Shown: piece by piece, positions 1-64,000 of the stretch
Layout: every line of letters begins with the position of its first letter
How positions within the stretch are numbered: the first letter of the stretch is position 1
NCBI GenBank assembly: GCA_040755755.1
Contig: JBFLZW010000022.1
Span: 241,360-305,359 of the forward strand
DNA from: a bacterium
GTDB taxonomy: Bacteria; SZUA-182; DTGQ01
DNA length: 64,000 nt
Reading direction: 5' to 3'
Made by a program: the position numbers and the translations under genes
The notes under the pieces: model-generated
Seen by the model: the letters and a program-made list of their open reading frames with translations, nothing else
Told to the model about the DNA's origin: nothing
Databases searched by the model: none

Positions 1-1
1 G

Positions 2-238
2 ATTATTGAACCTGATGAGGAAGTAAAAATCGACGTAAAGGTCATGAGTCAAGCACAGAAAATAAACTATCCGCTTGCCCGACTTTTGAGGCGTTCTGTT
101 TCAGATATATATAAATATCATACCAAACTTACCTTTAACTGTATAGAAATACTGTCTGACCGGGAGACCGATCTTACAACAAGCCTGAGCATCGATGTAG
201 CTGACTTTGTCAGCGACGAGGAAACCTGTCACTTTTAA
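2..238 (+). CDS. C-terminal end of a hypothetical protein, cut by the window edge
   Basis: The frame is open from base 2 and ends at a TAA at 236-238, so this is probably the 3' end of a gene that begins outside the window. An internal ATG at 44 has no clear ribosome binding site, which favours the longer reading. The visible 78 residues are mixed charged and hydrophobic, with no signal peptide, membrane segment or motif I recognise. The next gene on the same strand starts 137 bases later and appears to have its own promoter. Function unknown. Confidence 0.4.
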   Translation: MIEPDEEVKIDVKVMSQAQKINYPLARLLRRSVSDIYKYHTKLTFNCIEILSDRETDLTTSLSIDVADFVSDEETCHF

Positions 239-274
239 TGAGACCGCAACAAATTAATTTCACTACCATAATCC

Positions 275-303
275 TTGACAGTGAGAAAGTATCAGGGTAC
301 AAC
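275..303 (+). promoter_or_regulatory. possible sigma-70 promoter of the zinc-ribbon gene
   Basis: A perfect TTGACA lies at 275-280, followed after 17 bases by TACAAC (4 of 6 matches to TATAAT). It sits about 75 bases upstream of the zinc-ribbon start codon. Called by eye from consensus spacing only. Confidence 0.35.
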
Positions 304-375
304 AGAATTAGAACAGAGTGAGCAGGTAGAGAGCAAACAGGTCATATCACCATAATACGGAGGAGGAAATAAATC

Positions 376-561
376 ATGCCGCTCCATGAATTTCACTGCC
401 AGGAATGTGGTATGGACTTTGAGTCACTGGTAAGGGAAAACGAGTCTGTTCAAAAGTGCCCGAAATGCGGCTCTCCCAAGGTAGAAAAGAAAATGTCATT
501 TTTTGAAAACCTTTTCCAGAGAGGGAAGAAATCCTTCGATCAGTGTTCTCCCTTCAGTTGA
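376..561 (+). CDS. FmdB-family zinc ribbon protein
   Basis: A 61-residue protein with two CxxC pairs, CQEC near residues 8-11 and CPKC near 28-31, in the order and spacing of the FmdB/CxxC_CxxC_SSSS regulatory family. The opening MPLHEFHCQECG is typical of that family. The start is set by a strong AGGAGG about 10 bases upstream of the ATG. FmdB-like proteins are small zinc-binding proteins, often called putative regulators, with no firmly established biochemical role. The C-terminus is short and lacks the usual serine-rich tail. It is separated from the convergent dikinase gene by a 6-bp GC-rich hairpin (GGCGGC/GCCGCC, 576-595). Confidence 0.8.
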   Translation: MPLHEFHCQECGMDFESLVRENESVQKCPKCGSPKVEKKMSFFENLFQRGKKSFDQCSPFS

Positions 562-613
562 AAGCCACGAAGATAAGGCGGCAGTTAGCCGCCTCAACAT
601 AAGAGCATCCCTT

Positions 614-3307
614 CTATACAATCTGACTGCGGGTTTGAACCACATAAAAAGAGCCGTTGGCATACATTCCTTCGATATCCTGCGGGCATTTCATGATACC
701 TTCGATCTCTTCAGCCACCTGAGCGATCGAATCAAACAAAAAGCGCTGGAAGCCTGTGTCCCAGAATAGCTTTTCCTGATCGTACCGTACCAGGACAGGA
801 GCGGGTTTATTGATAAAATAGCTGTCATACAGCCCGGCCCCCGGAGAGTCGGATAAATCCTCGTCATTGGAATCGGATCGGACGATGCATGATTCACTCC
901 CGCTTTCATCCTGCCGGGAATCGAAGAGGGCTGTCTGTTTCGAGGGGTAGGAGGTAATCATATGCCGGTGTTCTTTTCTGGTCGAAACAACACCCCAGGG
1001 TGTCCCCGGTGAATTACCGGCCAGGGTTTCACCGAGCCCGACCACAATCTCGGATAATATCTCGGAGCTGCTGCCGGATATCGGGTTATGGGTATGGATG
1101 ATAAATGAATAATCAGCAGGAATGGTCTTTTGAACGAGCACCCTCATATGGACCTGGTCACTCGTGATGTTCCGTGCAAGCCGGCTGAGATAGGCCCGTT
1201 CATTCCATACCGAGCCCCATACCATTTTGATATGGGAAATAAGGGCCTTCTCCAGTGGCTGTGACCAGCGGCTGACAATTCCCTCCTGCCCGGTGATTTC
1301 CTTCTGAATAAACCGGGCAAGATCTGCGGGCACAGTAAGATCGTGGATTACCCCTCGGATGCGGGGCAGGAGATGCGGGTAATTTTCCGGATCAGAGCAA
1401 AGCTGTGACGTTAATTCATTGAATACTGATAGTGATTCGGGGTTGCCGTGAAGCGTCTGTTCAAACACTTCATAGGGTATGACAGCCGAAGATGGCACCG
1501 TGATGAAACTGGAGAGTTTTTCCCGCAGCCTGGCCAGATTGCCTGACTTGGAACCATTGCCCCTGCCGCCGGTGACTCTGCTGTCTTCCCTGTCTTCCGC
1601 AAGAGTGACAGCAATGGCCTTATCCCCTCCGGCAGCAGCCTCACGGCAATGAACCGTGCCGTTTTCGATTGAGACAGTCACTCCTCTGCCCTGACACAGG
1701 GTAAGTCTTTCAAATGCATCCCGTTCATAGCAGGTGCACAATATGACCCTGGAGCTCCGGCAGCGGATTGCAATATGGGATAATATATCGACATCACTCA
1801 GGGTGAGTATAGCGCTTGCCCAGGGGGGAATCTCCTCGATGCCCTCCACGGTATTCACCAGCATAATCTGGCTATGGTGGTCCGATGATGTACCCTGAAT
1901 GGAACGCAGCGACTCAGCCACGCCGAGCATTCCGGTCGCGCTCCCCCGGCCCTGACTGATGATTTTCCAGCAGCCGACCTGGGCCGTTCTCCTGACCATG
2001 GGAAAGAGGGTATCGATAAGCTTTGACAGGCACAGGGTATTCTGGCTCCGGACCACTTCCTCGGCAAAATGGGTGATAGAGGATTCACCGATAGCACAGG
2101 ATTCTCCGATTGTCCGGGCTTTGGGCTGGATGAACTCAGAGAGCTCATCCGTATACGAATGAATGATCGACTGGATATAGGTCAGGGCAGCCAGGGCCTG
2201 CAATCCCCATTCCCGCGACCATGCATGGCCGTCAGGAACGTATTTTATCCGCCTCCACAATCCGATACAGGAGGCTGTTTTCTCATGGTCGTAGGTTAAC
2301 TGGACATTCCGGAGGGTCAGCAGGATCAGGTTCACCAGGTCATCGCCGCTCAGGGTGCGAAGGTCAATTCGCTCGATCGATGCCTTGTAGATATTGTCGA
2401 GGGCAACATCGATCATGAGCGGATCGCGCGGGCAGTCGCTGCGAAGATAATGCCTTAACCTTTCGCGGCAGTCGATAATCTTTCCCGGCAGCCACCAGGC
2501 ACCGAAGTTATTCTCGACATCTTCCAGCATGGAGAAAAGCTCCCCATCAAACTGCCACCGTGACACGTGCAGGAGGTAATGAAGATTCTGTGAGCTGCCG
2601 TGGATCTGCTTCAATATCCAGAGCAGATGCTTTAAGTCCGGCACCAGTTGCGGCATATACCGGGGCTCATGGGTCAGGGGCCTGGCCATGTTCCGGAGAA
2701 AATCTCTCGATATCCTCCCCCGATCCCATAAGATTTGATAAAAAAAGTCTCGTGAATTCGTTTCCTGAAAGGCGATATAGGCTTCACAAATCGTGATATC
2801 CTCGGAAGTACAATTGCTGTGCAGCTTCTGATGCCACTGTTCGAGAAACGGATCGTCGATCCCGGGCCGATGCCCCTCCCGTATGCCATGACGCCTCATG
2901 ATATCCAGAATGAACAGCCGAAGCTCATCTCCATTGCCCCCTCCCCGGGGAATAAAATTGATGATGTTCCGGATAAACACCCGATCGAGTGCCCTGTCTT
3001 TTTCAGGCGGGGAGGAGAGCGTACCGGCATAAGCCCTGGCCAGGGACATCGACAGCTCATTTTGCAGGTGAGATATATCCTTGGTCTGATAGTTATGCCT
3101 CATGTCCTGCCTGATCTCTTTCAGGGCAAACAGCCTTACATAGGTAAAGACCCAGGCCAGGGCATGAGTGTCAATACCGGGCGTATTGATTATGCCGTGA
3201 CAAATGCCGTAATGGTCTAACAGGGACCCGGCCCTTGTGCAGAGCCGCCTGATCTGCTCATCCTGAAGTACCTGCCGGTCCTGCATACTATCAGAGGTAT
3301 TATTCAT
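614..3307 (-). CDS. alpha-glucan water dikinase homologue (PEP-synthase-like phosphotransferase)
   Basis: An 897-residue protein with the layout of plant and bacterial glucan water dikinases, but without the N-terminal starch-binding modules. Around residues 155-165 it has the GWD signature EQWHQKLHSN. A phosphohistidine segment (DILSHIAIRCRS) places the catalytic His at about residue 511. The C-terminal third (about 560-895) resembles the ATP-grasp domain of PEP synthases, with a VVGLGETLAGNSPGTPWG block near 750. Known family members transfer the beta-phosphate of ATP to glucose units of starch or glycogen through phospho-His. The start at 3307 is preferred over an upstream in-frame start because a GGGGG ribosome site precedes it and it avoids overlapping the upstream csx10-like gene. 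No other glycogen gene is in the window, so the substrate is inferred. Confidence 0.75.
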   Translation of the reverse strand: MNNTSDSMQDRQVLQDEQIRRLCTRAGSLLDHYGICHGIINTPGIDTHALAWVFTYVRLFALKEIRQDMRHNYQTKDISHLQNELSMSLARAYAGTLSSPPEKDRALDRVFIRNIINFIPRGGGNGDELRLFILDIMRRHGIREGHRPGIDDPFLEQWHQKLHSNCTSEDITICEAYIAFQETNSRDFFYQILWDRGRISRDFLRNMARPLTHEPRYMPQLVPDLKHLLWILKQIHGSSQNLHYLLHVSRWQFDGELFSMLEDVENNFGAWWLPGKIIDCRERLRHYLRSDCPRDPLMIDVALDNIYKASIERIDLRTLSGDDLVNLILLTLRNVQLTYDHEKTASCIGLWRRIKYVPDGHAWSREWGLQALAALTYIQSIIHSYTDELSEFIQPKARTIGESCAIGESSITHFAEEVVRSQNTLCLSKLIDTLFPMVRRTAQVGCWKIISQGRGSATGMLGVAESLRSIQGTSSDHHSQIMLVNTVEGIEEIPPWASAILTLSDVDILSHIAIRCRSSRVILCTCYERDAFERLTLCQGRGVTVSIENGTVHCREAAAGGDKAIAVTLAEDREDSRVTGGRGNGSKSGNLARLREKLSSFITVPSSAVIPYEVFEQTLHGNPESLSVFNELTSQLCSDPENYPHLLPRIRGVIHDLTVPADLARFIQKEITGQEGIVSRWSQPLEKALISHIKMVWGSVWNERAYLSRLARNITSDQVHMRVLVQKTIPADYSFIIHTHNPISGSSSEILSEIVVGLGETLAGNSPGTPWGVVSTRKEHRHMITSYPSKQTALFDSRQDESGSESCIVRSDSNDEDLSDSPGAGLYDSYFINKPAPVLVRYDQEKLFWDTGFQRFLFDSIAQVAEEIEGIMKCPQDIEGMYANGSFYVVQTRSQIV

Positions 3308-3371
3308 TATTTGTCCATCCCCCTGGAGTCTTAAGTTTATTGTATAGTTATGATGAAATCGAGCTCTGCAC

Positions 3372-4682
3372 TTAACTGGATTTGGCCGGAACTTCCAGGT
3401 GGAAGGGGTCGCATATGAGGATCTGGCCATACCCTTCGCCCCGGTTTTCGCCAATGCCGGACTTTTCAAGATGCTCCAGTGCCTGGAAAACTTTGGGGCT
3501 GATGCCGCCGGGAAACGAGAAAACAAATACACTCCCTCTGGCTATGGCCGGAACCGCCTTGTCGGTTGATTTTCCTCTGCTGTACCAGCCTTCCACATAC
3601 ACAGGCCGCGAAAAGGAAATTACTTCCTGGCAGATGGTTGCCTGAAGTGGAAGGTCCTCACCCGCAATCCTGCGGTAAACCCGCTGAAGTTCCTCTCTCA
3701 GAAAAGATGAATCGAGTCTGGTTGCAGGCTTCCCGTTCCGGTCTCTGAGAATGATTTCGGACTGAAGGTTCACGGTGATAAGCATATCAGGTTGGTGAAC
3801 CGAGTATTCCTTCTGCATCTGGCGGTATTTCTGGTTGAGCTTCAAGACCCTTTGCCGCAGGGATAATTCATGGTCCTCGATTTCCCGGACCTTGACCTCA
3901 ACCCTTCCTGTTTCCTGATTGCCGATTTCTCCAAGGTGAGTGATACTTTCCAGGGAATCCTTGTACAACCCGATCAGGGACGGATCAGCCGGAAGAAAAG
4001 AGAATCCGAGAAACCAGGTCCGTTCACTGATAAATTCGATGAACCGGCCCCGCTGATCAGTGGAAGTATCTTTTTCTGTGCGGTTGCGGGCGAAAGTCAA
4101 TACTGACCCCGGCTGGCAATAGGTCCGGACCGGGATCTCCCGGAAATTGCCGTGGGGTTTGGCATACTCGACCTGATAGGAATCGGCAATTCCATGACAA
4201 GTGCTGCAATAGAGGGTTCCCTGCTCGATAAGCCGGTAATATGCATCCCGAATCAGGCTCAGGCTTCGCGATGGACGCCCGCTTTGGGTGGAAGAAGCCA
4301 GTACCTGCCGGAATATGACCTGGTTGAGCAGGGTATCGAAGACTCCGTGCTGCTCGTCAAAACTGGTATCCTGCACAAAGCCCGGCTTCCATTTGCAGCT
4401 TTTGGCTGTTATTGGCAGCAGCATGGGAAAGGTATAAGCATTCAGATTGGGATAGCAGTTGGGAAAGACTATCTCCATCCCCCATCGATGAGGATCACAG
4501 AACAATTGATCGAAGCATCGATTCAGGTAGGACCGGCCCTGGAGTAATTGATCGGTTATCGCGCCCCGCAGGTAAACACCCGGAATGTATCTTCTCGTCT
4601 TCAGGACTTTCCCTGATTCCCATTGTTGGTCCTTTAAAATAATGGAAGAATGATTCTTGACCAGCACACCAATCTTTTTCAT
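3372..4682 (-). CDS. csx10: stand-alone Csx10-like RAMP protein (type III-D CRISPR family)
   Basis: A 436-residue protein with RAMP features at both ends. The N-terminus carries RRYIPGVYLRGA (residues 31-42), matching the 'yIPGs-LRGAl' block of Csx10 and related subunits. The C-terminus carries the glycine-rich loop GIGENRGEGYGQI (409-421). A CSTC pair at 159-162 could bind zinc. Csx10 normally helps build the type III-D effector backbone that holds crRNA. Here there is no Cas10, no other cas gene and no repeat array in the 64 kb, and the downstream partner, 64 bases away on the same strand, is a glucan dikinase. The start is supported by AGGAAAGG about 9 bases upstream. The fold is convincing; a role in CRISPR immunity is not shown. 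Confidence 0.75.
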   Translation of the reverse strand: MKKIGVLVKNHSSIILKDQQWESGKVLKTRRYIPGVYLRGAITDQLLQGRSYLNRCFDQLFCDPHRWGMEIVFPNCYPNLNAYTFPMLLPITAKSCKWKPGFVQDTSFDEQHGVFDTLLNQVIFRQVLASSTQSGRPSRSLSLIRDAYYRLIEQGTLYCSTCHGIADSYQVEYAKPHGNFREIPVRTYCQPGSVLTFARNRTEKDTSTDQRGRFIEFISERTWFLGFSFLPADPSLIGLYKDSLESITHLGEIGNQETGRVEVKVREIEDHELSLRQRVLKLNQKYRQMQKEYSVHQPDMLITVNLQSEIILRDRNGKPATRLDSSFLREELQRVYRRIAGEDLPLQATICQEVISFSRPVYVEGWYSRGKSTDKAVPAIARGSVFVFSFPGGISPKVFQALEHLEKSGIGENRGEGYGQILICDPFHLEVPAKSS

Positions 4683-4901
4683 ACACTATACCTTTCCTGA
4701 AATAATTTCAATAAATCGTAACTATTTCATTGAACGGTAAACTATATCAGTACAAGGGTAATTTGTAAAGTATTAAATGCTGAATTTATGCCATAACCGG
4801 CTTGGAATTTAACTTTTGCAGGTGAATTCAGGTATGATGGGTGTGGATTAATTGCAATCAAGAGATGATGTATCTCCAGATTCAATTGGCATAATTTGAC
4901 C

Positions 4902-4939
4902 AAAAAAGGGGCAAGGTCAATAATGACCTTGCCCCTTTT
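4902..4939 (-). terminator. rho-independent terminator of the S74 gene
   Basis: A perfect 16-bp stem (4904-4919 with 4924-4939) around a 4-base loop. On the minus strand it is followed by a run of six T. It lies 25 bases past the stop of the S74 protein gene. The stem has A/T ends on both sides, so it may also act on the opposite strand. A near copy lies at 7483-7514. Confidence 0.8.
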
Positions 4940-4963
4940 AACTACTTCAGAGACAATATTGAT

Positions 4964-6889
4964 CTATCTGCTCTCCAAAGCCTCGATCCGTGCCTGTAAA
5001 GCTTCAATCTGGGCTTGCTTGGCTTCATCCTTCGCTTTAAGCGCTTCGTTCTGTGCTTTCAGTTCCTTGATTGCCTCAATGAGGTAGGCATTAAAGCCGT
5101 GCGGAAATTGAAGTGACTTTACCTTTTCACCTCCCTTTGCTAAATCCTTATCTTTCCCAATCGGTTCAACTTCCGAGACCCACTCAGGAAATACTTTTTC
5201 TACTTCCTGTGCAATCAGTCCTGCCTGAGCATCACTCTGATTCCCATGCTCTCCGGGGTTGATCCATTCGAAGGTTACACCTTGTAATTTAGTCAACCTA
5301 TCTAAGGCTCCGGTAAGGTTTTGTACATTCTTTTTCAACCTCGCATCAGAAGAATCTGACCAAGATCCACCGCCAGGTTTGCCAGCGCTTCCATTAACTT
5401 CTAATTTGTATCCCGGGCCCGTCGTGCCAATGCCGACATTACCGTTTCCTAAAATTGACATACGCACTGGTGTGCCACCAATCCCTGAGAATCTAATTGG
5501 TGCAACTGAGCCGGTATTCCAAGTTGTACCAGCCTGTATCCAGGTATCACCACCAGTATAACTAATGAGCCTCATTTTCGATGTCGAAGCTGCTGTATTA
5601 TCTATTCTGATCTCAGGGTTAGTGCCTGCCAGATGCAATTTCGCCTCTGGATTCGTCGTCCCAATACCGACGTTGCCGTTTGGCGTAATAACCATATCAA
5701 CATTTGCGTTTGTTCCGGCGCGAAACTTCAGATCGCTGCTTGTTACATCGGCAGTAGCATCGAGATATACGTCATTATCACTATGCATGGTCAATACTGG
5801 TACGGCAGTTCCTGCCGTGCTTTTCCAATACAGATCTTCGGTATTATCCAAAAGAATACCGTCATAATCTCCACCAGAGACATGGAGTTTCTTTTCAGGT
5901 AAGCTTGTGCTAACGCCAACGTTGCCAACGCTATTCACCAAAATAGACGGGGCTGCCCCACTCTTCCTGATACTTGCAATCGGTTGCTGGTAGGAAAAAG
6001 TAGAACTTGTGAGAGGAGGATTGAAGGCTGTCGAAGTTGTGAGAGAGGTGTTTGAATTAATCCGTTTCACCATCCTTTGTTGTGTACCAACAATGATGAT
6101 ATCGCCAATATGCAGTTGAGTGGTAAAACTCGTGCCAGCTCCTGTAACTGTAGTGCCGCTGCTTGTAAGTGTCCCGGTGCCAGGAGAAGTAGAAGAATTG
6201 CCGATAACATCCAGTTTTCTTACCGGATTTGGCGTCCCAATGCCTACATTGTCTGTGCCTGTATGGAGGTATACCCTTGGTGAGGTGCGAAGCCAGCCGC
6301 AGGCAGCATCCTTAGAAGTCAGGGAGAAAGTGATAGAGCCGGGAGTGAGAGAATCGGGAATCTCTGATAGTGTTCCATCCTGAGTCAAAAGCGGTCCAAG
6401 TGATCCATACGGTAACTCAACTCCCTCCAGCGTGCCTGGCGATTCGCTCTCTCCCGTGGACTCGTATCCAGAGGCGGATGAGCTTACTTGATTCGATGAG
6501 CTTATGGGATTAACAATTCCGCTTACCTTCCATTCAGATGGCATTTCGCATTTGATAAAATAGAATGATCCTTCCTGAACAGCGAAATTATTTTCCAGAT
6601 AGCCACAGATATACCGGCTCCAATTTCCTCCTATCCATCCATCGATCTCCACACAGCCCCCGCCCTGGGCATTGATGTCCTTACACATCCCTTCCACATC
6701 CTGAAAAGCTGTAGGACTAACCTCCAGAGAGATCAGATTCCAGCCAGCGCTCAATCTCTTGGTAATAGTGACCGGCTCTTGAGATGGTGCCTCTTCGGCT
6801 CGGCAATTACCCCTTATCCCTCCAATTGCCAGAGAAACTGCAACCAAAAACGTCCCCAGCCACCTTACCATAACCTGCTTATTATTCAT
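4964..6889 (-). CDS. secreted fibre-like protein with C-terminal peptidase S74 chaperone domain
   Basis: A 641-residue protein. Residues 1-31 form a signal peptide. Four modules with the pattern NVGxxTxxPxxKLxVxG (for example NVGIGTTNPEAKLHLAG) follow, typical of trimeric beta-rich tail-spike and adhesin shafts. From Ser514 the sequence SDARLKKN begins the intramolecular chaperone domain, with the Ser514/Lys519 pair in the place of the Ser-Lys autocleavage dyad of phage endosialidase tailspikes. The last 35 residues form an Ala/Glu/Lys-rich coiled coil. Known S74 domains trimerise the fibre and then cut themselves off. The start is set by AAAGGAGA upstream. No phage genes are nearby, so this is more likely a cell-surface or secreted fibre than a prophage part. 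Confidence 0.8.
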   Translation of the reverse strand: MNNKQVMVRWLGTFLVAVSLAIGGIRGNCRAEEAPSQEPVTITKRLSAGWNLISLEVSPTAFQDVEGMCKDINAQGGGCVEIDGWIGGNWSRYICGYLENNFAVQEGSFYFIKCEMPSEWKVSGIVNPISSSNQVSSSASGYESTGESESPGTLEGVELPYGSLGPLLTQDGTLSEIPDSLTPGSITFSLTSKDAACGWLRTSPRVYLHTGTDNVGIGTPNPVRKLDVIGNSSTSPGTGTLTSSGTTVTGAGTSFTTQLHIGDIIIVGTQQRMVKRINSNTSLTTSTAFNPPLTSSTFSYQQPIASIRKSGAAPSILVNSVGNVGVSTSLPEKKLHVSGGDYDGILLDNTEDLYWKSTAGTAVPVLTMHSDNDVYLDATADVTSSDLKFRAGTNANVDMVITPNGNVGIGTTNPEAKLHLAGTNPEIRIDNTAASTSKMRLISYTGGDTWIQAGTTWNTGSVAPIRFSGIGGTPVRMSILGNGNVGIGTTGPGYKLEVNGSAGKPGGGSWSDSSDARLKKNVQNLTGALDRLTKLQGVTFEWINPGEHGNQSDAQAGLIAQEVEKVFPEWVSEVEPIGKDKDLAKGGEKVKSLQFPHGFNAYLIEAIKELKAQNEALKAKDEAKQAQIEALQARIEALESR

Positions 6890-6924
6890 CTTTACTCTCC
6901 TTTCAATGTGGAAAATGTAAATAG

Positions 6925-7002
6925 CTAATTCAAATACTCCGACCAGTCCCCACTGATCCCCCTGCCAGCCTTAACCTTGGTTTTAGCCTTTATTGCTTTC
7001 AC
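6925..7002 (-). CDS. possible 25-residue leader or small peptide before the S74 gene
   Basis: A short frame opening with GTG (7000-7002) and ending at a TAG at 6925. It encodes a basic peptide containing KAKTKVKAGRGISGDW. An AGGAGG overlaps the GTG, so if the frame is translated the true start may be a few codons further in (an ATA) or non-canonical. It lies 35 bases upstream of the S74 start on the same strand. Similar short peptides with a KTxVKAG core occur in other bacteria from memory, without known function. Could be chance. Confidence 0.3.
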   Translation of the reverse strand: MKAIKAKTKVKAGRGISGDWSEYLN

Positions 7003-7482
7003 CTCCTTTCCGTATTGGTGGGATGGTGTGCTCGTAGGATAGCTCACCTTCAGTGGCCACATATTTACTGGCCACTCAACAGGCTAAGGGGAAAGCAGGG
7101 ACCTTCATCAGGGGTACATGCGTGGAAGGGATTCGGCTTGAATATGGAAGGCGTGTTATTTTTAAGCGATACCTGCAAGATATACTCAGTGCGCTACGCA
7201 TCCGCCCCCTGATCCATAGCGTTGCTTAGGTTAATAAATTTCATATTATTTAAAATTTAAGTATATTAATTATAAATATAAAATTTATTAATGTCAATAT
7301 ACTTCTTTATATTTATCTAAATTATGAATTATTGTGAAAAAGGGGTGATATCCAGTGTGTATGACAAAAGGGTATTACCCGAATTTTCTGGGGCGGGGTG
7401 TAAACATTGGAAGTTTGTTGAGGGAGAAAGAGCTTGGCCTGAAAGAAAACCTGTCCAGTTCCTGAAACCATAGACAGGGAAA
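7003..7482. other. gene-free stretch: short inverted repeats and an AT-rich block
   Basis: I see no convincing gene here. It contains AGTGGCCA/TGGCCACT as an 8-bp inverted repeat (7052-7059 with 7069-7076), a member of the 'ggccact' repeats found elsewhere in the window. A very AT-rich block at 7231-7320 includes an 11-bp inverted repeat (7231-7241 with 7281-7291). The AT-rich block is a reasonable place for the S74 promoter. I searched by eye for a cyclic-di-GMP riboswitch core and did not find one. Confidence 0.5.
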
Positions 7483-7514
7483 AAGGGGCAAGATCATTAT
7501 TGATCTTGCCCCTT
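7483..7514 (-). terminator. second copy of the S74-type terminator
   Basis: A perfect 14-bp stem (7483-7496 with 7501-7514) and a 4-base loop, with a T run on the minus strand. Sequence and flanks (aactacttcagagaca) match the hairpin after the S74 gene. It follows the S74-like remnant and lies downstream of tolC, so it may end the efflux transcript. Confidence 0.7.
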
Positions 7515-7535
7515 AACTACTTCAGAGACATATTG

Positions 7536-7697
7536 CTAGGTTCCTAATGGTATCCAGTATATCGTAGCACCTCCCGTACCTCCTTTCACGGCCTTCCAGT
7601 CTCCGGTATTCTCCAGGGGAAATTGAGGTGGCTGATAGGAGAAAGTAGAACTTGTGAGAGGAGGATTAAAGGCTGCCGAAGTTGTGAGAGATATATT
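7536..7697 (-). pseudogene. remnant of an S74-family secreted protein
   Basis: The minus strand reads about 54 codons to a TAG at 7536-7538. The first half (SLTTSAAFNPPLTSSTFSYQ) matches a segment of the intact S74 protein encoded near 5990-6050 almost residue for residue. After that the sequence diverges to a different short C-terminus. It has no start codon of its own and begins immediately after the tolC stop codon. This looks like a deletion derivative of a second copy of the gene, keeping the gene's terminator. Confidence 0.65.
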
Positions 7698-7711
7698 TAA
7701 GAAGTTCTGTA

Positions 7712-9193
7712 CTACGGGTTCTCCCTGCTGCTTTCCTCATGGCTTATCCCGGCAGCCCCTGCCTGCTGCCCAAGTTGACCGATGGCCCGCTGGAATGATG
7801 CCCTGGCCAGGAGATAGTCCCACTGGGCTTCAAGGTGAGAGGCTTCGGCCTGGGCAAGGGTAGTCTGGGTATCGAGAAGGTCGCTCATGGATCCGCTCCC
7901 GGCCTCATAGCGCTCGCGGGCCAGCCGCAGGCCCTCCTGAGCGGTCTGGATCAGAGCCTGCGCAGTCTGAATGGCCTCATAGGTTTCCTGAAGCTTCGAA
8001 TAAGCTGACCACACCTCATCCTGCACTTCCAGGGCAAGCCGCTCGGCTTCGGCTTCTTCCTGTAATGCCCGGGCTCTCGTCCTGGACAGCAGGTGCATGC
8101 TTGAGAAGCCGGTAAATATCGGCCAGTCAAGAGTAATTCCCGCCAGCCACTCTTCATCATCGGGGAAGCGGTCCGGGCCGCGCCAGCCATATCCGCCCTC
8201 GGCCCTTATCTTGGGGCCAAAAGTGCTGCGGGCTGCCCTGATTTCTCTCCGGGCCGCAGCCACGCGGAAAAGTGCCGCCTTCAGTGCAGGTCTGGTCCGG
8301 GTCGCCTGATCGAGAGCATCATAGATATTGATATTGTCCGGTGGATTGATGACTTCGGGCTGGTCGGTAATCTGAAGCCTGGTCTCAACCGGAGAGCCCA
8401 TAGCGATGTTCAGTTTCCCTTTGGCTATGCGCACCAGATTTTCAGTTTTGACTACGGTCAGTCTGGCCTGGGCAACCTCACCCTGAGCCCGGATCACGTC
8501 CACCTTGGGAGCAGCACCGGCCTCCTTCCTCTCTGTAGCCAGGCGAAGGTGGTCCTCGGCCCTGGCCAGGTTCTTCCCTGCAACTGACCTGGCTTCCTGA
8601 GCTGATCTGAGGCCATAGTAGGCCTGATGGACCTGCATGATGATGTCCTGGCGCGCCCTTTCCGCATCCTCTTCAAGAGCCCACTGCCCGGCCAGGGCTG
8701 CTGTCAGGCGGGCTTTGCGCTCGCCGCTGTCAAAGAGCAGAAGGCGGGCCTTCAACCCGGCAGTCCAATCGTCCGTCGGACCGATGACTTTCGACATCCC
8801 AGGCCGGGAGATGCCGCTGGGCAGAAAGGCGTACTTCTGCCACCGGCTGTAGCCGGCATTGAGGCCGATTTCCGGGTAATAAGGTGCGGTCGCCTCTCCC
8901 ACTTTCTCCCTGGCTGCGGTTACTCCCTCCTGGGCCGCCCGGTTCAGAGGATTCTGAGCAAGGGCGATTTTGATGCATTCAGCCAGCGTCAGAGGGGGAG
9001 AAGAGGAGGAGGATGGAGATGGCGAGGACTGAGAGGGATGCGGAGTTGCTGGTTCAGTGGCCTTGGGGGCTGGGGAGGAGGGTAGCGGTTCCTTTGGCCT
9101 CGGAGAAGAGGCACATCCTCCGGAAATCGCCATTGCCAGGAAGACGAGAACCGGAAAGACCCTGATTATGGCTTTCAATACGTGGTTACGCAT
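7712..9193 (-). CDS. TolC/OprM-family outer-membrane efflux lipoprotein
   Basis: A 493-residue protein. Its signal peptide ends in a lipobox (ISGGC, Cys about residue 28), followed by a Pro/Ser-rich linker of about 45 residues and two repeated outer-membrane efflux domains with long Ala/Glu/Arg-rich helices. Length and layout match the TolC/OprM channels that complete tripartite pumps. AGGAGG sits 6 bases before the ATG. It is the last gene of the leftward efflux run and follows the permease gene by 123 bases, a gap filled by a 17-bp stem-loop that could lower its expression relative to the upstream genes. Confidence 0.9.
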   Translation of the reverse strand: MRNHVLKAIIRVFPVLVFLAMAISGGCASSPRPKEPLPSSPAPKATEPATPHPSQSSPSPSSSSSPPLTLAECIKIALAQNPLNRAAQEGVTAAREKVGEATAPYYPEIGLNAGYSRWQKYAFLPSGISRPGMSKVIGPTDDWTAGLKARLLLFDSGERKARLTAALAGQWALEEDAERARQDIIMQVHQAYYGLRSAQEARSVAGKNLARAEDHLRLATERKEAGAAPKVDVIRAQGEVAQARLTVVKTENLVRIAKGKLNIAMGSPVETRLQITDQPEVINPPDNINIYDALDQATRTRPALKAALFRVAAARREIRAARSTFGPKIRAEGGYGWRGPDRFPDDEEWLAGITLDWPIFTGFSSMHLLSRTRARALQEEAEAERLALEVQDEVWSAYSKLQETYEAIQTAQALIQTAQEGLRLARERYEAGSGSMSDLLDTQTTLAQAEASHLEAQWDYLLARASFQRAIGQLGQQAGAAGISHEESSRENP

Positions 9194-9242
9194 ATTAACC
9201 TCCTTGAATAACTTCCTGCATAGCTTAATATTGCGGGTAATG

Positions 9243-9280
9243 CAAAGGCAAAAGCAAAGGACACTTTGCTTTTGCCTTTG
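9243..9280. repeat. 17-bp perfect inverted repeat inside the efflux operon
   Basis: CAAAGGCAAAAGCAAAG (9243-9259) and its exact reverse complement (9264-9280) are separated by 4 bases, between the permease and tolC genes. Made of the same CAAAGG-type words found at 14790-14845 and 28690-28735. It could form an intercistronic mRNA hairpin. Confidence 0.75.
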
Positions 9281-9316
9281 TATTTCCTCTTTGCAATTTA
9301 ACCAGTCCCCTGGAAT

Positions 9317-10450
9317 TCAAGCCAGGGTTTTCTGAAATCTCCGTGATGCCAGCCACAGGATAGTAACTCCCATCACTGCCAGGGCAGCCATTTGAGGCCA
9401 GAGGATGTGCCACCCCACTCCTTTCAGGAAGATGCTCCGGATGATCACCAGAAAGTAGCGCATGGGGTTCAGGAGGGTAAGCCACTGAACCGGAACCGGC
9501 ATGTTGGCGATGGGAAAGACGAATCCTGAAAGCAGCATGGAGGGAAAGAAAAAGAAAAATGTGCTCATCATGGCCTGCTGCTGGGTGCGGCTGACCGTGG
9601 AGATAAAAAGACCGACCCCCAGGGTGGTCATGAGATACAGGGCTGTGGCTGCAAGGAGCAGCCAGAGACTTCCCCGGATCGGCACCTTAAACCAGAAGAC
9701 CCCAAGCAGGGTAATCAGGATCACATCAACGATGCAGACCAGAGCAAAGGGCACGGTTTTTCCGAGGATGAATTCGGTCTGGGTGATCGGGGTGACCATG
9801 ATCTGCTCCATGGTCCCGATCTCCCGCTCGCGCACCACGGCCATACTGGTCAACAGCAGGCTGACCAGGGTAATGACAAAGGCGATCACACCAGGCACGT
9901 AAAAATTGCGGCTTTCAAGGTTCTCGTTGAACCAGGCGCGGGTTTGCAGATCAACCTGATTGAATCCGGGAGCTGCTGAACCGCTGAGCCGATGAGTCCG
10001 GCTGATCAGAATCTGCTGAGAAAATTGCCCGGTGATCTTACTGGCATAGTTGAGTATAATACCGGCTGCATTGGAGTCGGTCCCGTCCACGATTATCTGG
10101 ACCCTGGCCGGTCTTGCGGCCAGAAGGTCCTGCGCAAAGCCCTTGTTCAGACGAATAACGGCCTGCGCCTTCCCGCGGTCGAGCAGTTCCCGTCCCCGGT
10201 CTTCCCCGTCGATGTACTCCACAATGTCGAAATACTCCGATTCCACGAACCGGGCTATCAGTTCCCGGCTTACCCTGCTGTGATCGAGGTCATGGATGGC
10301 CGTGGTGATATGCTTGACATCGGTTGTCACCGCATAGCTGAGCGCCAGCACCTGGACAATGGGCATGACGAAGATAACCATTCTCATCCTCGGATCACGG
10401 AAGATCTGAATAAATTCTTTAATCACCATCTGTCTGATTCGCTCGAACAT
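9317..10450 (-). CDS. ABC-2 type exporter permease (YbhR-like)
   Basis: A 377-residue integral membrane protein of the ABC-2 family. One N-terminal transmembrane helix (about 20-40) is followed by a large extracytoplasmic domain (about 45-170) and five or more C-terminal helices, with the conserved 'VVREREIGTMEQIMVTP' type motif before the membrane block. It pairs with the neighbouring permease to form the channel of a two-permease exporter like YbhFSR. A GGAG site precedes the ATG. It starts 13 bases after the previous gene stops, as expected for one operon. The substrate cannot be told from sequence; drugs or other amphiphiles are usual for the family. Confidence 0.88.
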   Translation of the reverse strand: MFERIRQMVIKEFIQIFRDPRMRMVIFVMPIVQVLALSYAVTTDVKHITTAIHDLDHSRVSRELIARFVESEYFDIVEYIDGEDRGRELLDRGKAQAVIRLNKGFAQDLLAARPARVQIIVDGTDSNAAGIILNYASKITGQFSQQILISRTHRLSGSAAPGFNQVDLQTRAWFNENLESRNFYVPGVIAFVITLVSLLLTSMAVVREREIGTMEQIMVTPITQTEFILGKTVPFALVCIVDVILITLLGVFWFKVPIRGSLWLLLAATALYLMTTLGVGLFISTVSRTQQQAMMSTFFFFFPSMLLSGFVFPIANMPVPVQWLTLLNPMRYFLVIIRSIFLKGVGWHILWPQMAALAVMGVTILWLASRRFQKTLA

Positions 10451-10463
10451 AGTTACTCCAAAA

Positions 10464-11597
10464 TCACCCCAGCTTCTTTTTAAATTTCAGTCTGGCCAGA
10501 ATGACTATGCTGATGCCAAAGCCGGTCAGGAGCGCGGCTTCGAGGCCGAGGATCTCAAGCCCCACACCTTTCAGGTAGATTCCCTTGACCAGGGTCACGA
10601 AGTATCTGGCAGGAACCAGGCGGGTTATGAATTGCAGCGGGCGCGGCATATTGATAATGGCAAACACGAATCCTGAGAGCAAAAACGCGGGCAGGAGGGT
10701 CAGCAGCATGGCCAGTTGGCTGGCCAGGAGCTGGCTCCTGGTCACGATGCTGATCAAAAGTCCCAGGGACAGGGATCCGGCCAGGAAAATAGCGGCCATG
10801 CCAAAGAGCAGGGCTGCACTGCCGCGCATCGGCACCCGGAAGACGAATTGCCCCATGAGCACGGCTATGAGCACATCGAGCATGCCGATGCCGAAATAGG
10901 GCAGGAATTTGCCCAGGATCAGCTCTCCGGCCCCGACCGGCGTGGAGATCAACTGCTCCATGGTTCCATTCTCCCATTCGCGGGCCACGGTCAGGGAGGT
11001 CAGGAGCGCGGCCACGACCATCATGATTACGGCGATCAGGCCGGGAATGATAAAGTTTCTGGATTTCAGGTCAGCATTGAACCAGACCCTGGGCTGAAAA
11101 TCAACCGGCAGGGAGAGGCTCTGGTGGCCGGAGCGTCTGATCCGGTCAATAGTCACTTTTTGTGAGTATGCCTGGCAGATGGCCGTGGCATAGCCGATAG
11201 CGATGGTGGCGGTATTGGAGTTGCTTCCATCGGCGATCAATTGAACCGGGGCCGGCCGGCCTGCTTTGACCTGTCCGGCAAAGTCCGACGGGATGATGAG
11301 GGCCAGAACCGACCGGCCTGAATCGATGGCCTCCTCGATTTCCCGGTAACTCTGGACATACTCGTGGAGCGAGAAATAGCGGGAGCCGCTGAACCTGCTC
11401 AGGAACTCCCGGCTTTCTCTGGACATGCTCTGGTCCCAGACCGTGGTCGGCACATTGTCCACATCCAGGGTCAGGGCATAGCCGTAAAGGATCAGCATCA
11501 GCATGGGAATGGCAATGCCCATGCCAAGGCTTCGCGGATCGCGGATGATGTGGAGAAACTCCTTGCGGGCCATGGCCCACGTTCTCACGGGGCTCAT
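10464..11597 (-). CDS. ABC-2 type exporter permease (YbhS-like)
   Basis: A 377-residue paralogue of the next gene downstream, with the same layout: N-terminal helix, large external domain and C-terminal membrane block after a 'TVAREWENGTMEQLISTP' motif. Both permeases being the same length and adjacent indicates an old tandem duplication that now forms a heterodimer. Its ATG overlaps the stop of the upstream ATPase gene by 4 bases (translational coupling). Exports an unknown substrate with its partner permease, the two ATPases, the HlyD-like protein and TolC. Confidence 0.88.
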   Translation of the reverse strand: MSPVRTWAMARKEFLHIIRDPRSLGMGIAIPMLMLILYGYALTLDVDNVPTTVWDQSMSRESREFLSRFSGSRYFSLHEYVQSYREIEEAIDSGRSVLALIIPSDFAGQVKAGRPAPVQLIADGSNSNTATIAIGYATAICQAYSQKVTIDRIRRSGHQSLSLPVDFQPRVWFNADLKSRNFIIPGLIAVIMMVVAALLTSLTVAREWENGTMEQLISTPVGAGELILGKFLPYFGIGMLDVLIAVLMGQFVFRVPMRGSAALLFGMAAIFLAGSLSLGLLISIVTRSQLLASQLAMLLTLLPAFLLSGFVFAIINMPRPLQFITRLVPARYFVTLVKGIYLKGVGLEILGLEAALLTGFGISIVILARLKFKKKLG

Positions 11598-12571
11598 TTT
11601 TTCACTTCCTGCTGCGGCTGTTCGGCGCGGTCTCTGGCCTCGATGAGTGAGACAAAGACATCCTCCAGCGAGGGGATGATTTTCTCGATCGACTGGACCC
11701 GGAATCCCTGCTGAGCGAGCAGGTGCCGGATAGTCGGCTCCGCTGCTGCCGCATTCTCGACAATTACATGGAGCTCCTGGCCGAACAGGGCCACCTCTTT
11801 GATGCCGCTCAGTTTTTCGATTCTGATCATGGCTTCCTGGGGCTGATCGCAGCTCACTTCCAGAATATCCTCGGTCATAAAGGCGGTCTTGAGCTGCAGC
11901 GGTGTTCCGAGGGCAATCAGATCGCCCCGGTAGATAAGGCCGACCCGGTCGCAGTATTCAGCTTCATCCAGGTAATGGGTGGTGACAAAGATGGTTATTC
12001 CTCTATGGGACAGCTCGTAGATCAGGTTCCAGAAATTGCGGCGGCTGATCGGGTCTACCCCGGATGTCGGCTCGTCGAGGAAGATGACCGGCGGCTCATG
12101 GAGAATGGCGCAGCCAAGGGCCAGCCTCTGCTTCCATCCGCCGGAGAGAATGCCTGTCCGGGAATGGCGATGTCCGGCAAGACCCGCCATCTCGATCACC
12201 CACTCTTTGCGCTCCTTCTTCTTCTCCGGCGGAAGGCGATAGATGCCGCTGTAGAAATCGATATTTTCCTCCGCAGTCAGGTCCTCGTAGAGTGAAAACT
12301 TCTGGCTCATGTACCCGATGCGGGATTTGACCTTTTCCACCTCGGTGCTGATATCGAATCCCGCCACTGTTCCAAAGCCGCCGGTTGGGGCAAGGAGTCC
12401 GCAGAGCATGCGGATGGTGGTTGACTTGCCTGCTCCGTTGGGGCCCAGAAAGCCGAAGATTTCACCCCTGGCCACCTCGAAGCTGATCCGGTTGACAGCC
12501 ACGAAGCTGCCAAACCTCCGCTCAAGATTCCTGACGATGACGGCTTTTTCCTGCCCGCTGCTGGCGTTCAT
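11594..12571 (-). CDS. ABC exporter ATP-binding protein
   Basis: A 325-residue nucleotide-binding protein: Walker A GPNGAGKST near residue 43, an LSGGWKQRLALG signature (tryptophan in place of the usual Q or M) and Walker B VIFLDEPTSGVDP, then a C-terminal extension typical of drug exporters (about 230-310). It overlaps both neighbours by 4 bases. Together with the adjacent, related ATPase it could form the two nucleotide-binding sites of the exporter; in E. coli YbhF the two are fused in one chain. Confidence 0.9.
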   Translation of the reverse strand: MNASSGQEKAVIVRNLERRFGSFVAVNRISFEVARGEIFGFLGPNGAGKSTTIRMLCGLLAPTGGFGTVAGFDISTEVEKVKSRIGYMSQKFSLYEDLTAEENIDFYSGIYRLPPEKKKERKEWVIEMAGLAGHRHSRTGILSGGWKQRLALGCAILHEPPVIFLDEPTSGVDPISRRNFWNLIYELSHRGITIFVTTHYLDEAEYCDRVGLIYRGDLIALGTPLQLKTAFMTEDILEVSCDQPQEAMIRIEKLSGIKEVALFGQELHVIVENAAAAEPTIRHLLAQQGFRVQSIEKIIPSLEDVFVSLIEARDRAEQPQQEVKK

Positions 12572-13521
12572 TTCCGGCCTCCGTTCCCGTCATTCAGGAC
12601 CGAGACGAACACATCCTCAAGGCTTGGCCTGATTGGCCGGATACTGGAGACTTCAAGGCCGGCTCTGGTCAGTATCTGCTCTGTCTGTCTGGCTGTTTTC
12701 TCCGGCTCCCTGGTCACCAGGTGAAGGCGGTCGCCGAAAAGGTTGATCGCATCAGCCGCTGCCAGTTGCTCCCGCAGCAGCGATGCAGCCTGGCGCGGCT
12801 TCAGGGTGCGGACTTCGAGAATGGTGCCGCTCATCAGCTTCTTGACCTCAGCCGGAGTACCGAGGGCCAGAAGCTTCCCCTGATGAATGAGTCCCAGCCG
12901 GTTGCAGCGCTCGGCCTCATCGAGGTAAGCGGTCGAGATAAAGATCGTCACCTTCTCACGGAGCAGTTGATAGAGAATGCGCCAGAAGTCCCGCCGGGAG
13001 ATAGGGTCCACGCCATTGGTCGGCTCATCGAGGAAAAGCACCCTGGGAGTATGAATCAGGGCGCAGGTCAGGCCGAGCTTTTGCTTCATACCGCCGGAGA
13101 GGTTGCCCGCCAGCCGCTTTTTGAAAGGCGTCAGGTTGCTGAAGGCCAGCAGTTGGTCGATCCTTCCCTTCCGCTCCCTGGCGGGCACGGAGTAGATATC
13201 GGCATAGAAATTGATATTCTCGATCACCGAAAGGTCTGCATAGAGGCCAAATCTCTGGCTCATATACCCGATCTCCCTCTTGACCGCTTCAGCCTCCCTC
13301 ACCACATGGTGACCGGATATCCAGGCATCACCCGAAGTCGGCTCCATGATCGAGGTCAAGAGCCGCATGGTCGTGGTTTTCCCGGCACCATCCGGACCGA
13401 CCAGGCCGAATATCTCCCCTTCAGCCACCGACAGGGTAAGCTGATCAACGGCAGTCAAATCGCCAAATGACCTGGTAAGGGCTGCGGTTGTTATGGCGGC
13501 GTCCATTCCCTGAAACCTCAT
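12568..13521 (-). CDS. ABC exporter ATP-binding protein
   Basis: A 317-residue ATPase with Walker A GPDGAGKTT, signature LSGGMKQKLGL and Walker B VLFLDEPTNGVDP, plus the C-terminal extension seen in its neighbour. Together with the next gene it corresponds to the two halves of YbhF-type proteins, here as separate, 4-base-overlapping genes. An internal ATG at 13506 is an alternative start. The 68 bases upstream, before the HlyD-like gene, contain a 'tttcgtg' tandem tract (13546-13569). Confidence 0.88.
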   Translation of the reverse strand: MRFQGMDAAITTAALTRSFGDLTAVDQLTLSVAEGEIFGLVGPDGAGKTTTMRLLTSIMEPTSGDAWISGHHVVREAEAVKREIGYMSQRFGLYADLSVIENINFYADIYSVPARERKGRIDQLLAFSNLTPFKKRLAGNLSGGMKQKLGLTCALIHTPRVLFLDEPTNGVDPISRRDFWRILYQLLREKVTIFISTAYLDEAERCNRLGLIHQGKLLALGTPAEVKKLMSGTILEVRTLKPRQAASLLREQLAAADAINLFGDRLHLVTREPEKTARQTEQILTRAGLEVSSIRPIRPSLEDVFVSVLNDGNGGRK

Positions 13522-13589
13522 TCATTCATCATAGCCAAAGAGCTTTCGTGTGTTTCGTGTATTTCGTGGTTAATGCCTTTGCTTTTCAT

Positions 13590-14750
13590 TTATCCCTGGC
13601 CGGTCAGGATTTGCGCATCCGCAGGCATGCCGGGCTTTAATTCCATATTGGGATTGGGAATATCCACCTTGAGGCGAAAGACCAGCTTGACCCGCTCGGT
13701 CTCGGTCTGAACGTTCTTGGGAGTGAACTCCGCCTCCGGGCTGATAAAGGAGATGCGGCCTTCGTATATTTTCCCCGGATAGGTATCCGTGGTCACCTGT
13801 ACCCTCTGGCCGATCTTCACCCGGCCAAGATCGGTCTCGTTGACATAGGTTCGCAGATATACCTTTTTCAGGTCACCGACCGTAACGACCGGGGTTCCGG
13901 GAGTGACCCGCTCTCCCGGCTCGATGGCCTGTGACAGGACAACGCCCGAGAGCGGAGAAATCAGGGTGGTGTAAGCAAGACGGGTCTCGGCCAGGGCCTG
14001 GGCTTCCTGAGCCTGCCTGAGGCGGGCGCTGGCCTGATCGATAGTTTCCTTTCGCGGACCTTTTTCCACCAGCGCAAGCCGCTCTCTGGCTTCTTTCAGG
14101 GCCTCGCGGGCCTGCTCGATCTGCTCTTTCCGTGGGCCTTCCTGAACGAGCTTTAACTGCTCCTCGCTCTCCTTCAGCCTGGCCCGGGCCGCCTCAAAGG
14201 AAGCCTGGGCTGTCTCGTATTCCCGCGCTGAAATAACCTCTTTCCGGTACAGTTTCAGCAATCGTTCATGGTCTTTCTCTGCGCGGTCACTTTCAGCCTT
14301 CATCCTCTGCACCGCCGCTTTGGCCGCAGCCACCTCCTGGGGCCTCGACCCTCCGAGCAGTTCATCGAGCCTGGCCTGCGCTCTCCCGACCGCGGCCTTC
14401 TCCCGGGCGATTTCTTCAGGTCTCGATCCGGCAACAAGCTCGGCCAAAAGCGCCTGGGCCACCTGGACTTCGGCCTTGCGAAGGGCAACTTCCCGATCGA
14501 ATTCAGTGCTCTCCAGCCAGGCAACCACCTGACCGGCCCTGACCGTCTCGCCTTCGGAAACCGGACGATCTTCCACCCGGCCAGCAACCATAAAACTCAA
14601 CTCAGCCTCGGTGACCTCGATGTTGCCTGAGAGACGAATGATATCCGGATCATCCGAAAATCCTCTTTTCCGGTAGTAAGTGTATGCTCCGATAGATGCC
14701 ATCAGAATAATCAGCAGCGGTATGAGTAACTTTTTCTTATTTTTCATCAC
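13590..14750 (-). CDS. HlyD-type membrane fusion protein (YbhG-like)
   Basis: A 386-residue periplasmic adaptor: one N-terminal membrane anchor (about 8-25), a lipoyl-like beta domain split by a long coiled-coil hairpin (about 90-265), then a beta-barrel domain ('VYLRTYVNETDLGRVKIGQ'). The hairpin contains internal repeats: AGSRPEEI/GGSRPQEV on one arm and EGPRKEQI/KGPRKETI on the other. It bridges the inner-membrane ABC permeases and the TolC channel. It is the only adaptor in the nine-gene run, so either it serves both permease sets or the first set works without one. Confidence 0.9.
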   Translation of the reverse strand: MMKNKKKLLIPLLIILMASIGAYTYYRKRGFSDDPDIIRLSGNIEVTEAELSFMVAGRVEDRPVSEGETVRAGQVVAWLESTEFDREVALRKAEVQVAQALLAELVAGSRPEEIAREKAAVGRAQARLDELLGGSRPQEVAAAKAAVQRMKAESDRAEKDHERLLKLYRKEVISAREYETAQASFEAARARLKESEEQLKLVQEGPRKEQIEQAREALKEARERLALVEKGPRKETIDQASARLRQAQEAQALAETRLAYTTLISPLSGVVLSQAIEPGERVTPGTPVVTVGDLKKVYLRTYVNETDLGRVKIGQRVQVTTDTYPGKIYEGRISFISPEAEFTPKNVQTETERVKLVFRLKVDIPNPNMELKPGMPADAQILTGQG

Positions 14751-14789
14751 CCGAAACCTCTTGTTAAGTAACTGGCCATAAGATTATAA

Positions 14790-14845
14790 AAACTCAAGGC
14801 AAAGACAAAGGCAAAGGCAAAAAAACAAAGGACACCACACCAGAC
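14790..14845. repeat. low-complexity 'caaagg/acacc' intergenic tract
   Basis: Tandem CAAAGRCAAAGGCAAAGG words followed by 'caaaggacaccacaccagacacagag'. The second part recurs at 40530-40560 and, inverted, at 50320-50360. It sits between the HlyD-like gene and the TetR gene and has no coding potential. Confidence 0.6.
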
Positions 14846-14902
14846 ACAGAGAAAAGAAAAGGAAAGAGTAAAACCTCCTGTGTCTCTCTATGCCCTGGGG
14901 AG

Positions 14903-15517
14903 TTATCTTTGAGAAGATTCATGTGTTCCGACGCTCTCACGGAATATCCGCCAGGACTCCTGTGCATGCCGTACGGCCTCGAACCTCCCATTGCTGAGAT
15001 GCCAGAGAACCCCTGCCTGCTGTACCAGCCCCAGAAACATGATGGAGATTGTTTTGGGATCGATATCCTGACGTATCTGTCCTTCCTGCTGGCCCTGATG
15101 GATAATTTCGGCCACATTGTCAAGATAGCTGGTGATAATCTCATACACCCTGGCCTTCCTCTCAGGACGATCGACCGAGAAATCATCGGAGAAAATAAGG
15201 CGCGGAATGGCCTGGTTCTTCTGGACTATCTGAATGTGGCGCATCAGCAGGGCCTCAAGACGCCGCAGGGAGTCTTGAGTTTCTTCGCGGACTGCCGTGA
15301 TATGGGCAAGAAACCTGTCCTGGATAAGGTCAAGCACAGCTTCGAGCAATTCATCCTTGTTCCTGAAGTGGCGGTAAATTGCCGATGGAACAATGCCGAC
15401 CCGTTCGGCTACTGCGGCTACGTTCAAGTTCCTGAGCCCCTGGCTGACAACCAGTTCCATGGCTGCCTGGGCAATCTGCTCCTGCCTGATTTCAGTATTC
15501 AATTTCTCTGTGCTCAT
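14903..15517 (-). CDS. TetR-family transcriptional regulator
   Basis: A 204-residue regulator with an N-terminal TetR helix-turn-helix (about residues 8-55, including 'VAAVAERVGIVPSAIYRHFRNKDELL') and a helical ligand domain. The start at 15517 (MSTEKLN) is preferred over an upstream in-frame start at 15559 that would read through a 'ggccact' repeat. It lies inside the efflux gene run, between the first ABC pair and the adaptor gene, and is transcribed in the same direction, so it probably represses the whole run and is relieved by an exported compound. No operator palindrome was identified with confidence. Confidence 0.88.
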   Translation of the reverse strand: MSTEKLNTEIRQEQIAQAAMELVVSQGLRNLNVAAVAERVGIVPSAIYRHFRNKDELLEAVLDLIQDRFLAHITAVREETQDSLRRLEALLMRHIQIVQKNQAIPRLIFSDDFSVDRPERKARVYEIITSYLDNVAEIIHQGQQEGQIRQDIDPKTISIMFLGLVQQAGVLWHLSNGRFEAVRHAQESWRIFRESVGTHESSQR

Positions 15518-15536
15518 AGTATGAAACCTTGAGAAA

Positions 15537-15553
15537 AGTGGCCAGTGGCCACT
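15537..15553. repeat. 'agtggccagtggccact' repeat
   Basis: A 17-base near-palindrome just upstream of the TetR start. It is one of several 'ggccact' elements in the window (also 7052-7076, 33036-33074, 49283-49318 and about 63829-63846). Confidence 0.6.
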
Positions 15554-15555
15554 CA

Positions 15556-16410
15556 TCAAACAGCGGCATTCGGATACAGCTTCCCTCCAGCAATAACCAG
15601 GAATGTCGTACCAAGCAGCAGCACGGCAAAATCCAGTCCCAGCCTGGAGGTAGCGGTGCCGTTAACCAGCATCAATGTCCGCAGGGCGTCCACCTCATAG
15701 GTCAGCGGATTGGCTCTGGCTATCACCTGGAGCCAGCGCGGCATCATCGAGATCGGATAGATGGCATTGCTGGCAAAGAACAGGGGCATGGTCAGTACCT
15801 GGCCTACGCCCATGAACCGCTCGCGTGTCTTGACCAGGCAGGCGATAATCACGGAAAAAGTGGAAAAAAGCGCTGCCCCCAGAAGCACAATCGCCAGAAC
15901 GCCCAAAAGTGCCAGGGGATTCCAGTTTATCTTCACTCCCAGCAGCAGAGCCAGGGTGTAGATGACAAACATCTGCAGGAGGCTGCGGATACCGGCAGAC
16001 AGCGCCTTGCCCAGTACCAGGGCCGGCCGCGGAGTGGGACTTGCAAGGAGCTTGTGGACCAGTCCCAGATCCCGCTCCCAGATAATAGCCACGCCATAAA
16101 AAATAGCGATAAACAGCACACTCTGGGCCAGAATACCGGGGGTCATGAAGTCGAGGTAGCGCAGGCCCCCGGTAGGAATGGCCCGGGCACGGGAGAATAC
16201 CTGTCCGAATAATAACAGCCACAGCGTTGGCTGGACCGCGCGCAGGATGAGCTCAGTGGGATCGTGGCGCAGCTTCCGTACTTCCAGCTCGGCAATGGTA
16301 AGGGTTTTTTTCAGGAAGCGGATAATCGACATCAGCGGATTGGCTGCACTGGCCGGGCAGGGCTGGTCAACCGAGCCGCCGTGCAGTGGTCCTTGTTCTT
16401 GAGGTTTCAC
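15556..16410 (-). CDS. ABC-2 permease, daunorubicin-resistance type (DrrB-like)
   Basis: A 284-residue membrane protein with six predicted helices and no large external domain, matching single-domain ABC-2 permeases such as DrrB/NodJ. The GTG at 16410 is chosen because AAAGGAG lies 5 bases upstream; this gives a 44-base overlap with the end of the ATPase gene. With that ATPase it should form a complete small exporter upstream of the larger tripartite pump. Conserved block 'FMTPGILAQSVLFIAIFYGVA' is seen near residue 90. Confidence 0.87.
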   Translation of the reverse strand: MKPQEQGPLHGGSVDQPCPASAANPLMSIIRFLKKTLTIAELEVRKLRHDPTELILRAVQPTLWLLLFGQVFSRARAIPTGGLRYLDFMTPGILAQSVLFIAIFYGVAIIWERDLGLVHKLLASPTPRPALVLGKALSAGIRSLLQMFVIYTLALLLGVKINWNPLALLGVLAIVLLGAALFSTFSVIIACLVKTRERFMGVGQVLTMPLFFASNAIYPISMMPRWLQVIARANPLTYEVDALRTLMLVNGTATSRLGLDFAVLLLGTTFLVIAGGKLYPNAAV

Positions 16411-17176
16411 AATAACTCCTTTTTGATTCGGCCTCCACCTCGTCCGCATCGGTATAATGGGCGAATACTTCGTTCAGGGTTGCATCGCCGTTTCCACCGA
16501 TTGATGCCTTGAGATGGGCTGGCGTGCCGATGGCCACCACTTTGCCAAGGTGCATCACTGCTACCCGGCTGCACAGGGCGTCGGCTTCTTCCAGATAGTG
16601 AGTGGTCAGAAAAATGGTAGTGCCGTAATCGGCCATCAGTTGTTCGATATGTTTCCAGACCGCTTTGCGGGCCAGGGGATCAAGGCCCACGGTCGGCTCA
16701 TCCAGAAAAAGCAGCCGTGGCCGGTGCAGCAGGGACTGGGCTATTTCCATCCGCCTGATCATTCCCCCTGAGTAGGTGCGCACCAGTTTATCGGCAGCCT
16801 CGGAAAGCCCCATGAAGGAGAGGGCTTCCCGCACCCGATCTTTTCGCTCTGACCGGGGCAGATCGTAAAGCTTGGCAAAGATCAGAAGGTTCTCGTAGCC
16901 GGTCAGGGTGCCATCGGCAGACAGAATCTGCGGCACATACCCGATCATGCGCCGCACATCATGAGCGCGGCAGGCAAGATCGCATCCGGCCACCATGGCC
17001 GTGCCCGAAGTCGGCGGCAGCAGGGTAGTCAGCATCTTGATGGCCGTGCTCTTGCCTGCCCCGTTCGGACCAAGCAGTCCAAATACCTCGCCGGATTCCA
17101 CGCAAATGTTCAAGGCATCAACTGCCGTCATCTGGCCAAAGACGCGGGTAAGATTCCTGGTTTCCAGAACAGCCAT
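16367..17176 (-). CDS. ABC ATPase, daunorubicin-resistance type (DrrA-like)
   Basis: A 269-residue ATPase with Walker A GPNGAGKST, signature YSGGMIRRMEIAQ and Walker B LLFLDEPTVGLDP. The start at 17176 follows GGAGAT at 6 bases; longer in-frame starts lack this. First gene of the leftward efflux run. The C-terminus is short and basic and overlaps the permease gene, so it lacks the long regulatory extension of the other two ATPases in the run. Partner: the adjacent DrrB-like permease. Confidence 0.88.
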   Translation of the reverse strand: MAVLETRNLTRVFGQMTAVDALNICVESGEVFGLLGPNGAGKSTAIKMLTTLLPPTSGTAMVAGCDLACRAHDVRRMIGYVPQILSADGTLTGYENLLIFAKLYDLPRSERKDRVREALSFMGLSEAADKLVRTYSGGMIRRMEIAQSLLHRPRLLFLDEPTVGLDPLARKAVWKHIEQLMADYGTTIFLTTHYLEEADALCSRVAVMHLGKVVAIGTPAHLKASIGGNGDATLNEVFAHYTDADEVEAESKRSYCETSRTRTTARRLG

Positions 17177-17433
17177 TGTTATCTCCATACTATACTGCCC
17201 GGCTCCATATTCATTCACTTCGATCTCCGGGCATGGTGAGCCCTGGAGAATCCGGGCAGTGAGCTTGTGAATAAGCATTCACAATATAAACGAGAAAAAA
17301 GGTCTTGTCAAGAGGAAAGAAATGCTGAAAAATAGGGGGAGCGGTTGGCCTGTGTACTTGCACATCAACCGGTACACGGCATGAGGAGAGTAAAAATTTT
17401 ATACCGTCAAGGTTAGAAAGGAGGATTTTGGGT

Positions 17434-18627
17434 ATGGCAATACAGCAATTGACTGAAGGTGTTTATTGGGTTGGAGTTGTAGACTGGGCACTGAGGCATT
17501 TTCACGGGCATGAGCTTTCGACGCACCGGGGCTCGACCTATAACGCCTATCTCATTGTCGATCAGAAAGTCGTGCTGGTGGATACCGTATGGGGTCCCTT
17601 CCAGGAGCAGTTGATCGAGAACATCAGCCGGATTATCGATCCGGCTAAAATCGACATCATAGTGGCCAATCATGCCGAGGTTGATCATTCGGGAGGACTT
17701 CCAGCGGTCGTGCGGCATGCTCCGAATGCCCTGGTCGTGGTCTCACCGCGGGGCGCGGAAAGCATTGAAGGGCACTATCACCAGCCGTGGAATTTCAAGA
17801 TAGTAAAAACGGGTGACAGAATCAATATCGGCAGCAGCGATCTCGTCTTCATCGAAGCCCCGATGCTTCACTGGCCGGACAGCATGTTCACCTATCTGAC
17901 CGGCAGGAACGTTCTCATGCCCAATGATGCTTTCGGCCAGCATTATGCGACCGGCTTCCGGTATAACGATGAAGTGGATCAGGAGGAGCTTTTCGAGGAA
18001 GCTCTGAAATATTATGCCAATATTCTGACTCCATTCAGCAAGCTGGTCACCAAAAAGATCGACGAGGTTCTGGCCCTGAACCTGCCTGTTGACATCATCG
18101 CTCCCAGCCACGGGGTTATCTGGCGCAAGGATCCGGTCCAGATCGTCAGGAAGTACCAGGAGTGGGCTGCCCAGGTTCCCCAAAAGAGTGCGGTCATTCT
18201 TTATGACACCATGTGGGAAGGCACCCGGAAAATGGCCGAGGCCATTGGTGAGGGCCTGGCTGATGCGGATGTCCCTTACAAGCTGTTTCATATGGCGGTC
18301 ACGGACCGCAATGATGTTATCGCCGAAATCTTCAAGACCAGGGCGGTTATCATCGGATCACCGACCCTGAATAACGGCCTTCTGCCAACCATCACCCCCA
18401 TTCTGGAAGACCTTAAGGGCCTGAAGTTCCAAAACAAGATCGGCGCAGCCTTCGGGACCTATGGCTGGAGCGGAGAGGCGGTTAAACTCATCGAAGAGCA
18501 CTTGAACCACTGCCGAATTCCGGTGGCTGTCCAGGGCGTACTGGCTAAATGGCAGCCCAAGGAACCTGAGCTGGCTGCCTGCAAAAATCTTGGGCGCACC
18601 ATGGCCGCTGCCATCAGGGAGGGATGA
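17434..18627 (+). CDS. flavodiiron protein (FprA/ROO family)
   Basis: A 397-residue protein. The N-terminal metallo-beta-lactamase-like domain carries the diiron ligand motif HAEVDH (His80, Glu82, Asp84, His85), with further His and Asp ligands in 'MLHWPDSM' and 'PNDAFGQH'. The C-terminal flavodoxin domain (about 250-395) begins 'ILYDTMWEGTRKMAEAI' for FMN binding. Flavodiiron proteins reduce O2 to water or NO to N2O in the cytoplasm of anaerobes, using rubredoxin or similar donors. The ATG at 17434, 10 bases after AGGAGG, is preferred over a TTG 6 bases earlier. Divergent from the efflux run; no rubredoxin gene is adjacent. Confidence 0.93.
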   Translation: MAIQQLTEGVYWVGVVDWALRHFHGHELSTHRGSTYNAYLIVDQKVVLVDTVWGPFQEQLIENISRIIDPAKIDIIVANHAEVDHSGGLPAVVRHAPNALVVVSPRGAESIEGHYHQPWNFKIVKTGDRINIGSSDLVFIEAPMLHWPDSMFTYLTGRNVLMPNDAFGQHYATGFRYNDEVDQEELFEEALKYYANILTPFSKLVTKKIDEVLALNLPVDIIAPSHGVIWRKDPVQIVRKYQEWAAQVPQKSAVILYDTMWEGTRKMAEAIGEGLADADVPYKLFHMAVTDRNDVIAEIFKTRAVIIGSPTLNNGLLPTITPILEDLKGLKFQNKIGAAFGTYGWSGEAVKLIEEHLNHCRIPVAVQGVLAKWQPKEPELAACKNLGRTMAAAIREG

Positions 18628-18635
18628 CCGCCTAA

Positions 18636-18702
18636 CCGCAAAGCTCACCAGGGCAGCACGAGGGTATCAGACTGGCAGCTATCCTCCTGGTGAGCTTTGC
18701 GG
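18636..18702 (+). terminator. 17-bp inverted repeat after the flavodiiron gene
   Basis: CCGCAAAGCTCACCAGG (18636-18652) and its exact complement (18686-18702) enclose 33 bases, starting 9 bases past the stop codon. The stem is long enough to terminate or stabilise the transcript, but no clear T run follows. The remainder to 18853 is low-complexity 'gtgcctttc' repeats with no gene. Confidence 0.5.
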
Positions 18703-18853
18703 GCTTCCGGTAACCTTTTCCTTGAGTGCCTTTCTTTGAGTGCCTTTCCTTGTGTACTTTTCCTTATTGCGCCATAGCCCCGGAAACCATGAACTAACTT
18801 TTCGGGAGTGGAGGACAGCTATCCCCCCATGAGAAAGGCAACGACTACATGTA

Positions 18854-18910
18854 GGGTGGGGCCGCTTTTTTGTCCCACCAAATACCGCACGCGATCTCTT
18901 TGCCGAGCCT
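18854..18910. repeat. 57-base dispersed repeat, copy A
   Basis: Matches copy B at 34717-34773 at 53 of 57 positions, in the same orientation. It contains a GGTGGG/CCCACC stem around a T-rich loop, then 'aaataccgcacgcgatctc'. It lies in a 320-base gap and just upstream of a hypothetical gene. Confidence 0.8.
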
Positions 18911-18950
18911 ATAATATTGTTATCAAAAATCAAAAAAGTATAAAATAATA

Positions 18951-19298
18951 TTGAAATTTAAACTAAACAATAGTAAGTTATACTGTGAAGGGATACGGGT
19001 TCCAATAAATGAGGATTACTATAATCCCGATCATTTAAAGAGGTTGTTTACTATCATATTCCATGAGCCTGAAAGACAGGGTATTGATGATTGTAAGACT
19101 ATACGGGACGTACGTAAATGCTACTTCGAAATAACATTGAATTTCATGGGATTTCTCCATGACAGGAAAAATAAAGACTGGCTGGCAGCAGAATTCTATC
19201 GGAGTTTGGCCAATGATTATCTCGTTCATGTTACCCCAAAAACGGAAAAAAGCCCGGGGAAGCATTTATCTTTTCAAAAGATAAAATTGACGAGATGA
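18951..19298 (+). CDS. hypothetical 115-residue protein
   Basis: An open frame starting with TTG and lacking a clear ribosome site, encoding a basic, aromatic-rich soluble protein without signal peptide or membrane segment. No family recognised. Its base composition (AT-rich) differs from the efflux genes and resembles the neighbouring methyltransferase, so both may have arrived by transfer. It ends 41 bases from the convergent methyltransferase gene. Could be a remnant of a restriction-system partner, but nothing in the sequence shows a nuclease motif. Confidence 0.4.
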   Translation: MKFKLNNSKLYCEGIRVPINEDYYNPDHLKRLFTIIFHEPERQGIDDCKTIRDVRKCYFEITLNFMGFLHDRKNKDWLAAEFYRSLANDYLVHVTPKTEKSPGKHLSFQKIKLTR

Positions 19299-19339
19299 TT
19301 GTCAGAACCTGTACAAGTTTATTGATGGATTTGTTCTGG

Positions 19340-20983
19340 TCAACGACAGTCACCCTCTGAATCGAAAAGAAGCATTTGTCTCGACTGATTGACAGACACT
19401 TTTGGCATAGCCGCTAAGATGCTATGAGCTGGTACATTTGCCAGTTCTTTCGGTTCGATCTTATGAAGTCCGCCTCCATAAACACGCCCCTTGCTCATTA
19501 ATATATCGGGTGAGATTTCGTTGAGGGCCTTCCATACAGCTTTGAATAGTTCCAGGTTGCTCCCAAGCTCTTTTGCGAGCATTGGCTTTGGATATAACAT
19601 GAGATACACATTGAGTACGGTAGCCTTAGAATGATTCAGAATAAAACGGAATGGATTACCGTTTTTTACTGATTGGCGACCCATATAGGTACAGAGAAAG
19701 GGTGCGGGAGGGCGGTTTTCTTGAGAGAACCAGGGATACCTATGCCTGCATAAGTAGCGATTATGAATACCTTTCTCTCTGCCGATTTGCAGGTATTCCC
19801 ATAATGATGGGTAGTTTGCCTTTATATCGCTTTCTGGCCGATTGCAAGCCAATAAGAATAGTTGCTGAGCAGGGACAGGATCCCCATCGTCATCAGCTTC
19901 AATTTCATCCGTTAATAAATATCGGGGACCGGGTAATACCGGTATAAGAAACTCTGATGGTAGTTTATACTTCAAGGTCTGCTCTCGGGTAAGTACGAAG
20001 AACTTGTTTGCCCCTGTAGCTAAACCGCGTTTAATTGTAAACAAATCCGATAATCTGATCTGAGGAGAAACAGTTTTTACAGGAGAGGTAAAAAACGCAT
20101 TAGTGCAACCAGGTGTTTTGGGGAAGTCAGTCCACTTTTTTGATTGATTAAGTGCTTTCAGTGGAATACGATGAGATATCTCCGGCTTTGCGAGCGTACC
20201 ACCATAGCTAAAATCAACCACATGCTCCGCAGGTGCTTTTCCTTTTCTATACCAGATTACGGATGAGGATACATATGCATCTTGAAATTGTACATCGTCA
20301 GGATTAAAGCAATGAATCTGCAGGAGGGTTACTTGCGATGAGAGATATTGTTTAATCTGGCTCCCATAATTGACATCCATAAACTCGCTTGGGATCAACC
20401 ATCCGGCCAGACCACTATTTGCCAGCCAGTTATGCGAAATTAAAATGAAGTAGCAGTATAGCCCAGCCAAGCCACTCATTTTCAAACCAGTTATCTGCTT
20501 ACTGACCATCTGTAATCGTAATTTTTCATCGATAGGCAAGTGATGATGCCGCACATAGGGAGGATTACAGATAAGCAGGTTGGCTCTCCTATCATCCGAA
20601 TCCGGTGCTTTTACCCTGGTAAAGTCTCCTATGTTGAGCTGTAATGGTGTATCAGCCCAGAGCCTTGCCGCCTCCTGCCCATAGTGGAGGTCAATTTCAT
20701 AACCCCAGGCTTGAGCTATCTGTGATAACGGCCATGAGCGTAATAAAGCAGCATAAAACGAGCCTGTGCCAAAAGCAGGGTCAAGAAAACGGATTTGCTG
20801 ATGTGGGGGCATCATTGTTTTGGCATATTCCAGTATATCTGTTGCCAGTATTGTTGGAGTGGCAAATTGACCTAGTTTGTTCCGTTCAGTCTGTGTTCTT
20901 TTGGAATCCAATTGATATTGAGCTGCAATCCGCTGCTTTTCAATGGGATCGTCTACGAAAGGAATTTCATTGGTTATGGCCAT
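19340..20983 (-). CDS. N6-adenine DNA methyltransferase (restriction-modification type)
   Basis: A 547-residue protein with the gamma-class amino-methyltransferase order: 'KLGQFATP' (residues 37-43), AdoMet-binding motif I DPAFGTGSF (68-76), catalytic motif IV NPPY (140-143), then about 350 residues of target recognition domain. The FATP start and NPPY motif identify an N6-adenine methylase of the Eco57I/XhoI-like type. No restriction endonuclease gene is recognisable on either side. It is divergent from the DUF6079-type ATPase with a 260-base gap, a combination suggestive of a BREX-like or other defence locus, though no PglZ or other BREX marker is present. Confidence 0.85.
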   Translation of the reverse strand: MAITNEIPFVDDPIEKQRIAAQYQLDSKRTQTERNKLGQFATPTILATDILEYAKTMMPPHQQIRFLDPAFGTGSFYAALLRSWPLSQIAQAWGYEIDLHYGQEAARLWADTPLQLNIGDFTRVKAPDSDDRRANLLICNPPYVRHHHLPIDEKLRLQMVSKQITGLKMSGLAGLYCYFILISHNWLANSGLAGWLIPSEFMDVNYGSQIKQYLSSQVTLLQIHCFNPDDVQFQDAYVSSSVIWYRKGKAPAEHVVDFSYGGTLAKPEISHRIPLKALNQSKKWTDFPKTPGCTNAFFTSPVKTVSPQIRLSDLFTIKRGLATGANKFFVLTREQTLKYKLPSEFLIPVLPGPRYLLTDEIEADDDGDPVPAQQLFLLACNRPESDIKANYPSLWEYLQIGREKGIHNRYLCRHRYPWFSQENRPPAPFLCTYMGRQSVKNGNPFRFILNHSKATVLNVYLMLYPKPMLAKELGSNLELFKAVWKALNEISPDILMSKGRVYGGGLHKIEPKELANVPAHSILAAMPKVSVNQSRQMLLFDSEGDCR

Positions 20984-21243
20984 AACTTATATTCCCATTT
21001 CCGCCAGGTCATCGATATAGTATACTACGCTGTGTTAAGTTTATTCAATCTTTTCTTCATGATCAAGATGAGGTACGAAAATCTGAAAGTATGAGGCTAT
21101 CTTTCATGTCCACCCTAATCTCTTTGTGCTTTTCCTGCTCTTTTTTTCTTTGTACTTCAGCCATCTTTATGATAAATTTATTAAATTGACCTAAAAAGCA
21201 AAGTTTCACCCTTTTTCGCTCCACAGGAAGGAATAAAAAAGCT

Positions 21244-24200
21244 ATGCCGAAAATCAAGGATCTGATCCGGGTACCTGAAATCAGGACCGTGATCAGGCTG
21301 TCGGATGTTTATGATCAGGATCTTCGAAGGTCCATATTTCAAAATTTTGTCCTGACCAGGGAAGCGGCGGATATTCTCCAGAGCCTCCTGGCCTCGGTCC
21401 GGCAGGGGAGGGGGGAAGGGGCTTTTATTCAGGGCCACTTCGGTTCGGGGAAATCTCACCTGCTCAGCATCCTGAGCCTGCTGTTTCAGGAAAGCGATGC
21501 CTGGCTGCCCATCCTGGAGCAGAAGGCGGCTTTTCAGGAATACGCCGAGGCGCTGAGGAAAGAGCGCTATCTGGTGCTCGATATCTCGCTGGTGGCCAGC
21601 CGCACCACGGAGTCTCTGGAGGAGATCGTGCTCCGCCACCTCGATCGCAGGATTCATGGCCTGTTCGGCGAGAACCTGACCTTTCACGATCCGCAGAAGT
21701 TTGTGGCTGACATGAAGCTTTTGATCTCGCAGCACTACAGCAGCGAGTGGGAGGAATTCAGCCGGAAAAAAGGCGTCTCGCTTACAGACATTTCTCCTGA
21801 TCTTCCGGAATCCGTAGCCCTGATTCACCGCTTTCTGGCCAGGATCAATCTGCCCTATCACCTGCGGTTCCACCGCCTCGAGGCTTTCAATCGTCTGGGG
21901 AAGCTTTTTGAGCAGCACCGTATTTGCGGTCTGATCATTCTCCTGGACGAGTTATCCGAATTCCTCAACTCCAAAAAGGAAGAGCCGGGTTTTCATGAAG
22001 ATATCCGCTTCCTGCAATTTCTGGCCGAGGGGCTTCCCGCTGCCGCCGATGTTCCTGCCCTGTACCCGATCTGGGTAGTGGGCACGGTTCAGGAATACAT
22101 CGAAGATACGGCCCAACTGCCCCAGGATCTGTTCAACAAGATCAGGGACCGCTATCCCCTTCGCCTCTCTCTGACCGGCACTCACATCGAGGAGCTCATC
22201 AGCAGCAGGCTGATCCAGAAAAATCCGGGAAGTCAGGAAGTTATCAGCGCTCTCTATCAGGAATACAAGCAGGCCTTCACCACCCTGCCCATTAGTGCAG
22301 AGCGCTTCCTGCGGCTCTATCCGGTGCATCCGGCAACCATCGATCTTCTGGACGATCTCAAGTCCCTGTTCTCCCAGCAGCGCGGAGTGGTGGACTTCAT
22401 CTACCATCAGGTCAGGGGCGGTCCTGCCGCTTCCCAGCCCGGTATTCTGGAGGAGGAGGCGGATTTTCTGCTCACTGCGGACAGGATATTCGATCACTTC
22501 CTGCCCCGCATCCAGGGACGGGTGGAAACAAACCCCTACGTCAGAACGGTCTTCAAGTACTACACCAACGAGATGGCCAGGATCCTGCCGGATGAAGAGC
22601 AGCAGGCCATTGGTTTTCGCCTCATCAAGATCCTGATCCTTCTGGCCATCTGTCCGGTGAAAAAAAAGTATACTGCATATCAGCTTGCCGAAACCCTGCT
22701 TCACAAGGTGACCGGCCTTGAGTCTTCCATAAACTATGAATATATCCGGGAGATACTCGATCAGCTCTATCAGAAGGGCGCTTACCTGAAGCTGGTGGAC
22801 AAGGGGGCGACACCGGCAGAGGATGTTCTGGCCATAGACCTTGAGGCGGATTTTCAACTGGTGGTAGCCAATAAGATCGAGAGCATGAAGCAGAGTGTAA
22901 CCAGGGAGGATGCCCGCATCTTCTACCACCTTGGCCAGTCGGTGGATCTGATCCATCTGCCCCTGAGCCGTTTCATCAGCCAGGAAAGCTGGCCGCAGAC
23001 CTTCAAGTGGCAGAACACCGGCCGTGAGGGCCGTATTGCCCTTGCCCGGCTCGATGAATTTCCACGGGAGGAGTTTCAGGATATCCTTCGGGCGCTTCAG
23101 CAGACCGAGCTTGATTTTGCCCTCCTGATCGGTCCGAGCCTTGGTTCGGAAACTCAGCGGGAGGCGGTTTTCGAGCATCTGGCACCGATCATCCCGCCAG
23201 CCCTCAAGCCCGTGGTTTTCTTCTGGCTGCCCGCCGAGGTCGGGGACAGGGAATTCATGCGGCTTGCTCTGTGCCATCAACTGCTGCGGGACAAATATTC
23301 CTCCGACCACACCGAGCTGGGGAGGCAGATTCATCAATACCTCGAAGGACAGGTCGAGGCCAATCAGAGCAGGATCAAAGAGGAATTCACCCGCGCCTAT
23401 TTCAGCGGAACGATTGTCGATGGCTATCTCAAGCCGGTCGTGGACCTTGGCTCCCTTGGCACCCTCGCCTTCACCCGGCTTCTCGACACCCTGATCGCCC
23501 AGGGCCTGAACAGCCGGTTCCCCCGGCACAAGTCGATCGCTCCGGGTCTTGAGTATGTTCAGCGGGGGATTATTCAAGAGGCCATCGACACCTTTCTGAC
23601 CAGGGGGGAGATCATCTTCGGCTATCAGGAGCAGCAGGGAGTCCGTGCCCTGATCGAGGGTTTTCTGCGGCCTATGGACCTTGCGGTACGCACCACCAGC
23701 GGCTTTCGCCTGCGCCTGGATTCCCGGAAAAACGCTCTCATCGCCCATGTTCTCTCCCTCATCCAGAGCGATCAGGAGCCGTTTGACCGGCTCTACTGGC
23801 TGCTGCGAAAAGGTGAGTGGGGCCTGACCCGTCTTCAGTTCGAGCTTCTTTCGCTCTCCCTGATCTTCGGAGGGCTTCTGACACCTTACAGTGGCCAGAA
23901 GCGAAAGCCGCTCGATCAGGTTACCATCTACAATCTGGACAAGATTACCGCCGTGGGCAAGGGCGAGTTGATTCAGCCGGAACTGCAGTCCCTGCTGCCG
24001 GAGCTTCCCTTTTTACCCAAAAAGCTCCAGGGAGAATATTCCCTGCCTCTCCAGGAGGAAACCTGGGATTTTTTGCGCAAATTCAAGGAAGAGGAAGAGG
24101 AAAACATCCTGATCGCCTCATCCCGGCTGTCCAGACTGGAGAATGGCCGCGAGTTTTCCGGCCTTGGCCGTGAGGGGCTCGATCGGGCCCGGAAGGTTCT

Positions 24201-25242
24201 TGGCGGTGTAGCCAGGCTGTGGGCAAACCTCGACCCCGGATTTTCCGCCAGGCAGGGGCTTTCGCAGTTCCTCGACCAGTACCGCAAGTCGCCGGAGCAT
24301 GGGCAGGACTATAAATTATGGTCCGGTCTGCAAACCATTCTGTTGAAGAAATATGACCGTCTGGTGTTCATCTATCACTATGTCACCCATCCGGGGCTGG
24401 CAGTTCCCGAAGATCAGCCTGATCTTTCCACCCTGCACCGGGAGATCCTGGACCTTCTGGCCAATACCTATCTTTTCTTTTCCGAGAGCTGCTTTGCGGA
24501 CCTTGAGGCCGGATTCGACCGCTTCTGCGAAAAGTACCGGCTGGCCTACCAGAAGGGACACCAGGATTTTTCTTTACCCGGCCTGTTTGCGCCCTACGAG
24601 GAGATCAGGTGCTGTCGTCACTATAGCATTCTGAAGCGGCTTTCCCGGATCAGCTTCATCTCGGTCAAAGACGACCCCGGCAGGGTTGACCGGATCCTGG
24701 CTGCTGTCTTGAGCCGGCGATGCGCACGCGATCCCCACGATCAGCTTGAGACAACTCCTGTCTGCTCCTGCGGCTACAGGCTTGGCCAGCGGCCTGATTT
24801 ACCCCCGGTGACCGAGATCGGGTCATTGCTGGAGCAAGGCATCAGCCAGTACCTCGAAGCCTTTCAGGAGGAGGGATACCGGCAGCGGATCATCCCCTAT
24901 ACCCTGACCCTGGAAGAGATCGGACGGCGGGCCGAAGCGGAACAAATCCGGCAATTACTGGACCTTGGCCGGGAGAATAGCGGACCACGGGGAGTCGCCG
25001 GACTCCTTGACCGCCTGGATGAGCTTCTTTCAGATCAGGTCATCGAAGCCCTGAATGAAGCCTTCCTCGGCAAGGTAAGCGTAGTCCGCCGCAACCTTGA
25101 TCAGTTGTACGAAAACCTGATCGACCGCCAGTTCCCGCTGGAAAAGCTGCAAGACCTTTTCCGGGAGTGGATCATGGGAGGCGAACGGCTGGAGGGGCAG
25201 ACATACATCAGGATCACCGGGAGCAGGGGAGGGGATTTATAG
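21244..25242 (+). CDS. very large P-loop ATPase, DUF6079 type (BrxC/PglY-like)
   Basis: A 1332-residue cytoplasmic protein. The N-terminus (MPKIKDLIRVPEIRTVIRL) leads to Walker A GHFGSGKSH (64-72) and a Walker B-like LIILLDELSEF near 228-238. A long helical middle follows, then a Cys cluster (about 1160-1178, with CSCG) near the C-terminus. This matches DUF6079 proteins, relatives of the BREX ATPases BrxC/PglY that occur in phage-defence islands. AGGAAGGA precedes the ATG. The next gene downstream is a broken MNT nucleotidyltransferase. High similarity in layout, moderate certainty on the exact family; no biochemical role is established for it. Confidence 0.65.
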   Translation: MPKIKDLIRVPEIRTVIRLSDVYDQDLRRSIFQNFVLTREAADILQSLLASVRQGRGEGAFIQGHFGSGKSHLLSILSLLFQESDAWLPILEQKAAFQEYAEALRKERYLVLDISLVASRTTESLEEIVLRHLDRRIHGLFGENLTFHDPQKFVADMKLLISQHYSSEWEEFSRKKGVSLTDISPDLPESVALIHRFLARINLPYHLRFHRLEAFNRLGKLFEQHRICGLIILLDELSEFLNSKKEEPGFHEDIRFLQFLAEGLPAAADVPALYPIWVVGTVQEYIEDTAQLPQDLFNKIRDRYPLRLSLTGTHIEELISSRLIQKNPGSQEVISALYQEYKQAFTTLPISAERFLRLYPVHPATIDLLDDLKSLFSQQRGVVDFIYHQVRGGPAASQPGILEEEADFLLTADRIFDHFLPRIQGRVETNPYVRTVFKYYTNEMARILPDEEQQAIGFRLIKILILLAICPVKKKYTAYQLAETLLHKVTGLESSINYEYIREILDQLYQKGAYLKLVDKGATPAEDVLAIDLEADFQLVVANKIESMKQSVTREDARIFYHLGQSVDLIHLPLSRFISQESWPQTFKWQNTGREGRIALARLDEFPREEFQDILRALQQTELDFALLIGPSLGSETQREAVFEHLAPIIPPALKPVVFFWLPAEVGDREFMRLALCHQLLRDKYSSDHTELGRQIHQYLEGQVEANQSRIKEEFTRAYFSGTIVDGYLKPVVDLGSLGTLAFTRLLDTLIAQGLNSRFPRHKSIAPGLEYVQRGIIQEAIDTFLTRGEIIFGYQEQQGVRALIEGFLRPMDLAVRTTSGFRLRLDSRKNALIAHVLSLIQSDQEPFDRLYWLLRKGEWGLTRLQFELLSLSLIFGGLLTPYSGQKRKPLDQVTIYNLDKITAVGKGELIQPELQSLLPELPFLPKKLQGEYSLPLQEETWDFLRKFKEEEEENILIASSRLSRLENGREFSGLGREGLDRARKVLGGVARLWANLDPGFSARQGLSQFLDQYRKSPEHGQDYKLWSGLQTILLKKYDRLVFIYHYVTHPGLAVPEDQPDLSTLHREILDLLANTYLFFSESCFADLEAGFDRFCEKYRLAYQKGHQDFSLPGLFAPYEEIRCCRHYSILKRLSRISFISVKDDPGRVDRILAAVLSRRCARDPHDQLETTPVCSCGYRLGQRPDLPPVTEIGSLLEQGISQYLEAFQEEGYRQRIIPYTLTLEEIGRRAEAEQIRQLLDLGRENSGPRGVAGLLDRLDELLSDQVIEALNEAFLGKVSVVRRNLDQLYENLIDRQFPLEKLQDLFREWIMGGERLEGQTYIRITGSRGGDL

Positions 25243-25244
25243 CC

Positions 25245-25569
25245 ATGATTAACGAAAAATTACTCCAAGGTGATCAGGCTTTGGCTGAAAATGGTCAGAA
25301 GGCTGGTGGCTGCATTTTCACCGGAGCGGATTTATCTTTTCGGCTCGCGGGCACGCGAAGAACAAAGGACTGACAGTGATTATGATCTCATGATGATTAT
25401 CCCGGCATCCTCTCTGCCCAGGTATCAATGAGAGCAAAAAGCTTTCCGGGCACTGTGCGGCCCTGGTGTTTCCAAGGAAGTGATTGTGCTCACCCGAAAT
25501 GAATCTGACTCCAGGCGCTCTGTTGTTTGTTCGCTTCCGGCTACTGTCGAGCGGGAAAGGTACCTATGA
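25245..25569 (+). pseudogene. broken MNT-domain nucleotidyltransferase
   Basis: An ATG at 25245 opens 'MINEKLLQ', then the frame shifts near 25268 to the +1 frame. That frame reads RLVAAFSPERIYLFGSRARE and SDYDLMMIIP, the MNT nucleotidyltransferase core (GSRAR and DxD motifs). A TGA at 25429-25431 interrupts it, and the same frame then continues 'EQKAFRALCGPGVSKEVIV' to a stop at 25567-25569. The TGA sits where an Arg codon is likely (CGA to TGA). Such proteins are usually MNT antitoxins paired with HEPN toxins; no HEPN gene follows. It begins 2 bases after the large ATPase gene. Confidence 0.8.
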
Positions 25570-25937
25570 GTTAAATCAATAGGTTTCTCCAATACACCAT
25601 AAGGTGACAGAAAAACCTATCCATTACAAGGCCCTTCCAGGGCCAATAAACATGCCACCGCCTCTGGCGGTGGTAGTTGACTGATTTGCTGTTCTATTGA
25701 CAGCAAGAATAAATTAATATACAATAAAGAGCTTTTTTACAGGTGAAAATTGCCAGGAGCCTGGGCATATCAAATGTTCCTCATCCCTGCAGCAATTTCG
25801 GATGTTCCCCATGTCCCTTTTCTCAATGAGGAGGGTGAAAATAACCATCACCCCCACCCAGCCTCCCCCCTCAAGGGGGAAGAGAATAGTGGATGCTCCC
25901 ATACAAGATGGGGAACATCTGGGCAATTTTCCCTTGC
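25570..25937. other. gene-free stretch with two compact hairpins
   Basis: Contains GGCCCT-tcc-AGGGCC (25630-25644) and CCACCGCC-tct-GGCGGTGG (about 25655-25673), 10 bases apart, then a C-rich tract with CCCCCT/AGGGGG (about 25865-25880). The paired hairpins resemble ends of IS200/IS605-type elements or REP-like elements, but no transposase is present. Nothing coding seen. Confidence 0.5.
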
Positions 25938-25981
25938 TTGGTGTTATGGCATAAATGTGCTATAATATATTGGCATAAATG
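25938..25981 (+). promoter_or_regulatory. strong promoter flanked by direct repeats (likely operator)
   Basis: TTGGTG (25938-25943), a 17-base spacer, then a perfect TATAAT (25961-25966) preceded by an extended -10 TG. An 11-base direct repeat TGGCATAAATG occurs at 25947-25957 and 25971-25981, 24 bases apart, so one copy lies in the spacer and one over the expected start site. This is the geometry of a repressor site. It lies 130 bases upstream of the pRiA4b ORF-3-like gene. Confidence 0.6.
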
Positions 25982-26110
25982 CCGTTTCAGCCCACGGTAA
26001 ATTTACCATTCAGCTCCTGATTAATCCTGATTAAGAGGAGCAAAGCGGCTATCACCAGAAAATATTATTCCAATCCAAACAAGAAAGGCTCAACAAAGGA
26101 AGGATTAAAA

Positions 26111-26980
26111 ATGGAAGAACAACAGGAAAGAGAAATACCGAAGGGAAGATGCTTCTTCTGTAATTCTGCCTTCAGCAAGACAGAGATGACCAGACACTTA
26201 TCCTCGTGCAAGGCAAGGGCAGCTTCCGAAATGGCAGTCCAGAAGAACAAAAAGGCAAGCAAGAACAAAAGCTTTCATCTTCTGGTGGAAGGACGCTACC
26301 AGCCTGAATACTGGATGCATCTGGAGGTAAAAACCAAGGCTACTCTCGATGATCTGGATGAATTCCTCCGGGATATCTGGCTTGAGTGCTGCGGGCACAT
26401 GAGCGCTTTCACCATCGAAGGGCGAACCTTCGTCTCAGGGCCTGACCGGGACAGCGGCGAAGAGGGATTCGATATCGAGCTGGGCAGCATTCTCAGCCCC
26501 AAGATGAAATTTTACCACGAGTATGACTTCGGCACCACCACGGACCTTTCGCTGAGAGTCCTGTCGGAGCGGGAAAGCAGCCCTGGCGACTGGCCTGTTC
26601 GACTGCTGGCGAGGAATGAAGCCCCTCAGATAAACTGTGAGGTATGTGGAAAACCGGCTACCGTGGTGTGCAGTCAGTGTATCGACGAGGGTGAGGGGTG
26701 GCTGTGCAGCGAGTGTGCCGAAGACCATGAATGTGGTGAGGAGATGCTCCTGCCGGTGGTTAATTCGCCGCGAGTCGGAATGTGCGGCTATACCGGAAAC
26801 GGAGATGACGAGGAAGATCTGGACTGGGAAGATGAAGATGAAGATGAAGACTTCTTCGATGAGGAAGAGGATTACGGCGAGAACGGCGAGGATGACGAGG
26901 ACATATTCGGCGACGATCTGATATTCGAGGAAGAAGAGGAAGACGAAGAGGATATGTTCGAGGACGATGAAGAAGAGTGA
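26111..26980 (+). CDS. pRiA4b ORF-3-like protein with zinc fingers and acidic tail
   Basis: A 289-residue protein. Residues 14-33 form a C-x2-C-x11-H-x3-C zinc finger. The middle (about 55-170) matches the plasmid pRiA4b ORF-3/TnpR-like domain ('LDDLDEFLRDIWLECCGH', 'YHEYDFGTTTDLSLRV'). A second Cys-rich module (about 176-212) follows. The last 55 residues are almost entirely Asp and Glu with a few aromatics. The fold's role is unknown; the acidic tail may mimic nucleic acid or bind basic partners. It overlaps the spermidine-synthase-like gene by 14 bases, so the two are probably co-transcribed from the promoter at 25938-25966. Confidence 0.75.
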   Translation: MEEQQEREIPKGRCFFCNSAFSKTEMTRHLSSCKARAASEMAVQKNKKASKNKSFHLLVEGRYQPEYWMHLEVKTKATLDDLDEFLRDIWLECCGHMSAFTIEGRTFVSGPDRDSGEEGFDIELGSILSPKMKFYHEYDFGTTTDLSLRVLSERESSPGDWPVRLLARNEAPQINCEVCGKPATVVCSQCIDEGEGWLCSECAEDHECGEEMLLPVVNSPRVGMCGYTGNGDDEEDLDWEDEDEDEDFFDEEEDYGENGEDDEDIFGDDLIFEEEEEDEEDMFEDDEEE

Positions 26981-28616
26981 TCCCCCGGCCATGTCCTCGC
27001 AAAGAGGCGGAAATCGCCTTGTGTCCGGAGAGACGCCAAAGACCCTGCCATCGGCCAGGCTGAAAGTCCTTTTGATCGTCACACCCCTGGTCACCGGTGC
27101 GGCGGTGATGATGATCGAGCTTCTTGGCACACGGATCATCAGCCCGTATTTTGGGGTCAGTCTGTATGTCTGGACCTCGCTGATTACCGTGACCCTGGTA
27201 GCCCTGGCTGGCGGCTACTGGTGTGGCGGTCATATAGCTGACAGAAAAAAGAAGGCTGGCTTTTTGTACCTGCTGATTTCCCTGGCCGGATTTTTTCTGC
27301 TCTTCATTCCCGGACTGAAGAAAACCTTTCTGGTCCTCTCCTCCCATCTTGGGCTGAGAGTGGGCAGCCTGGCAGGTTCGTTTCTGCTGTTTTTTCTTCC
27401 GCTCTTTCTCCTTGGAGCTGTAACTCCTTACCTGGTCAGGCTTTATGCTCATGATCTCGGGCATATCGGCAAGGTTGTCGGCCATCTTTACGCCATCTCC
27501 ACGGCCGGCAGTTTCGCGGGCACGGTTTTGACCGGCTTTGTGCTTATTCCCCATTTTAAAAACGAATCGATTCTGCTCCTTGTCTCAGCCACGCTTTTGG
27601 CTCTTCCCCTGGCTTACTGGCTCTTTTTCCGGGAAAAAAAAGGGGCCAGCGGCCTGCTGCCCGTAATTCTGGCAGCCCTTGCTGTCCCCATAGTGCTGAG
27701 CAGGCTTCATGCCGGACCGCAGGGTGATCAGGTAATCAACCAGACCCGGTTTCATATCGTAGCGGAGGAGAACTCCGCCTATGGCCAGATCAAGGTGATC
27801 GATGCCAATGACCGCTTCAGGATCCTGGTCCTGGATGGTCTCACCCAGAATGCCATCGACCTTTCGAGCGGCCTCTCCGTCCATGCATATACCTATGCCT
27901 TGCAGCTTATTGCCAGGTCTTACAACCCCGGCGGAAGGACAGCCCTGGCCATCGGTCTTGGAGCGGGAACTGTCCCTTCCGAGCTTCGCAGGGATAATTT
28001 TGTGGTCGATTGCGTCGAGATCAATCCGGTCATGGCCAGAGTGTCGGAAAAGTATTTCGGCTTTAACCCCGCTGGCCTTAATCTGGAAATTCAGGATGCC
28101 AGATACTTTGTCAGAAACTGCCGCAAGAAATACGACCTGATTTTTCTCGATGCTTTCAACGGGGATTCCGTTCCTGAGCATCTCCTGACCCTGGAAATGT
28201 TTCAAGACCTCAAGCGGCTCCTCAATCCCGGCGGAGTCCTGAGCATCAACTTTTTCGGCTCCCTGGCCCCCGAACATTCGTTCGGCACCTGTTCTCTGGC
28301 CAGGACTCTGCAGCAGGTCTTCGTCCAGGTGGTTGCCTTTACCAATCTGTCGGCGGACCAGATCGGGGGCAACATTTATTTCCTGGCTGCCGATGAGCAC
28401 AAAGACCCCGGTCGGCTGATCGAGATTGACCGCAACCGCTGTTTCTATCCTCTCTATGATGAGCTGAGCAGCCTGGGGGAACACAAAATCGACATCAAGG
28501 CAGATTCGGGCATCATCCTTACGGATGCCTACAATCCAATCTCTTTCTATGATGCCGGCACCAGGGAAAAAGTCAGGGAAGGGATGCAGTCGCTGCTCGG
28601 AAAATTGCTGCTGTAG
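26967..28616 (+). CDS. membrane-anchored spermidine-synthase-like protein
   Basis: A 549-residue protein. Residues about 30-230 form six to eight membrane helices of the MFS-like type found fused to polyamine synthases ('MMIELLGTRIISPYFG', 'GAVTPYLVRLYAHDLG'). Residues about 250-480 form the aminopropyltransferase fold, with IGLGAGTVPSEL as the nucleotide-binding loop and DAFNGDSVPEHLLT as the active-site Asp region. Soluble family members transfer an aminopropyl group from decarboxylated AdoMet to putrescine. The membrane fusions are widespread but their substrates are not known. No AdoMet decarboxylase gene is in the window. Start overlaps the previous gene by 14 bases. Confidence 0.82.
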   Translation: MKKSDPPAMSSQRGGNRLVSGETPKTLPSARLKVLLIVTPLVTGAAVMMIELLGTRIISPYFGVSLYVWTSLITVTLVALAGGYWCGGHIADRKKKAGFLYLLISLAGFFLLFIPGLKKTFLVLSSHLGLRVGSLAGSFLLFFLPLFLLGAVTPYLVRLYAHDLGHIGKVVGHLYAISTAGSFAGTVLTGFVLIPHFKNESILLLVSATLLALPLAYWLFFREKKGASGLLPVILAALAVPIVLSRLHAGPQGDQVINQTRFHIVAEENSAYGQIKVIDANDRFRILVLDGLTQNAIDLSSGLSVHAYTYALQLIARSYNPGGRTALAIGLGAGTVPSELRRDNFVVDCVEINPVMARVSEKYFGFNPAGLNLEIQDARYFVRNCRKKYDLIFLDAFNGDSVPEHLLTLEMFQDLKRLLNPGGVLSINFFGSLAPEHSFGTCSLARTLQQVFVQVVAFTNLSADQIGGNIYFLAADEHKDPGRLIEIDRNRCFYPLYDELSSLGEHKIDIKADSGIILTDAYNPISFYDAGTREKVREGMQSLLGKLLL

Positions 28617-28808
28617 GCGGCTGACAAGCTTCTTCGTCACACCCCCACCCCCTACTTCCGCTCCTCCTCTGGGCTTACCTCTGTGTCTTGAGTGGTATCC
28701 TTATGTCTTTGTCTTTTGTCTTTGTCTTTTTGTAGTATACGCAAGGAAATTTATTCCGAGAGTTATGTCATGAGGATATAGAATGCAGAGTAAGGAGGAT
28801 TACCTAGT
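28617..28808. other. intergenic tract of 'gtctttgtctttt' repeats
   Basis: Pyrimidine-rich words (tctttgtcttttgtctttgtc, about 28690-28735) are the reverse complement of the 'caaagaca' tracts at 14790 and 9243. The last 20 bases hold the AAGGAGG site of the aldolase gene. No gene seen. Confidence 0.5.
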
Positions 28809-29867
28809 ATGGAACGATTCATAGAACGGATTGAGGAATTGCTTGGTGATGAAACATCGCTTTTGACCTATTCATGCCGGGGGATTTCAAGAGACAGGCT
28901 TCATTTGCCCGGCCCTGATTTTATCGAGCGGGTGCTGGTGCCGACTGACCGGCCGGTTGCCACGCTCCGGAATCTTCGGTGGATGTTCAACACCGGACGT
29001 CTGGCTGGTACAGGGTATCTATCCATCCTTCCCGTTGACCAGGGTATCGAGCATTCGGCAGGTTCTGCCTTTGCTCCCAATCCGGATTATTTTGATCCGG
29101 AAAATATCGTCAGGCTGGCCATTGAGGGAGGATGCAACGCTGTTGCCTCAACCTGTGGGGTACTGGGTGCCGTAGCCCGCAAATATGCCCATAAGATCCC
29201 TTTCATTCTCAAACTCAATCACAATGAGCTGCTGTCATATCCAAACACCTATGATCAGGTGGAGTTTGCCAGTGTAGACAAAGCCTTTGAGATGGGTGCG
29301 GTAGGAGTCGGGGCCACTATCTACTTCGGTTCGCCGGAATCGAGGCGGCAGATCGTTGAAATTGCCCGGGTGTTCGAGCAGGCCCATGAACTTGGGATGT
29401 TCACCGTGCTGTGGTGCTATCTGCGCAATTCGGCCTTCAAACAGGACAAGGATTACCATAATTCCGCGGATCTGACCGGGCAGGCGAATCACCTGGGCGT
29501 GACCATTCAGGCTGACATCGTTAAGCAAAAGCAGCCGGAAAACAATGGCGGCTATCCAGCTCTGAAGTTTGGAAAGACGGATAAGAGGGTCTATTCGGAG
29601 CTGGTGCCGGACCATCCCATTGAATGGACCCGCTATCAGGTGGCCAATTGCTATATGGGACGGTCAGGGCTGATCAACTCAGGCGGCGAATCGCTCGGCA
29701 AGGGTGATCTTGGCCAGGCCGTGCGCACGGCAGTAATCAATAAGCGGGCGGGCGGTACAGGGCTGATTACCGGGCGAAAAGCTTTCCAGAAGCCGTTGAA
29801 GGAAGGAATTGCCCTGCTGAATGCGGTCCAGGATGTTTACCTGGCAAAGGAGGTGACGATTGCCTGA
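28809..29867 (+). CDS. fbaB: class I fructose-bisphosphate aldolase (archaeal/FbaB type)
   Basis: A 352-residue cytoplasmic enzyme of the DhnA-type TIM-barrel aldolases: '[16 protein letters not shown]' near residue 75, 'FILKLNHNE' near 135, '[19 protein letters not shown]' near 245 and '[14 protein letters not shown]' near 285. It interconverts fructose 1,6-bisphosphate with the two triose phosphates through a Schiff base, in glycolysis or gluconeogenesis. Length equals that of E. coli FbaB. Strong AAGGAGG upstream. Stands alone; the 3' neighbour is convergent. Confidence 0.9.
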
Positions 29868-29949
29868 GCGCACCACGGCACCAGGAATGGGCTGCCCGTC
29901 AGGGAGATGGATGGCAAAATGGTGTCTGGCGGGGCCTGTGAGCCCCACT

Positions 29950-31767
29950 TTAAAACCCGTAGAGGGGGTAGATCAGGGGTACGAGCAGCAAGGTCAGGAT
30001 AACGGTCAAAACGACCAGGGGGAAGCCAAGGCGTACATAGTCACGGCCGCTATAGCCGCCAGGCCCCATGACCAGCAGATTGACCGGATGTGAGAAGGTG
30101 GTGAGAAAAGAGGCAGAGGTAGCAATGGCCACAGTCATGGCAAAGGCACGCGGGTCAGCTCCGACGTGCAGCCCGGCACTAATGGCAATGGGGCCGATTA
30201 TCAAGGGGATAGCAGCACCGCCAGGGATAAACTGAGTAAGCACGACCGTAAGTCCGCAAAAACCAGCCAGCAGAGCAAACGGCCCGAATCGGCCCAGGGT
30301 GTCTGTGAGGAGCCTGGCCATAAGGTGAGCGGCGCCTGTTTTATTGAGAGCGGCCCCTGCGGGCAGCATTCCACCGACGAGCACAATGGAGCGCCAGTCA
30401 ATGGCTTCATAGGCATCATCCATAGTGATCTGGCGGGTCAAAATTAGCAGCGTGGCACCAATAAAGAGTGTCTCGGCCACCGGGAGCCACTGCGTGGCGG
30501 CACAGGCAAGCGCAGCCGCAATAATCACCAGGGCAACCCAGGACTTTCCAAGAGGCGGTTGTTTATCCTCTTTCCTGCCCAGGACGATTAAATCATGGTC
30601 AGTTTTAAGCTGGTTAAGACGCGCATGCGTACCCTGGAGAAGCAAGGCATCGCCAAACTGCAAGGGCAGCTCTTTGATGCCCTGGCGGATTGGCTGTCCA
30701 TTGCGCCAGATAGCGAGTACACTTAAGCCATAGCGCTGGCGAAACAGTATCTGGCGCAGGGTCTTATGGGCCAGTGACGATCGCGGAGTGATGATGGCCT
30801 CGACCAGGCCAACCTTTTTCGGCATTAACCTCTCACGCTGGCCATCATCGCCTGACTCTGCTTCCAGCCCCAGGGCCGTGAGCTTTGCTGCCGGACAGGA
30901 GGGGGTGAAAAGAAGGCGGTCATGCACGGCCAGTTGTTCTTTCGATCCAGGCGTGAAGATTACCTGACCGCTGCTGCGGTAGATGGCCACGATATTTATA
31001 TCCAAAACCTTGCGCAAGCCGCTGGAAGCCAGCGTAGAGCCAACCAGGGGCGAGTCAGGCAGAACGGAGGCCATATGAAATTCACCTTGAAGCCCATAAA
31101 GCTCAGCCAATGGTATAAATTGGCCCTTCTCCTCCGGGGGCAGGAACATTTCAGATGAGGCGGGAAGTAATCGCGGGGTCAGCCAGATCATGACTGCCAG
31201 ACCGACGACAGCGACAGGGCCGCCGACAGGGAGAAAATCGAGGAGCCCGAAAGCAGGCAGGCCATGATTTCTGAGTATGGATGACATTACGATATTGGAG
31301 GTCGTCAGCAGGGTGGCCATGCCTGCCAGTTGCGTGGCAAAAGCCATAGGCAGCAGCAATCTTTTTGGGCTGGCTGATACCCTGCGCATGGCGGAGATAC
31401 CGGCGGGCATCAGCACAGCGGCAGCAGCAATATTATTCATGAAGAGGGAGAGGAAAGCAGCGCTCAGGGAGATGGAAAACAATAAGGATCTTTCACTGTG
31501 GCCGGTTATCCGCACCAGGAAGGCACTCAGGATTTCACCAAGACCTGTTTGCCTGATGGTTTCTGTAATAACGAAAGCGGCCAGGAGCACAATAACCGCT
31601 GAGCTGGTGAATCCACTGAATACCTCCCCCCAACTGATGACTCCGGTGATAGAGAGAGCTATCGGCACCAGCAGGGCCACCAGGTCAGGGCGCAGCCAGC
31701 CGCCGATGAACAAGACAGAGGCTGCCAGCATTATACTGAGGACGAGAACCATAGGCTCACTGGGCAA
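29950..31767 (-). CDS. SLC13/DASS-family permease with two TrkA-C domains
   Basis: A 605-residue transporter with two blocks of membrane helices (about 5-195 and 400-600) around a cytoplasmic insert of two RCK/TrkA-C domains (about 215-300 and 310-390). This is the layout of bacterial SLC13 proteins of the sulfate or anion type rather than the shorter dicarboxylate type. The stop of the sulfotransferase gene lies 3 bases before its start, so the two form an operon. The pairing fits sulfate or another sulfur anion as substrate, but this is inferred from context only. Confidence 0.82.
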   Translation of the reverse strand: MPSEPMVLVLSIMLAASVLFIGGWLRPDLVALLVPIALSITGVISWGEVFSGFTSSAVIVLLAAFVITETIRQTGLGEILSAFLVRITGHSERSLLFSISLSAAFLSLFMNNIAAAAVLMPAGISAMRRVSASPKRLLLPMAFATQLAGMATLLTTSNIVMSSILRNHGLPAFGLLDFLPVGGPVAVVGLAVMIWLTPRLLPASSEMFLPPEEKGQFIPLAELYGLQGEFHMASVLPDSPLVGSTLASSGLRKVLDINIVAIYRSSGQVIFTPGSKEQLAVHDRLLFTPSCPAAKLTALGLEAESGDDGQRERLMPKKVGLVEAIITPRSSLAHKTLRQILFRQRYGLSVLAIWRNGQPIRQGIKELPLQFGDALLLQGTHARLNQLKTDHDLIVLGRKEDKQPPLGKSWVALVIIAAALACAATQWLPVAETLFIGATLLILTRQITMDDAYEAIDWRSIVLVGGMLPAGAALNKTGAAHLMARLLTDTLGRFGPFALLAGFCGLTVVLTQFIPGGAAIPLIIGPIAISAGLHVGADPRAFAMTVAIATSASFLTTFSHPVNLLVMGPGGYSGRDYVRLGFPLVVLTVILTLLLVPLIYPLYGF

Positions 31768-31770
31768 TAC

Positions 31771-32406
31771 TTATTTACGGTTGCGATAGAGGCTGGGGTC
31801 GACCACCCCGGCCATTTTTCCCCTATCGAGGTGTCCACCCAGAAATCGATTGATTTTTTCAACCTCTTCGGCAGGGCTTTTCAGCAACTTACTATGGTCG
31901 ATGAAGAGAACTTTAAAATGAGGTTCGTGGTCCAGCATATATTTTACCTTGCGAAGATGGTTTTCATAATTTTGAATCATCTTTTCGTCACCCGCCGGGT
32001 CATCGATGGCCACGCCCCTGTGGGCAAGCATTTTATTTTGAGAGGCAATCACTTCCTGAAGGTTACGTTCTATAAAGATTACCTTATAGTTGTTATTATT
32101 TGGCAGATGCTCCAAAAAATAAGAAACGATCTTGACCGCTTTGCCCCTTAATTCAGCTAACCATGCTTTGTCAGTACCTTTGTCAAGCTCTTTCACTTTC
32201 TCCAGTTCATAGTAACCCTTTGGATTATCGGTATCGGCAGTACGCAAACCATCGGTAACGACTTGCATGCCGCCAGCTTCCAATATCTTCATGAGCATGG
32301 ATGTCCCGGAACGGGGCAGTCCTGAAACAATAACAATTGGTTGGCCATATTTAATTCTTCGGTAAAGGTACACTATCTTATCCTCTCTCCATAAATAGAA
32401 AAGCAT
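31771..32406 (-). CDS. sulfotransferase-family protein
   Basis: A 211-residue protein with the PAPS-binding P-loop-like motif VSGLPRSGTSMLMKIL near residues 27-42 and a later 'VIFIERNLQEVIASQNKML' segment matching the 3'-phosphate-binding region of the sulfotransferase fold. It is shorter than most carbohydrate sulfotransferases. Family members move a sulfuryl group from PAPS to sugars or other acceptors; many bacterial ones of this size are uncharacterised. Operon with the downstream SLC13 permease. Confidence 0.75.
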   Translation of the reverse strand: MLFYLWREDKIVYLYRRIKYGQPIVIVSGLPRSGTSMLMKILEAGGMQVVTDGLRTADTDNPKGYYELEKVKELDKGTDKAWLAELRGKAVKIVSYFLEHLPNNNNYKVIFIERNLQEVIASQNKMLAHRGVAIDDPAGDEKMIQNYENHLRKVKYMLDHEPHFKVLFIDHSKLLKSPAEEVEKINRFLGGHLDRGKMAGVVDPSLYRNRK

Positions 32407-32533
32407 TCATTCCTGAACGAGAATAACTGGAGAATATTATACAGGGATACGGGTAAAAGTAAAGGCAAGAAAAGATCGCAGCTCAGTGCATGGTGTGGGA
32501 ACTGACCTGGCGATCCCTCAGAACGATGGGCTG

Positions 32534-33004
32534 TCAGGGGGGCTGCTCTTTCAACTTCTTCAATGCCGTCTGAATGGCTTTCTGCGTAGTGAGAATGCTG
32601 CTCTGACTCTGGTAGGGCTGGCGTCGCCAGACGAATCCCCGGGTAAACAGGCCGTCTTTTTTCCAGCGGGGAACAACATGAATGTGAAGGTGCATTACCC
32701 TCTGACTGACCCGGTTATTGATGGCGATAAAGGAACCATCGGCTTTCAGGCCCAGTTCAAGAGCGCGGGCCAGAACCTGGGCCTGGGAGAAGAGTGGCTG
32801 AATGAGATGGTGCGGCAAGTCAAGAAAGGTTTCATAGTGCTGCCTGGGAATTACCAGGATATGACCTCTGAGCAGGGGCTGATGATCGAGGAAAGCGAGA
32901 GTATTTTCATCCTCAAAAATAATGAAGCTTTTGACCTCGCCCCGCATGATCCTGCAAAAAGTGCATTCAGATTCTATCCGCTCAGAGATGTTTATATTTT
33001 CCAT
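32534..33004 (-). CDS. HIT-family nucleotide hydrolase or transferase
   Basis: A 156-residue protein with the triad motif HLHIHVVP near residue 110 and an N-terminal CxxC (CTFC), as in Fhit/HINT-like diadenosine polyphosphate hydrolases and Ap4A phosphorylase-like proteins. The ATG at 33004 is preferred over a TTG 18 bases earlier; neither has a strong ribosome site. Likely cytoplasmic. A 'ggccact' repeat (33036-33074) lies just upstream. Confidence 0.85.
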   Translation of the reverse strand: MENINISERIESECTFCRIMRGEVKSFIIFEDENTLAFLDHQPLLRGHILVIPRQHYETFLDLPHHLIQPLFSQAQVLARALELGLKADGSFIAINNRVSQRVMHLHIHVVPRWKKDGLFTRGFVWRRQPYQSQSSILTTQKAIQTALKKLKEQPP

Positions 33005-33035
33005 AAGCGGTGTTAATCCCAACGTGTTATGATAA

Positions 33036-33074
33036 TTCAGTTATCAGTTTTTACTGACCACTGGCCACTGACCA
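33036..33074. repeat. 'ttcagttatcag...actggccact' repeat, copy 1
   Basis: About 36 bases are shared with 49283-49318 (ttcagttatcag, a T run, then ttactgaccactggccact). Intergenic in both places. Confidence 0.7.
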
Positions 33075-33093
33075 CTTTTCCTCCTGACCACTC

Positions 33094-33804
33094 TTACTCT
33101 CCCACGGTCAGCAGGCAGTAGGCGCGCTGACCGAAGCGGCTCTGAACAAAGCGGGAAACGTTGTGAACCGGAATCCCCCCTGGCGTAAAAGCGTGCGGCG
33201 AGCCATGGTGGGCGTGCGCATGAACAATCACATCCACGCCGTGACGGTCAAAGACATCGGCAAAGAGTGACGATCCGAGAAAAGGGTACAGTTCGACTTC
33301 TTCGCCTGCCAGTGTCTCCTTGATCGGCGCGTAGTGCATGGCCGCTACCCTGAAACGGCAGTTCAGGTTCCCCAATGCCTTATCTATCCGGGCGGCTTCG
33401 TTGATGCTGGTTTTAATGAAATTTTTCAGAGCCTGCTCGCCAAAGGGCTGGACATGCAGTTTTCCGAATCCGCCGCAAAAACCTTTGGTACCGACAATTC
33501 CCACGTTGTTGATTATGCAGGTATTCCCATCCAGAACACAAATGCCGCTTCCTCTCATCATTCTGGCCAGGACTTCGGCCTGGTCGCTCTCATGGTCATG
33601 ATTTCCGATGACTGCAATTATCGGCAGGGAAAAAACGCTGAGCTCATCCAGGAGAACTTCCATCTCCCTGATCTGCCCCAGATTGGTGATGTCGCCTGCC
33701 AGGATCAGTATGTCCGCTTCGCGGTCAATCCCCTTCAGAAGCTGCCTGATCATTCCGCTCGAATCAGGCTTGCAGTGCAGATCGCCGATGGCGGCGATTC
33801 TCAT
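33094..33804 (-). CDS. calcineurin-like metallophosphoesterase
   Basis: A 236-residue protein with the full metallophosphoesterase motif set: GDLHC (7-11), GDIT (about 37-40), GNHDHE (about 67-72) and a C-terminal HAHAHHG. These residues bind two metal ions. Its start overlaps the end of the nucleotidyltransferase gene by 4 bases, so both come from one mRNA. The pairing suggests a shared nucleotide or RNA end-processing role, but the substrate is not evident. Confidence 0.85.
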   Translation of the reverse strand: MRIAAIGDLHCKPDSSGMIRQLLKGIDREADILILAGDITNLGQIREMEVLLDELSVFSLPIIAVIGNHDHESDQAEVLARMMRGSGICVLDGNTCIINNVGIVGTKGFCGGFGKLHVQPFGEQALKNFIKTSINEAARIDKALGNLNCRFRVAAMHYAPIKETLAGEEVELYPFLGSSLFADVFDRHGVDVIVHAHAHHGSPHAFTPGGIPVHNVSRFVQSRFGQRAYCLLTVGE

Positions 33805-34610
33805 AGACGCTCTCCCTTATCGTTGACCAGGGGAATCAGGTTGCATCCGTTTTCAAAGCCCCACTCCCGGCAGTCCACGGCAAAGGCGAACGGATCGAGC
33901 AGCATGCCGCGGAACGCCTTCGGTCTCTTGGGCTTCGACCAGCCCTCCCGCATCTGCTCGAACAGGGCAGCCAGCAGTTCCTTCGGCAGGTAATCTGAAT
34001 GGGAAGGATAAACAAAATCAAAGAGGATCAGATAGATCAGCAGTATCTCCCGGTTGTCTTTCAGGTGAATGAGCACCCGCTGCCAGTCAATCTTTCCCTG
34101 AACTGCCAGCATAAGATGGACAATATCTGCACCGTCAAAGCGGTCTCTCTTGAGCATATAAACTTTGGAGGCGATCAATTCCTCCACTGCGGCCAGTTGA
34201 GTCCTGACGCCCATGAGCTCGGCAGGCTGACAGTATTCGAACCATGTCCCGTCAATCGGGAATTGGCTGCTCGATGTTCCGAAAATAAGGTCCATGAGGT
34301 ACGGCCTCTGGTGCACTTTGGCCAGCCAGTATACATCCCGGACCTCGGTCTCGAACCCGGCCCTGCTCAGGGCATTGAGGGCTTTTTTGACATCGCCCGG
34401 CTGGAGAAAGATGTCCAGATCCTTCGTATCCCGCCAGATGCCGGTATAAGCATATACGGCAAAGGCCCCGCCCACCACGTACTCGACACCTGCCTCGTTC
34501 AGGATGGTCAGCCAGCGGGTAAACACGCTTGCTTCTTCAGGCGTAATCCGGATGTTGCCTATGGTTATCCGATCTATCGGCAGTTCTCTGTTCATCTCCT
34601 GATTCGTCAA
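33801..34610 (-). CDS. nucleotidyltransferase-fold protein
   Basis: A 269-residue protein with the polymerase-beta-like signature: 'VVGGAFAVYAYTG' near 45-57 and 'KDLDIFL' (metal-binding DxD) near 63-69, followed by helical regions. It resembles AbiEii/DUF6036-type nucleotidyltransferases, some of which act as toxins and some as housekeeping enzymes of unknown target. First gene of a two-gene operon with the overlapping phosphoesterase. No adjacent antitoxin-like gene. Confidence 0.7.
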   Translation of the reverse strand: MTNQEMNRELPIDRITIGNIRITPEEASVFTRWLTILNEAGVEYVVGGAFAVYAYTGIWRDTKDLDIFLQPGDVKKALNALSRAGFETEVRDVYWLAKVHQRPYLMDLIFGTSSSQFPIDGTWFEYCQPAELMGVRTQLAAVEELIASKVYMLKRDRFDGADIVHLMLAVQGKIDWQRVLIHLKDNREILLIYLILFDFVYPSHSDYLPKELLAALFEQMREGWSKPKRPKAFRGMLLDPFAFAVDCREWGFENGCNLIPLVNDKGERL

Positions 34611-34716
34611 TATGTTCCCCTTTAACCGATGAAGTGATTATGAGAAAGTGTAATTACTTTTCGGCTTCTTGGCGGGAAATACCCTCATTGAACCATTCAA
34701 GAGATGCACGGCGGAA

Positions 34717-34773
34717 GGGTGGGGCTGCTTTTTTACCCCACCAAATACCGCACGCGATCTCTTTGTCGAGCCT
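34717..34773. repeat. 57-base dispersed repeat, copy B
   Basis: Same orientation and 53/57 identity with 18854-18910. GGTGGGG/CCCCACC stem with a T-rich loop, followed by 'aaataccgcacgcgatctc'. It lies between the nucleotidyltransferase gene and the 3' end of a convergent-side secreted protein gene. Confidence 0.8.
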
Positions 34774-34804
34774 AACTGGCCGCGGATTTGCGCGTCGCGT
34801 ACTT

Positions 34805-35344
34805 TTAGTCCTGGGACCCTGCTGAAGTCTTTCGAATAACGACACAATCCTCACCCTCGATGGGAGTTCCATCCAATAGGGTACCCGTGATTGTCAGCAC
34901 AGCTATATCGTCGTTGCCGAGCTCTCCGATGGTGGACGCCACTTCCGGAATATTAAACTCGAAAACCAGATCATCCATCCCGTCTTCTCCATTGATGGTG
35001 CAGTCGCAGACATCCTGGCGGTCAATGACCGGTGCGCTTACATCTTCTTTCCGGTAATTGACGGAAGAGACTCCTTCGAGCTGGACGGTTTCAGGATCGA
35101 TCCTGGTTACATCCAGGTTGTCGGTGCCAAGGATGGCGACCGGAATGGTGCGCCGGCTTTCCACATCGAGTGGATTGGGGCAGTAACCGGGCTCGATATC
35201 GACTTCAACCTCTCTGACTTCCTGAGTTTCCATCATTTTCTGGGCCAGGCATATGTGAGATACAAGATTGCCCCAAAATGGCATAATCAGCAAAATAAGG
35301 AGCAATGATACAACTCCAGCCAGGATTTTCCCCGTAGACTCCAT
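34805..35344 (-). CDS. secreted protein of unknown function ('IxPG.xPNxLxxxS' type)
   Basis: A 179-residue protein with a signal peptide or N-terminal anchor (about 8-33), then a single domain containing 'DIEPGYCPNPLDVESRRTIP', 'VAILGTDNLDVTRIDPETV' and 'IAVLTITGTLLDGTPIEGED'. This beta-rich domain is common as a repeat unit in exported proteins of environmental bacteria; I know of no function for it. Two Cys pairs may form disulfides outside the cytoplasm. Confidence 0.7.
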   Translation of the reverse strand: MESTGKILAGVVSLLLILLIMPFWGNLVSHICLAQKMMETQEVREVEVDIEPGYCPNPLDVESRRTIPVAILGTDNLDVTRIDPETVQLEGVSSVNYRKEDVSAPVIDRQDVCDCTINGEDGMDDLVFEFNIPEVASTIGELGNDDIAVLTITGTLLDGTPIEGEDCVVIRKTSAGSQD

Positions 35345-35742
35345 TTTTATCTCCTCATTATCAGAATCCTTCTCTGGTCGAACGCCGATTCTATATATAT
35401 CTTACATATATATTTCGGCTATTTCATTCTTTTTTTCTGCAATATTCCATAAGGACTGCATAATCCATAAGGATTTTATAGCACAATCTGCATGGTCAGA
35501 CAATCCGATGATTGAGGGCCAGTGTGAAATAAATTGCTTATCAGGTTGAAAAAAATTTCACAATTTTCCCGGAAAAAGTCTTTCTCCGGGCCGCAGAGTT
35601 ACCTGAGCACTTGCCCTTATCAGAGGGATATTTATTTGACTTTACGATACCAATTGACCGTATAATGGTTTTATTTGATAAGCGAAGTTCAAGAGAATTA
35701 TATGGCATAGAGATTGCAGCTTCTCTCAGAAAAGGCAGCGAT

Positions 35743-35778
35743 TGTGAAATATCATTGTATTGTGAAATATCATTGTAT
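35743..35778 (+). repeat. 18-base perfect tandem duplication
   Basis: The unit tgtgaaatatcattgtat occurs twice back to back, 36 bases upstream of the small secreted protein start at 35815. Possible regulatory repeat or replication slippage. Confidence 0.7.
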
Positions 35779-35814
35779 AGGTATAGCTATTTTGAAATGG
35801 AACTAATCGAAACT

Positions 35815-36330
35815 ATGAGAACAATAGTGATCAGTCCTTTTCTTCTGAGAAGGACCAGAGTCTCTTCCCTGGTTCTGGGTGTGTCTCTCATAGGATTTGT
35901 GTGCCTGCTGAGCGGGCTCGACGCCCCGGAATACATCCGATGCAGGCATATTGGGATCTGTGAATTCCTGGAAATCTGCGGGGATGTAGGTGCTCCTCAA
36001 AAATCGAAAGTTATCATGGAAGCCATTGGCAGATTTACTCATCAGAGCTTATCCTCCAAGGTCTGTTTCGGACAGCCTCCCTTCTTTTTGCCATACCCGG
36101 GAAAGATCATTCATCTGACAGACACCGCCAAACTCCAGGGTGATGTTGTATGGAAATTCGATCAGATGCTGGACCGGTTTTTTCATCCTGTCCACAAAGC
36201 ATTATACCCTCCTCTCCTGGGAGAAGGGAGTAAGGTTTTAGCCGGTAAGGAACAATTTTCTCCTTCGCCAGGAAGCGGCTTTTCTTCGCAAGCCTTCCTG
36301 ATCAAAACTATTGCTGTTATCAGATGTTGA
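35815..36330 (+). CDS. small exported protein A, LDAP/CEFLEI family
   Basis: A 171-residue protein. The start at 35815 places a hydrophobic signal segment (about 14-30) at the N-terminus; the frame is open further upstream but without a ribosome site. Just after the signal comes LDAPEY, then CRHIG and CEFLEI. The same block, in the same place, occurs in the next gene. The remainder is unlike the neighbour and ends in a Ser/Phe-rich tail. No known family recognised. Confidence 0.55.
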   Translation: MRTIVISPFLLRRTRVSSLVLGVSLIGFVCLLSGLDAPEYIRCRHIGICEFLEICGDVGAPQKSKVIMEAIGRFTHQSLSSKVCFGQPPFFLPYPGKIIHLTDTAKLQGDVVWKFDQMLDRFFHPVHKALYPPLLGEGSKVLAGKEQFSPSPGSGFSSQAFLIKTIAVIRC

Positions 36331-36490
36331 ATCATTCATCCCACCTGCAGGCATCATTGAATTAACCTCTGAAGATAATTTTTGTATTGTATTATCGAAT
36401 ACATGCTTTTCCAAAGCATAACTTTTTGGCTTGCTGAGAATACTCAATTACTTGCGTAGCTGGTATTGAGATAAGAAAGCCCTGTTACCT

Positions 36491-36961
36491 ATGGTGAAGC
36501 TCCAGAAATTCTTTCTTTTTTCTGTGATATTGGCGGCTGTTATTTGTGGTCTGGAAGCCCTGGATGCTCCAGCCTATGTCCATTGTCGGGATATCGGAGT
36601 CTGTGAGTTTCTCGAGATACCGGTGATTGTTGACGACTTTGCCGAATCGCCGCAGATAACTGCCTGGAATGAGAGGTCTGGCATTATTTCCAGTCAGTTA
36701 CTGGACCTGCTGATTGATGGAATCAGCAGGACATTGCCTGGTCTATCCGCTTGCCTCTATGCACGAAACAAGAGGGATTATCTGGATTTCAGGTATCATT
36801 TTTCAGGTCATTATCGAGAGCAGAGACAAAAGGCTGTACATTTTTGGGATACTTACCGGCTGAATACCGCTACTTTACACTCCAGGTATGCCTTTGATTC
36901 ACAAGGTTATATACTTACACCAACCCTTCAGATTATTGCAGCTTCCGTAATTCAATCCTGA
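36491..36961 (+). CDS. small exported protein B, LDAP/CEFLEI family
   Basis: A 156-residue protein with a signal peptide (about 1-23) followed by LDAPAY, CRDIG and CEFLEI, matching 15 of 20 aligned positions of the neighbouring gene's block. The rest has 'QLLDLLIDGISRTLPGLSAC' and a Tyr/His-rich middle. No strong ribosome site is visible. Protein A, B and the large secreted protein that follows lie in the same direction and may be related in function. No known family. Confidence 0.6.
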   Translation: MVKLQKFFLFSVILAAVICGLEALDAPAYVHCRDIGVCEFLEIPVIVDDFAESPQITAWNERSGIISSQLLDLLIDGISRTLPGLSACLYARNKRDYLDFRYHFSGHYREQRQKAVHFWDTYRLNTATLHSRYAFDSQGYILTPTLQIIAASVIQS

Positions 36962-36981
36962 ACCGACACTTCAGGCAACTC

Positions 36982-37025
36982 CAGGCCGAAAAGGCTGTCT
37001 TGTGTTCCCCGGCAAATCCGGCCTG
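36982..37025 (+). terminator. possible terminator hairpin
   Basis: CAGGCCG (36982-36988) pairs with CGGCCTG (37019-37025) around a 30-base loop, 21 bases past protein B. No long T run follows. Confidence 0.35.
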
Positions 37026-37177
37026 ACAAAAAGATTGTTTAACATGGGCATGCACAAATCAAGGTTTGGTTAAGTTAATTTTATGGGAAAGGGGGGTAAG
37101 TTTCATAAATTTTCACTAACTTTTTGAGGTTTGACAGGTTTTTTAAGGTTAGAAGTGATGTAAAGGAGAAAGGAAAG

Positions 37178-39481
37178 ATGAGGGAAACAGGTAAGTGTAT
37201 CAGGTTATTATTATTAACTTTTTTCACAACCGCTCTTGTATCGCTGCTCTGGAGCGGCCGAGCTACTGCTCAAGATCATCCTCCGGTCCAGAATGTGCCG
37301 TCTCAGTTTACCCAGCAGACCATGGTCCCTATCCAGTTGCCGAATTATAATGATCCCGCTAATCCAACTGGCGGCGATATCCTGATCGACAACTTCGAAT
37401 ATTGGGATGATGCCAAAAATCATGGCTGGATTTCCTGCGAACCAGACTATCCGGTGTGGGGATATGGAATCGGCTATGGACAAATCCTGACTGTCATGGA
37501 TTTTCAGGAAGGGAGCCGGGTACTGGATGTATATCGTCCGGTTTCGGCTTTCCTGCCATTTACCGAGCCCCCATTATCGAATCCCCTGGCAGATCGGCTT
37601 CGGTACATGCCATATACTATCATAAGACCGCTGAACATTAACTTTGGCACATCAGGCCCCCACAGCCTGTTGAGCTTTAAAGTCAGAGCTCCTCTTTCCG
37701 TAGAGCAGTTCGATACGTTCCGTGTCATCGTTGATGTTACAACTTCTCTCGGCGGTTTTGCCCGTATCGTTTTTATCCCCAGGGAACGATCTGTGGGCTG
37801 CACTTTGACCAGTGTGGATAGTGTAATCCCCAAAAACGCCAATTGCAGCACAATTGCAGCCAATTCCGATGTCATTGAAGTATATCTGGGCAGGGAATTC
37901 CAGGATAGCACCTGGCACCTGGTCAACCAGAATCTGGACGACATCCTGGCTGCTTATGTTGGTACTGCCCCAGCCGAATCCATTACCGGTATTACCCAGA
38001 TCATGGTCAGGGGCAATCAGTACCGGCTGGATGATATTACCTTCTCACAGACCCGGCCCGATGGTCTGGGAAGCGCTCAGGGTATAGGATGCCCTTACCT
38101 CTATAAGATTGGCCCACTTTTTGTCCAGTTGTTTGCGCCAACGCAAAGGCTCGTTTTTGCCGAAGACCACATGGGTAATATCTACGATATTCTGAACAAC
38201 CCCGACGATATTACCATTGCCTACGCACAAGATTCACGGGATGGTTTTGCGCCTGAGAGTATTTACTGGCTCGATAAAAATGCAGGGACAACCCACGTTG
38301 CCGAACCGGATCCTCTCAATTGGACTGACGCGGAAATTCAGGCTGCCAAGGCCCGGGTGACGGCTGCCGGTCTCAATCCGGCATCTCCGGTACTGGCCGA
38401 TCAAACCATGAGGAGAAGGAACTTGGGTAATCTCAACCATGAAGAAGATATGCTGCAATTCAGGGCTTTTATCGGCGGCGGCAGCGGTTCCGGGGCATTC
38501 ACTCAGACTCTGATCAGACCGCTGGAGATCGTTCCCGGAAGCGGGAAACCGGCATACCTGCCTGCGTATTACCACTTCGGGAAAGAAGAACCCCATATGG
38601 CTCCTCATGGTCACTGTATCGGTACCTGCCACGAATCCGAAGGAATGTACTATTTCTTGCCGGCCAGAGTTGCGTTAATCGAGCAGGCTTTGCTGAACGC
38701 CGGCTACAGGTTCTGGCCGAACGTGGCCGTTCTGGAGTTCCAGCCGCAGGTTCTTGAGGACCTTATTGTTACCGTGGAAGTGAGCAACGGTCTGAGCAGA
38801 GATATCGAGACCTTCCCTGTTTCCGTGGTCAACTATCCGGTAGATAATTTTCCTCCAATCATGGAAGATCTCGATAACCAAATCGCTTATGTAGGAGAGA
38901 CTTTTTACTATCCCATTACCGCCAATGACCCGGATACCTGCATCTACACAGGCACGGGAACTCATCCCAAGGCTGACCAGTTCGGCCTGACCTGGAGCGC
39001 GACCATTGCCGATCTTCCTGCCTATATGTATGGGCCATGGGCAGAATCTCTGATCAATCCCCGAAGCGGCGAGATCATGTTCACCCCGCAATTCGAAGGA
39101 GTTTATGCGATCGTGGTCAGGGTTGATGACCCCCGAGGTTTTTTTACCGTCAATCAATTTGAGGTTTATTGCGTCAATCCGGGAACATGGCTGAACCATC
39201 CGCCGGTTGTGCTCGGTGACTGGGATCATCCGCAGGTTTGCCGTGCCGGCGAGCTGTTCGTCCTGGATTCTGAAATTGACGTTACTGATCCTGATGGAGA
39301 CAGAGTGTATCTGTCCTGTAATATCGGCTCCATCGGCACGGATTCGAATGGAAATGTAATCTGGTCGTTCCAGACTCAATTCCCTGGTTTCTATGTGGTT
39401 GAGATTTTTGCTCTGGATGGCCGTGGAGGGTTTACAACATTCACCATCGACCTTGAGGTCCGCCCCTGGTGGGCAATCTAG
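37178..39481 (+). CDS. large secreted protein with C-terminal cadherin/Ig-like repeats
   Basis: A 767-residue exported protein. AAAGGAGAAAGGAAAG before the ATG at 37178 sets the start, giving a signal peptide (about 1-31). The N-terminal part contains 'LIDNFEYWDDAKNHGW', a block seen in other large exported proteins of environmental bacteria. Near residue 485 'HGHCIGTCHESEG' contains a CxxxCH motif that could bind haem or metal. The C-terminal 200 residues form two Ig/cadherin-like domains ('NHPPVVLGDWDHPQ', 'DVTDPDGDRVYL'). Likely an extracellular or outer-surface protein; function unknown. Confidence 0.75.
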   Translation: MRETGKCIRLLLLTFFTTALVSLLWSGRATAQDHPPVQNVPSQFTQQTMVPIQLPNYNDPANPTGGDILIDNFEYWDDAKNHGWISCEPDYPVWGYGIGYGQILTVMDFQEGSRVLDVYRPVSAFLPFTEPPLSNPLADRLRYMPYTIIRPLNINFGTSGPHSLLSFKVRAPLSVEQFDTFRVIVDVTTSLGGFARIVFIPRERSVGCTLTSVDSVIPKNANCSTIAANSDVIEVYLGREFQDSTWHLVNQNLDDILAAYVGTAPAESITGITQIMVRGNQYRLDDITFSQTRPDGLGSAQGIGCPYLYKIGPLFVQLFAPTQRLVFAEDHMGNIYDILNNPDDITIAYAQDSRDGFAPESIYWLDKNAGTTHVAEPDPLNWTDAEIQAAKARVTAAGLNPASPVLADQTMRRRNLGNLNHEEDMLQFRAFIGGGSGSGAFTQTLIRPLEIVPGSGKPAYLPAYYHFGKEEPHMAPHGHCIGTCHESEGMYYFLPARVALIEQALLNAGYRFWPNVAVLEFQPQVLEDLIVTVEVSNGLSRDIETFPVSVVNYPVDNFPPIMEDLDNQIAYVGETFYYPITANDPDTCIYTGTGTHPKADQFGLTWSATIADLPAYMYGPWAESLINPRSGEIMFTPQFEGVYAIVVRVDDPRGFFTVNQFEVYCVNPGTWLNHPPVVLGDWDHPQVCRAGELFVLDSEIDVTDPDGDRVYLSCNIGSIGTDSNGNVIWSFQTQFPGFYVVEIFALDGRGGFTTFTIDLEVRPWWAI

Positions 39482-39619
39482 GTTGATCGGCCTTTGGACC
39501 GGCCTTATTGACCGGATCCATTGCCGATTTCGTCCCTAACCCAAGGGAGGGGAGCTTTTCTCCTTCCTCCAAGCCGCATGGAGGACCACTTCCTCCTCCA
39601 TGCAAGCCTCCCTTCCATA

Positions 39620-39668
39620 GCACGGGAGGGGCAGCAACCTTGCTTCCTCAAAACTGCCCCTCCCGTGC
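39620..39668. repeat. 15-bp perfect inverted repeat
   Basis: GCACGGGAGGGGCAG (39620-39634) and its exact complement (39654-39668) with a 19-base loop. It lies in the 267-base gap after the large secreted protein. Similar 'ccctccc' hairpins occur at 46503-46541 and 56199-56245. Confidence 0.7.
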
Positions 39669-39748
39669 AGCTTCTATCTTTCTTTTCATTGAGCGAAAAT
39701 CTGGTGAAGAAGAGCAAAATGGCCGAAAAGATGGAGAGGAGGATAACC

Positions 39749-40513
39749 ATGAAGATTCAAGTTCTGGGGTGTTGCGGGGGAAGGCTGCCTGGCTTCTATA
39801 CGAGCGGTTTTTTATTGAATGACCATCTTCTCCTTGATGCTGGAGAGATAGGGGGAGTGTTAAAGATTGAGGATCAATGCCAAATCAGTGATATCCTGCT
39901 CACCCATGCCCACCTGGACCATGTCGTGGGTCTTCCCTTTCTTGGGGATACTATTTTCGGGCAGATCCATAAATCCATCTCTATTATCAGCATTCAGGAT
40001 GTGCTTGACAGCCTCCATCGGCATGTATTTAACGATCAGATATGGCCGGACTTCACCCGGCTGCCTGGCCAGCATGGACAGCCTGTGTTCCGCCTGCAAC
40101 CTCTTCGCCCAGGTCTGCCCTGTTCCATTGCTGAATTCGAAGTTATCTCCTTTCCCGTGCGCCATACGGTTCCTACTGCCGGTTACCTGATTCGTGACCA
40201 GGAAACCGCTATCCTGTATTCCGGGGATACCGGCAGTCTTCAGGATATTATTCAGGCTATCAGGAGTGCTGAAAAACTCAAGGCCGCCTTTATTGAAACT
40301 TCCTTTCCGAACCGGCTGAAGAAATTGGCTGAAGAGACGGGCCACCTTATTCCGGCAGCTTTATCCACGCTCCTGGCTGAATTGGATCCGCAGATTCAGG
40401 TCTGGCTTTTTGGCATGAAGCCGCAGTACCTTGAAGAGATTGCCAAAGAGTGCCAGGAATTTCAGGACAGAGCCAGAATACTGAGACAGGGAGAGATCCT
40501 GCACCTGACATGA
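39749..40513 (+). CDS. metallo-beta-lactamase-fold protein, class II cyclic-nucleotide phosphodiesterase-like
   Basis: A 254-residue protein with the metal-binding motif HAHLDH (53-58), a later His in 'PVRHTVPTAGYLI' and an Asp in 'LYSGDTG'. The order and the lack of extra domains match the class II cAMP phosphodiesterase group of this fold. AGGAGG 7 bases before the ATG at 39749 sets the start; a longer upstream frame reads through the inverted repeat and is rejected. It lies 88 bases before an adenylate cyclase gene on the same strand, so it may hydrolyse the product of that cyclase. Confidence 0.75.
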   Translation: MKIQVLGCCGGRLPGFYTSGFLLNDHLLLDAGEIGGVLKIEDQCQISDILLTHAHLDHVVGLPFLGDTIFGQIHKSISIISIQDVLDSLHRHVFNDQIWPDFTRLPGQHGQPVFRLQPLRPGLPCSIAEFEVISFPVRHTVPTAGYLIRDQETAILYSGDTGSLQDIIQAIRSAEKLKAAFIETSFPNRLKKLAEETGHLIPAALSTLLAELDPQIQVWLFGMKPQYLEEIAKECQEFQDRARILRQGEILHLT

Positions 40514-40600
40514 CAGGTGCAGGAATTGAAGGACACCACACCAGATACAGAGGCACAGAGGTAAGCCCGGAGAAAAGCACAGGCGTGGGGGGGTGAGAGA

Positions 40601-42847
40601 GTGAAAAACTCGAGAAAAACTCTTGCCTGGGGATTTATCATCAGCCTTTCGATCAGCCTGGCCATGATGGGACTCTATGTTGGACACCCCCGGTTCATGG
40701 AAGTCATTGAGCTGAAAGCATTCGACCTGCGTTTTCGCTGGCGGGGGTGCATTCCTCAAGGACCTGAAGTGGTCATTGCAGCCATAGACCAGAAAAGCAT
40801 TGATGAGCTGGGAAGATGGCCCTGGCCGCGCAGCAGAATGAAGCGCCTGGTCGATGAGCTGAAAGCTGCCGGAGCCAGGGTTGTGGCATTTGATATCACC
40901 TTTCCCTCCCCGGAGCTGGACCCGGAATCCTCTGAAGAGCATGCCCTTGAGCTGGTCAAAAATCTCAACAGCTCCGCTCTTTCGATTGACCGCCAGCAAA
41001 TCAGGAAGGCATTAAGCCGCCTTGACCCGGACCGGGATTTCAGCCTGGCCATTCGGAAAGCGGGCAATGTTATTCTGGGCATGTTTTTCTTCCTCTCTCC
41101 GCAGGAGGTACCGACCGGCAAGAGGCTGCGGCCTGCTCCGCCTTATCTTGTCTCGCAGCGCTATCCCCTGGTTCAGCAGTTGGGTCCCGTGGCTTCGGAC
41201 AGCCCCATCATCCCTCAAGGGTATGGCTATGAAGCCAGTCTGGACATGCTGGGGGCTTGCGCGCTGGCCAGCGGAGCTTTTAATATGTACCCGGATTTTG
41301 ACGGTACGATCCGCTGGGCTCCTCTGATTATTGCCTATCAGGGGAATTACTACCCTTCCCTGGATATGCAGGTTATCAGGCATTACTGGGGTTTGAACGG
41401 GGATTCCATACTGATCCAGATGGGTGAGCACGGAGTGGAAAGCCTGCTCCTCGAAGGCATGCCTGTTCCGGTCGATGCCAGAGGTCACCTGCTCATCAAT
41501 TACCGAGGGCCGCACGACACCTATGCCCACTACAGCATCTGCGATATCCTCTCCCGCCGGATTCCGGCTGAAAAACTCCGGGACAGGATTGTTCTGGTAG
41601 GAGCTACAGCAACCGGCATCTATGATATGCGCTATACCCCGTATAACATCATGGCCGGGGTGGAAATCCACGCCAATATCCTGGATAGCCTGCTCCATCT
41701 TGACTTTCTTTCACTTCCGGGGCATTATATTCTCGTAGATTTATGCCTGTTGCTGGCTGTCGGCCTGCTGCTCGGTTTCCTGCTCCCCCTTACCCGGCCC
41801 CTCGTGGGATTAAGTCTGACTGCGGCTCTTCTTGCCGGCTATACCGGGTTCAATCACTACCTGTTCTCTTCGCGGGGGATGTGGATCAATCTGGTCTATC
41901 CGGCTGCGGAAATAATGGTCATTTTTACCATGATTACCCTTTACCGATATGCCACCGAGGAGAAGGAGAAGAAAAGGATCAAAAACTCCTTTGAGCGCTA
42001 CCTCGCTCCCGACCTGGTTCAGGAGCTTATCCAGAATCCGCAGATGCTGAGCCTTGGAGGAGAAAAAAAGCTCCTGACGGTCCTTTTTTCCGATATCCGG
42101 GGGTTTACTTCCATCTCCGAGCGGCTGGAGCCGGAAGCCCTGGTGTCCTTTTTAAATGAATACATGAGCATCATGTCCACGATCATCCTGAATTACTCGG
42201 GATTTCTGGATAAGTTCATCGGCGATGCCATTATGGCTGTCTACTGTGCACCTATTGTCCGGGAAGATCATGCCCTGTTGGCCTGCCGGGCTGCCCTGGA
42301 CATGCGAACAGCCCTGGCCGGAATCAATCGGAATCTGCATCAGAAGAATTTTCCGCAGATAAAAATCGGCATCGGCATCAATTCCGGTGAAATGATCGTC
42401 GGCAATATGGGTTCCAGGGAACGGATGGATTATACGGTCCTGGGGGATAATGTCAACCTGGCCTCGCGGCTGGAAGGAATTACCAAGGTTTATGGGGTGG
42501 ATGTGGTAATCAGCGAGCACACCTGTCAGCTTGTCCGGGATGAATTTGTCGTCCGGGAGCTTGATATGGTCCGGGTGAAAGGAAAAACGCAGCCGGTGAA
42601 AATATTTGAGCTTATGGGCAGGAAGGAAGAAGCGGCCCATTATGAACCTCTGCTGCGAAGCTTTGCCGAAGGGCTCAGGGTTTACCGGAATCAGCGGTGG
42701 GAGGAAGGGCTCAGGAAGTTTCAGAAGGTTTTGGAGATTTGCCCCTCCGATGGGCCCTCGAAATACTATCTTGACCGCTGCCGTCAATACCTGCATTCTC
42801 CTCCAGTGCCTGACTGGGATGGCGTACTTACCCTGACGGCTAAATAA
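40601..42847 (+). CDS. CHASE2-domain class III adenylate cyclase
   Basis: A 748-residue membrane enzyme. A first membrane segment (about 10-28) is followed by an extracytoplasmic CHASE2 sensor (about 30-340), three C-terminal membrane helices (about 360-445) and a class III cyclase domain (about 480-670). It has the metal-binding Asp of 'FSDIRGFTSI' (about 497) and of 'FIGDAIMAVY' (about 541), the Lys of 'DKFIGD' and the Arg of 'NLASRLEG'. A Lys/Asp substrate pair fits ATP. GTG start after GGGGGGTGA. It probably turns an external signal into cAMP; no CRP-like gene is in the window. Confidence 0.9.
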   Translation: MKNSRKTLAWGFIISLSISLAMMGLYVGHPRFMEVIELKAFDLRFRWRGCIPQGPEVVIAAIDQKSIDELGRWPWPRSRMKRLVDELKAAGARVVAFDITFPSPELDPESSEEHALELVKNLNSSALSIDRQQIRKALSRLDPDRDFSLAIRKAGNVILGMFFFLSPQEVPTGKRLRPAPPYLVSQRYPLVQQLGPVASDSPIIPQGYGYEASLDMLGACALASGAFNMYPDFDGTIRWAPLIIAYQGNYYPSLDMQVIRHYWGLNGDSILIQMGEHGVESLLLEGMPVPVDARGHLLINYRGPHDTYAHYSICDILSRRIPAEKLRDRIVLVGATATGIYDMRYTPYNIMAGVEIHANILDSLLHLDFLSLPGHYILVDLCLLLAVGLLLGFLLPLTRPLVGLSLTAALLAGYTGFNHYLFSSRGMWINLVYPAAEIMVIFTMITLYRYATEEKEKKRIKNSFERYLAPDLVQELIQNPQMLSLGGEKKLLTVLFSDIRGFTSISERLEPEALVSFLNEYMSIMSTIILNYSGFLDKFIGDAIMAVYCAPIVREDHALLACRAALDMRTALAGINRNLHQKNFPQIKIGIGINSGEMIVGNMGSRERMDYTVLGDNVNLASRLEGITKVYGVDVVISEHTCQLVRDEFVVRELDMVRVKGKTQPVKIFELMGRKEEAAHYEPLLRSFAEGLRVYRNQRWEEGLRKFQKVLEICPSDGPSKYYLDRCRQYLHSPPVPDWDGVLTLTAK

Positions 42848-43071
42848 GGAACCGAATCGAGACTGTGTTTGCATCCCGTTTCAGAAACGATGCCGCTTAA
42901 GCCAGGTGAAATGTCCACTGGACCGATAGACGGTTCTGGAACAAAAAATTGGCTCTTGAAAGCTTTTTTGTAGTATTATATTGATAAGGATAAGGTGCTC
43001 ATAAGCTCTTTTATCTTACTATTTAATGTTATGAGCATTATTTTACGGTTATTATAAAAAGGCTGGTAGAA

Positions 43072-43282
43072 ATGTATAAAATTATAGATCTTCATGACTT
43101 GCCAGATGAGGATGTAAAACTTGTCGAGGAATTAGTTGAATTCCTAGAAGAAAAAGCAAAAAAAGCTGGCTTGCAGGGAGAAAGAAACAATGGATCACAA
43201 AGAGGAAAAAATCAACTTTGCCACTTGGTCTTCCGATGTGATTGGTAAGTTGACCAGAGAAGAGATTTATGACTACCTCTGA
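43072..43282 (+). pseudogene. frameshifted VapB-like antitoxin
   Basis: The frame from 43072 (MYKIIDLHDLPDEDVKLVEE) should continue into the frame at 43190-43282 (ATWSSDVIGKLTREEIYDYL), but a +1 shift between about 43180 and 43200 breaks it. The second half ends 14 bases into the PIN gene, as expected for an antitoxin overlapping its toxin. This is decay, or an assembly error. Confidence 0.65.
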
Positions 43283-43601
43283 GATTGCTTTTATAGATAG
43301 CAATATTCTTGTTTATGCTTCACAGACCTTTTCTCAATTCTTTTTACCTGCCAAACAACTCAGAGATAAGGGAATGAGAGGTGAATTACCTCTTTGTGTT
43401 TGTCCCCAGATACTCATAGAGTTCTTTGCCGTAATAACCAGTCCCAAGAGAGTAACACACCCCTGTACCCAAGGGGAAGCTATTGTTGAAATCAAAAAGT
43501 ACATCGAGTCTAGAAATATTATTAAGTTTTCTCCTCAGGAAGATACTCTGGATAGAACAATTGCTCTTTTGGAAAAATATGAGATCAAGAGGCAATTGTA
43601 A
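43269..43601 (+). pseudogene. truncated PIN-domain (VapC-like) toxin
   Basis: 110 residues starting 'MTTSEIAFIDSNILVYA' with the first catalytic Asp (residue 10), then 'CPQILIEFFAVITSP' (second acidic residue), ending after 'EKYEIKRQ'. PIN toxins of this type are usually about 140 residues, with two more Asp near the C-terminus; these are missing. With the antitoxin broken as well, the pair is probably dead. Confidence 0.7.
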
Positions 43602-43717
43602 CCAAGAACACTGTGAGTATCAATGCCAACTCAAGATAGATCGTATGGATTACCGTGCACTGAGGAATAAAAGAGATAATCCCGATCACTCATTATACGG
43701 GAAGAAAGGAAAAAAAT

Positions 43718-44020
43718 ATGGAAATCCAGGAAATTGATCTGGATGGGCGCAAGCTGAAAGGGGTAAGGATACCGACGGGAAATACCGTTATCCTGGTTAT
43801 TGAAGCTCCGGGAGGATTTCTTGGCTGTGGCTATTTTGACATCGAGACAGCCAATAAAGTCAAAGATATTGCAGCTATCGTCACCGGTGTCAGGACCTTT
43901 CAGGACATGCTGGACAAGCCGGTCCAAAAGGTCAGCCAGTCTGCTCAGGAACTGGGAATTACCGTAGGATCTTCGGGGCTTGAGGCGCTCCGGAAGATGC
44001 TGGCCGGTGAATTGATCTGA
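43718..44020 (+). CDS. DUF1805 (YunC-like) protein
   Basis: A 100-residue cytoplasmic protein. 'GGFLGCGYFDIETANKVKDI' and 'AAIVTGVRTFQDML' match the DUF1805 family (B. subtilis YunC). Structures of such proteins exist but no function is established. GAAAGGA lies 8 bases before the ATG. The ORF is intact and isolated between the decayed toxin pair and the convergent methyltransferase. Confidence 0.85.
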   Translation: MEIQEIDLDGRKLKGVRIPTGNTVILVIEAPGGFLGCGYFDIETANKVKDIAAIVTGVRTFQDMLDKPVQKVSQSAQELGITVGSSGLEALRKMLAGELI

Positions 44021-44076
44021 TTGATGGGCATCGCACGCGGGTTGTGGAAGCGGGCAGCTCATGATTACTGAAGCGG

Positions 44077-44697
44077 TCACATGATCACGGAAGCAATGAT
44101 TGGCGGAAGATGCAGATGAGGCAATATCCGTGGATAGATCACATTTCCCAAAAACATCATGGCCAGAACAGCTCCGGTGAATCCCAGAATGCACTGCTTC
44201 TCTTTCCTGATGCCCCGCATCCAGAGGGTGGCGGATTCTCCCCTGTCCATTGACCTGCGCAAAGGGTTCGGAACAAGCCGGGGGACGCTCTGATAATATT
44301 TGGACCATGCATCGGGAAATTTACTTTTTAATCTTTCCTCTTCCCGGAAAATCACCGGATAGTAAACAAGGAGAAAGAAAAGAAATGTACAGCCCAGGAG
44401 AACAGGTCTTTGAACAGCCAGACAGAAGCCGATAGCCATAATCATGCTGCCAAGATAAAGCGGATTCCGGGTGTATCGGTACGGCCCCTGAGTGCAGAGA
44501 GTGACATTTTTCTGGATATGGCTGGCCGCCCAGATCCTGATCAACAACCCCACCAGAGCGACTCCGATACCTGGCCACCAGATTCCCCTGGTGCAGGAAA
44601 GCAAGACCACCGCCCCTAATGCCCAGCCTAAAAAAAATCTCTGCCTTTCACTTAATTTTCTCTGCCTGGTGTTTTGCATCTTTAGTATTACCCTCAC
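44077..44697 (-). CDS. isoprenylcysteine carboxyl-methyltransferase-family membrane protein
   Basis: A 206-residue membrane protein with five helices and the family signature 'TQGPYRYTRNPLYLGS' (about 95-110) and 'REEERLKSKFPDAWSKYYQ' near the C-terminal side. Bacterial ICMT/PEMT-like proteins are AdoMet-dependent methyltransferases of lipids or unknown substrates. Start is GTG 44697 after AAGAGG, or ATG 44679. Stands alone. Confidence 0.8.
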   Translation of the reverse strand: MRVILKMQNTRQRKLSERQRFFLGWALGAVVLLSCTRGIWWPGIGVALVGLLIRIWAASHIQKNVTLCTQGPYRYTRNPLYLGSMIMAIGFCLAVQRPVLLGCTFLFFLLVYYPVIFREEERLKSKFPDAWSKYYQSVPRLVPNPLRRSMDRGESATLWMRGIRKEKQCILGFTGAVLAMMFLGNVIYPRILPHLHLPPIIASVIM

Positions 44698-44858
44698 TCA
44701 TTACCTCTTGATTTCTTCAGTACCCGGTACGTATTGTCCTGGTATTTCTCCTGCTTCGACCGTCGTATTTTCCTTCTAGCATATCGTGAAAAGCTGTTCG
44801 CTGTCAACAGCTTTGGTGAGATGTGGAGCGGGGGGAAAATGCTGCCCTGCGCTCAATG

Positions 44859-45566
44859 TTAAGGAGCTGCTTTTATTCTGACTCCTGACTTCTGACTTCT
44901 GACTTCTGACTTCTGGCTCCTGACTCCTGACTTCTGACTATGGCACAAAGTGCAATTTGCGGCCGCGATATCCCGCTCCTTGTGGCAAAGAAAGCAGGAG
45001 CTTTTCATATTGGGCAGGAACGAACCTTCCCCATGAGCAACATCTCTATGGCAGGGCATACATTTTGAAATCGTGCCGATTTTTTCCATTACCTGGATAT
45101 GCTTGACGTGGTTTAAGGTAATCAGCCGGTCTGGCCGGGCATGGTTGTCTATATCTTCTATTTGGTGGCATCCTGATTGAGTGCAGGACACCGGCTCGCA
45201 GATTGTTGGCTGTATCGCTGTTGGTTCTGGTTGTACGAGATTTGCCTGACAATTCCGCGCCGATAAGGAAGAGGGGAAAGAAGGGAAAGTCGGATCGAGG
45301 AATTCCAGATGAGTGAATGCCGTCTCGACCTGGCTTTGGAGAAAACCCAGGAACCCTGGGCGGGCGTGGCAATGTATACAGGCACTTCCCTGGGAATTAA
45401 CCGGGCTGTGTTTGGATTTTCTCCAGGTAGCGGCAATGTTTGATGTTTCATGGCAACGAAGACAAAACCAGGCAGTAGAGGATATTTTGATCCCAACAAC
45501 AGTCATCACACTCATAAGGGAGATACCTGAGCCAGCGATAATCAGCAGTTTTTTCAGTTTCCTCAT
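44859..45566 (-). CDS. six-haem NapC/NirT-like cytochrome c with repeat-derived tail
   Basis: A 235-residue protein. An N-terminal membrane anchor (about 7-25) is followed by haem motifs CLRCH (35-39), CIHCH (63-67), a wider CTQSGCH (128-134), CMPCH (169-173), CFLCH (191-195) and CTLCH (205-209). The first two motifs and the anchor resemble NapC/NirT quinol-oxidising cytochromes. The last 25 residues (QKSGVRS repeats) are translated from 7-base tandem repeats at 44878-44940, so a repeat array has replaced the original stop. It should pass electrons in the periplasm. The Rieske gene lies 1 kb upstream on the same strand, with an opposing gene between. Confidence 0.85.
   Translation of the reverse strand: MRKLKKLLIIAGSGISLMSVMTVVGIKISSTAWFCLRCHETSNIAATWRKSKHSPVNSQGSACIHCHARPGFLGFLQSQVETAFTHLEFLDPTFPSFPSSLSARNCQANLVQPEPTAIQPTICEPVSCTQSGCHQIEDIDNHARPDRLITLNHVKHIQVMEKIGTISKCMPCHRDVAHGEGSFLPNMKSSCFLCHKERDIAAANCTLCHSQKSGVRSQKSEVRSQKSGVRIKAAP
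44878..44940. repeat. 7-base tandem repeat, 9 units, inside the cytochrome gene
   Basis: Nine units of ctgactY/ctgrctc type on the plus strand (AGTCAGR on the minus strand). In the cytochrome gene this reads as QKSGVRS/QKSEVRS. The same unit recurs at 49201-49270 and around 63793-63816. Confidence 0.8.
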
Positions 45567-45911
45567 ACCTGCATCCTCCCATCGAGAAGATCAAGTGAAG
45601 CCGCAAATGAGCCCAGAGTTCTTTCTTGCCGCATTCGGACCCCCTGAATTTTTACCGTGTTTCACAATTGAAACAAAAATAGAATCCCTGCTTGACCAAC
45701 AGGTAATTAACAGTTTGAATAATCATATCTTTTACGATGGCACGGAGTATGCTTCGGTTAATTTTCACGGGAAGAATATAATTTGGAACATGATTTGAAA
45801 CATAGTGACTTGGCGAATTATCCCCGGTGAAAGGAGGTTGAAAGATAATGTGATATATATTTTTTAAACACTTGGAGAGGGAACCATAAAAGAGAATACG
45901 AGGGTAAAACC
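45567..45911. other. intergenic region between divergent cytochrome and secreted protein genes
   Basis: Contains short open frames on both strands (for example plus 45607-45798, 63 codons) with no homology or ribosome site I can support. The region must hold the promoters of both neighbours. The last part has 'gaaaggaggttgaaag' and GAGGG before the secreted protein start. Confidence 0.4.
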
Positions 45912-46475
45912 ATGAGTAAAGAAAAAGTAATGAAGGTAGTATCTTTATCACGTCCTCTCTTTATCGGGATAAGTATATTACTCGTAACCGGCATAAAAAC
46001 AGCCAAGGCTCAAAATTGGGCTGCCCTGCCTCCGTACAATACTCTCTGGCCGTTATGGTCTCCGGCACTATCACCAACCAATGCCTCCACCGGGCTTCCC
46101 ACTCCGCTGGTCACCAGTCTTACACCAGCCACCGTTTTACCAGCCCAGCCCGGCCTGACATGGGATCCCTTCCGAAGGGAACCCTGGCTGCTCTATAATA
46201 CTCCCCTTGGTATGGCTTATTATGATCCTCTTACCGGAATCGATCTCTGGCCGCCGGGAATCCTGATTAACCAGATTACCGGCCTTCCTATCACTCTCAC
46301 CTTGCCCGCTAATTATTCCGCTCTTCCTCCGACCCTGGTCTCCTGGCTGGCAGCCAATGTTCCGGCGGCGAACTGGTCATATCTCGTGGCCTATCCAACC
46401 TACGCAAGCAGGACTTCGACTCTTCCCCGGCCAACGCTGAGCTCGCTGCTGACTCCTACAGCTCTTCTTCTGTAA
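45912..46475 (+). CDS. small secreted Pro/Leu/Thr-rich protein
   Basis: A 187-residue protein with a signal peptide ending near residue 33 ('KTAKAQ'). The mature part is rich in Pro, Leu, Thr and Trp, almost free of charged residues and of Cys, with 'PPGILINQITGLPITLTLP' in the middle. No family recognised. A GAGGG site precedes the ATG. Possible cell-envelope or extracellular matrix component; function unknown. Confidence 0.6.
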   Translation: MSKEKVMKVVSLSRPLFIGISILLVTGIKTAKAQNWAALPPYNTLWPLWSPALSPTNASTGLPTPLVTSLTPATVLPAQPGLTWDPFRREPWLLYNTPLGMAYYDPLTGIDLWPPGILINQITGLPITLTLPANYSALPPTLVSWLAANVPAANWSYLVAYPTYASRTSTLPRPTLSSLLTPTALLL

Positions 46476-46502
46476 ACTGGTTTTTCAGCTTTTCCCCCTT
46501 CC

Positions 46503-46541
46503 CCCTGTCCCTCTTCCCCTTTGGGGAGTGAGGGGCAGGAG
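46503..46541 (+). terminator. imperfect GC-rich hairpin after the secreted protein
   Basis: CCTGTCCCTCTTCCCC pairs with GGGGAGTGAGGGGCAGG with one or two mismatches across a 3-base loop, 30 bases past the stop. No T run, so termination is uncertain. Confidence 0.35.
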
Positions 46542-46601
46542 AGGGGAGACTTTCAGACAACCTGCCAAGCCGGAGAAATACAATGAAAATTACTGGCCAG
46601 G

Positions 46602-47171
46602 TCAAGCCTCTCCGACGAGTATCTTATCGTTGTTCAGAGTTGCCTTTACTATGGTCAGAGGTTTTGGCGCAGGACCGGATTTTACATTTCCGTTCAGGTC
46701 ATATTTTGCACCATGACATGGGCAGACGATTTCCTGACTGCTTTCATCCCACTGTACGATGCATCCCAGGTGGGTGCATACAGCCGAGAGGGCAACAAGG
46801 CCACTGGCTGTGTTAATGACAATAGTAGGAGTTTCTTTATAATTGATAATCTTGGACTTTCCCATGGTGACCTCGGCTGCACTGACTTCCACAACACTTG
46901 AATTTCGGGCTGATCTCTGGGGAGGCATCAGATATCGAATTATCGGGTAAATGAATGCCCCGGCTATAGCTCCGAAAATTCCCTTGCCCAGGATATCCAG
47001 GAATATCCTTCGAGTAATTGCAAGATAAGGTTTCTGCGTTTTTACCGGCTCAGCTTCAGCTGCTACTTCCACTTCTTCCACTTCTACTTCTACTTCCACT
47101 TCCGACTTAGCTAATTCCATAGGTATGAGTAGGCTCCAAAATGAAATATCCGTTCGAATTATTTTCCTCAC
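46602..47171 (-). CDS. Rieske [2Fe-2S] protein
   Basis: A 189-residue protein. CTHLGC (132-137) and CPCHG (150-154) supply two Cys and two His cluster ligands plus the disulfide Cys pair of cytochrome bc1/b6f Rieske proteins. An N-terminal membrane anchor (about 57-77) is preceded by an acidic EVEV repeat and 'TRRIFLDILGKG', which resembles a twin-arginine signal. GTG start at 47171 after AGAGGA; ATG 47120 is an alternative. No cytochrome b gene is adjacent, so it is an orphan subunit here; the only nearby redox partner is the six-haem cytochrome downstream. Confidence 0.88.
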   Translation of the reverse strand: MRKIIRTDISFWSLLIPMELAKSEVEVEVEVEEVEVAAEAEPVKTQKPYLAITRRIFLDILGKGIFGAIAGAFIYPIIRYLMPPQRSARNSSVVEVSAAEVTMGKSKIINYKETPTIVINTASGLVALSAVCTHLGCIVQWDESSQEIVCPCHGAKYDLNGNVKSGPAPKPLTIVKATLNNDKILVGEA

Positions 47172-47532
47172 TCTGTCCTCTTATCCGCTTTGAAGGTAAT
47201 GGATAAGATGATGAGGGGGACGTTAAGTTATTGCAAGAGGGACAGGTTTAAATCACCTGTCCCCCTTTTACCCAACCGGGCGGATAATTATCGTATCCTG
47301 TGTACCTGTTTGTGCACACCGCGCTGTAATCTTATGGTCAGTTGGCACCTTCCCTTCGGATCTGGGAACTGCTGCGGCAGAGCCGCTTTCAGATGGAGAG
47401 CGGGGCGTTACTGCCCCCTTTTCCAAGGGGGCAGTTTGGGGAGCTTCTATCCCATCAGACACCATACTCCAATCTGTTTGCCGGTATCCCGACCGACCGC
47501 ATATTTAGAGTGCTGTGTACTTTCTCAGGTAC
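47172..47532. other. gene-free stretch with two hairpins
   Basis: GGGACAGGT/ACCTGTCCC (47239-47247 with 47255-47263) is followed on the plus strand by CCTTTT, like the two S74-type terminators. ACTGCCCCCTT/AAGGGGGCAGT (47410-47420 with 47425-47435) is the second. Since no plus-strand gene ends here, these look like mobile or REP-like hairpins rather than working terminators. No coding frame supported. Confidence 0.5.
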
Positions 47533-48867
47533 TTAGTACCGAATTCCGGTGAGGTCATTGATCCCATCTCCATTAGCATCGATAAAGTTGTCATTGATTC
47601 CGTTTCTGTCTTCATCCTGCCAGCCATATCCATGAGCATAGGACATTCCCTCAGCCGGTTTGCCCGGATCACAGATTCCGTTTCCATCGGCATCGGTAAA
47701 AATATCATTGGTTCCGTCTCCGTTCTGATCGATAAATTTGAACCGATATCCGTGGATAGCCGGCCGTCCGGTCAGGTCATTGATTCCATCACCATTCGCG
47801 TCGGCGAATTTATCGTTAATTCCATCTTCATCTTCATCCTGCCAGCCATATAAATGAGAGTAGAGTACATGATTATTCAAGTCATTGATTCCGTCTCCAT
47901 TCGCGTCCTGGAAAAAGTCGTTCAGCCCGTCATTATTCTTATCGACAAATCCGAAAGTAAAACCATAGGGAGAACTTTGAGGGAGCAGGTCATTCCTCCC
48001 ATCCCCGTCTGCATCGATGAAACTGTCGTTTATTCCATCTGCGTTCTCATCCTGCCATCCGTAACCGTGGGCATATGCCTGGCCGGTCAGGTCATTTTTT
48101 CCGTCGCCATCAGTATCCTGGAAAAGATCGTTTACTCCATCTCCATCCTCATCTTTCCAGGGGAAGCGGTAGCCGTCAAATCCGTCGCAGATCAACAGTC
48201 CGTCAGCATCAATGCCGCTGATCCGGCCCAAATCGAGGTCATACGGCAGGCTGAGCCGGATATCTTTTTTGGCCACCTGATTTCCATCGTAATATAAGGT
48301 CAGAGAATAATTTCCTGCCTGACAATCCAGAATCTGAAAACTGCCCTCTGCATCGGGAACTCCATATAAACCGGTATTTCCCAAAATCATGACCACCGCA
48401 TACTGGCTGATCACGGCATTCATGGTCCCGCCACCCCTCCCCGCTCCCTGCCCGGCATTCTGAGGCCCCGGAGTCCCGGTGGGCGGGCCGCCGCCGGTCG
48501 TCCCACTCTGTGATCCCGTAGTATCATCCGGCGGGCCGGGAGTTCCATCCGGAGGACCATTCCCTGTGCCGGAGCCGCTTCCGCTTTGGGGCCCCCCTCC
48601 AGCACCGGGGACATCATCCGGCGGGCCGGAGGTTCCATCAGGGCCGGGATTTGTTGGCCCTTTCATCCTGACACGGGGGGAAGAGGCGGAAAAATCAATA
48701 TCCAGCGTTCCTGAAACCCTTATTCCGGATAGAGGGGCTGCTTTGTTTGCAGCATAGGGGGTAATTTGCTTGTTGTCCCCCGATGAATCGCTCCTGCATC
48801 CTGAGAGGAATAAAAATGTAATGAGGGCAGCTTTCATTCCAGTAATAACCACTCCGCGGCAATCCAT
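47533..48867 (-). CDS. lipoprotein with Gly/Pro linker and tandem calcium-binding (TSP3/EF-hand-like) repeats
   Basis: A 444-residue lipoprotein. The ATG at 48867 follows GGAGG at 7 bases; the signal ends in LSGC near residue 24. A Gly/Pro/Ser linker (about 65-140) with repeated 'GTPGPPDD'-type words leads to a small beta domain. From about 215 to the end come five to six units of about 38 residues, each with DxDGDGxND-type loops ('DANGDGINDLTG', 'YGWQDENADGIND'), the pattern of thrombospondin type 3 or EF-hand-like calcium repeats. It should sit on the outer membrane, calcium-stiffened, possibly as an adhesin. Function unknown. Confidence 0.8.
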   Translation of the reverse strand: MDCRGVVITGMKAALITFLFLSGCRSDSSGDNKQITPYAANKAAPLSGIRVSGTLDIDFSASSPRVRMKGPTNPGPDGTSGPPDDVPGAGGGPQSGSGSGTGNGPPDGTPGPPDDTTGSQSGTTGGGPPTGTPGPQNAGQGAGRGGGTMNAVISQYAVVMILGNTGLYGVPDAEGSFQILDCQAGNYSLTLYYDGNQVAKKDIRLSLPYDLDLGRISGIDADGLLICDGFDGYRFPWKDEDGDGVNDLFQDTDGDGKNDLTGQAYAHGYGWQDENADGINDSFIDADGDGRNDLLPQSSPYGFTFGFVDKNNDGLNDFFQDANGDGINDLNNHVLYSHLYGWQDEDEDGINDKFADANGDGINDLTGRPAIHGYRFKFIDQNGDGTNDIFTDADGNGICDPGKPAEGMSYAHGYGWQDEDRNGINDNFIDANGDGINDLTGIRY

Positions 48868-49199
48868 GCACAATCCTCCAACAAGGCAGTAGAAAAAAGA
48901 TGTATACCAGTAGTAAGTGTCTCATGCTCATTCATCAACCTTCCGACCTCAATAAAGCAAGAAGAATACCAGATGAACCAGAGGATACCAGAGACCGGGT
49001 TTTGGTCTGGACTTTTCCTCCATAAATATTATGGAATATCGATTATAGTAAGACAACGCCGATAAGTTTTGATACCAGGATCGAAGTGTTAAACGTTCAC
49101 TTCGCCTGTTTCAATTATGGAACATGCTCTTATCGATGTTGAGAAATAGACCAGAATTTTCCAAATATGGGACACCGCCGTGCCGAATAAAAATAAAGA

Positions 49200-49270
<71 letters not shown>

Positions 49271-49282
49271 TAAAGACAGTAG

Positions 49283-49318
49283 TTCAGTTATCAGCTTTTT
49301 TACTGACCACTGGCCACT
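49283..49318. repeat. 'ttcagttatcag...actggccact' repeat, copy 2
   Basis: Shares about 36 bases with 33036-33074. Directly follows the 7-base tandem array and precedes cbiM's ribosome site. Confidence 0.7.
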
Positions 49319-49341
49319 AATCAAAGGAGAAAGAGGAATCA

Positions 49342-50298
49342 GTGCATGCACCGGATGGATTCTATAGTGACAGCCTGTGCCTGGTCGTGGATATGGCCTG
49401 TGCGGGAGTTCTGGCCTACAGCTTGAAAAAAGCCTGGAAGCGGATCAATACCAACGAAGTTTTACTGGCCAGTGCCGTAGGAGCCTTTTGCTTTGCTCTG
49501 GAGATGGCCAACTTTGAGGTTACCCGAGGCTCTTCCTGCCATTTCATGGGAGGTGTTTTTGCCTCCATTGTCCTTGGTCCCTACCTGGCTACACTGGTCA
49601 TGACCCTGGCTCATCTTATCCAGGCCTTTGTTTTCCAGGATGGAGGAATTATGGCTATAGGACCCAATCTGCTGACTATTGTCCTGGTCAGCACCTTTGG
49701 GGGATACTATCTCTATGCTCAATTAAAGAATCTGGTTATCGAGCCGTATGGATGTTATATCAGCGCATTTCTTTCAGCCTGGCTCACCCTGCTGATCACC
49801 AGCCTGACGGTATGCGGAATGCTGTCGATCTGCGGAATTGAGAAATTTTCAGCCACGATCAGTCCCATGCTCGGTCCCCATGTCGAGGTGGGCATTGCCG
49901 AAGGAGTGCTGACCATCCTTCTCATGGTGGGGATTCAGGCGTTGACTTCAAGCCCCATCGAAGACCGGGAAATATCACCCGGATCAGCCCGGAAGGTTGC
50001 CTGGGCTTTGCTGGGTATGGCTTTTGTGGTCAGCCTGGCTATCTCCCCGTTTGCTTCCCGGTCTGCAGAGGGGCTGAAGATATTTGCCTTGAACCGCATT
50101 CACTTACACTCACAGAAAATCATCATCCCCTACCAGGCACCGATTCCCGATTATCATCTGCCGGGAATCGGGAACCAGAAAGTAGCCAAAATACTTGGAG
50201 GAACACTCGGTACAATTATTACCTTTTTTCTCTGTTTTTTTGGATGCTCCACAATAAAAGAACGGGTTCATATGAATGATCTGAGGAGCCATCCATGA
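49342..50298 (+). CDS. CbiM-like cobalt/nickel ECF transporter component with C-terminal PDGLE-type domain
   Basis: A 318-residue membrane protein. GTG start gives MHAPDGF, close to the metal-binding MHIPDGF N-terminus of CbiM whose His2 binds the metal. Seven or more helices follow. Near residue 240, 'AISPFASRSAEGLKIF' resembles the PDGLE/CbiN-like extension. CbiM normally works with CbiQ and the ATPase CbiO; neither gene is here. It lies directly upstream of the sigma-54 activator gene on the same strand. Confidence 0.8.
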   Translation: MHAPDGFYSDSLCLVVDMACAGVLAYSLKKAWKRINTNEVLLASAVGAFCFALEMANFEVTRGSSCHFMGGVFASIVLGPYLATLVMTLAHLIQAFVFQDGGIMAIGPNLLTIVLVSTFGGYYLYAQLKNLVIEPYGCYISAFLSAWLTLLITSLTVCGMLSICGIEKFSATISPMLGPHVEVGIAEGVLTILLMVGIQALTSSPIEDREISPGSARKVAWALLGMAFVVSLAISPFASRSAEGLKIFALNRIHLHSQKIIIPYQAPIPDYHLPGIGNQKVAKILGGTLGTIITFFLCFFGCSTIKERVHMNDLRSHP

Positions 50299-50388
50299 AT
50301 AATAACCTGCTTATTCGCTTTTCTCTGTGCCTCTGTGTCTCTGTGGTGTCCTTGTGGACAAGACACCCCTATAGTTCAAAAATTGATC

Positions 50389-53226
50389 ATGGATAAGAAG
50401 CCAAAAAAAATATTAGAAAGCATCCTGCTGCCTTTCATTCTGGTGTTTCTCACGATTTTTTTGACTCATATGGGTATGCAAACCCAATTTATCGACCAGG
50501 AACTGGATAAGCTGACCAGTAACAGTATGGTAGCTCAGATGCAATTCATCAGGAATCATTTCCTGACTGACGAGGTGCGAAATCCGCTCCTGGTTCTCCA
50601 ATATGTGGCTGATTCTATCTTTCCGGGCATTCTGCACGGCGCATCCGGGGATCAAAATTTTTTTTCACCCTACTTGAAGAGGCTGAGAAACGATCTGAAC
50701 CTGGACCATATAGCTCTCTATGACTTGGAGGGGAAAATACTGGACCAGAAAGTATTATCTTCACATTATGAAAAAGCGGACCTGACCGAATTCCAGAATC
50801 TGATCAAACAGGGAAAGGTTACCAGGGAGATTTTTGGATTTGATAAAGCCGACCAGGGTCTGGTCTTGAAAATAATTTTTCCCGTTCACGGTTTCCAGGA
50901 GGAGACTGTGGGATACCTGTCAGCCATCCGCTCCCTGGGCAGCCATTTTTTTCAGAAAATCCAGCAGCCTTCCAATCTGGACATCCTGCTCTTCAAAGAT
51001 GAGCATGCTGTTTTCAGTACCATTCCTGCCAAAACAGGTGAGCCGCTTTCTATCCCTCCCGAGATTCAAAAAAAGGTTCTCAAGGCCAATGAAGAATCAC
51101 AGCAATCAGTTGAACGTATTTTTATCTTCGGCACCCAATATTATGCTGTTTCTTTTCCTTTCCAAAACCTGCGGGGGAAGACCGTAGGAACTCTCATGCT
51201 GGTAGCCGGTCTGGATGCAAAAGCGCAAAGCCTGAAAAAGATTGTCCTGTATCTCCTGTGGGCTGGCGTGATCGGGATCATCTTGCTGATATCTTTTGGA
51301 TTTCTCATCAGCAAGGGGATAACTACCCCGCTTGAAAGACTCATCCAGGCCACACACCGGGTATCAGCCGGAGACCTGAATACCAGAGCCAGGATACAGT
51401 CTCACCGGGAGCTCATTACTTTGTCACAGGCATTCAATACCATGACTGAAAATTTGCAGCATACGCTGGTTTCCAAAAACTATTTCCATACTATTATTGA
51501 TACCATCAATGACCTTCTGATCATTATTTCTCCTGAACAGACTATCACCTTTGTCAACCAGGCAACTCTGCGGGTGTTAGGGTACGATAGAGCGGAATTG
51601 ATCGGCAAACCGATTGGTTTTCTTTTCCACAAGGATTACCCTGTGAGAGAAATGGATCTCAATGTGCTCGCTCAACAGGGAACGATCGAAGACTATTCCT
51701 GCGGCCTGGTAACGAAATCGGGTGAATCCATCCCGGTGAGCTTTTCGGGATGGCCTATGCTGGATGAACAAAAGCGGCTTTCGGAAATCGTCGGCATTGC
51801 CCGGGATATCCGGGAAAAAGCGGAGGCTGAGCGAAAGATCAAAGAGGAGCGTGATAAATTGAATACCCTGATCAATACGATCAATGATCTTATTTTTATC
51901 CGTGACTCTCAGGGGAAGGTGATCTTTATCAGCCATGCTGTGCAGGACATCCTCGGCTACTCTCCACAGGAGTTTACCAGCCTGCCCTATGAGGCGGTTC
52001 TCAGCTCGAATCCGATTAACCAGAGTTTTCTGGAATCACCTACCCGCCTGTGCACCAGGGGGGAAGATGTTGAGCCCTATTGGACTGAATTTCTGGCCCG
52101 CGATGGCAAGCGGCTTATCCTGGAGATCAATGAAGCCCCTTTACTGGGGAAAAAGGGAGAAGTCATCCAGATCATGGGCGTTGGCCGGGACATTTCAGAG
52201 AGAAAAAAATTGGAAGAGCAGTTGCGGGAGTGGCAGGAAAAACAGGCAAAAATGTCCGATGAAACCTACCGGTTCGGCAATATTATCGGCAAGAGCCGGA
52301 AGATGCAGGAAATCTATGAATTAATCAAAATAGTTTCCCAAAGTAATAGTACTGTTTTGATCCAGGGGGAAAGCGGAACCGGAAAGGAGTTAATCGCTCA
52401 GGCCATTCACTGTCAGAGCCCCCGCCGGGATCATCCCTTCATCGAGGTGACCTGTTCGGTGTTGTCTGAGCAATTGCTGGAAAGTGAGTTGTTCGGGCAT
52501 GTCAAAGGCGCTTTCACCGGCGCTATCGCGGATAAGCCCGGTCGGTTCGAGCAGGCGGACGGAGGGACCATTTTTCTCGATGAGATAGGCGAGGTCAGCC
52601 TGAACGAGCAGGTTAAGTTGCTCCGTGTTGTCCAGGAGCGGGAGGTTGTGCGTGTGGGGGGAAATAAACGGATTAAAGTCAATGTCCGGATCATTGCCGC
52701 CACCAATAAAAATTTAAAAGAAGCCGTAGCTCAGGGTTCTTTCCGGGAAGATCTCTACTACCGGCTGAATGTAGTGCCGGTCCTGGTACCGCCGCTACGG
52801 GAGAGGAAAGAGGATTTACCGCTTATGGTGAATCATTTCATTCAGAAGATGAATAAGAAAATCGGCAAGGAGATTACCGGCATTTCCCAGAAGGCCCTGA
52901 ACATCCTGTGGAAAGAGGACTGGCCGGGAAACGTCCGTCAGTTGGAAAACACTATCGAGTATGCTGTGGTCCGCTGCCGGGATCAGGAAATAAAGGTGAG
53001 GGATCTTCCATCGGATATCCATGGCATCCACTCAGAGGATACCACCTCGGTGCAGGATCTTCTGGCCAACGTCCAGAAATCAGCGCTGATCGATGTTCTG
53101 GAGGACTGTCAATGGAACATGACCCAGGCAGCTCAAAAATTAAACATCAGCCGGACCACGCTCTGGCGAAAGATACGCAAGTACGATGTGGCCAAACCCG
53201 ATAACCTTGGGTCCGCTCTCAGTTAG
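50389..53226 (+). CDS. membrane-bound sigma-54-dependent regulator (sensor, HAMP, PAS-PAS, AAA+, Fis HTH)
   Basis: A 945-residue protein. A membrane helix (about 8-28), an extracytoplasmic sensor domain (about 30-285), a second helix (about 290-310), HAMP (about 310-365), two PAS domains (about 375-480 and 490-615), the AAA+ sigma-54 interaction domain with Walker A GESGTGKEL (about 660) and GAFTGA (707-712), and a Fis-type helix-turn-helix at the end ('MTQAAQKLNISRTTLWRKI'). Joining an extracellular sensor directly to a sigma-54 activator bypasses a kinase. The ATG at 50389 is preferred over an upstream start that reads through a repeat. A -24/-12 promoter lies 41 bases past its stop. Confidence 0.88.
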   Translation: MDKKPKKILESILLPFILVFLTIFLTHMGMQTQFIDQELDKLTSNSMVAQMQFIRNHFLTDEVRNPLLVLQYVADSIFPGILHGASGDQNFFSPYLKRLRNDLNLDHIALYDLEGKILDQKVLSSHYEKADLTEFQNLIKQGKVTREIFGFDKADQGLVLKIIFPVHGFQEETVGYLSAIRSLGSHFFQKIQQPSNLDILLFKDEHAVFSTIPAKTGEPLSIPPEIQKKVLKANEESQQSVERIFIFGTQYYAVSFPFQNLRGKTVGTLMLVAGLDAKAQSLKKIVLYLLWAGVIGIILLISFGFLISKGITTPLERLIQATHRVSAGDLNTRARIQSHRELITLSQAFNTMTENLQHTLVSKNYFHTIIDTINDLLIIISPEQTITFVNQATLRVLGYDRAELIGKPIGFLFHKDYPVREMDLNVLAQQGTIEDYSCGLVTKSGESIPVSFSGWPMLDEQKRLSEIVGIARDIREKAEAERKIKEERDKLNTLINTINDLIFIRDSQGKVIFISHAVQDILGYSPQEFTSLPYEAVLSSNPINQSFLESPTRLCTRGEDVEPYWTEFLARDGKRLILEINEAPLLGKKGEVIQIMGVGRDISERKKLEEQLREWQEKQAKMSDETYRFGNIIGKSRKMQEIYELIKIVSQSNSTVLIQGESGTGKELIAQAIHCQSPRRDHPFIEVTCSVLSEQLLESELFGHVKGAFTGAIADKPGRFEQADGGTIFLDEIGEVSLNEQVKLLRVVQEREVVRVGGNKRIKVNVRIIAATNKNLKEAVAQGSFREDLYYRLNVVPVLVPPLRERKEDLPLMVNHFIQKMNKKIGKEITGISQKALNILWKEDWPGNVRQLENTIEYAVVRCRDQEIKVRDLPSDIHGIHSEDTTSVQDLLANVQKSALIDVLEDCQWNMTQAAQKLNISRTTLWRKIRKYDVAKPDNLGSALS

Positions 53227-53266
53227 AGGCACAAAGCTCTGTGCCTCAATAGTTACCTCCCCGATT

Positions 53267-53282
53267 TGGCATTGGTTTTGCA
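53267..53282 (+). promoter_or_regulatory. sigma-54 (-24/-12) promoter
   Basis: TGGCAT-N5-TTGCA matches the consensus TGGCAC-N5-TTGCW at all but one position with correct spacing. It lies 41 bases after the sigma-54 activator gene and about 220 bases before the large lipoprotein gene, so the activator may drive that gene. Confidence 0.6.
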
Positions 53283-53366
53283 CAATAATCTCGTACAGGC
53301 GATACTATAGTTGTTCAGAACGACCCAGCTCAAAAATTGACCTTAACCCTTCAACCCAATCAGCGA

Positions 53367-53387
53367 AAAGGAGTCAACAAGATGTAA
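53367..53387 (+). promoter_or_regulatory. ribosome site with ATG-TAA minimal reading frame
   Basis: AAAGGAG (53367-53373) is followed 8 bases later by ATG TAA (53382-53387), a start codon immediately followed by a stop. It sits in the leader of the sigma-54 promoter transcript, upstream of the lipoprotein gene. Such start-stop elements can stall ribosomes; it may also be what remains of a deleted gene. Confidence 0.4.
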
Positions 53388-53500
53388 GAATGGGCTTTCC
53401 TGTTTCCTGAAGCCTTCAAATTGCTCATTTTGTTTACCACGACCTTTCCGGTCATCGGAGGTTTAAGCTGTTCACTGACAATTTCCGGAGGGAGATGCCA

Positions 53501-56158
53501 ATGCACGAGAGAAAGCTCCTGTTTGCTGCTTTGTTTGTTACCATGGTTTCATTCTGTGCTCTATGGGGATGCGGAGGGGGAAGCTCTTCATCAACCACTG
53601 ACTCAGGATCGAATAGCCAGCATGAGGATGCCTATACAGGCTATGTTTATGCCCCTGTTTCATCAGGTCAATCACTGTTCAGGCTCTATAATCTTACCGA
53701 TACCAGTACGGAAGAGGGAGTATTGGTTCTGGACAGTCCTGCTCAGGCCCCGGCTGGATACGAACCGTTAGTAGGCTGCAAGGTTGTTCTTCCCGATGGC
53801 ACTGAAGCCACGACGGATGCCTATGGCCGGTTCGGGTTTGCCCGAATACCCTTTACCAGCTCCGACAGGGGGATGCCCCTGATAATAGATCCGCAGGGTT
53901 CAAATCACCCCCGTCTGGCGCAGGTAATTGTCCCGCTCGTTGTTCCCCGCCGGGGAACTGCTGCTGACCTTGTGGACAGCGAGGACCTTCGGCTGGTGGT
54001 CAGGCCTGCTTCGCTGCTGTTATCCAAGGGATCGAGGTTTCTCTATCATGCTTTTTGGGTTGACGACAGCCAGGGGGCCGTATATCAGGTTCTTCCGGAT
54101 GATGTCACCTGGTCAGTCGGCGGCGAGGGGGGAAGAATTATCGGCACTATTTCCTCCGGCGGGCTTTTCCTGGCTACCGGCCTTGGCAAAGGGCAGGTTG
54201 TGGCTACAGCAAGGGTCAATTCCCGGCAGATGACAGCCTCCAGTGAGATAGAAGTTATCGACAGGCTGCAGGTATCCCGGATATACGGCCTGGTTACCGA
54301 TGCCTTTCAAAATCCTGTCGAGGGAGTAATCATCTTTGTGGCCGGGTTTGAAAACGGTGTGGTTACCGGATGTCAGGGCGATTATCTCATTCCCCGTGTT
54401 CCCACCGGCGAGAGTCTGACCCTGACCTTTATCTACCGGGGTATCGTGGTCAGGACCCTGAAGGACGTTGTGTTAGAGCATGGAGAGGCAAAGGAAATCA
54501 ATGTGAGCCTCGATACTTTCCATGAAACCGGCAGGCTTTTCTTCCGTGGGGGCCAGGTAATCCTGTCGGTCGAAGGATTGGCGGGACCGCTTTCAACCGA
54601 TGAATTTCCGCAAACCAAAGAATACGAACTGCTGGGGGTAGCTGAAGTCTATCCGGATATCTATCAGCAGCTTCAGCAGGACCCGTCCGTGGGTATCCCG
54701 GCTATAGTGGAAGGAACCCCGAACTATTCTTCATCGCAGGTCGGCAGCCTCCTTCCCCAGGTGCACCTCACTTCTCTCCAGGTTCTGGCCATAGAGCAGA
54801 ATGCTCCTGTGGAGACCCTGCAAGGGGAAATCTCCTGGCAGAATGGAGAGGCGTATTTCCGGGGAACAGGCAGAGGCCAGAACTCAGGCTCCGGTCAACT
54901 GAAAGTAGACGGCCTCGGGGTCTTTTCCCGGATCCAGGCCAAAATACAGAACTCTCCCGGCACCTGGTTTGCTGTCAAAGTCATTGGCCGGATTGACCGC
55001 CTGAGCCGGATTATTACCCTCCTTAATATCAGCATGGTCGAAAAGTTTTTCCAGGAAGAGGGGGAAATATACTATAATCCGGATATTTCACCGCAAGGGG
55101 CCATTCTGATGGAACCTGCTGCCGCAGGCTCCGGTCAGACAGAGGGACAACAGCCTTACCTTCTCCTCAATGTCAGGGCAGTCTCACCGGAGATTTGTGA
55201 CCTGCTGACATCTTTTCCGAACAAGCGCTTTTCCGGCCAGGTTTCCGGCTTTGAGCTCGATGAGTCCGGCTCTGATTTCCTGCCGGTCAGCGTGTCCCGT
55301 ATCCAATTGTTTTCAGAGGCAGGTTATCTGCTGCACAAGCGGGGGAAGATATGGTCTGATACCACGGGTCAGATCCGGTTCTCTCCATCCCTTTCGCTGG
55401 GGGCTGGTGAAGAAGTGTACATCCTGAACGGGGTTTCGGAGTTTGATGAAATTCAGGCTACCCTGGAGCAATTTCCCGGCAGAGTATATCTTTGCTACCT
55501 GTCCGGAGAGATCAGCCAGGGAGGTGATGAAATCACCGTCTCACAACTGGAGCTGCTTGGCCCGGATGAAGAGCCGCAAGGGGACGGAGCGGGACTGCGG
55601 GGTGATGGAATTGCCTATTACAAAATCGATAACGGCGCGGTCCAGGGCTACCGGTATCTGTACCAGAAGATCATGTCGAATGGGTACATTGACGGTAATC
55701 TGTATGAGTTGAGCAACATTCGGCCAGGCAGCGAAATCGCCGATACCTTGAAGGCACAACCGGGGCAGATTTTCCAGGTCACCCTGAATTATTCTGATAT
55801 CCCAAATAACGGGCAGCAGAATAACGTCCGACCGGGTCCAACCCGGCTGATCGTCAACAAGATAGATATTGTGAAAAATGGAGATCCGCTGTTTCAGGTT
55901 TCCGGAGAGCTGATTTATCACTCCTGGGAAAACATTCTGGAGATGGTGGCTACCTCCCCCGCTTTCCCGGCGGGAAGCCGGCAAAGCTTCATCCTTGACA
56001 AGGTGCCGAACGGTATTTTAAGTGACCTCATGAGTCATCCGGACCGCTTTATCTCGGTTACCGGCATCATCCAGGTATTCCAGCAGGGACAGCGCTCCAT
56101 CCGTGATCCCCTGAAAGCCAAGGCCCTCAATCTGGAGATTGAGGAAGACCTGGATTAG
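53501..56158 (+). CDS. very large lipoprotein with carboxypeptidase-regulatory-like domains
   Basis: An 885-residue lipoprotein. The ATG at 53501 (GGAGGGAG at 8 bases) is preferred over one at 53495 that is too close to the ribosome site. The lipobox Cys is at about residue 24 (LWGC), followed by a Gly/Ser-rich linker. Beta-rich domains follow, including a carboxypeptidase-regulatory-like repeat near 265-345 ('IYGLVTDAFQNPVEGVIIFV'), and a long C-terminal region without recognised family. Probably anchored in the outer membrane facing out. A -24/-12 promoter lies upstream. Confidence 0.75.
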   Translation: MHERKLLFAALFVTMVSFCALWGCGGGSSSSTTDSGSNSQHEDAYTGYVYAPVSSGQSLFRLYNLTDTSTEEGVLVLDSPAQAPAGYEPLVGCKVVLPDGTEATTDAYGRFGFARIPFTSSDRGMPLIIDPQGSNHPRLAQVIVPLVVPRRGTAADLVDSEDLRLVVRPASLLLSKGSRFLYHAFWVDDSQGAVYQVLPDDVTWSVGGEGGRIIGTISSGGLFLATGLGKGQVVATARVNSRQMTASSEIEVIDRLQVSRIYGLVTDAFQNPVEGVIIFVAGFENGVVTGCQGDYLIPRVPTGESLTLTFIYRGIVVRTLKDVVLEHGEAKEINVSLDTFHETGRLFFRGGQVILSVEGLAGPLSTDEFPQTKEYELLGVAEVYPDIYQQLQQDPSVGIPAIVEGTPNYSSSQVGSLLPQVHLTSLQVLAIEQNAPVETLQGEISWQNGEAYFRGTGRGQNSGSGQLKVDGLGVFSRIQAKIQNSPGTWFAVKVIGRIDRLSRIITLLNISMVEKFFQEEGEIYYNPDISPQGAILMEPAAAGSGQTEGQQPYLLLNVRAVSPEICDLLTSFPNKRFSGQVSGFELDESGSDFLPVSVSRIQLFSEAGYLLHKRGKIWSDTTGQIRFSPSLSLGAGEEVYILNGVSEFDEIQATLEQFPGRVYLCYLSGEISQGGDEITVSQLELLGPDEEPQGDGAGLRGDGIAYYKIDNGAVQGYRYLYQKIMSNGYIDGNLYELSNIRPGSEIADTLKAQPGQIFQVTLNYSDIPNNGQQNNVRPGPTRLIVNKIDIVKNGDPLFQVSGELIYHSWENILEMVATSPAFPAGSRQSFILDKVPNGILSDLMSHPDRFISVTGIIQVFQQGQRSIRDPLKAKALNLEIEEDLD

Positions 56159-56198
56159 ATAATTTTTCACCAGACATTGATTAATGCTGGTCCTTCCC

Positions 56199-56245
56199 TT
56201 CCTCTCCCTCCCCGAAATGCGGGGAGGGGGCAGGCAGGGGGGACC
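56199..56245. repeat. GC-rich hairpin between convergent genes
   Basis: CCTCCCCG-aaat-GCGGGGAGG type stem within C/G-rich tracts, between the large lipoprotein and the glycosyltransferase genes, which converge. It may terminate both transcripts. Confidence 0.45.
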
Positions 56246-56252
56246 CTGATTT

Positions 56253-57527
56253 TTATGCTGATGCGATTCCTCTCTTGTTTGGAATCAATATCGGCTTATT
56301 GAGCATCCTCTTTTGTCCTCTCCTGTTATCCAATTCAACAGCCTGGACAAATCGCTTTTGAAAATCCGGTATGGCGGCTATCACCCTGACCCAGGCTGAC
56401 AGCATGGGAATGCCCGCAGGATCTTCAGTGAATTCATGTATGCCCTTCTTGAGAGCCTCAAGGAACAGCTCGGTAGTCACAATTTCCTCATGACGGTCAT
56501 ATTTCAGCCCATTGAGCATGGCCAGGGCATTGAATTTTTCTATGGCGGCACGCGATTCCTGAATATAGGTCATAAGGAGGGTTCGAAAAAATGAATCTGC
56601 CATGACAATACCATCCTGGCTGAGCACTCTGAAAAGGGTCTGGGTAATCTCATTGGCCATTCGGATAAGTCCGGTGTGCTGCTCCTCTTTGCTGACTTCC
56701 TGATGTTTATGGTCATAAGTTTGTACCAGGTCAACCTGGGCAACCCGATTGGTGGATGTTTTGGTATAGACTTCACTGAGCATGGAAATTTCGAGGCCCC
56801 AGGTCGGCGATATGCGAATGCTGCGGGCGAGACTTGCCAAAAAGGCGAACTCCCCGGAAAGAGGGTAGCGGAAACTATCGAGGTATTCGAGAAAGGAATT
56901 GTATTTTAAAATTTTTTTCAGTGACCGTATGAGAGGGGTATAAAAAAGCCGGGTTACTCTTCCGTAAAATTTATCATGAGCCCGTGCGTAATAGCCTTTG
57001 CTGAACTCGTAGTCCAGGGCGGGGTGGATGATCGGGTAAAGAAGCCGTGCCAGAAGCTCTCTTCTATAGTTGAGAATATCGGTATCGTGCAATCCTATGG
57101 CATAGACTTCCCGGTCAGCGAGGATATATCCCAGGGTCATCCATACCGATCTCCCCTTGCCGGGATTCTCGATCCTGAAATCCGCGTGCCGTAATTCTTC
57201 ATACAGGGACTGCATCCGGGGACCATCATGCCATATTACCTTTACCGTAGTCGGAAGCTCGCTCATGATTTCTTTTACTCTTTTGAATTCATCCTCACCG
57301 GCCCGGTCAAGAGAAAGCACTATTTGAGAAAGATAATCGACCTGCTTGAGCTCTGCGATAATTCCCGGCATGGCCGGGCCTTCAAATTCCGAGTAGAGCG
57401 CGGGAAGCAGAAGTACCATAGCTCTTTTTTGACTGAATTGCCGCAGCTCATCCTCGATTTCTTCAACCGGTCTTCTGGTGATATCCTGCAAGGTGGCAAT
57501 GGAACCGTTCTGGAAATAGTCTGACAT
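56253..57527 (-). CDS. GT-A glycosyltransferase related to glucosyl-3-phosphoglycerate synthase
   Basis: A 424-residue cytoplasmic protein. DTD at 148-150 (in GLHDTDILNY) is the metal/nucleotide-sugar site, with GKGRS (123-127), a 'YPLSGEFAFL' block and 'PTWGLEISML' (all typical of the GpgS/GT81-like group and its relatives). GpgS moves glucose from NDP-glucose to 3-phosphoglycerate. This protein is longer than GpgS and has a second helical domain. It starts 3 bases after the fusion gene ends, so it belongs to the same operon. Exact sugar and acceptor are not readable; it may add the second sugar. Confidence 0.75.
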   Translation of the reverse strand: MSDYFQNGSIATLQDITRRPVEEIEDELRQFSQKRAMVLLLPALYSEFEGPAMPGIIAELKQVDYLSQIVLSLDRAGEDEFKRVKEIMSELPTTVKVIWHDGPRMQSLYEELRHADFRIENPGKGRSVWMTLGYILADREVYAIGLHDTDILNYRRELLARLLYPIIHPALDYEFSKGYYARAHDKFYGRVTRLFYTPLIRSLKKILKYNSFLEYLDSFRYPLSGEFAFLASLARSIRISPTWGLEISMLSEVYTKTSTNRVAQVDLVQTYDHKHQEVSKEEQHTGLIRMANEITQTLFRVLSQDGIVMADSFFRTLLMTYIQESRAAIEKFNALAMLNGLKYDRHEEIVTTELFLEALKKGIHEFTEDPAGIPMLSAWVRVIAAIPDFQKRFVQAVELDNRRGQKRMLNKPILIPNKRGIASA

Positions 57528-57530
57528 GTT

Positions 57531-60500
57531 CTAATCCTCAGTGGTTGATGGAGCATCACTGTCATGGCATCCTGCGACCATATGGCGGTCTCGGTAGGCT
57601 TGGATTGTGGCAATCGGCGGCCTTTCCATATCGGTAATGACACTCTCGTTGAGTGAGTGGCGATGATGATTATGGACGATAAGCTTCATCGAACGGTTGA
57701 GCTCCGTGCTCAGTTGCACTTTCTTTTCTGCTTCGAGACGGCAGATAATCACCTGGGTGATAGCGAATGCCATTCGGCTGAGATCAGCCAGTGATTTATT
57801 GCGGTGAACACGCTCATCGAGGTTCACTTGACCGATAGCCGACAGTCCAAAATTGGACAATATATCGATCAGAATACCGATTTCAACACCATAGCCGGTG
57901 AAAAATGGTATGGATTCGAGGGCTCGACGTCGGCCGGCGTATTCACCACTCAATGGCTGGATCAAGCCTGAGAGCTCCGGGAAAAACAGGTTTATCAGTG
58001 GTCTGGCTGTCAATTCTGTCACGCGGCCTCCCCCTGTGTGGTGGAGGATTCCGTCAATGCATATGGGCCGGTGATAAAAGCCTTTGACATACTGCAATTT
58101 CGGTTCTCGCAATAATGGGCCGACGAGACCATAAACGAACTTGGGATCCATATTGGAAATATCGGTATCGACCCAGGCGATGATATCTCCTTTCAGGACA
58201 TGCAGGCTCTTCCATAACGCCTCGCCCTTGCCTCGATAGCTGGCTGCCTCCGGCAGTATCTCGCTGTGCTGATAGACGGGAACGCCAAGGCTCTCGGCTA
58301 TTTTTACGGTATCGTCATGTGAACCGCTGTCAATGACTGCGATTTCGTCAAGGAGCCGAACCCGGTCCATCAGCCTGCTCTTGATGGTCTCGATGACCTG
58401 GCCGATAGTCTCTGCTTCATTCAGGGTTGGCAGCCCAAGGCTGATGGAAAGTCCCTGTCGTTGCTTGAGGGCGACAAGCTCCTCCAGGTTCGAAAACTCG
58501 GAGTGTTCAAACGTGTTCTCGGCAAACCAGCGATCGACAATGACACCCACCGGTAATTCGGGAACCACAAAGGATGCCGGATCGATAGCCTGGCGTGTCT
58601 TGACCGCAATCAGTGTGGCCTCGCATTTCTTGGCAATTGCCTCGGGAACAGCACCAAGGGCAAATCCACCTGCCTCTTGAGGGCCAGCCGATACACCCAT
58701 GACCACCACCTCATGGTCCTTTGTTTGGGCCAGAATTCCTTCTTCGAGTGATTTCACCTCGATAGATCGTACCTCAACCCCATCAAGGTCGGGTAATGAA
58801 GTAAGAAATTTTTCGAATGACTTCAGGTCGGATGCCCGCCGTTGCGGATTACCGATCAGGTCCACGTGCAGGAGGGTCACTGAACAGCCGTAGTAACTGG
58901 CAAGCCGAGTGGCGATTTGCATTGCCAGATGCGCATGAGGGCCACCACGGACAGGCACAAGGATACGCCTCCATGCCTGCTCACGTCCCTGCCGTATTAT
59001 GGCCAGATTGCAGGGCAACTCGCTTATGAGGCTGGCGAATGGAGTACCGAAGACCGGTGCTTCTTTATTTTCCTGGTTTGGCCAGCCAAGGACTACCAAC
59101 TCAGGTTGCTCTTCGAGGACAACGTCTCTGATGCCTTCGTATGCGTGGCGTGCGATGCGAACAGAAGGGCAGAACTCGATTGAGCTCGGACTCAAATCGG
59201 AAATACGCTGCAATAGACGCCGCTGACGACGGGCCAGGATCGTTCCTTCAGAGAGACTTCGATGTTCAGGAATCTCGACCACACCCAAAGCAACGGTCTG
59301 TCCTTGGGTGTCGCCAATCATGCTCGATGCGATCTTGACCAGATTGCCGGCAGTTCGCGGATTTGCAACCGGCACCAAAATAGTGTACGGATGCTTTGGC
59401 TGATCAGGGGTGGGGAGAGGGGCAGGGTGAGGGAAAGCTTTTAGGACCGCTTGGGAAGCTGTATAACTAAAATGGGAATTTTTTCCAGATAGAGTTGCCA
59501 GGCGATTCAGCAGATGAGGCTTCTGGTGCTCGAATGACTTGGCCTGCTGCTCGATGACCTGCTCGGCCTGCTCAATCTCCATATCACCTGTCTCGATTAC
59601 GAACGAGGCAAGCCGGCCAAAGTGCAGAGGAGTAAGCGCCTCGATGAGATTCGTCCGCTGATCCGCAGGCTTGACCAGGTAAGAACTAAGAAAATCATAG
59701 ACAACTTCAGCCCATAGTTCGGCGGAGAATCCAGCCTCCGGATCCTTTTGGCGGCTGGCATCGAACACCCGCTCTGCGGCAGAAGGGCAAAGAACCTGCT
59801 GCCACTGATCAATGAATTTCGCTGCACCGAGACAAAAACGTTCCTGGAGAGTCCGGCTATCAACCTTGATAGGCTTGGGCTCAACAGGCCGCTGAAAACC
59901 GTAATCGGAAACAGAATGGCTGGACCTGATGTCTGTCCAATACTTCTGAAACGTGCCTGCCAGGTTGAAAAGTGTATTGACAACTTGATGGAACATGGGT
60001 CCCAGGTCGGCAGCAGGATCTTTAACATCATGCACCTTGGCACCAAGGCGAGCCTGGACGATGGAAAAACCTTCGGTAATGGCCAGCGTCGTCAGCCAGA
60101 TGTCAATGCCGAATCGTGCCACATCGTCGTCCCAAAGCGGACTTTCCAGGATCGAGGCAATGAAGTCATCGCTGAGGCCAAAATCACCCCCAATCGGCTG
60201 GCGGATGCGCCAGCCGTAAAGCGCTCGTGTAAGCGGGTAGGCAATGTTATTGGTAATAGTTCCGTCGTATTTATGTCGTGAGTAGAGCGGTGCCACATAG
60301 TCATAACCACCTTTCAGGATGGGGCCGGCGAGAAGCTCGATCCACTCAGGGCCTATACTGCGCAGGTCGGAGTCGACAATTACACAGGCTTTAACCTTGA
60401 GCCGTCGGGCTATTTCGAAGATGGCCCGTACGGCCGAGCCTTTGCCGGGTGTGCCGCTATAGGTAAACGTCAGTCGATGAATACCGCGAGCGGCAGGAGA

Positions 60501-60761
60501 AAGCACCACTTTCTCGACATAATCCGGAGACGCTGTACTCAACACCAGCTCTCGGGTCGCATCCTGTGATCCTCCGTCAGAGTTCACGAGGACAGAGCGA
60601 AGTTCGGGGAAATACTGACCCAGCCCGGCGCTGGCAGCCTTTACCACATGGGCGATAGTTTCTCCGCTTCTGAAGCTGGGTATCCCCACCATAATATCTG
60701 CGCTGCCAACCTTATCCAGGCGGTCAAGTATGTCAGGGCTCAAATGTGTTTTATTTTCCAT
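57531..60761 (-). CDS. fusion: MGS-like glycosyltransferase, two universal stress protein domains, glucosyl-3-phosphoglycerate synthase
   Basis: A 1076-residue cytoplasmic protein. Residues about 20-300 resemble mannosylglycerate synthase (GT78-like): SDGGSQDAT near 60, VDSD near 128, QPIGGDFG and GIDIWLT. A helical linker leads to two universal stress protein domains (about 456-593 beginning YTILVPVAN, and 594-735 beginning RRILVPVRGG). Residues about 770-1050 match GpgS: PTLNEAETIG, IDSGSHDDTV, VDTD near 866, LSGEYAGRR and FTGYGVEIG. Together they could make glucosyl-3-phosphoglycerate and add mannose, with the USP domains (often ATP- or stress-related) as a possible control module. I know of no characterised protein with this order. 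Operon with glycerate kinase upstream (18 bases) and a glycosyltransferase downstream (3 bases). Confidence 0.82.
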   Translation of the reverse strand: MENKTHLSPDILDRLDKVGSADIMVGIPSFRSGETIAHVVKAASAGLGQYFPELRSVLVNSDGGSQDATRELVLSTASPDYVEKVVLSPAARGIHRLTFTYSGTPGKGSAVRAIFEIARRLKVKACVIVDSDLRSIGPEWIELLAGPILKGGYDYVAPLYSRHKYDGTITNNIAYPLTRALYGWRIRQPIGGDFGLSDDFIASILESPLWDDDVARFGIDIWLTTLAITEGFSIVQARLGAKVHDVKDPAADLGPMFHQVVNTLFNLAGTFQKYWTDIRSSHSVSDYGFQRPVEPKPIKVDSRTLQERFCLGAAKFIDQWQQVLCPSAAERVFDASRQKDPEAGFSAELWAEVVYDFLSSYLVKPADQRTNLIEALTPLHFGRLASFVIETGDMEIEQAEQVIEQQAKSFEHQKPHLLNRLATLSGKNSHFSYTASQAVLKAFPHPAPLPTPDQPKHPYTILVPVANPRTAGNLVKIASSMIGDTQGQTVALGVVEIPEHRSLSEGTILARRQRRLLQRISDLSPSSIEFCPSVRIARHAYEGIRDVVLEEQPELVVLGWPNQENKEAPVFGTPFASLISELPCNLAIIRQGREQAWRRILVPVRGGPHAHLAMQIATRLASYYGCSVTLLHVDLIGNPQRRASDLKSFEKFLTSLPDLDGVEVRSIEVKSLEEGILAQTKDHEVVVMGVSAGPQEAGGFALGAVPEAIAKKCEATLIAVKTRQAIDPASFVVPELPVGVIVDRWFAENTFEHSEFSNLEELVALKQRQGLSISLGLPTLNEAETIGQVIETIKSRLMDRVRLLDEIAVIDSGSHDDTVKIAESLGVPVYQHSEILPEAASYRGKGEALWKSLHVLKGDIIAWVDTDISNMDPKFVYGLVGPLLREPKLQYVKGFYHRPICIDGILHHTGGGRVTELTARPLINLFFPELSGLIQPLSGEYAGRRRALESIPFFTGYGVEIGILIDILSNFGLSAIGQVNLDERVHRNKSLADLSRMAFAITQVIICRLEAEKKVQLSTELNRSMKLIVHNHHRHSLNESVITDMERPPIATIQAYRDRHMVAGCHDSDAPSTTED

Positions 60762-60779
60762 TCAGCACCTCATCCTCAG

Positions 60780-62084
60780 CTAGGTAATTACCATGATCGT
60801 AAGATCCATAACATTAGTCCCTGTAGGACCGGTTTTAATAAGGTCTTTTGTCTGCTTAAAGAAATTATAGGAATCGTTATTTTTTAAATACTCATCAATT
60901 CTCAGACCGAGGTCTTGAGCTTTCAAGTAACTTCTTGAGTCCACAATCGCTCCGGCTGCATCGGAATTGCCGTCTATCCCATCCGTCCCTGCACTCAGGA
61001 GGAAAATATTCTGCTCATCCCGTATCTCCTGCAAGGCGGACAGGCACAACTCCTGGTTCCTGCCGCCGGTGCCCCGTCCTTTCACCGTTACGGTTGTCTC
61101 ACCGCCAAAGAGCAGGCAGACCGGCCTTTCAAACGGATTTCCCGATTTTACAATCTCTTTCCCAAGGGAGATCAAGACCCTGGCAACTTCTCTGGCCTCT
61201 CCTTTCAGTTGAGAAGTCATGATAACCGCTTTCATTCCCTGTGCTTGTGCTTTTTCTTTGGCTCTCATCAAGAGCTGCAAGTTACTTCCGATAATGAAGT
61301 GCTCGATAACCTGTGCGGGGCGTTTCGGCGTGTCTTCTATTTCACCCTTCAGTCCTTTGTCGATAACCAGTTGAGCATTCTCCGGCAGAGAGGTGAGGAT
61401 GCCGGAGCGGGTGAGAAGGTCATATACATCGTTATAGCTCGAAGAATCACCGTAGAAAGGAGCTGAACCAATGGTTTCCAGATCATCGCCGATGACGTCG
61501 GAGATGACCAGAATCACTCCCTGAGCCCTGGTGAATTGGCCGAGCCTTCCACCTTTCACCATCGATACATGTTTTCTTACCCTGTTAACATCCTCAATGG
61601 GTACATTGCTCTCCAGCAATATCCTGGTAACTTTCTGCAAATCCGCTAACGTCAGAGGCGGCAGCGGTTTTTCCAGGAGTGCCGAGCTTCCACCGGATAG
61701 AGCATAAATAAAAAAGTCTCCGGAAGAGAGTCTTTCAAGGTGCTCAATAAGCATATCGGCTGCAATGAGGCTTTTTCCCCTGGGGACCGGATGGGAGCTT
61801 TCAAATACCTCGATATTTTCCGCGCAATAACCAGCATGATTGGAAACCACAAAACCGCCTGCGACTGGATAATCAATCACTTCATGCAGTGCCCTGACCA
61901 TTTCTCCAGAGGCTTTGCCGCTCCCGAAAAGATATATTCTGCGATAATCATGAAGATGATAGGTGTTTTTCCCGATTAGAAGGTCGCCATTTTGGTATTT
62001 GACTGAACTTTTGATTAAATTTTCCGGGAGAACCGCTTGAAGGGCATCCTGAAAAAGGGATATAATATCCTCTCGCATGGGCAT
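60780..62084 (-). CDS. glycerate 2-kinase (MOFRL/GckA family)
   Basis: A 434-residue cytoplasmic kinase: ALSGGSSALLEKPLPPLTL near 130, 'DVNRVRKHVSMVKGGRLG' near 160 and the C-terminal MOFRL block 'LLSAGTDGIDGNSDAAGA' near 370. The family phosphorylates glycerate, usually giving 2-phosphoglycerate. AGGAGA 7 bases before the ATG. First gene of the solute operon. It could recycle glycerate released when the solute is broken down, or supply phosphoglycerate after mutase action. Confidence 0.88.
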   Translation of the reverse strand: MPMREDIISLFQDALQAVLPENLIKSSVKYQNGDLLIGKNTYHLHDYRRIYLFGSGKASGEMVRALHEVIDYPVAGGFVVSNHAGYCAENIEVFESSHPVPRGKSLIAADMLIEHLERLSSGDFFIYALSGGSSALLEKPLPPLTLADLQKVTRILLESNVPIEDVNRVRKHVSMVKGGRLGQFTRAQGVILVISDVIGDDLETIGSAPFYGDSSSYNDVYDLLTRSGILTSLPENAQLVIDKGLKGEIEDTPKRPAQVIEHFIIGSNLQLLMRAKEKAQAQGMKAVIMTSQLKGEAREVARVLISLGKEIVKSGNPFERPVCLLFGGETTVTVKGRGTGGRNQELCLSALQEIRDEQNIFLLSAGTDGIDGNSDAAGAIVDSRSYLKAQDLGLRIDEYLKNNDSYNFFKQTKDLIKTGPTGTNVMDLTIMVIT

Positions 62085-62191
62085 GGTCCGTTCTCCTGAT
62101 TGTCCGTTGATGTATTCGATCTTATTGGATAAGGTCCTATTTGAGGCAATAAACTGATGACATTTTTTCAGGATAAGTTAACGGGAGAGAA

Positions 62192-63052
62192 ATGTCAACC
62201 TTTCACAGGGTAAAAAATAAACCGGCACCCGATCCTTTTCCGGTTATTATTACCGATTTGGACGGAACGCTTCTGGACCATCATACCTATTCCTTTGAAG
62301 AAGCCCGGCCGGCTCTGGAACTTATCCGGCAAAGAGGGATACCTCTCATCATGTGCAGCAGCAAAACAAGGGCCGAGATTGAAAAGATCAGAAAAAAGCT
62401 GAATAATGCAGATCCTTTTATCTCCGAGAACGGTGGCGGAGTCTTTGTTCCCGGCAACTATTTCTCCTTTCCCTTTTCTTTCGACCGGGAAAAGCATGGC
62501 TATAGCGTTATAGAGCTGGGAACCCGGTATGAAAAGCTGATTGAAGCCCTGAAGCGGATACAGGAAACGACAGGATTACCCCTGAAAGGCTTTTCCACAA
62601 TGAATACGGGGGAAGTCGCCGGATTGTGCGGTCTTTCCGTCGAAGATGCTTTCCTGGCCCGGCAAAGAGAATATGATGAACCTTTCCTGGTGGATGGTGG
62701 GACAGGCAGTGGTTTTCAGGAAGCGGAGAACACTATCTCTGAGGCTGTAAGGAAAGAAGGATTATTTCTTACCCGGGGAGGGAGGTTCTATCACCTGACA
62801 GGCCCCAGTGACAAGGGGAGAGCTGTCCGCATACTGCTGGAGCTGTTTCAACGCCAAAAGGGAAATATCTTCAGCATTGCACTCGGAGACAGCCGGAATG
62901 ATGCCCCGATGCTGAAGGAGGCTGATGTGGCTGTTTTGATTCAAAAAGAAGATGGTTCCTGTGAAGAGATAGAAGGATTAAGCGGTTTTCAATCCGATGC
63001 CCCAGGCCCCAGAGGCTGGAACAGGGCTATTTTGAGAATCCTGAAGGACTGA
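62192..63052 (+). CDS. mpgP: mannosyl-3-phosphoglycerate phosphatase-like HAD hydrolase
   Basis: A 286-residue HAD phosphatase of the IIB cap type: DLDGTLLDHH (Asp about 22, Asp 24), 'IMCSSKTRAEI' for motif II, Lys of 'SDKGRAV' and GDSRND for motif IV. The spacing and 'ENGGGVFVPGNYF' match mannosyl-3-phosphoglycerate phosphatases. It removes the phosphate from mannosyl- or glucosyl-3-phosphoglycerate to yield the solute. Divergent from the operon with a 107-base shared promoter region. GGGAGAG precedes the ATG. Confidence 0.85.
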   Translation: MSTFHRVKNKPAPDPFPVIITDLDGTLLDHHTYSFEEARPALELIRQRGIPLIMCSSKTRAEIEKIRKKLNNADPFISENGGGVFVPGNYFSFPFSFDREKHGYSVIELGTRYEKLIEALKRIQETTGLPLKGFSTMNTGEVAGLCGLSVEDAFLARQREYDEPFLVDGGTGSGFQEAENTISEAVRKEGLFLTRGGRFYHLTGPSDKGRAVRILLELFQRQKGNIFSIALGDSRNDAPMLKEADVAVLIQKEDGSCEEIEGLSGFQSDAPGPRGWNRAILRILKD

Positions 63053-63134
63053 AGACGCAGAGGTTTTTCTTCTGTGCTTTTCAACTACTCAGGCACAAAG
63101 GGGCAAAGGCACAGAGGCACAAAGTTTCCTTTGG

Positions 63135-63642
63135 TTATTTGATGTTCAACTCGTCAAACCAGGTATCGGCCGGCCCACATCCTTGAATGCGCAGGTAAAT
63201 TCGACAATGTAGATGCCCGCCGGACGGAGAGATGCGGACATAGCCTTGAAATGGTTGATGATGTCTTCATCGGAAATGCAGTAGCCGAGACTGTTGATGG
63301 GATTAATTGCCGCATCGAATTGGGGATTGAATTTCATTGTTTTCATATCGCCCAGGAGAACCTCGGCCTTTTCGCTCCACCCCGCCTCCCTGATTTTTTC
63401 CTGTGCATAGGAAACCATCTTCGTGTTGATATCATAGCCAGTGACACGGTAACCGTTTTGAGGAAAGGCTGTCAGATACATGCCGCTACCACAAGCTGGT
63501 TCCAGGATTTTCTTGACTTCAAAAGCAGCATATTTCCTGAAGCAATCAATAAAAAATTTCACCTCTCTGGAGACATCCCGTGAGAAGACAAATCATAGTA
63601 GAGCGGCAGGTTGTAGAAGAAAGAAGTATCAGTCGTGTCCAT
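63135..63642 (-). pseudogene. frameshifted class I SAM-dependent methyltransferase
   Basis: An ATG at 63640-63642 opens 'MDTTDTSFFYNLPLYYDLSS' but stops at 63559-63561; the main domain continues in another frame ('KKILEPACGSGMYLTAF' motif I, 'DAAINPINSLGY' motif). A further shift near 63175 would be needed to reach the natural-looking end 'ADTWFDELNIK' and the TAA at 63135. Two frameshifts suggest a dying gene; sequencing error is the alternative. Confidence 0.7.
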
Positions 63643-64000
63643 ACTATAAATTCCCCTTTTTAATTCTCCTTGCAAGGAATTAATCTCTTAAAAACCCTTT
63701 TGAAAGGTTTACAAGATAGCGTATCCTGACCTGGAGGTCAAGGGATTTCTCGGAAATTTTTTTTAAACTGAGGATTTGAGTTTCATAATATATTCTGACT
63801 CCTGACTTTTGGCTCCTGAACTCCTCTTCACTGGCCACTGGCCACTCCCTTCTGATTTCTGCCTTCTCCCGCATCAGCAATTCAGAGTGAGGAAAAATAG
63901 GGGTAAAAACATAGCAATATTGAGGAGATAGAAAAACATTCTCAAGAAATTTTTCGGATTATTTTGCTTTGATTGAAGGGATTTTTGTGATAAATCAGGG
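63643..64000. other. repeat-rich gene-free end of the window
   Basis: Contains 'ctgactcctgac' 7-base units (about 63793-63816) and 'actggccactggccact' (63829-63846), then an AT-rich stretch with no gene. A short minus-strand frame here reads through the 7-base repeats and is not supported. Confidence 0.5.

Follow-up and report, generated by a model that had tools for sequence, protein, structure and literature searches.

Why would a bacterium join two glycosyltransferases (GTs) and a pair of universal stress protein (USP) domains in one polypeptide, and what would such a protein make? The window (the whole stretch of 64,000 nucleotides that we analysed) encodes a protein of this kind, 1076 residues long, on its minus strand (57531-60761). 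Its domain order, read from the open reading frame and from domain searches and borne out by Pfam, NCBIfam and PDB matches, is an N-terminal GT-A domain that resembles glucosylglycerate synthase (Ggs) and mannosylglycerate synthase (MGS) and is called N-GT here (residues 1-425; 59487-60761), a proline-rich linker read directly from the sequence (residues ~426-450; 59412-59486), two USP domains with degenerate ATP motifs (residues 460-590 and ~597-725; 58992-59384 and 58587-58973) and a glucosyl-3-phosphoglycerate synthase (GpgS) domain of the actinobacterial type (residues ~735-1060; 57582-58559). The fusion gene is present in a single copy. It starts 18 bp after the stop codon of a MOFRL/DUF4147 glycerate kinase gene (glycerate 2-kinase family; 60780-62084, minus strand), and 3 bp separate its own stop codon from the next gene, which encodes 424 residues (56253-57527, minus strand). 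A HAD phosphatase of the MPGP/GpgP family (62192-63052, plus strand) is transcribed divergently and matches the MPGP model TIGR02461 with 251 bits, above the cut-off of 244. Both this arrangement, described in the first-pass annotation as an operon with glycerate kinase lying opposite a phosphatase, and the view of the region as a sugar-glycerate compatible-solute locus are supported. Upstream of the operon there is a promoter-like TTGACA-17-TATCCT sequence (62170-62198, minus strand) with 10 of 12 matches, the overall scan being near chance level. The upstream neighbours (50335-53226 and 40601-42847) include a sensor-type sigma-54 activator with dCache, PAS, AAA and Fis domains and a CHASE2 adenylate/guanylate cyclase.

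The C-terminal domain gives the clearest assignment. Residues 742-1054 match the NCBIfam GpgS model NF010496 with 419 bits, well over the cut-off of 262, and the best PDB match of residues 735-1020 is the Rubrobacter xylanophilus MpgS/GpgS (3f1y; E 7e-72). The domain contains GKG (844-846), D865-T-D867, GGGRVTEL (910-917), PLSGE (936-940), the Glu in GYGVEIG (957-962) and H986. The active-site motifs and their roles have been described for Mycobacterium tuberculosis GpgS and Rhodothermus marinus MGS (PMC2581804), and we found these motifs in both GT domains of the fusion, so that both active sites are complete, and also in the downstream 424-residue protein. This downstream gene had been taken for a third GT. 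It is instead a second GpgS, of the archaeal/Persephonella type, that matches the archaeal GpgS model NF040724 along its whole length (E 4e-101; residues 5-402) and has intact PLSGE and DTD motifs. With 339 bits it stays below the strict NF040724 cut-off of 700, and it is predicted to work like GpgS although it falls outside that equivalog. The two halves of the fusion were modelled apart, as a joint alignment with single-domain relatives put GpgS onto N-GT, and the predicted model of the USP-USP-GpgS half was weak in its GpgS part (mean pLDDT 68); the GpgS assignment therefore rests on sequence. As a prediction from sequence, the earlier proposal that this domain forms glucosyl-3-phosphoglycerate (GPG) is supported.

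The N-GT is more difficult to place. It is a Pfam GT2 match, and by sequence it matches both GpgS and MGS structures only distantly. All the expected motifs are present: PGKG (105-108), D130-x-D132, I169-T170, QPIGGD (188-193), D220 and H244. In an alignment of 14 N-GT sequences the Lys, DxD, GG, Asp and His are invariant and the Ile-Thr nearly so. The AlphaFold model (mean pLDDT 87) superimposes on MGS from end to end, with the helical C-terminal part included (Z 34.5 for 358 residues), versus a Z of 20.8 over only 227 residues for GpgS, and Foldseek agrees with MGS as the fold match. MGS acts on free, unphosphorylated D-glycerate and prefers GDP-mannose as the donor, so the fold of N-GT does not fix its donor.

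The distribution of N-GT provides a second line of evidence. In our broad sample of 386 bacterial genomes, N-GT occurs in 40, and 32 of these 40 also have GpgS, which is found in 58 of the 386 genomes overall (p ~1e-23, with kinship among the 386 genomes ignored). Most of the Thermotogota genomes searched have N-GT, and only seven, which are Petrotoga-like, have an actinobacterial-type GpgS; the archaeal type is absent from the ten other Thermotogota genomes checked for it. In the genome taken as Thermotoga maritima MSB8 neither type of GpgS was found. There the gene order is a sugar ABC transporter, a GH38 gene, a GT4 gene, N-GT and an RpiR-like regulator, and the N-GT homolog, 41% identical to that of the window, is directly downstream of the GT4 gene, which we take to be a putative mggS. 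T. maritima MggS is reportedly active with GDP-mannose and glucosylglycerate (GG). As MggS needs GG, a GG-forming enzyme must exist in this genome. Petrotoga mobilis is said to have GpgS and MggA and also a second route through Ggs and MggS. The genome that we take for P. mobilis SJ95 has gpgS directly followed by a gene of 505 amino acids, presumably mggA. Elsewhere in this genome, at 0.75 Mb, there is a homolog of the GT4 gene of T. maritima, and N-GT maps to 0.07 Mb. With gpgS, mggA and the mggS homolog accounted for, N-GT is the remaining candidate for Ggs. By elimination we infer that N-GT is probably Ggs; the N-GT of the window is 40% identical to the P. mobilis gene assigned in this way.

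The gene neighbourhoods of the relatives count in favour of a GG locus. Among the best 80 named N-GT relatives, a glycerate kinase is nearby in 21 loci, and in about 26 N-GT has an MscS-like gene as its neighbour; the latter fits the role of a released osmolyte. Glycerate kinase, MPGP, archaeal-type GpgS and N-GT recur in various combinations (loci L084, L107, L092, L087, L264, L266, L277 and L280), and in L084 glycerate kinase, archaeal GpgS, MPGP and N-GT form one gene run. In Gallionellales-type genomes, MPGP and a MOFRL glycerate kinase form a single fused protein (710-737 amino acids; L289:1302-3494, L292:5726-7858, L294:2770-4965 and L298:5765-7978) beside N-GT and an archaeal-type GpgS.

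Other arrangements in the survey stand apart from these. ManC, a phosphomannomutase-family gene, N-GT, GpgS and a histidine phosphatase are found in one run in L078:7176-13500 and L079:4448-10338, which is likely a mannose-using variant of the pathway. In L204:6776-9742, an archaeal-type GpgS is joined to a GH13 alpha-amylase-family domain (988 amino acids, with MPGP upstream), and this single chain might both make glucosylglycerate and phosphorolyse it. Proteins of 1314-1335 amino acids with an N-GT-like N terminus and a trehalose-synthase-like GT4 C terminus are encoded at L213:294-4238, L214:8283-12269 and L215:1811-5818, and the N-GT-like part in L214 has lost the DxD.

Where does the fusion come from? 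In 29 Chloroflexota loci among the best 80 named N-GT relatives, a USP-USP-GpgS gene comes at most a few tens of bases after N-GT, often with a glycerate kinase following in turn, and in none of the 29 are the two genes fused. In a quick tree the N-GT of the window is the sister of the Chloroflexota N-GT clade (SH-aLRT 99), and with weaker support its GpgS domain falls near the USP-GpgS sequences in the GpgS tree. The window protein is a fused form of this gene pair. Another phylum also has USP-USP-GpgS genes that do not include N-GT. The architecture that the first-pass annotation had singled out was seen in its four-domain form only in the window; the 386 genomes, nine of the same phylum and three other phylum samples contained no second example, and it is as the unfused pair that the combination recurs. 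Among the other long open frames considered as fusions, N-GT was not recognised upstream in the 1193-residue frame of G571, it lay in another frame in the 1403-residue frame of L246, and the 868-residue frame of G102 consists of two separate genes. Fusions in the reverse order, GpgS-N-GT without USP (733-755 amino acids), are found in three genomes of one family, f25 (L037:7438-9642, L077:6866-9133 and L081:7270-9471). They are placed elsewhere in both trees and therefore arose independently. An MscS-like gene follows the fusion in L037.

As the window holds the sole fused example found, from one assembly, and as the 29 Chloroflexota loci carry these two genes separately, with no more than a few tens of bases between them, a sequencing or assembly error that joined two adjacent genes has to be considered. 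We regard such an error as very improbable, since the proline-rich linker of about 25 codons is open, with neither a stop codon nor a start codon with a visible Shine-Dalgarno sequence, the contig is 305 kb long and fusions of this sort do arise, as the reversed one in another family demonstrates. The plain reading of such a linker is a single polypeptide.

What, then, does the protein make? The explanation that we favour, with confidence somewhat above even, is that it is a Ggs-USP-USP-GpgS fusion that makes GG both from glycerate and from 3-phosphoglycerate. The N-GT would act as Ggs and use a nucleotide-activated glucose (probably ADP-glucose) to glucosylate D-glycerate directly, and the C-terminal GpgS would transfer glucose to 3-phosphoglycerate, after which the neighbouring MPGP-type phosphatase would strip the phosphate from the product. 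The stand-alone archaeal-type GpgS would duplicate the 3-phosphoglycerate route, and the glycerate kinase would connect the pools of glycerate and phosphoglycerate. The domains, the intact motifs of the active sites, the order of the genes and the recurrence of the set are seen in sequence or fold, and what N-GT takes as donor and acceptor, what the locus produces and what the USPs do are inferred. Fusions more usually join enzymes of consecutive steps than enzymes that share a product, and this counts against a two-route protein. A chain of consecutive steps, in which N-GT follows GpgS and extends GPG or GG by another sugar (glucose or mannose) so that a diglucosylglycerate- or mannosylglucosylglycerate (MGG)-type solute is channelled within one polypeptide, would agree with the strong co-occurrence of N-GT and GpgS, with the two fusions that arose independently and have their domains in opposite orders, with the coupled N-GT/GpgS gene pairs and with the ManC and phosphomannomutase-family genes beside N-GT-GpgS in L078 and L079. 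From the latter genes, mannose may be used in some relatives. We nevertheless consider such chaining unlikely, because complete Thermotogota genomes have N-GT and neither type of GpgS, because the fold of N-GT is that of a glycerate-acting enzyme and because the putative mannosyl-extending enzymes are of another kind. The genes that we take to be the known MGG enzymes MggA and MggS are GT4-like, and at E 0.001 the genome of the window (97.6% complete) contains no homolog of either. For these reasons the proposals that N-GT adds mannose to GPG and that the product is MGG find no support.

If N-GT were a true MGS, making mannosylglycerate (MG) from GDP-mannose and D-glycerate, the fusion would produce two solutes, MG and GG. 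The R. marinus enzyme is its best fold match, and the donor loop QPIGGD has the two glycines of PLGGE in MGS and not the PLSGE of GpgS (PMC2581804 for the motif logic). At the same time the identity to MGS is just 18-19%, and the Thermotoga N-GT adjoins the putative mggS, whose enzyme would take GG and not MG as the acceptor, so this appears less probable still than chaining. The glycerate-acting Ggs is favoured over mannose extension by the full-length MGS fold, by the occurrence of N-GT without GpgS and by its position next to the putative mggS. The product and the role of the first GT proposed in the first-pass annotation most likely do not hold, and its observation of the fusion itself stands.

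The USP pair had been thought to sense ATP. Pfam PF00582 matches two stretches (E 5.8e-14, 53 bits, above the cut-off), and the pair in all 29 relatives matches Pfam Usp as well. The canonical ATP motif G-2X-G-9X-G(S/T) is absent from the USP domains of the window, and none of the 29 pairs has a genuine motif in place, the few pattern matches being chance ones in glycine-rich, low-complexity loops; ATP sensing is accordingly not supported. In fold comparisons covering about 235-260 residues, the pair resembles the USP-like domain of cation-chloride cotransporters (3g40; Z 21) and the tandem USPs UspE and Rv2623 (Z 19), and ranks within about 2 Z units do not allow a choice between them. Other genomes have pairs of this general sort attached to amino acid permeases and to a Na+/H+ exchanger. 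The USP domain of KdpD is described as binding c-di-AMP (PMC4686210), a precedent for a nucleotide other than ATP. Our literature search returned no relevant paper linking GpgS and USP. Our guess is that the non-canonical pair probably serves in regulation or dimerisation. A more speculative and rather doubtful idea is that the whole protein is a self-contained osmolyte synthase with two entries (or with chaining of two sugars), in which USPs without the ATP motif, similar to those of cation-chloride cotransporters, sense ionic or nucleotide signals and set the flux.

The two-route explanation would mean that two routes to GG that are usually treated as alternatives are physically linked in one protein. 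Linkage of GpgS to USP domains is frequent among uncultured Chloroflexota and in one further phylum. The GT78-like N-GT family is large, being present in about one-tenth of the sampled bacterial genomes, and is named specifically by no Pfam or NCBIfam model; it is probably a glucosylglycerate synthase family.

Compared with known systems, the C-terminal domain resembles the GT81 enzymes (M. tuberculosis Rv1208 and the R. xylanophilus MpgS/GpgS) in its DxD, GGGRVTEL, PLSGE, Glu and His motifs and in passing the NCBIfam cut-off, but in the window it follows two USP domains and a further GT in the same chain. The N-GT shares with the R. marinus MGS (GT78; 2bo4) the full-length fold and the conserved Lys, DxD, Ile-Thr, GG, Asp and His positions, and differs from it in an identity of only ~18%. 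With the putative Ggs of the non-phosphorylating pathway in P. mobilis and in the T. maritima neighbourhood the identity is 40-41%, and those enzymes stand alone whereas that of the window is fused. The USP pair has the fold of UspE, Rv2623 and 3g40 without the canonical ATP motif. The closest counterpart of the whole protein is the Chloroflexota N-GT/USP-USP-GpgS pair, which has the same order and domains, in two genes there and in one polypeptide in the window.
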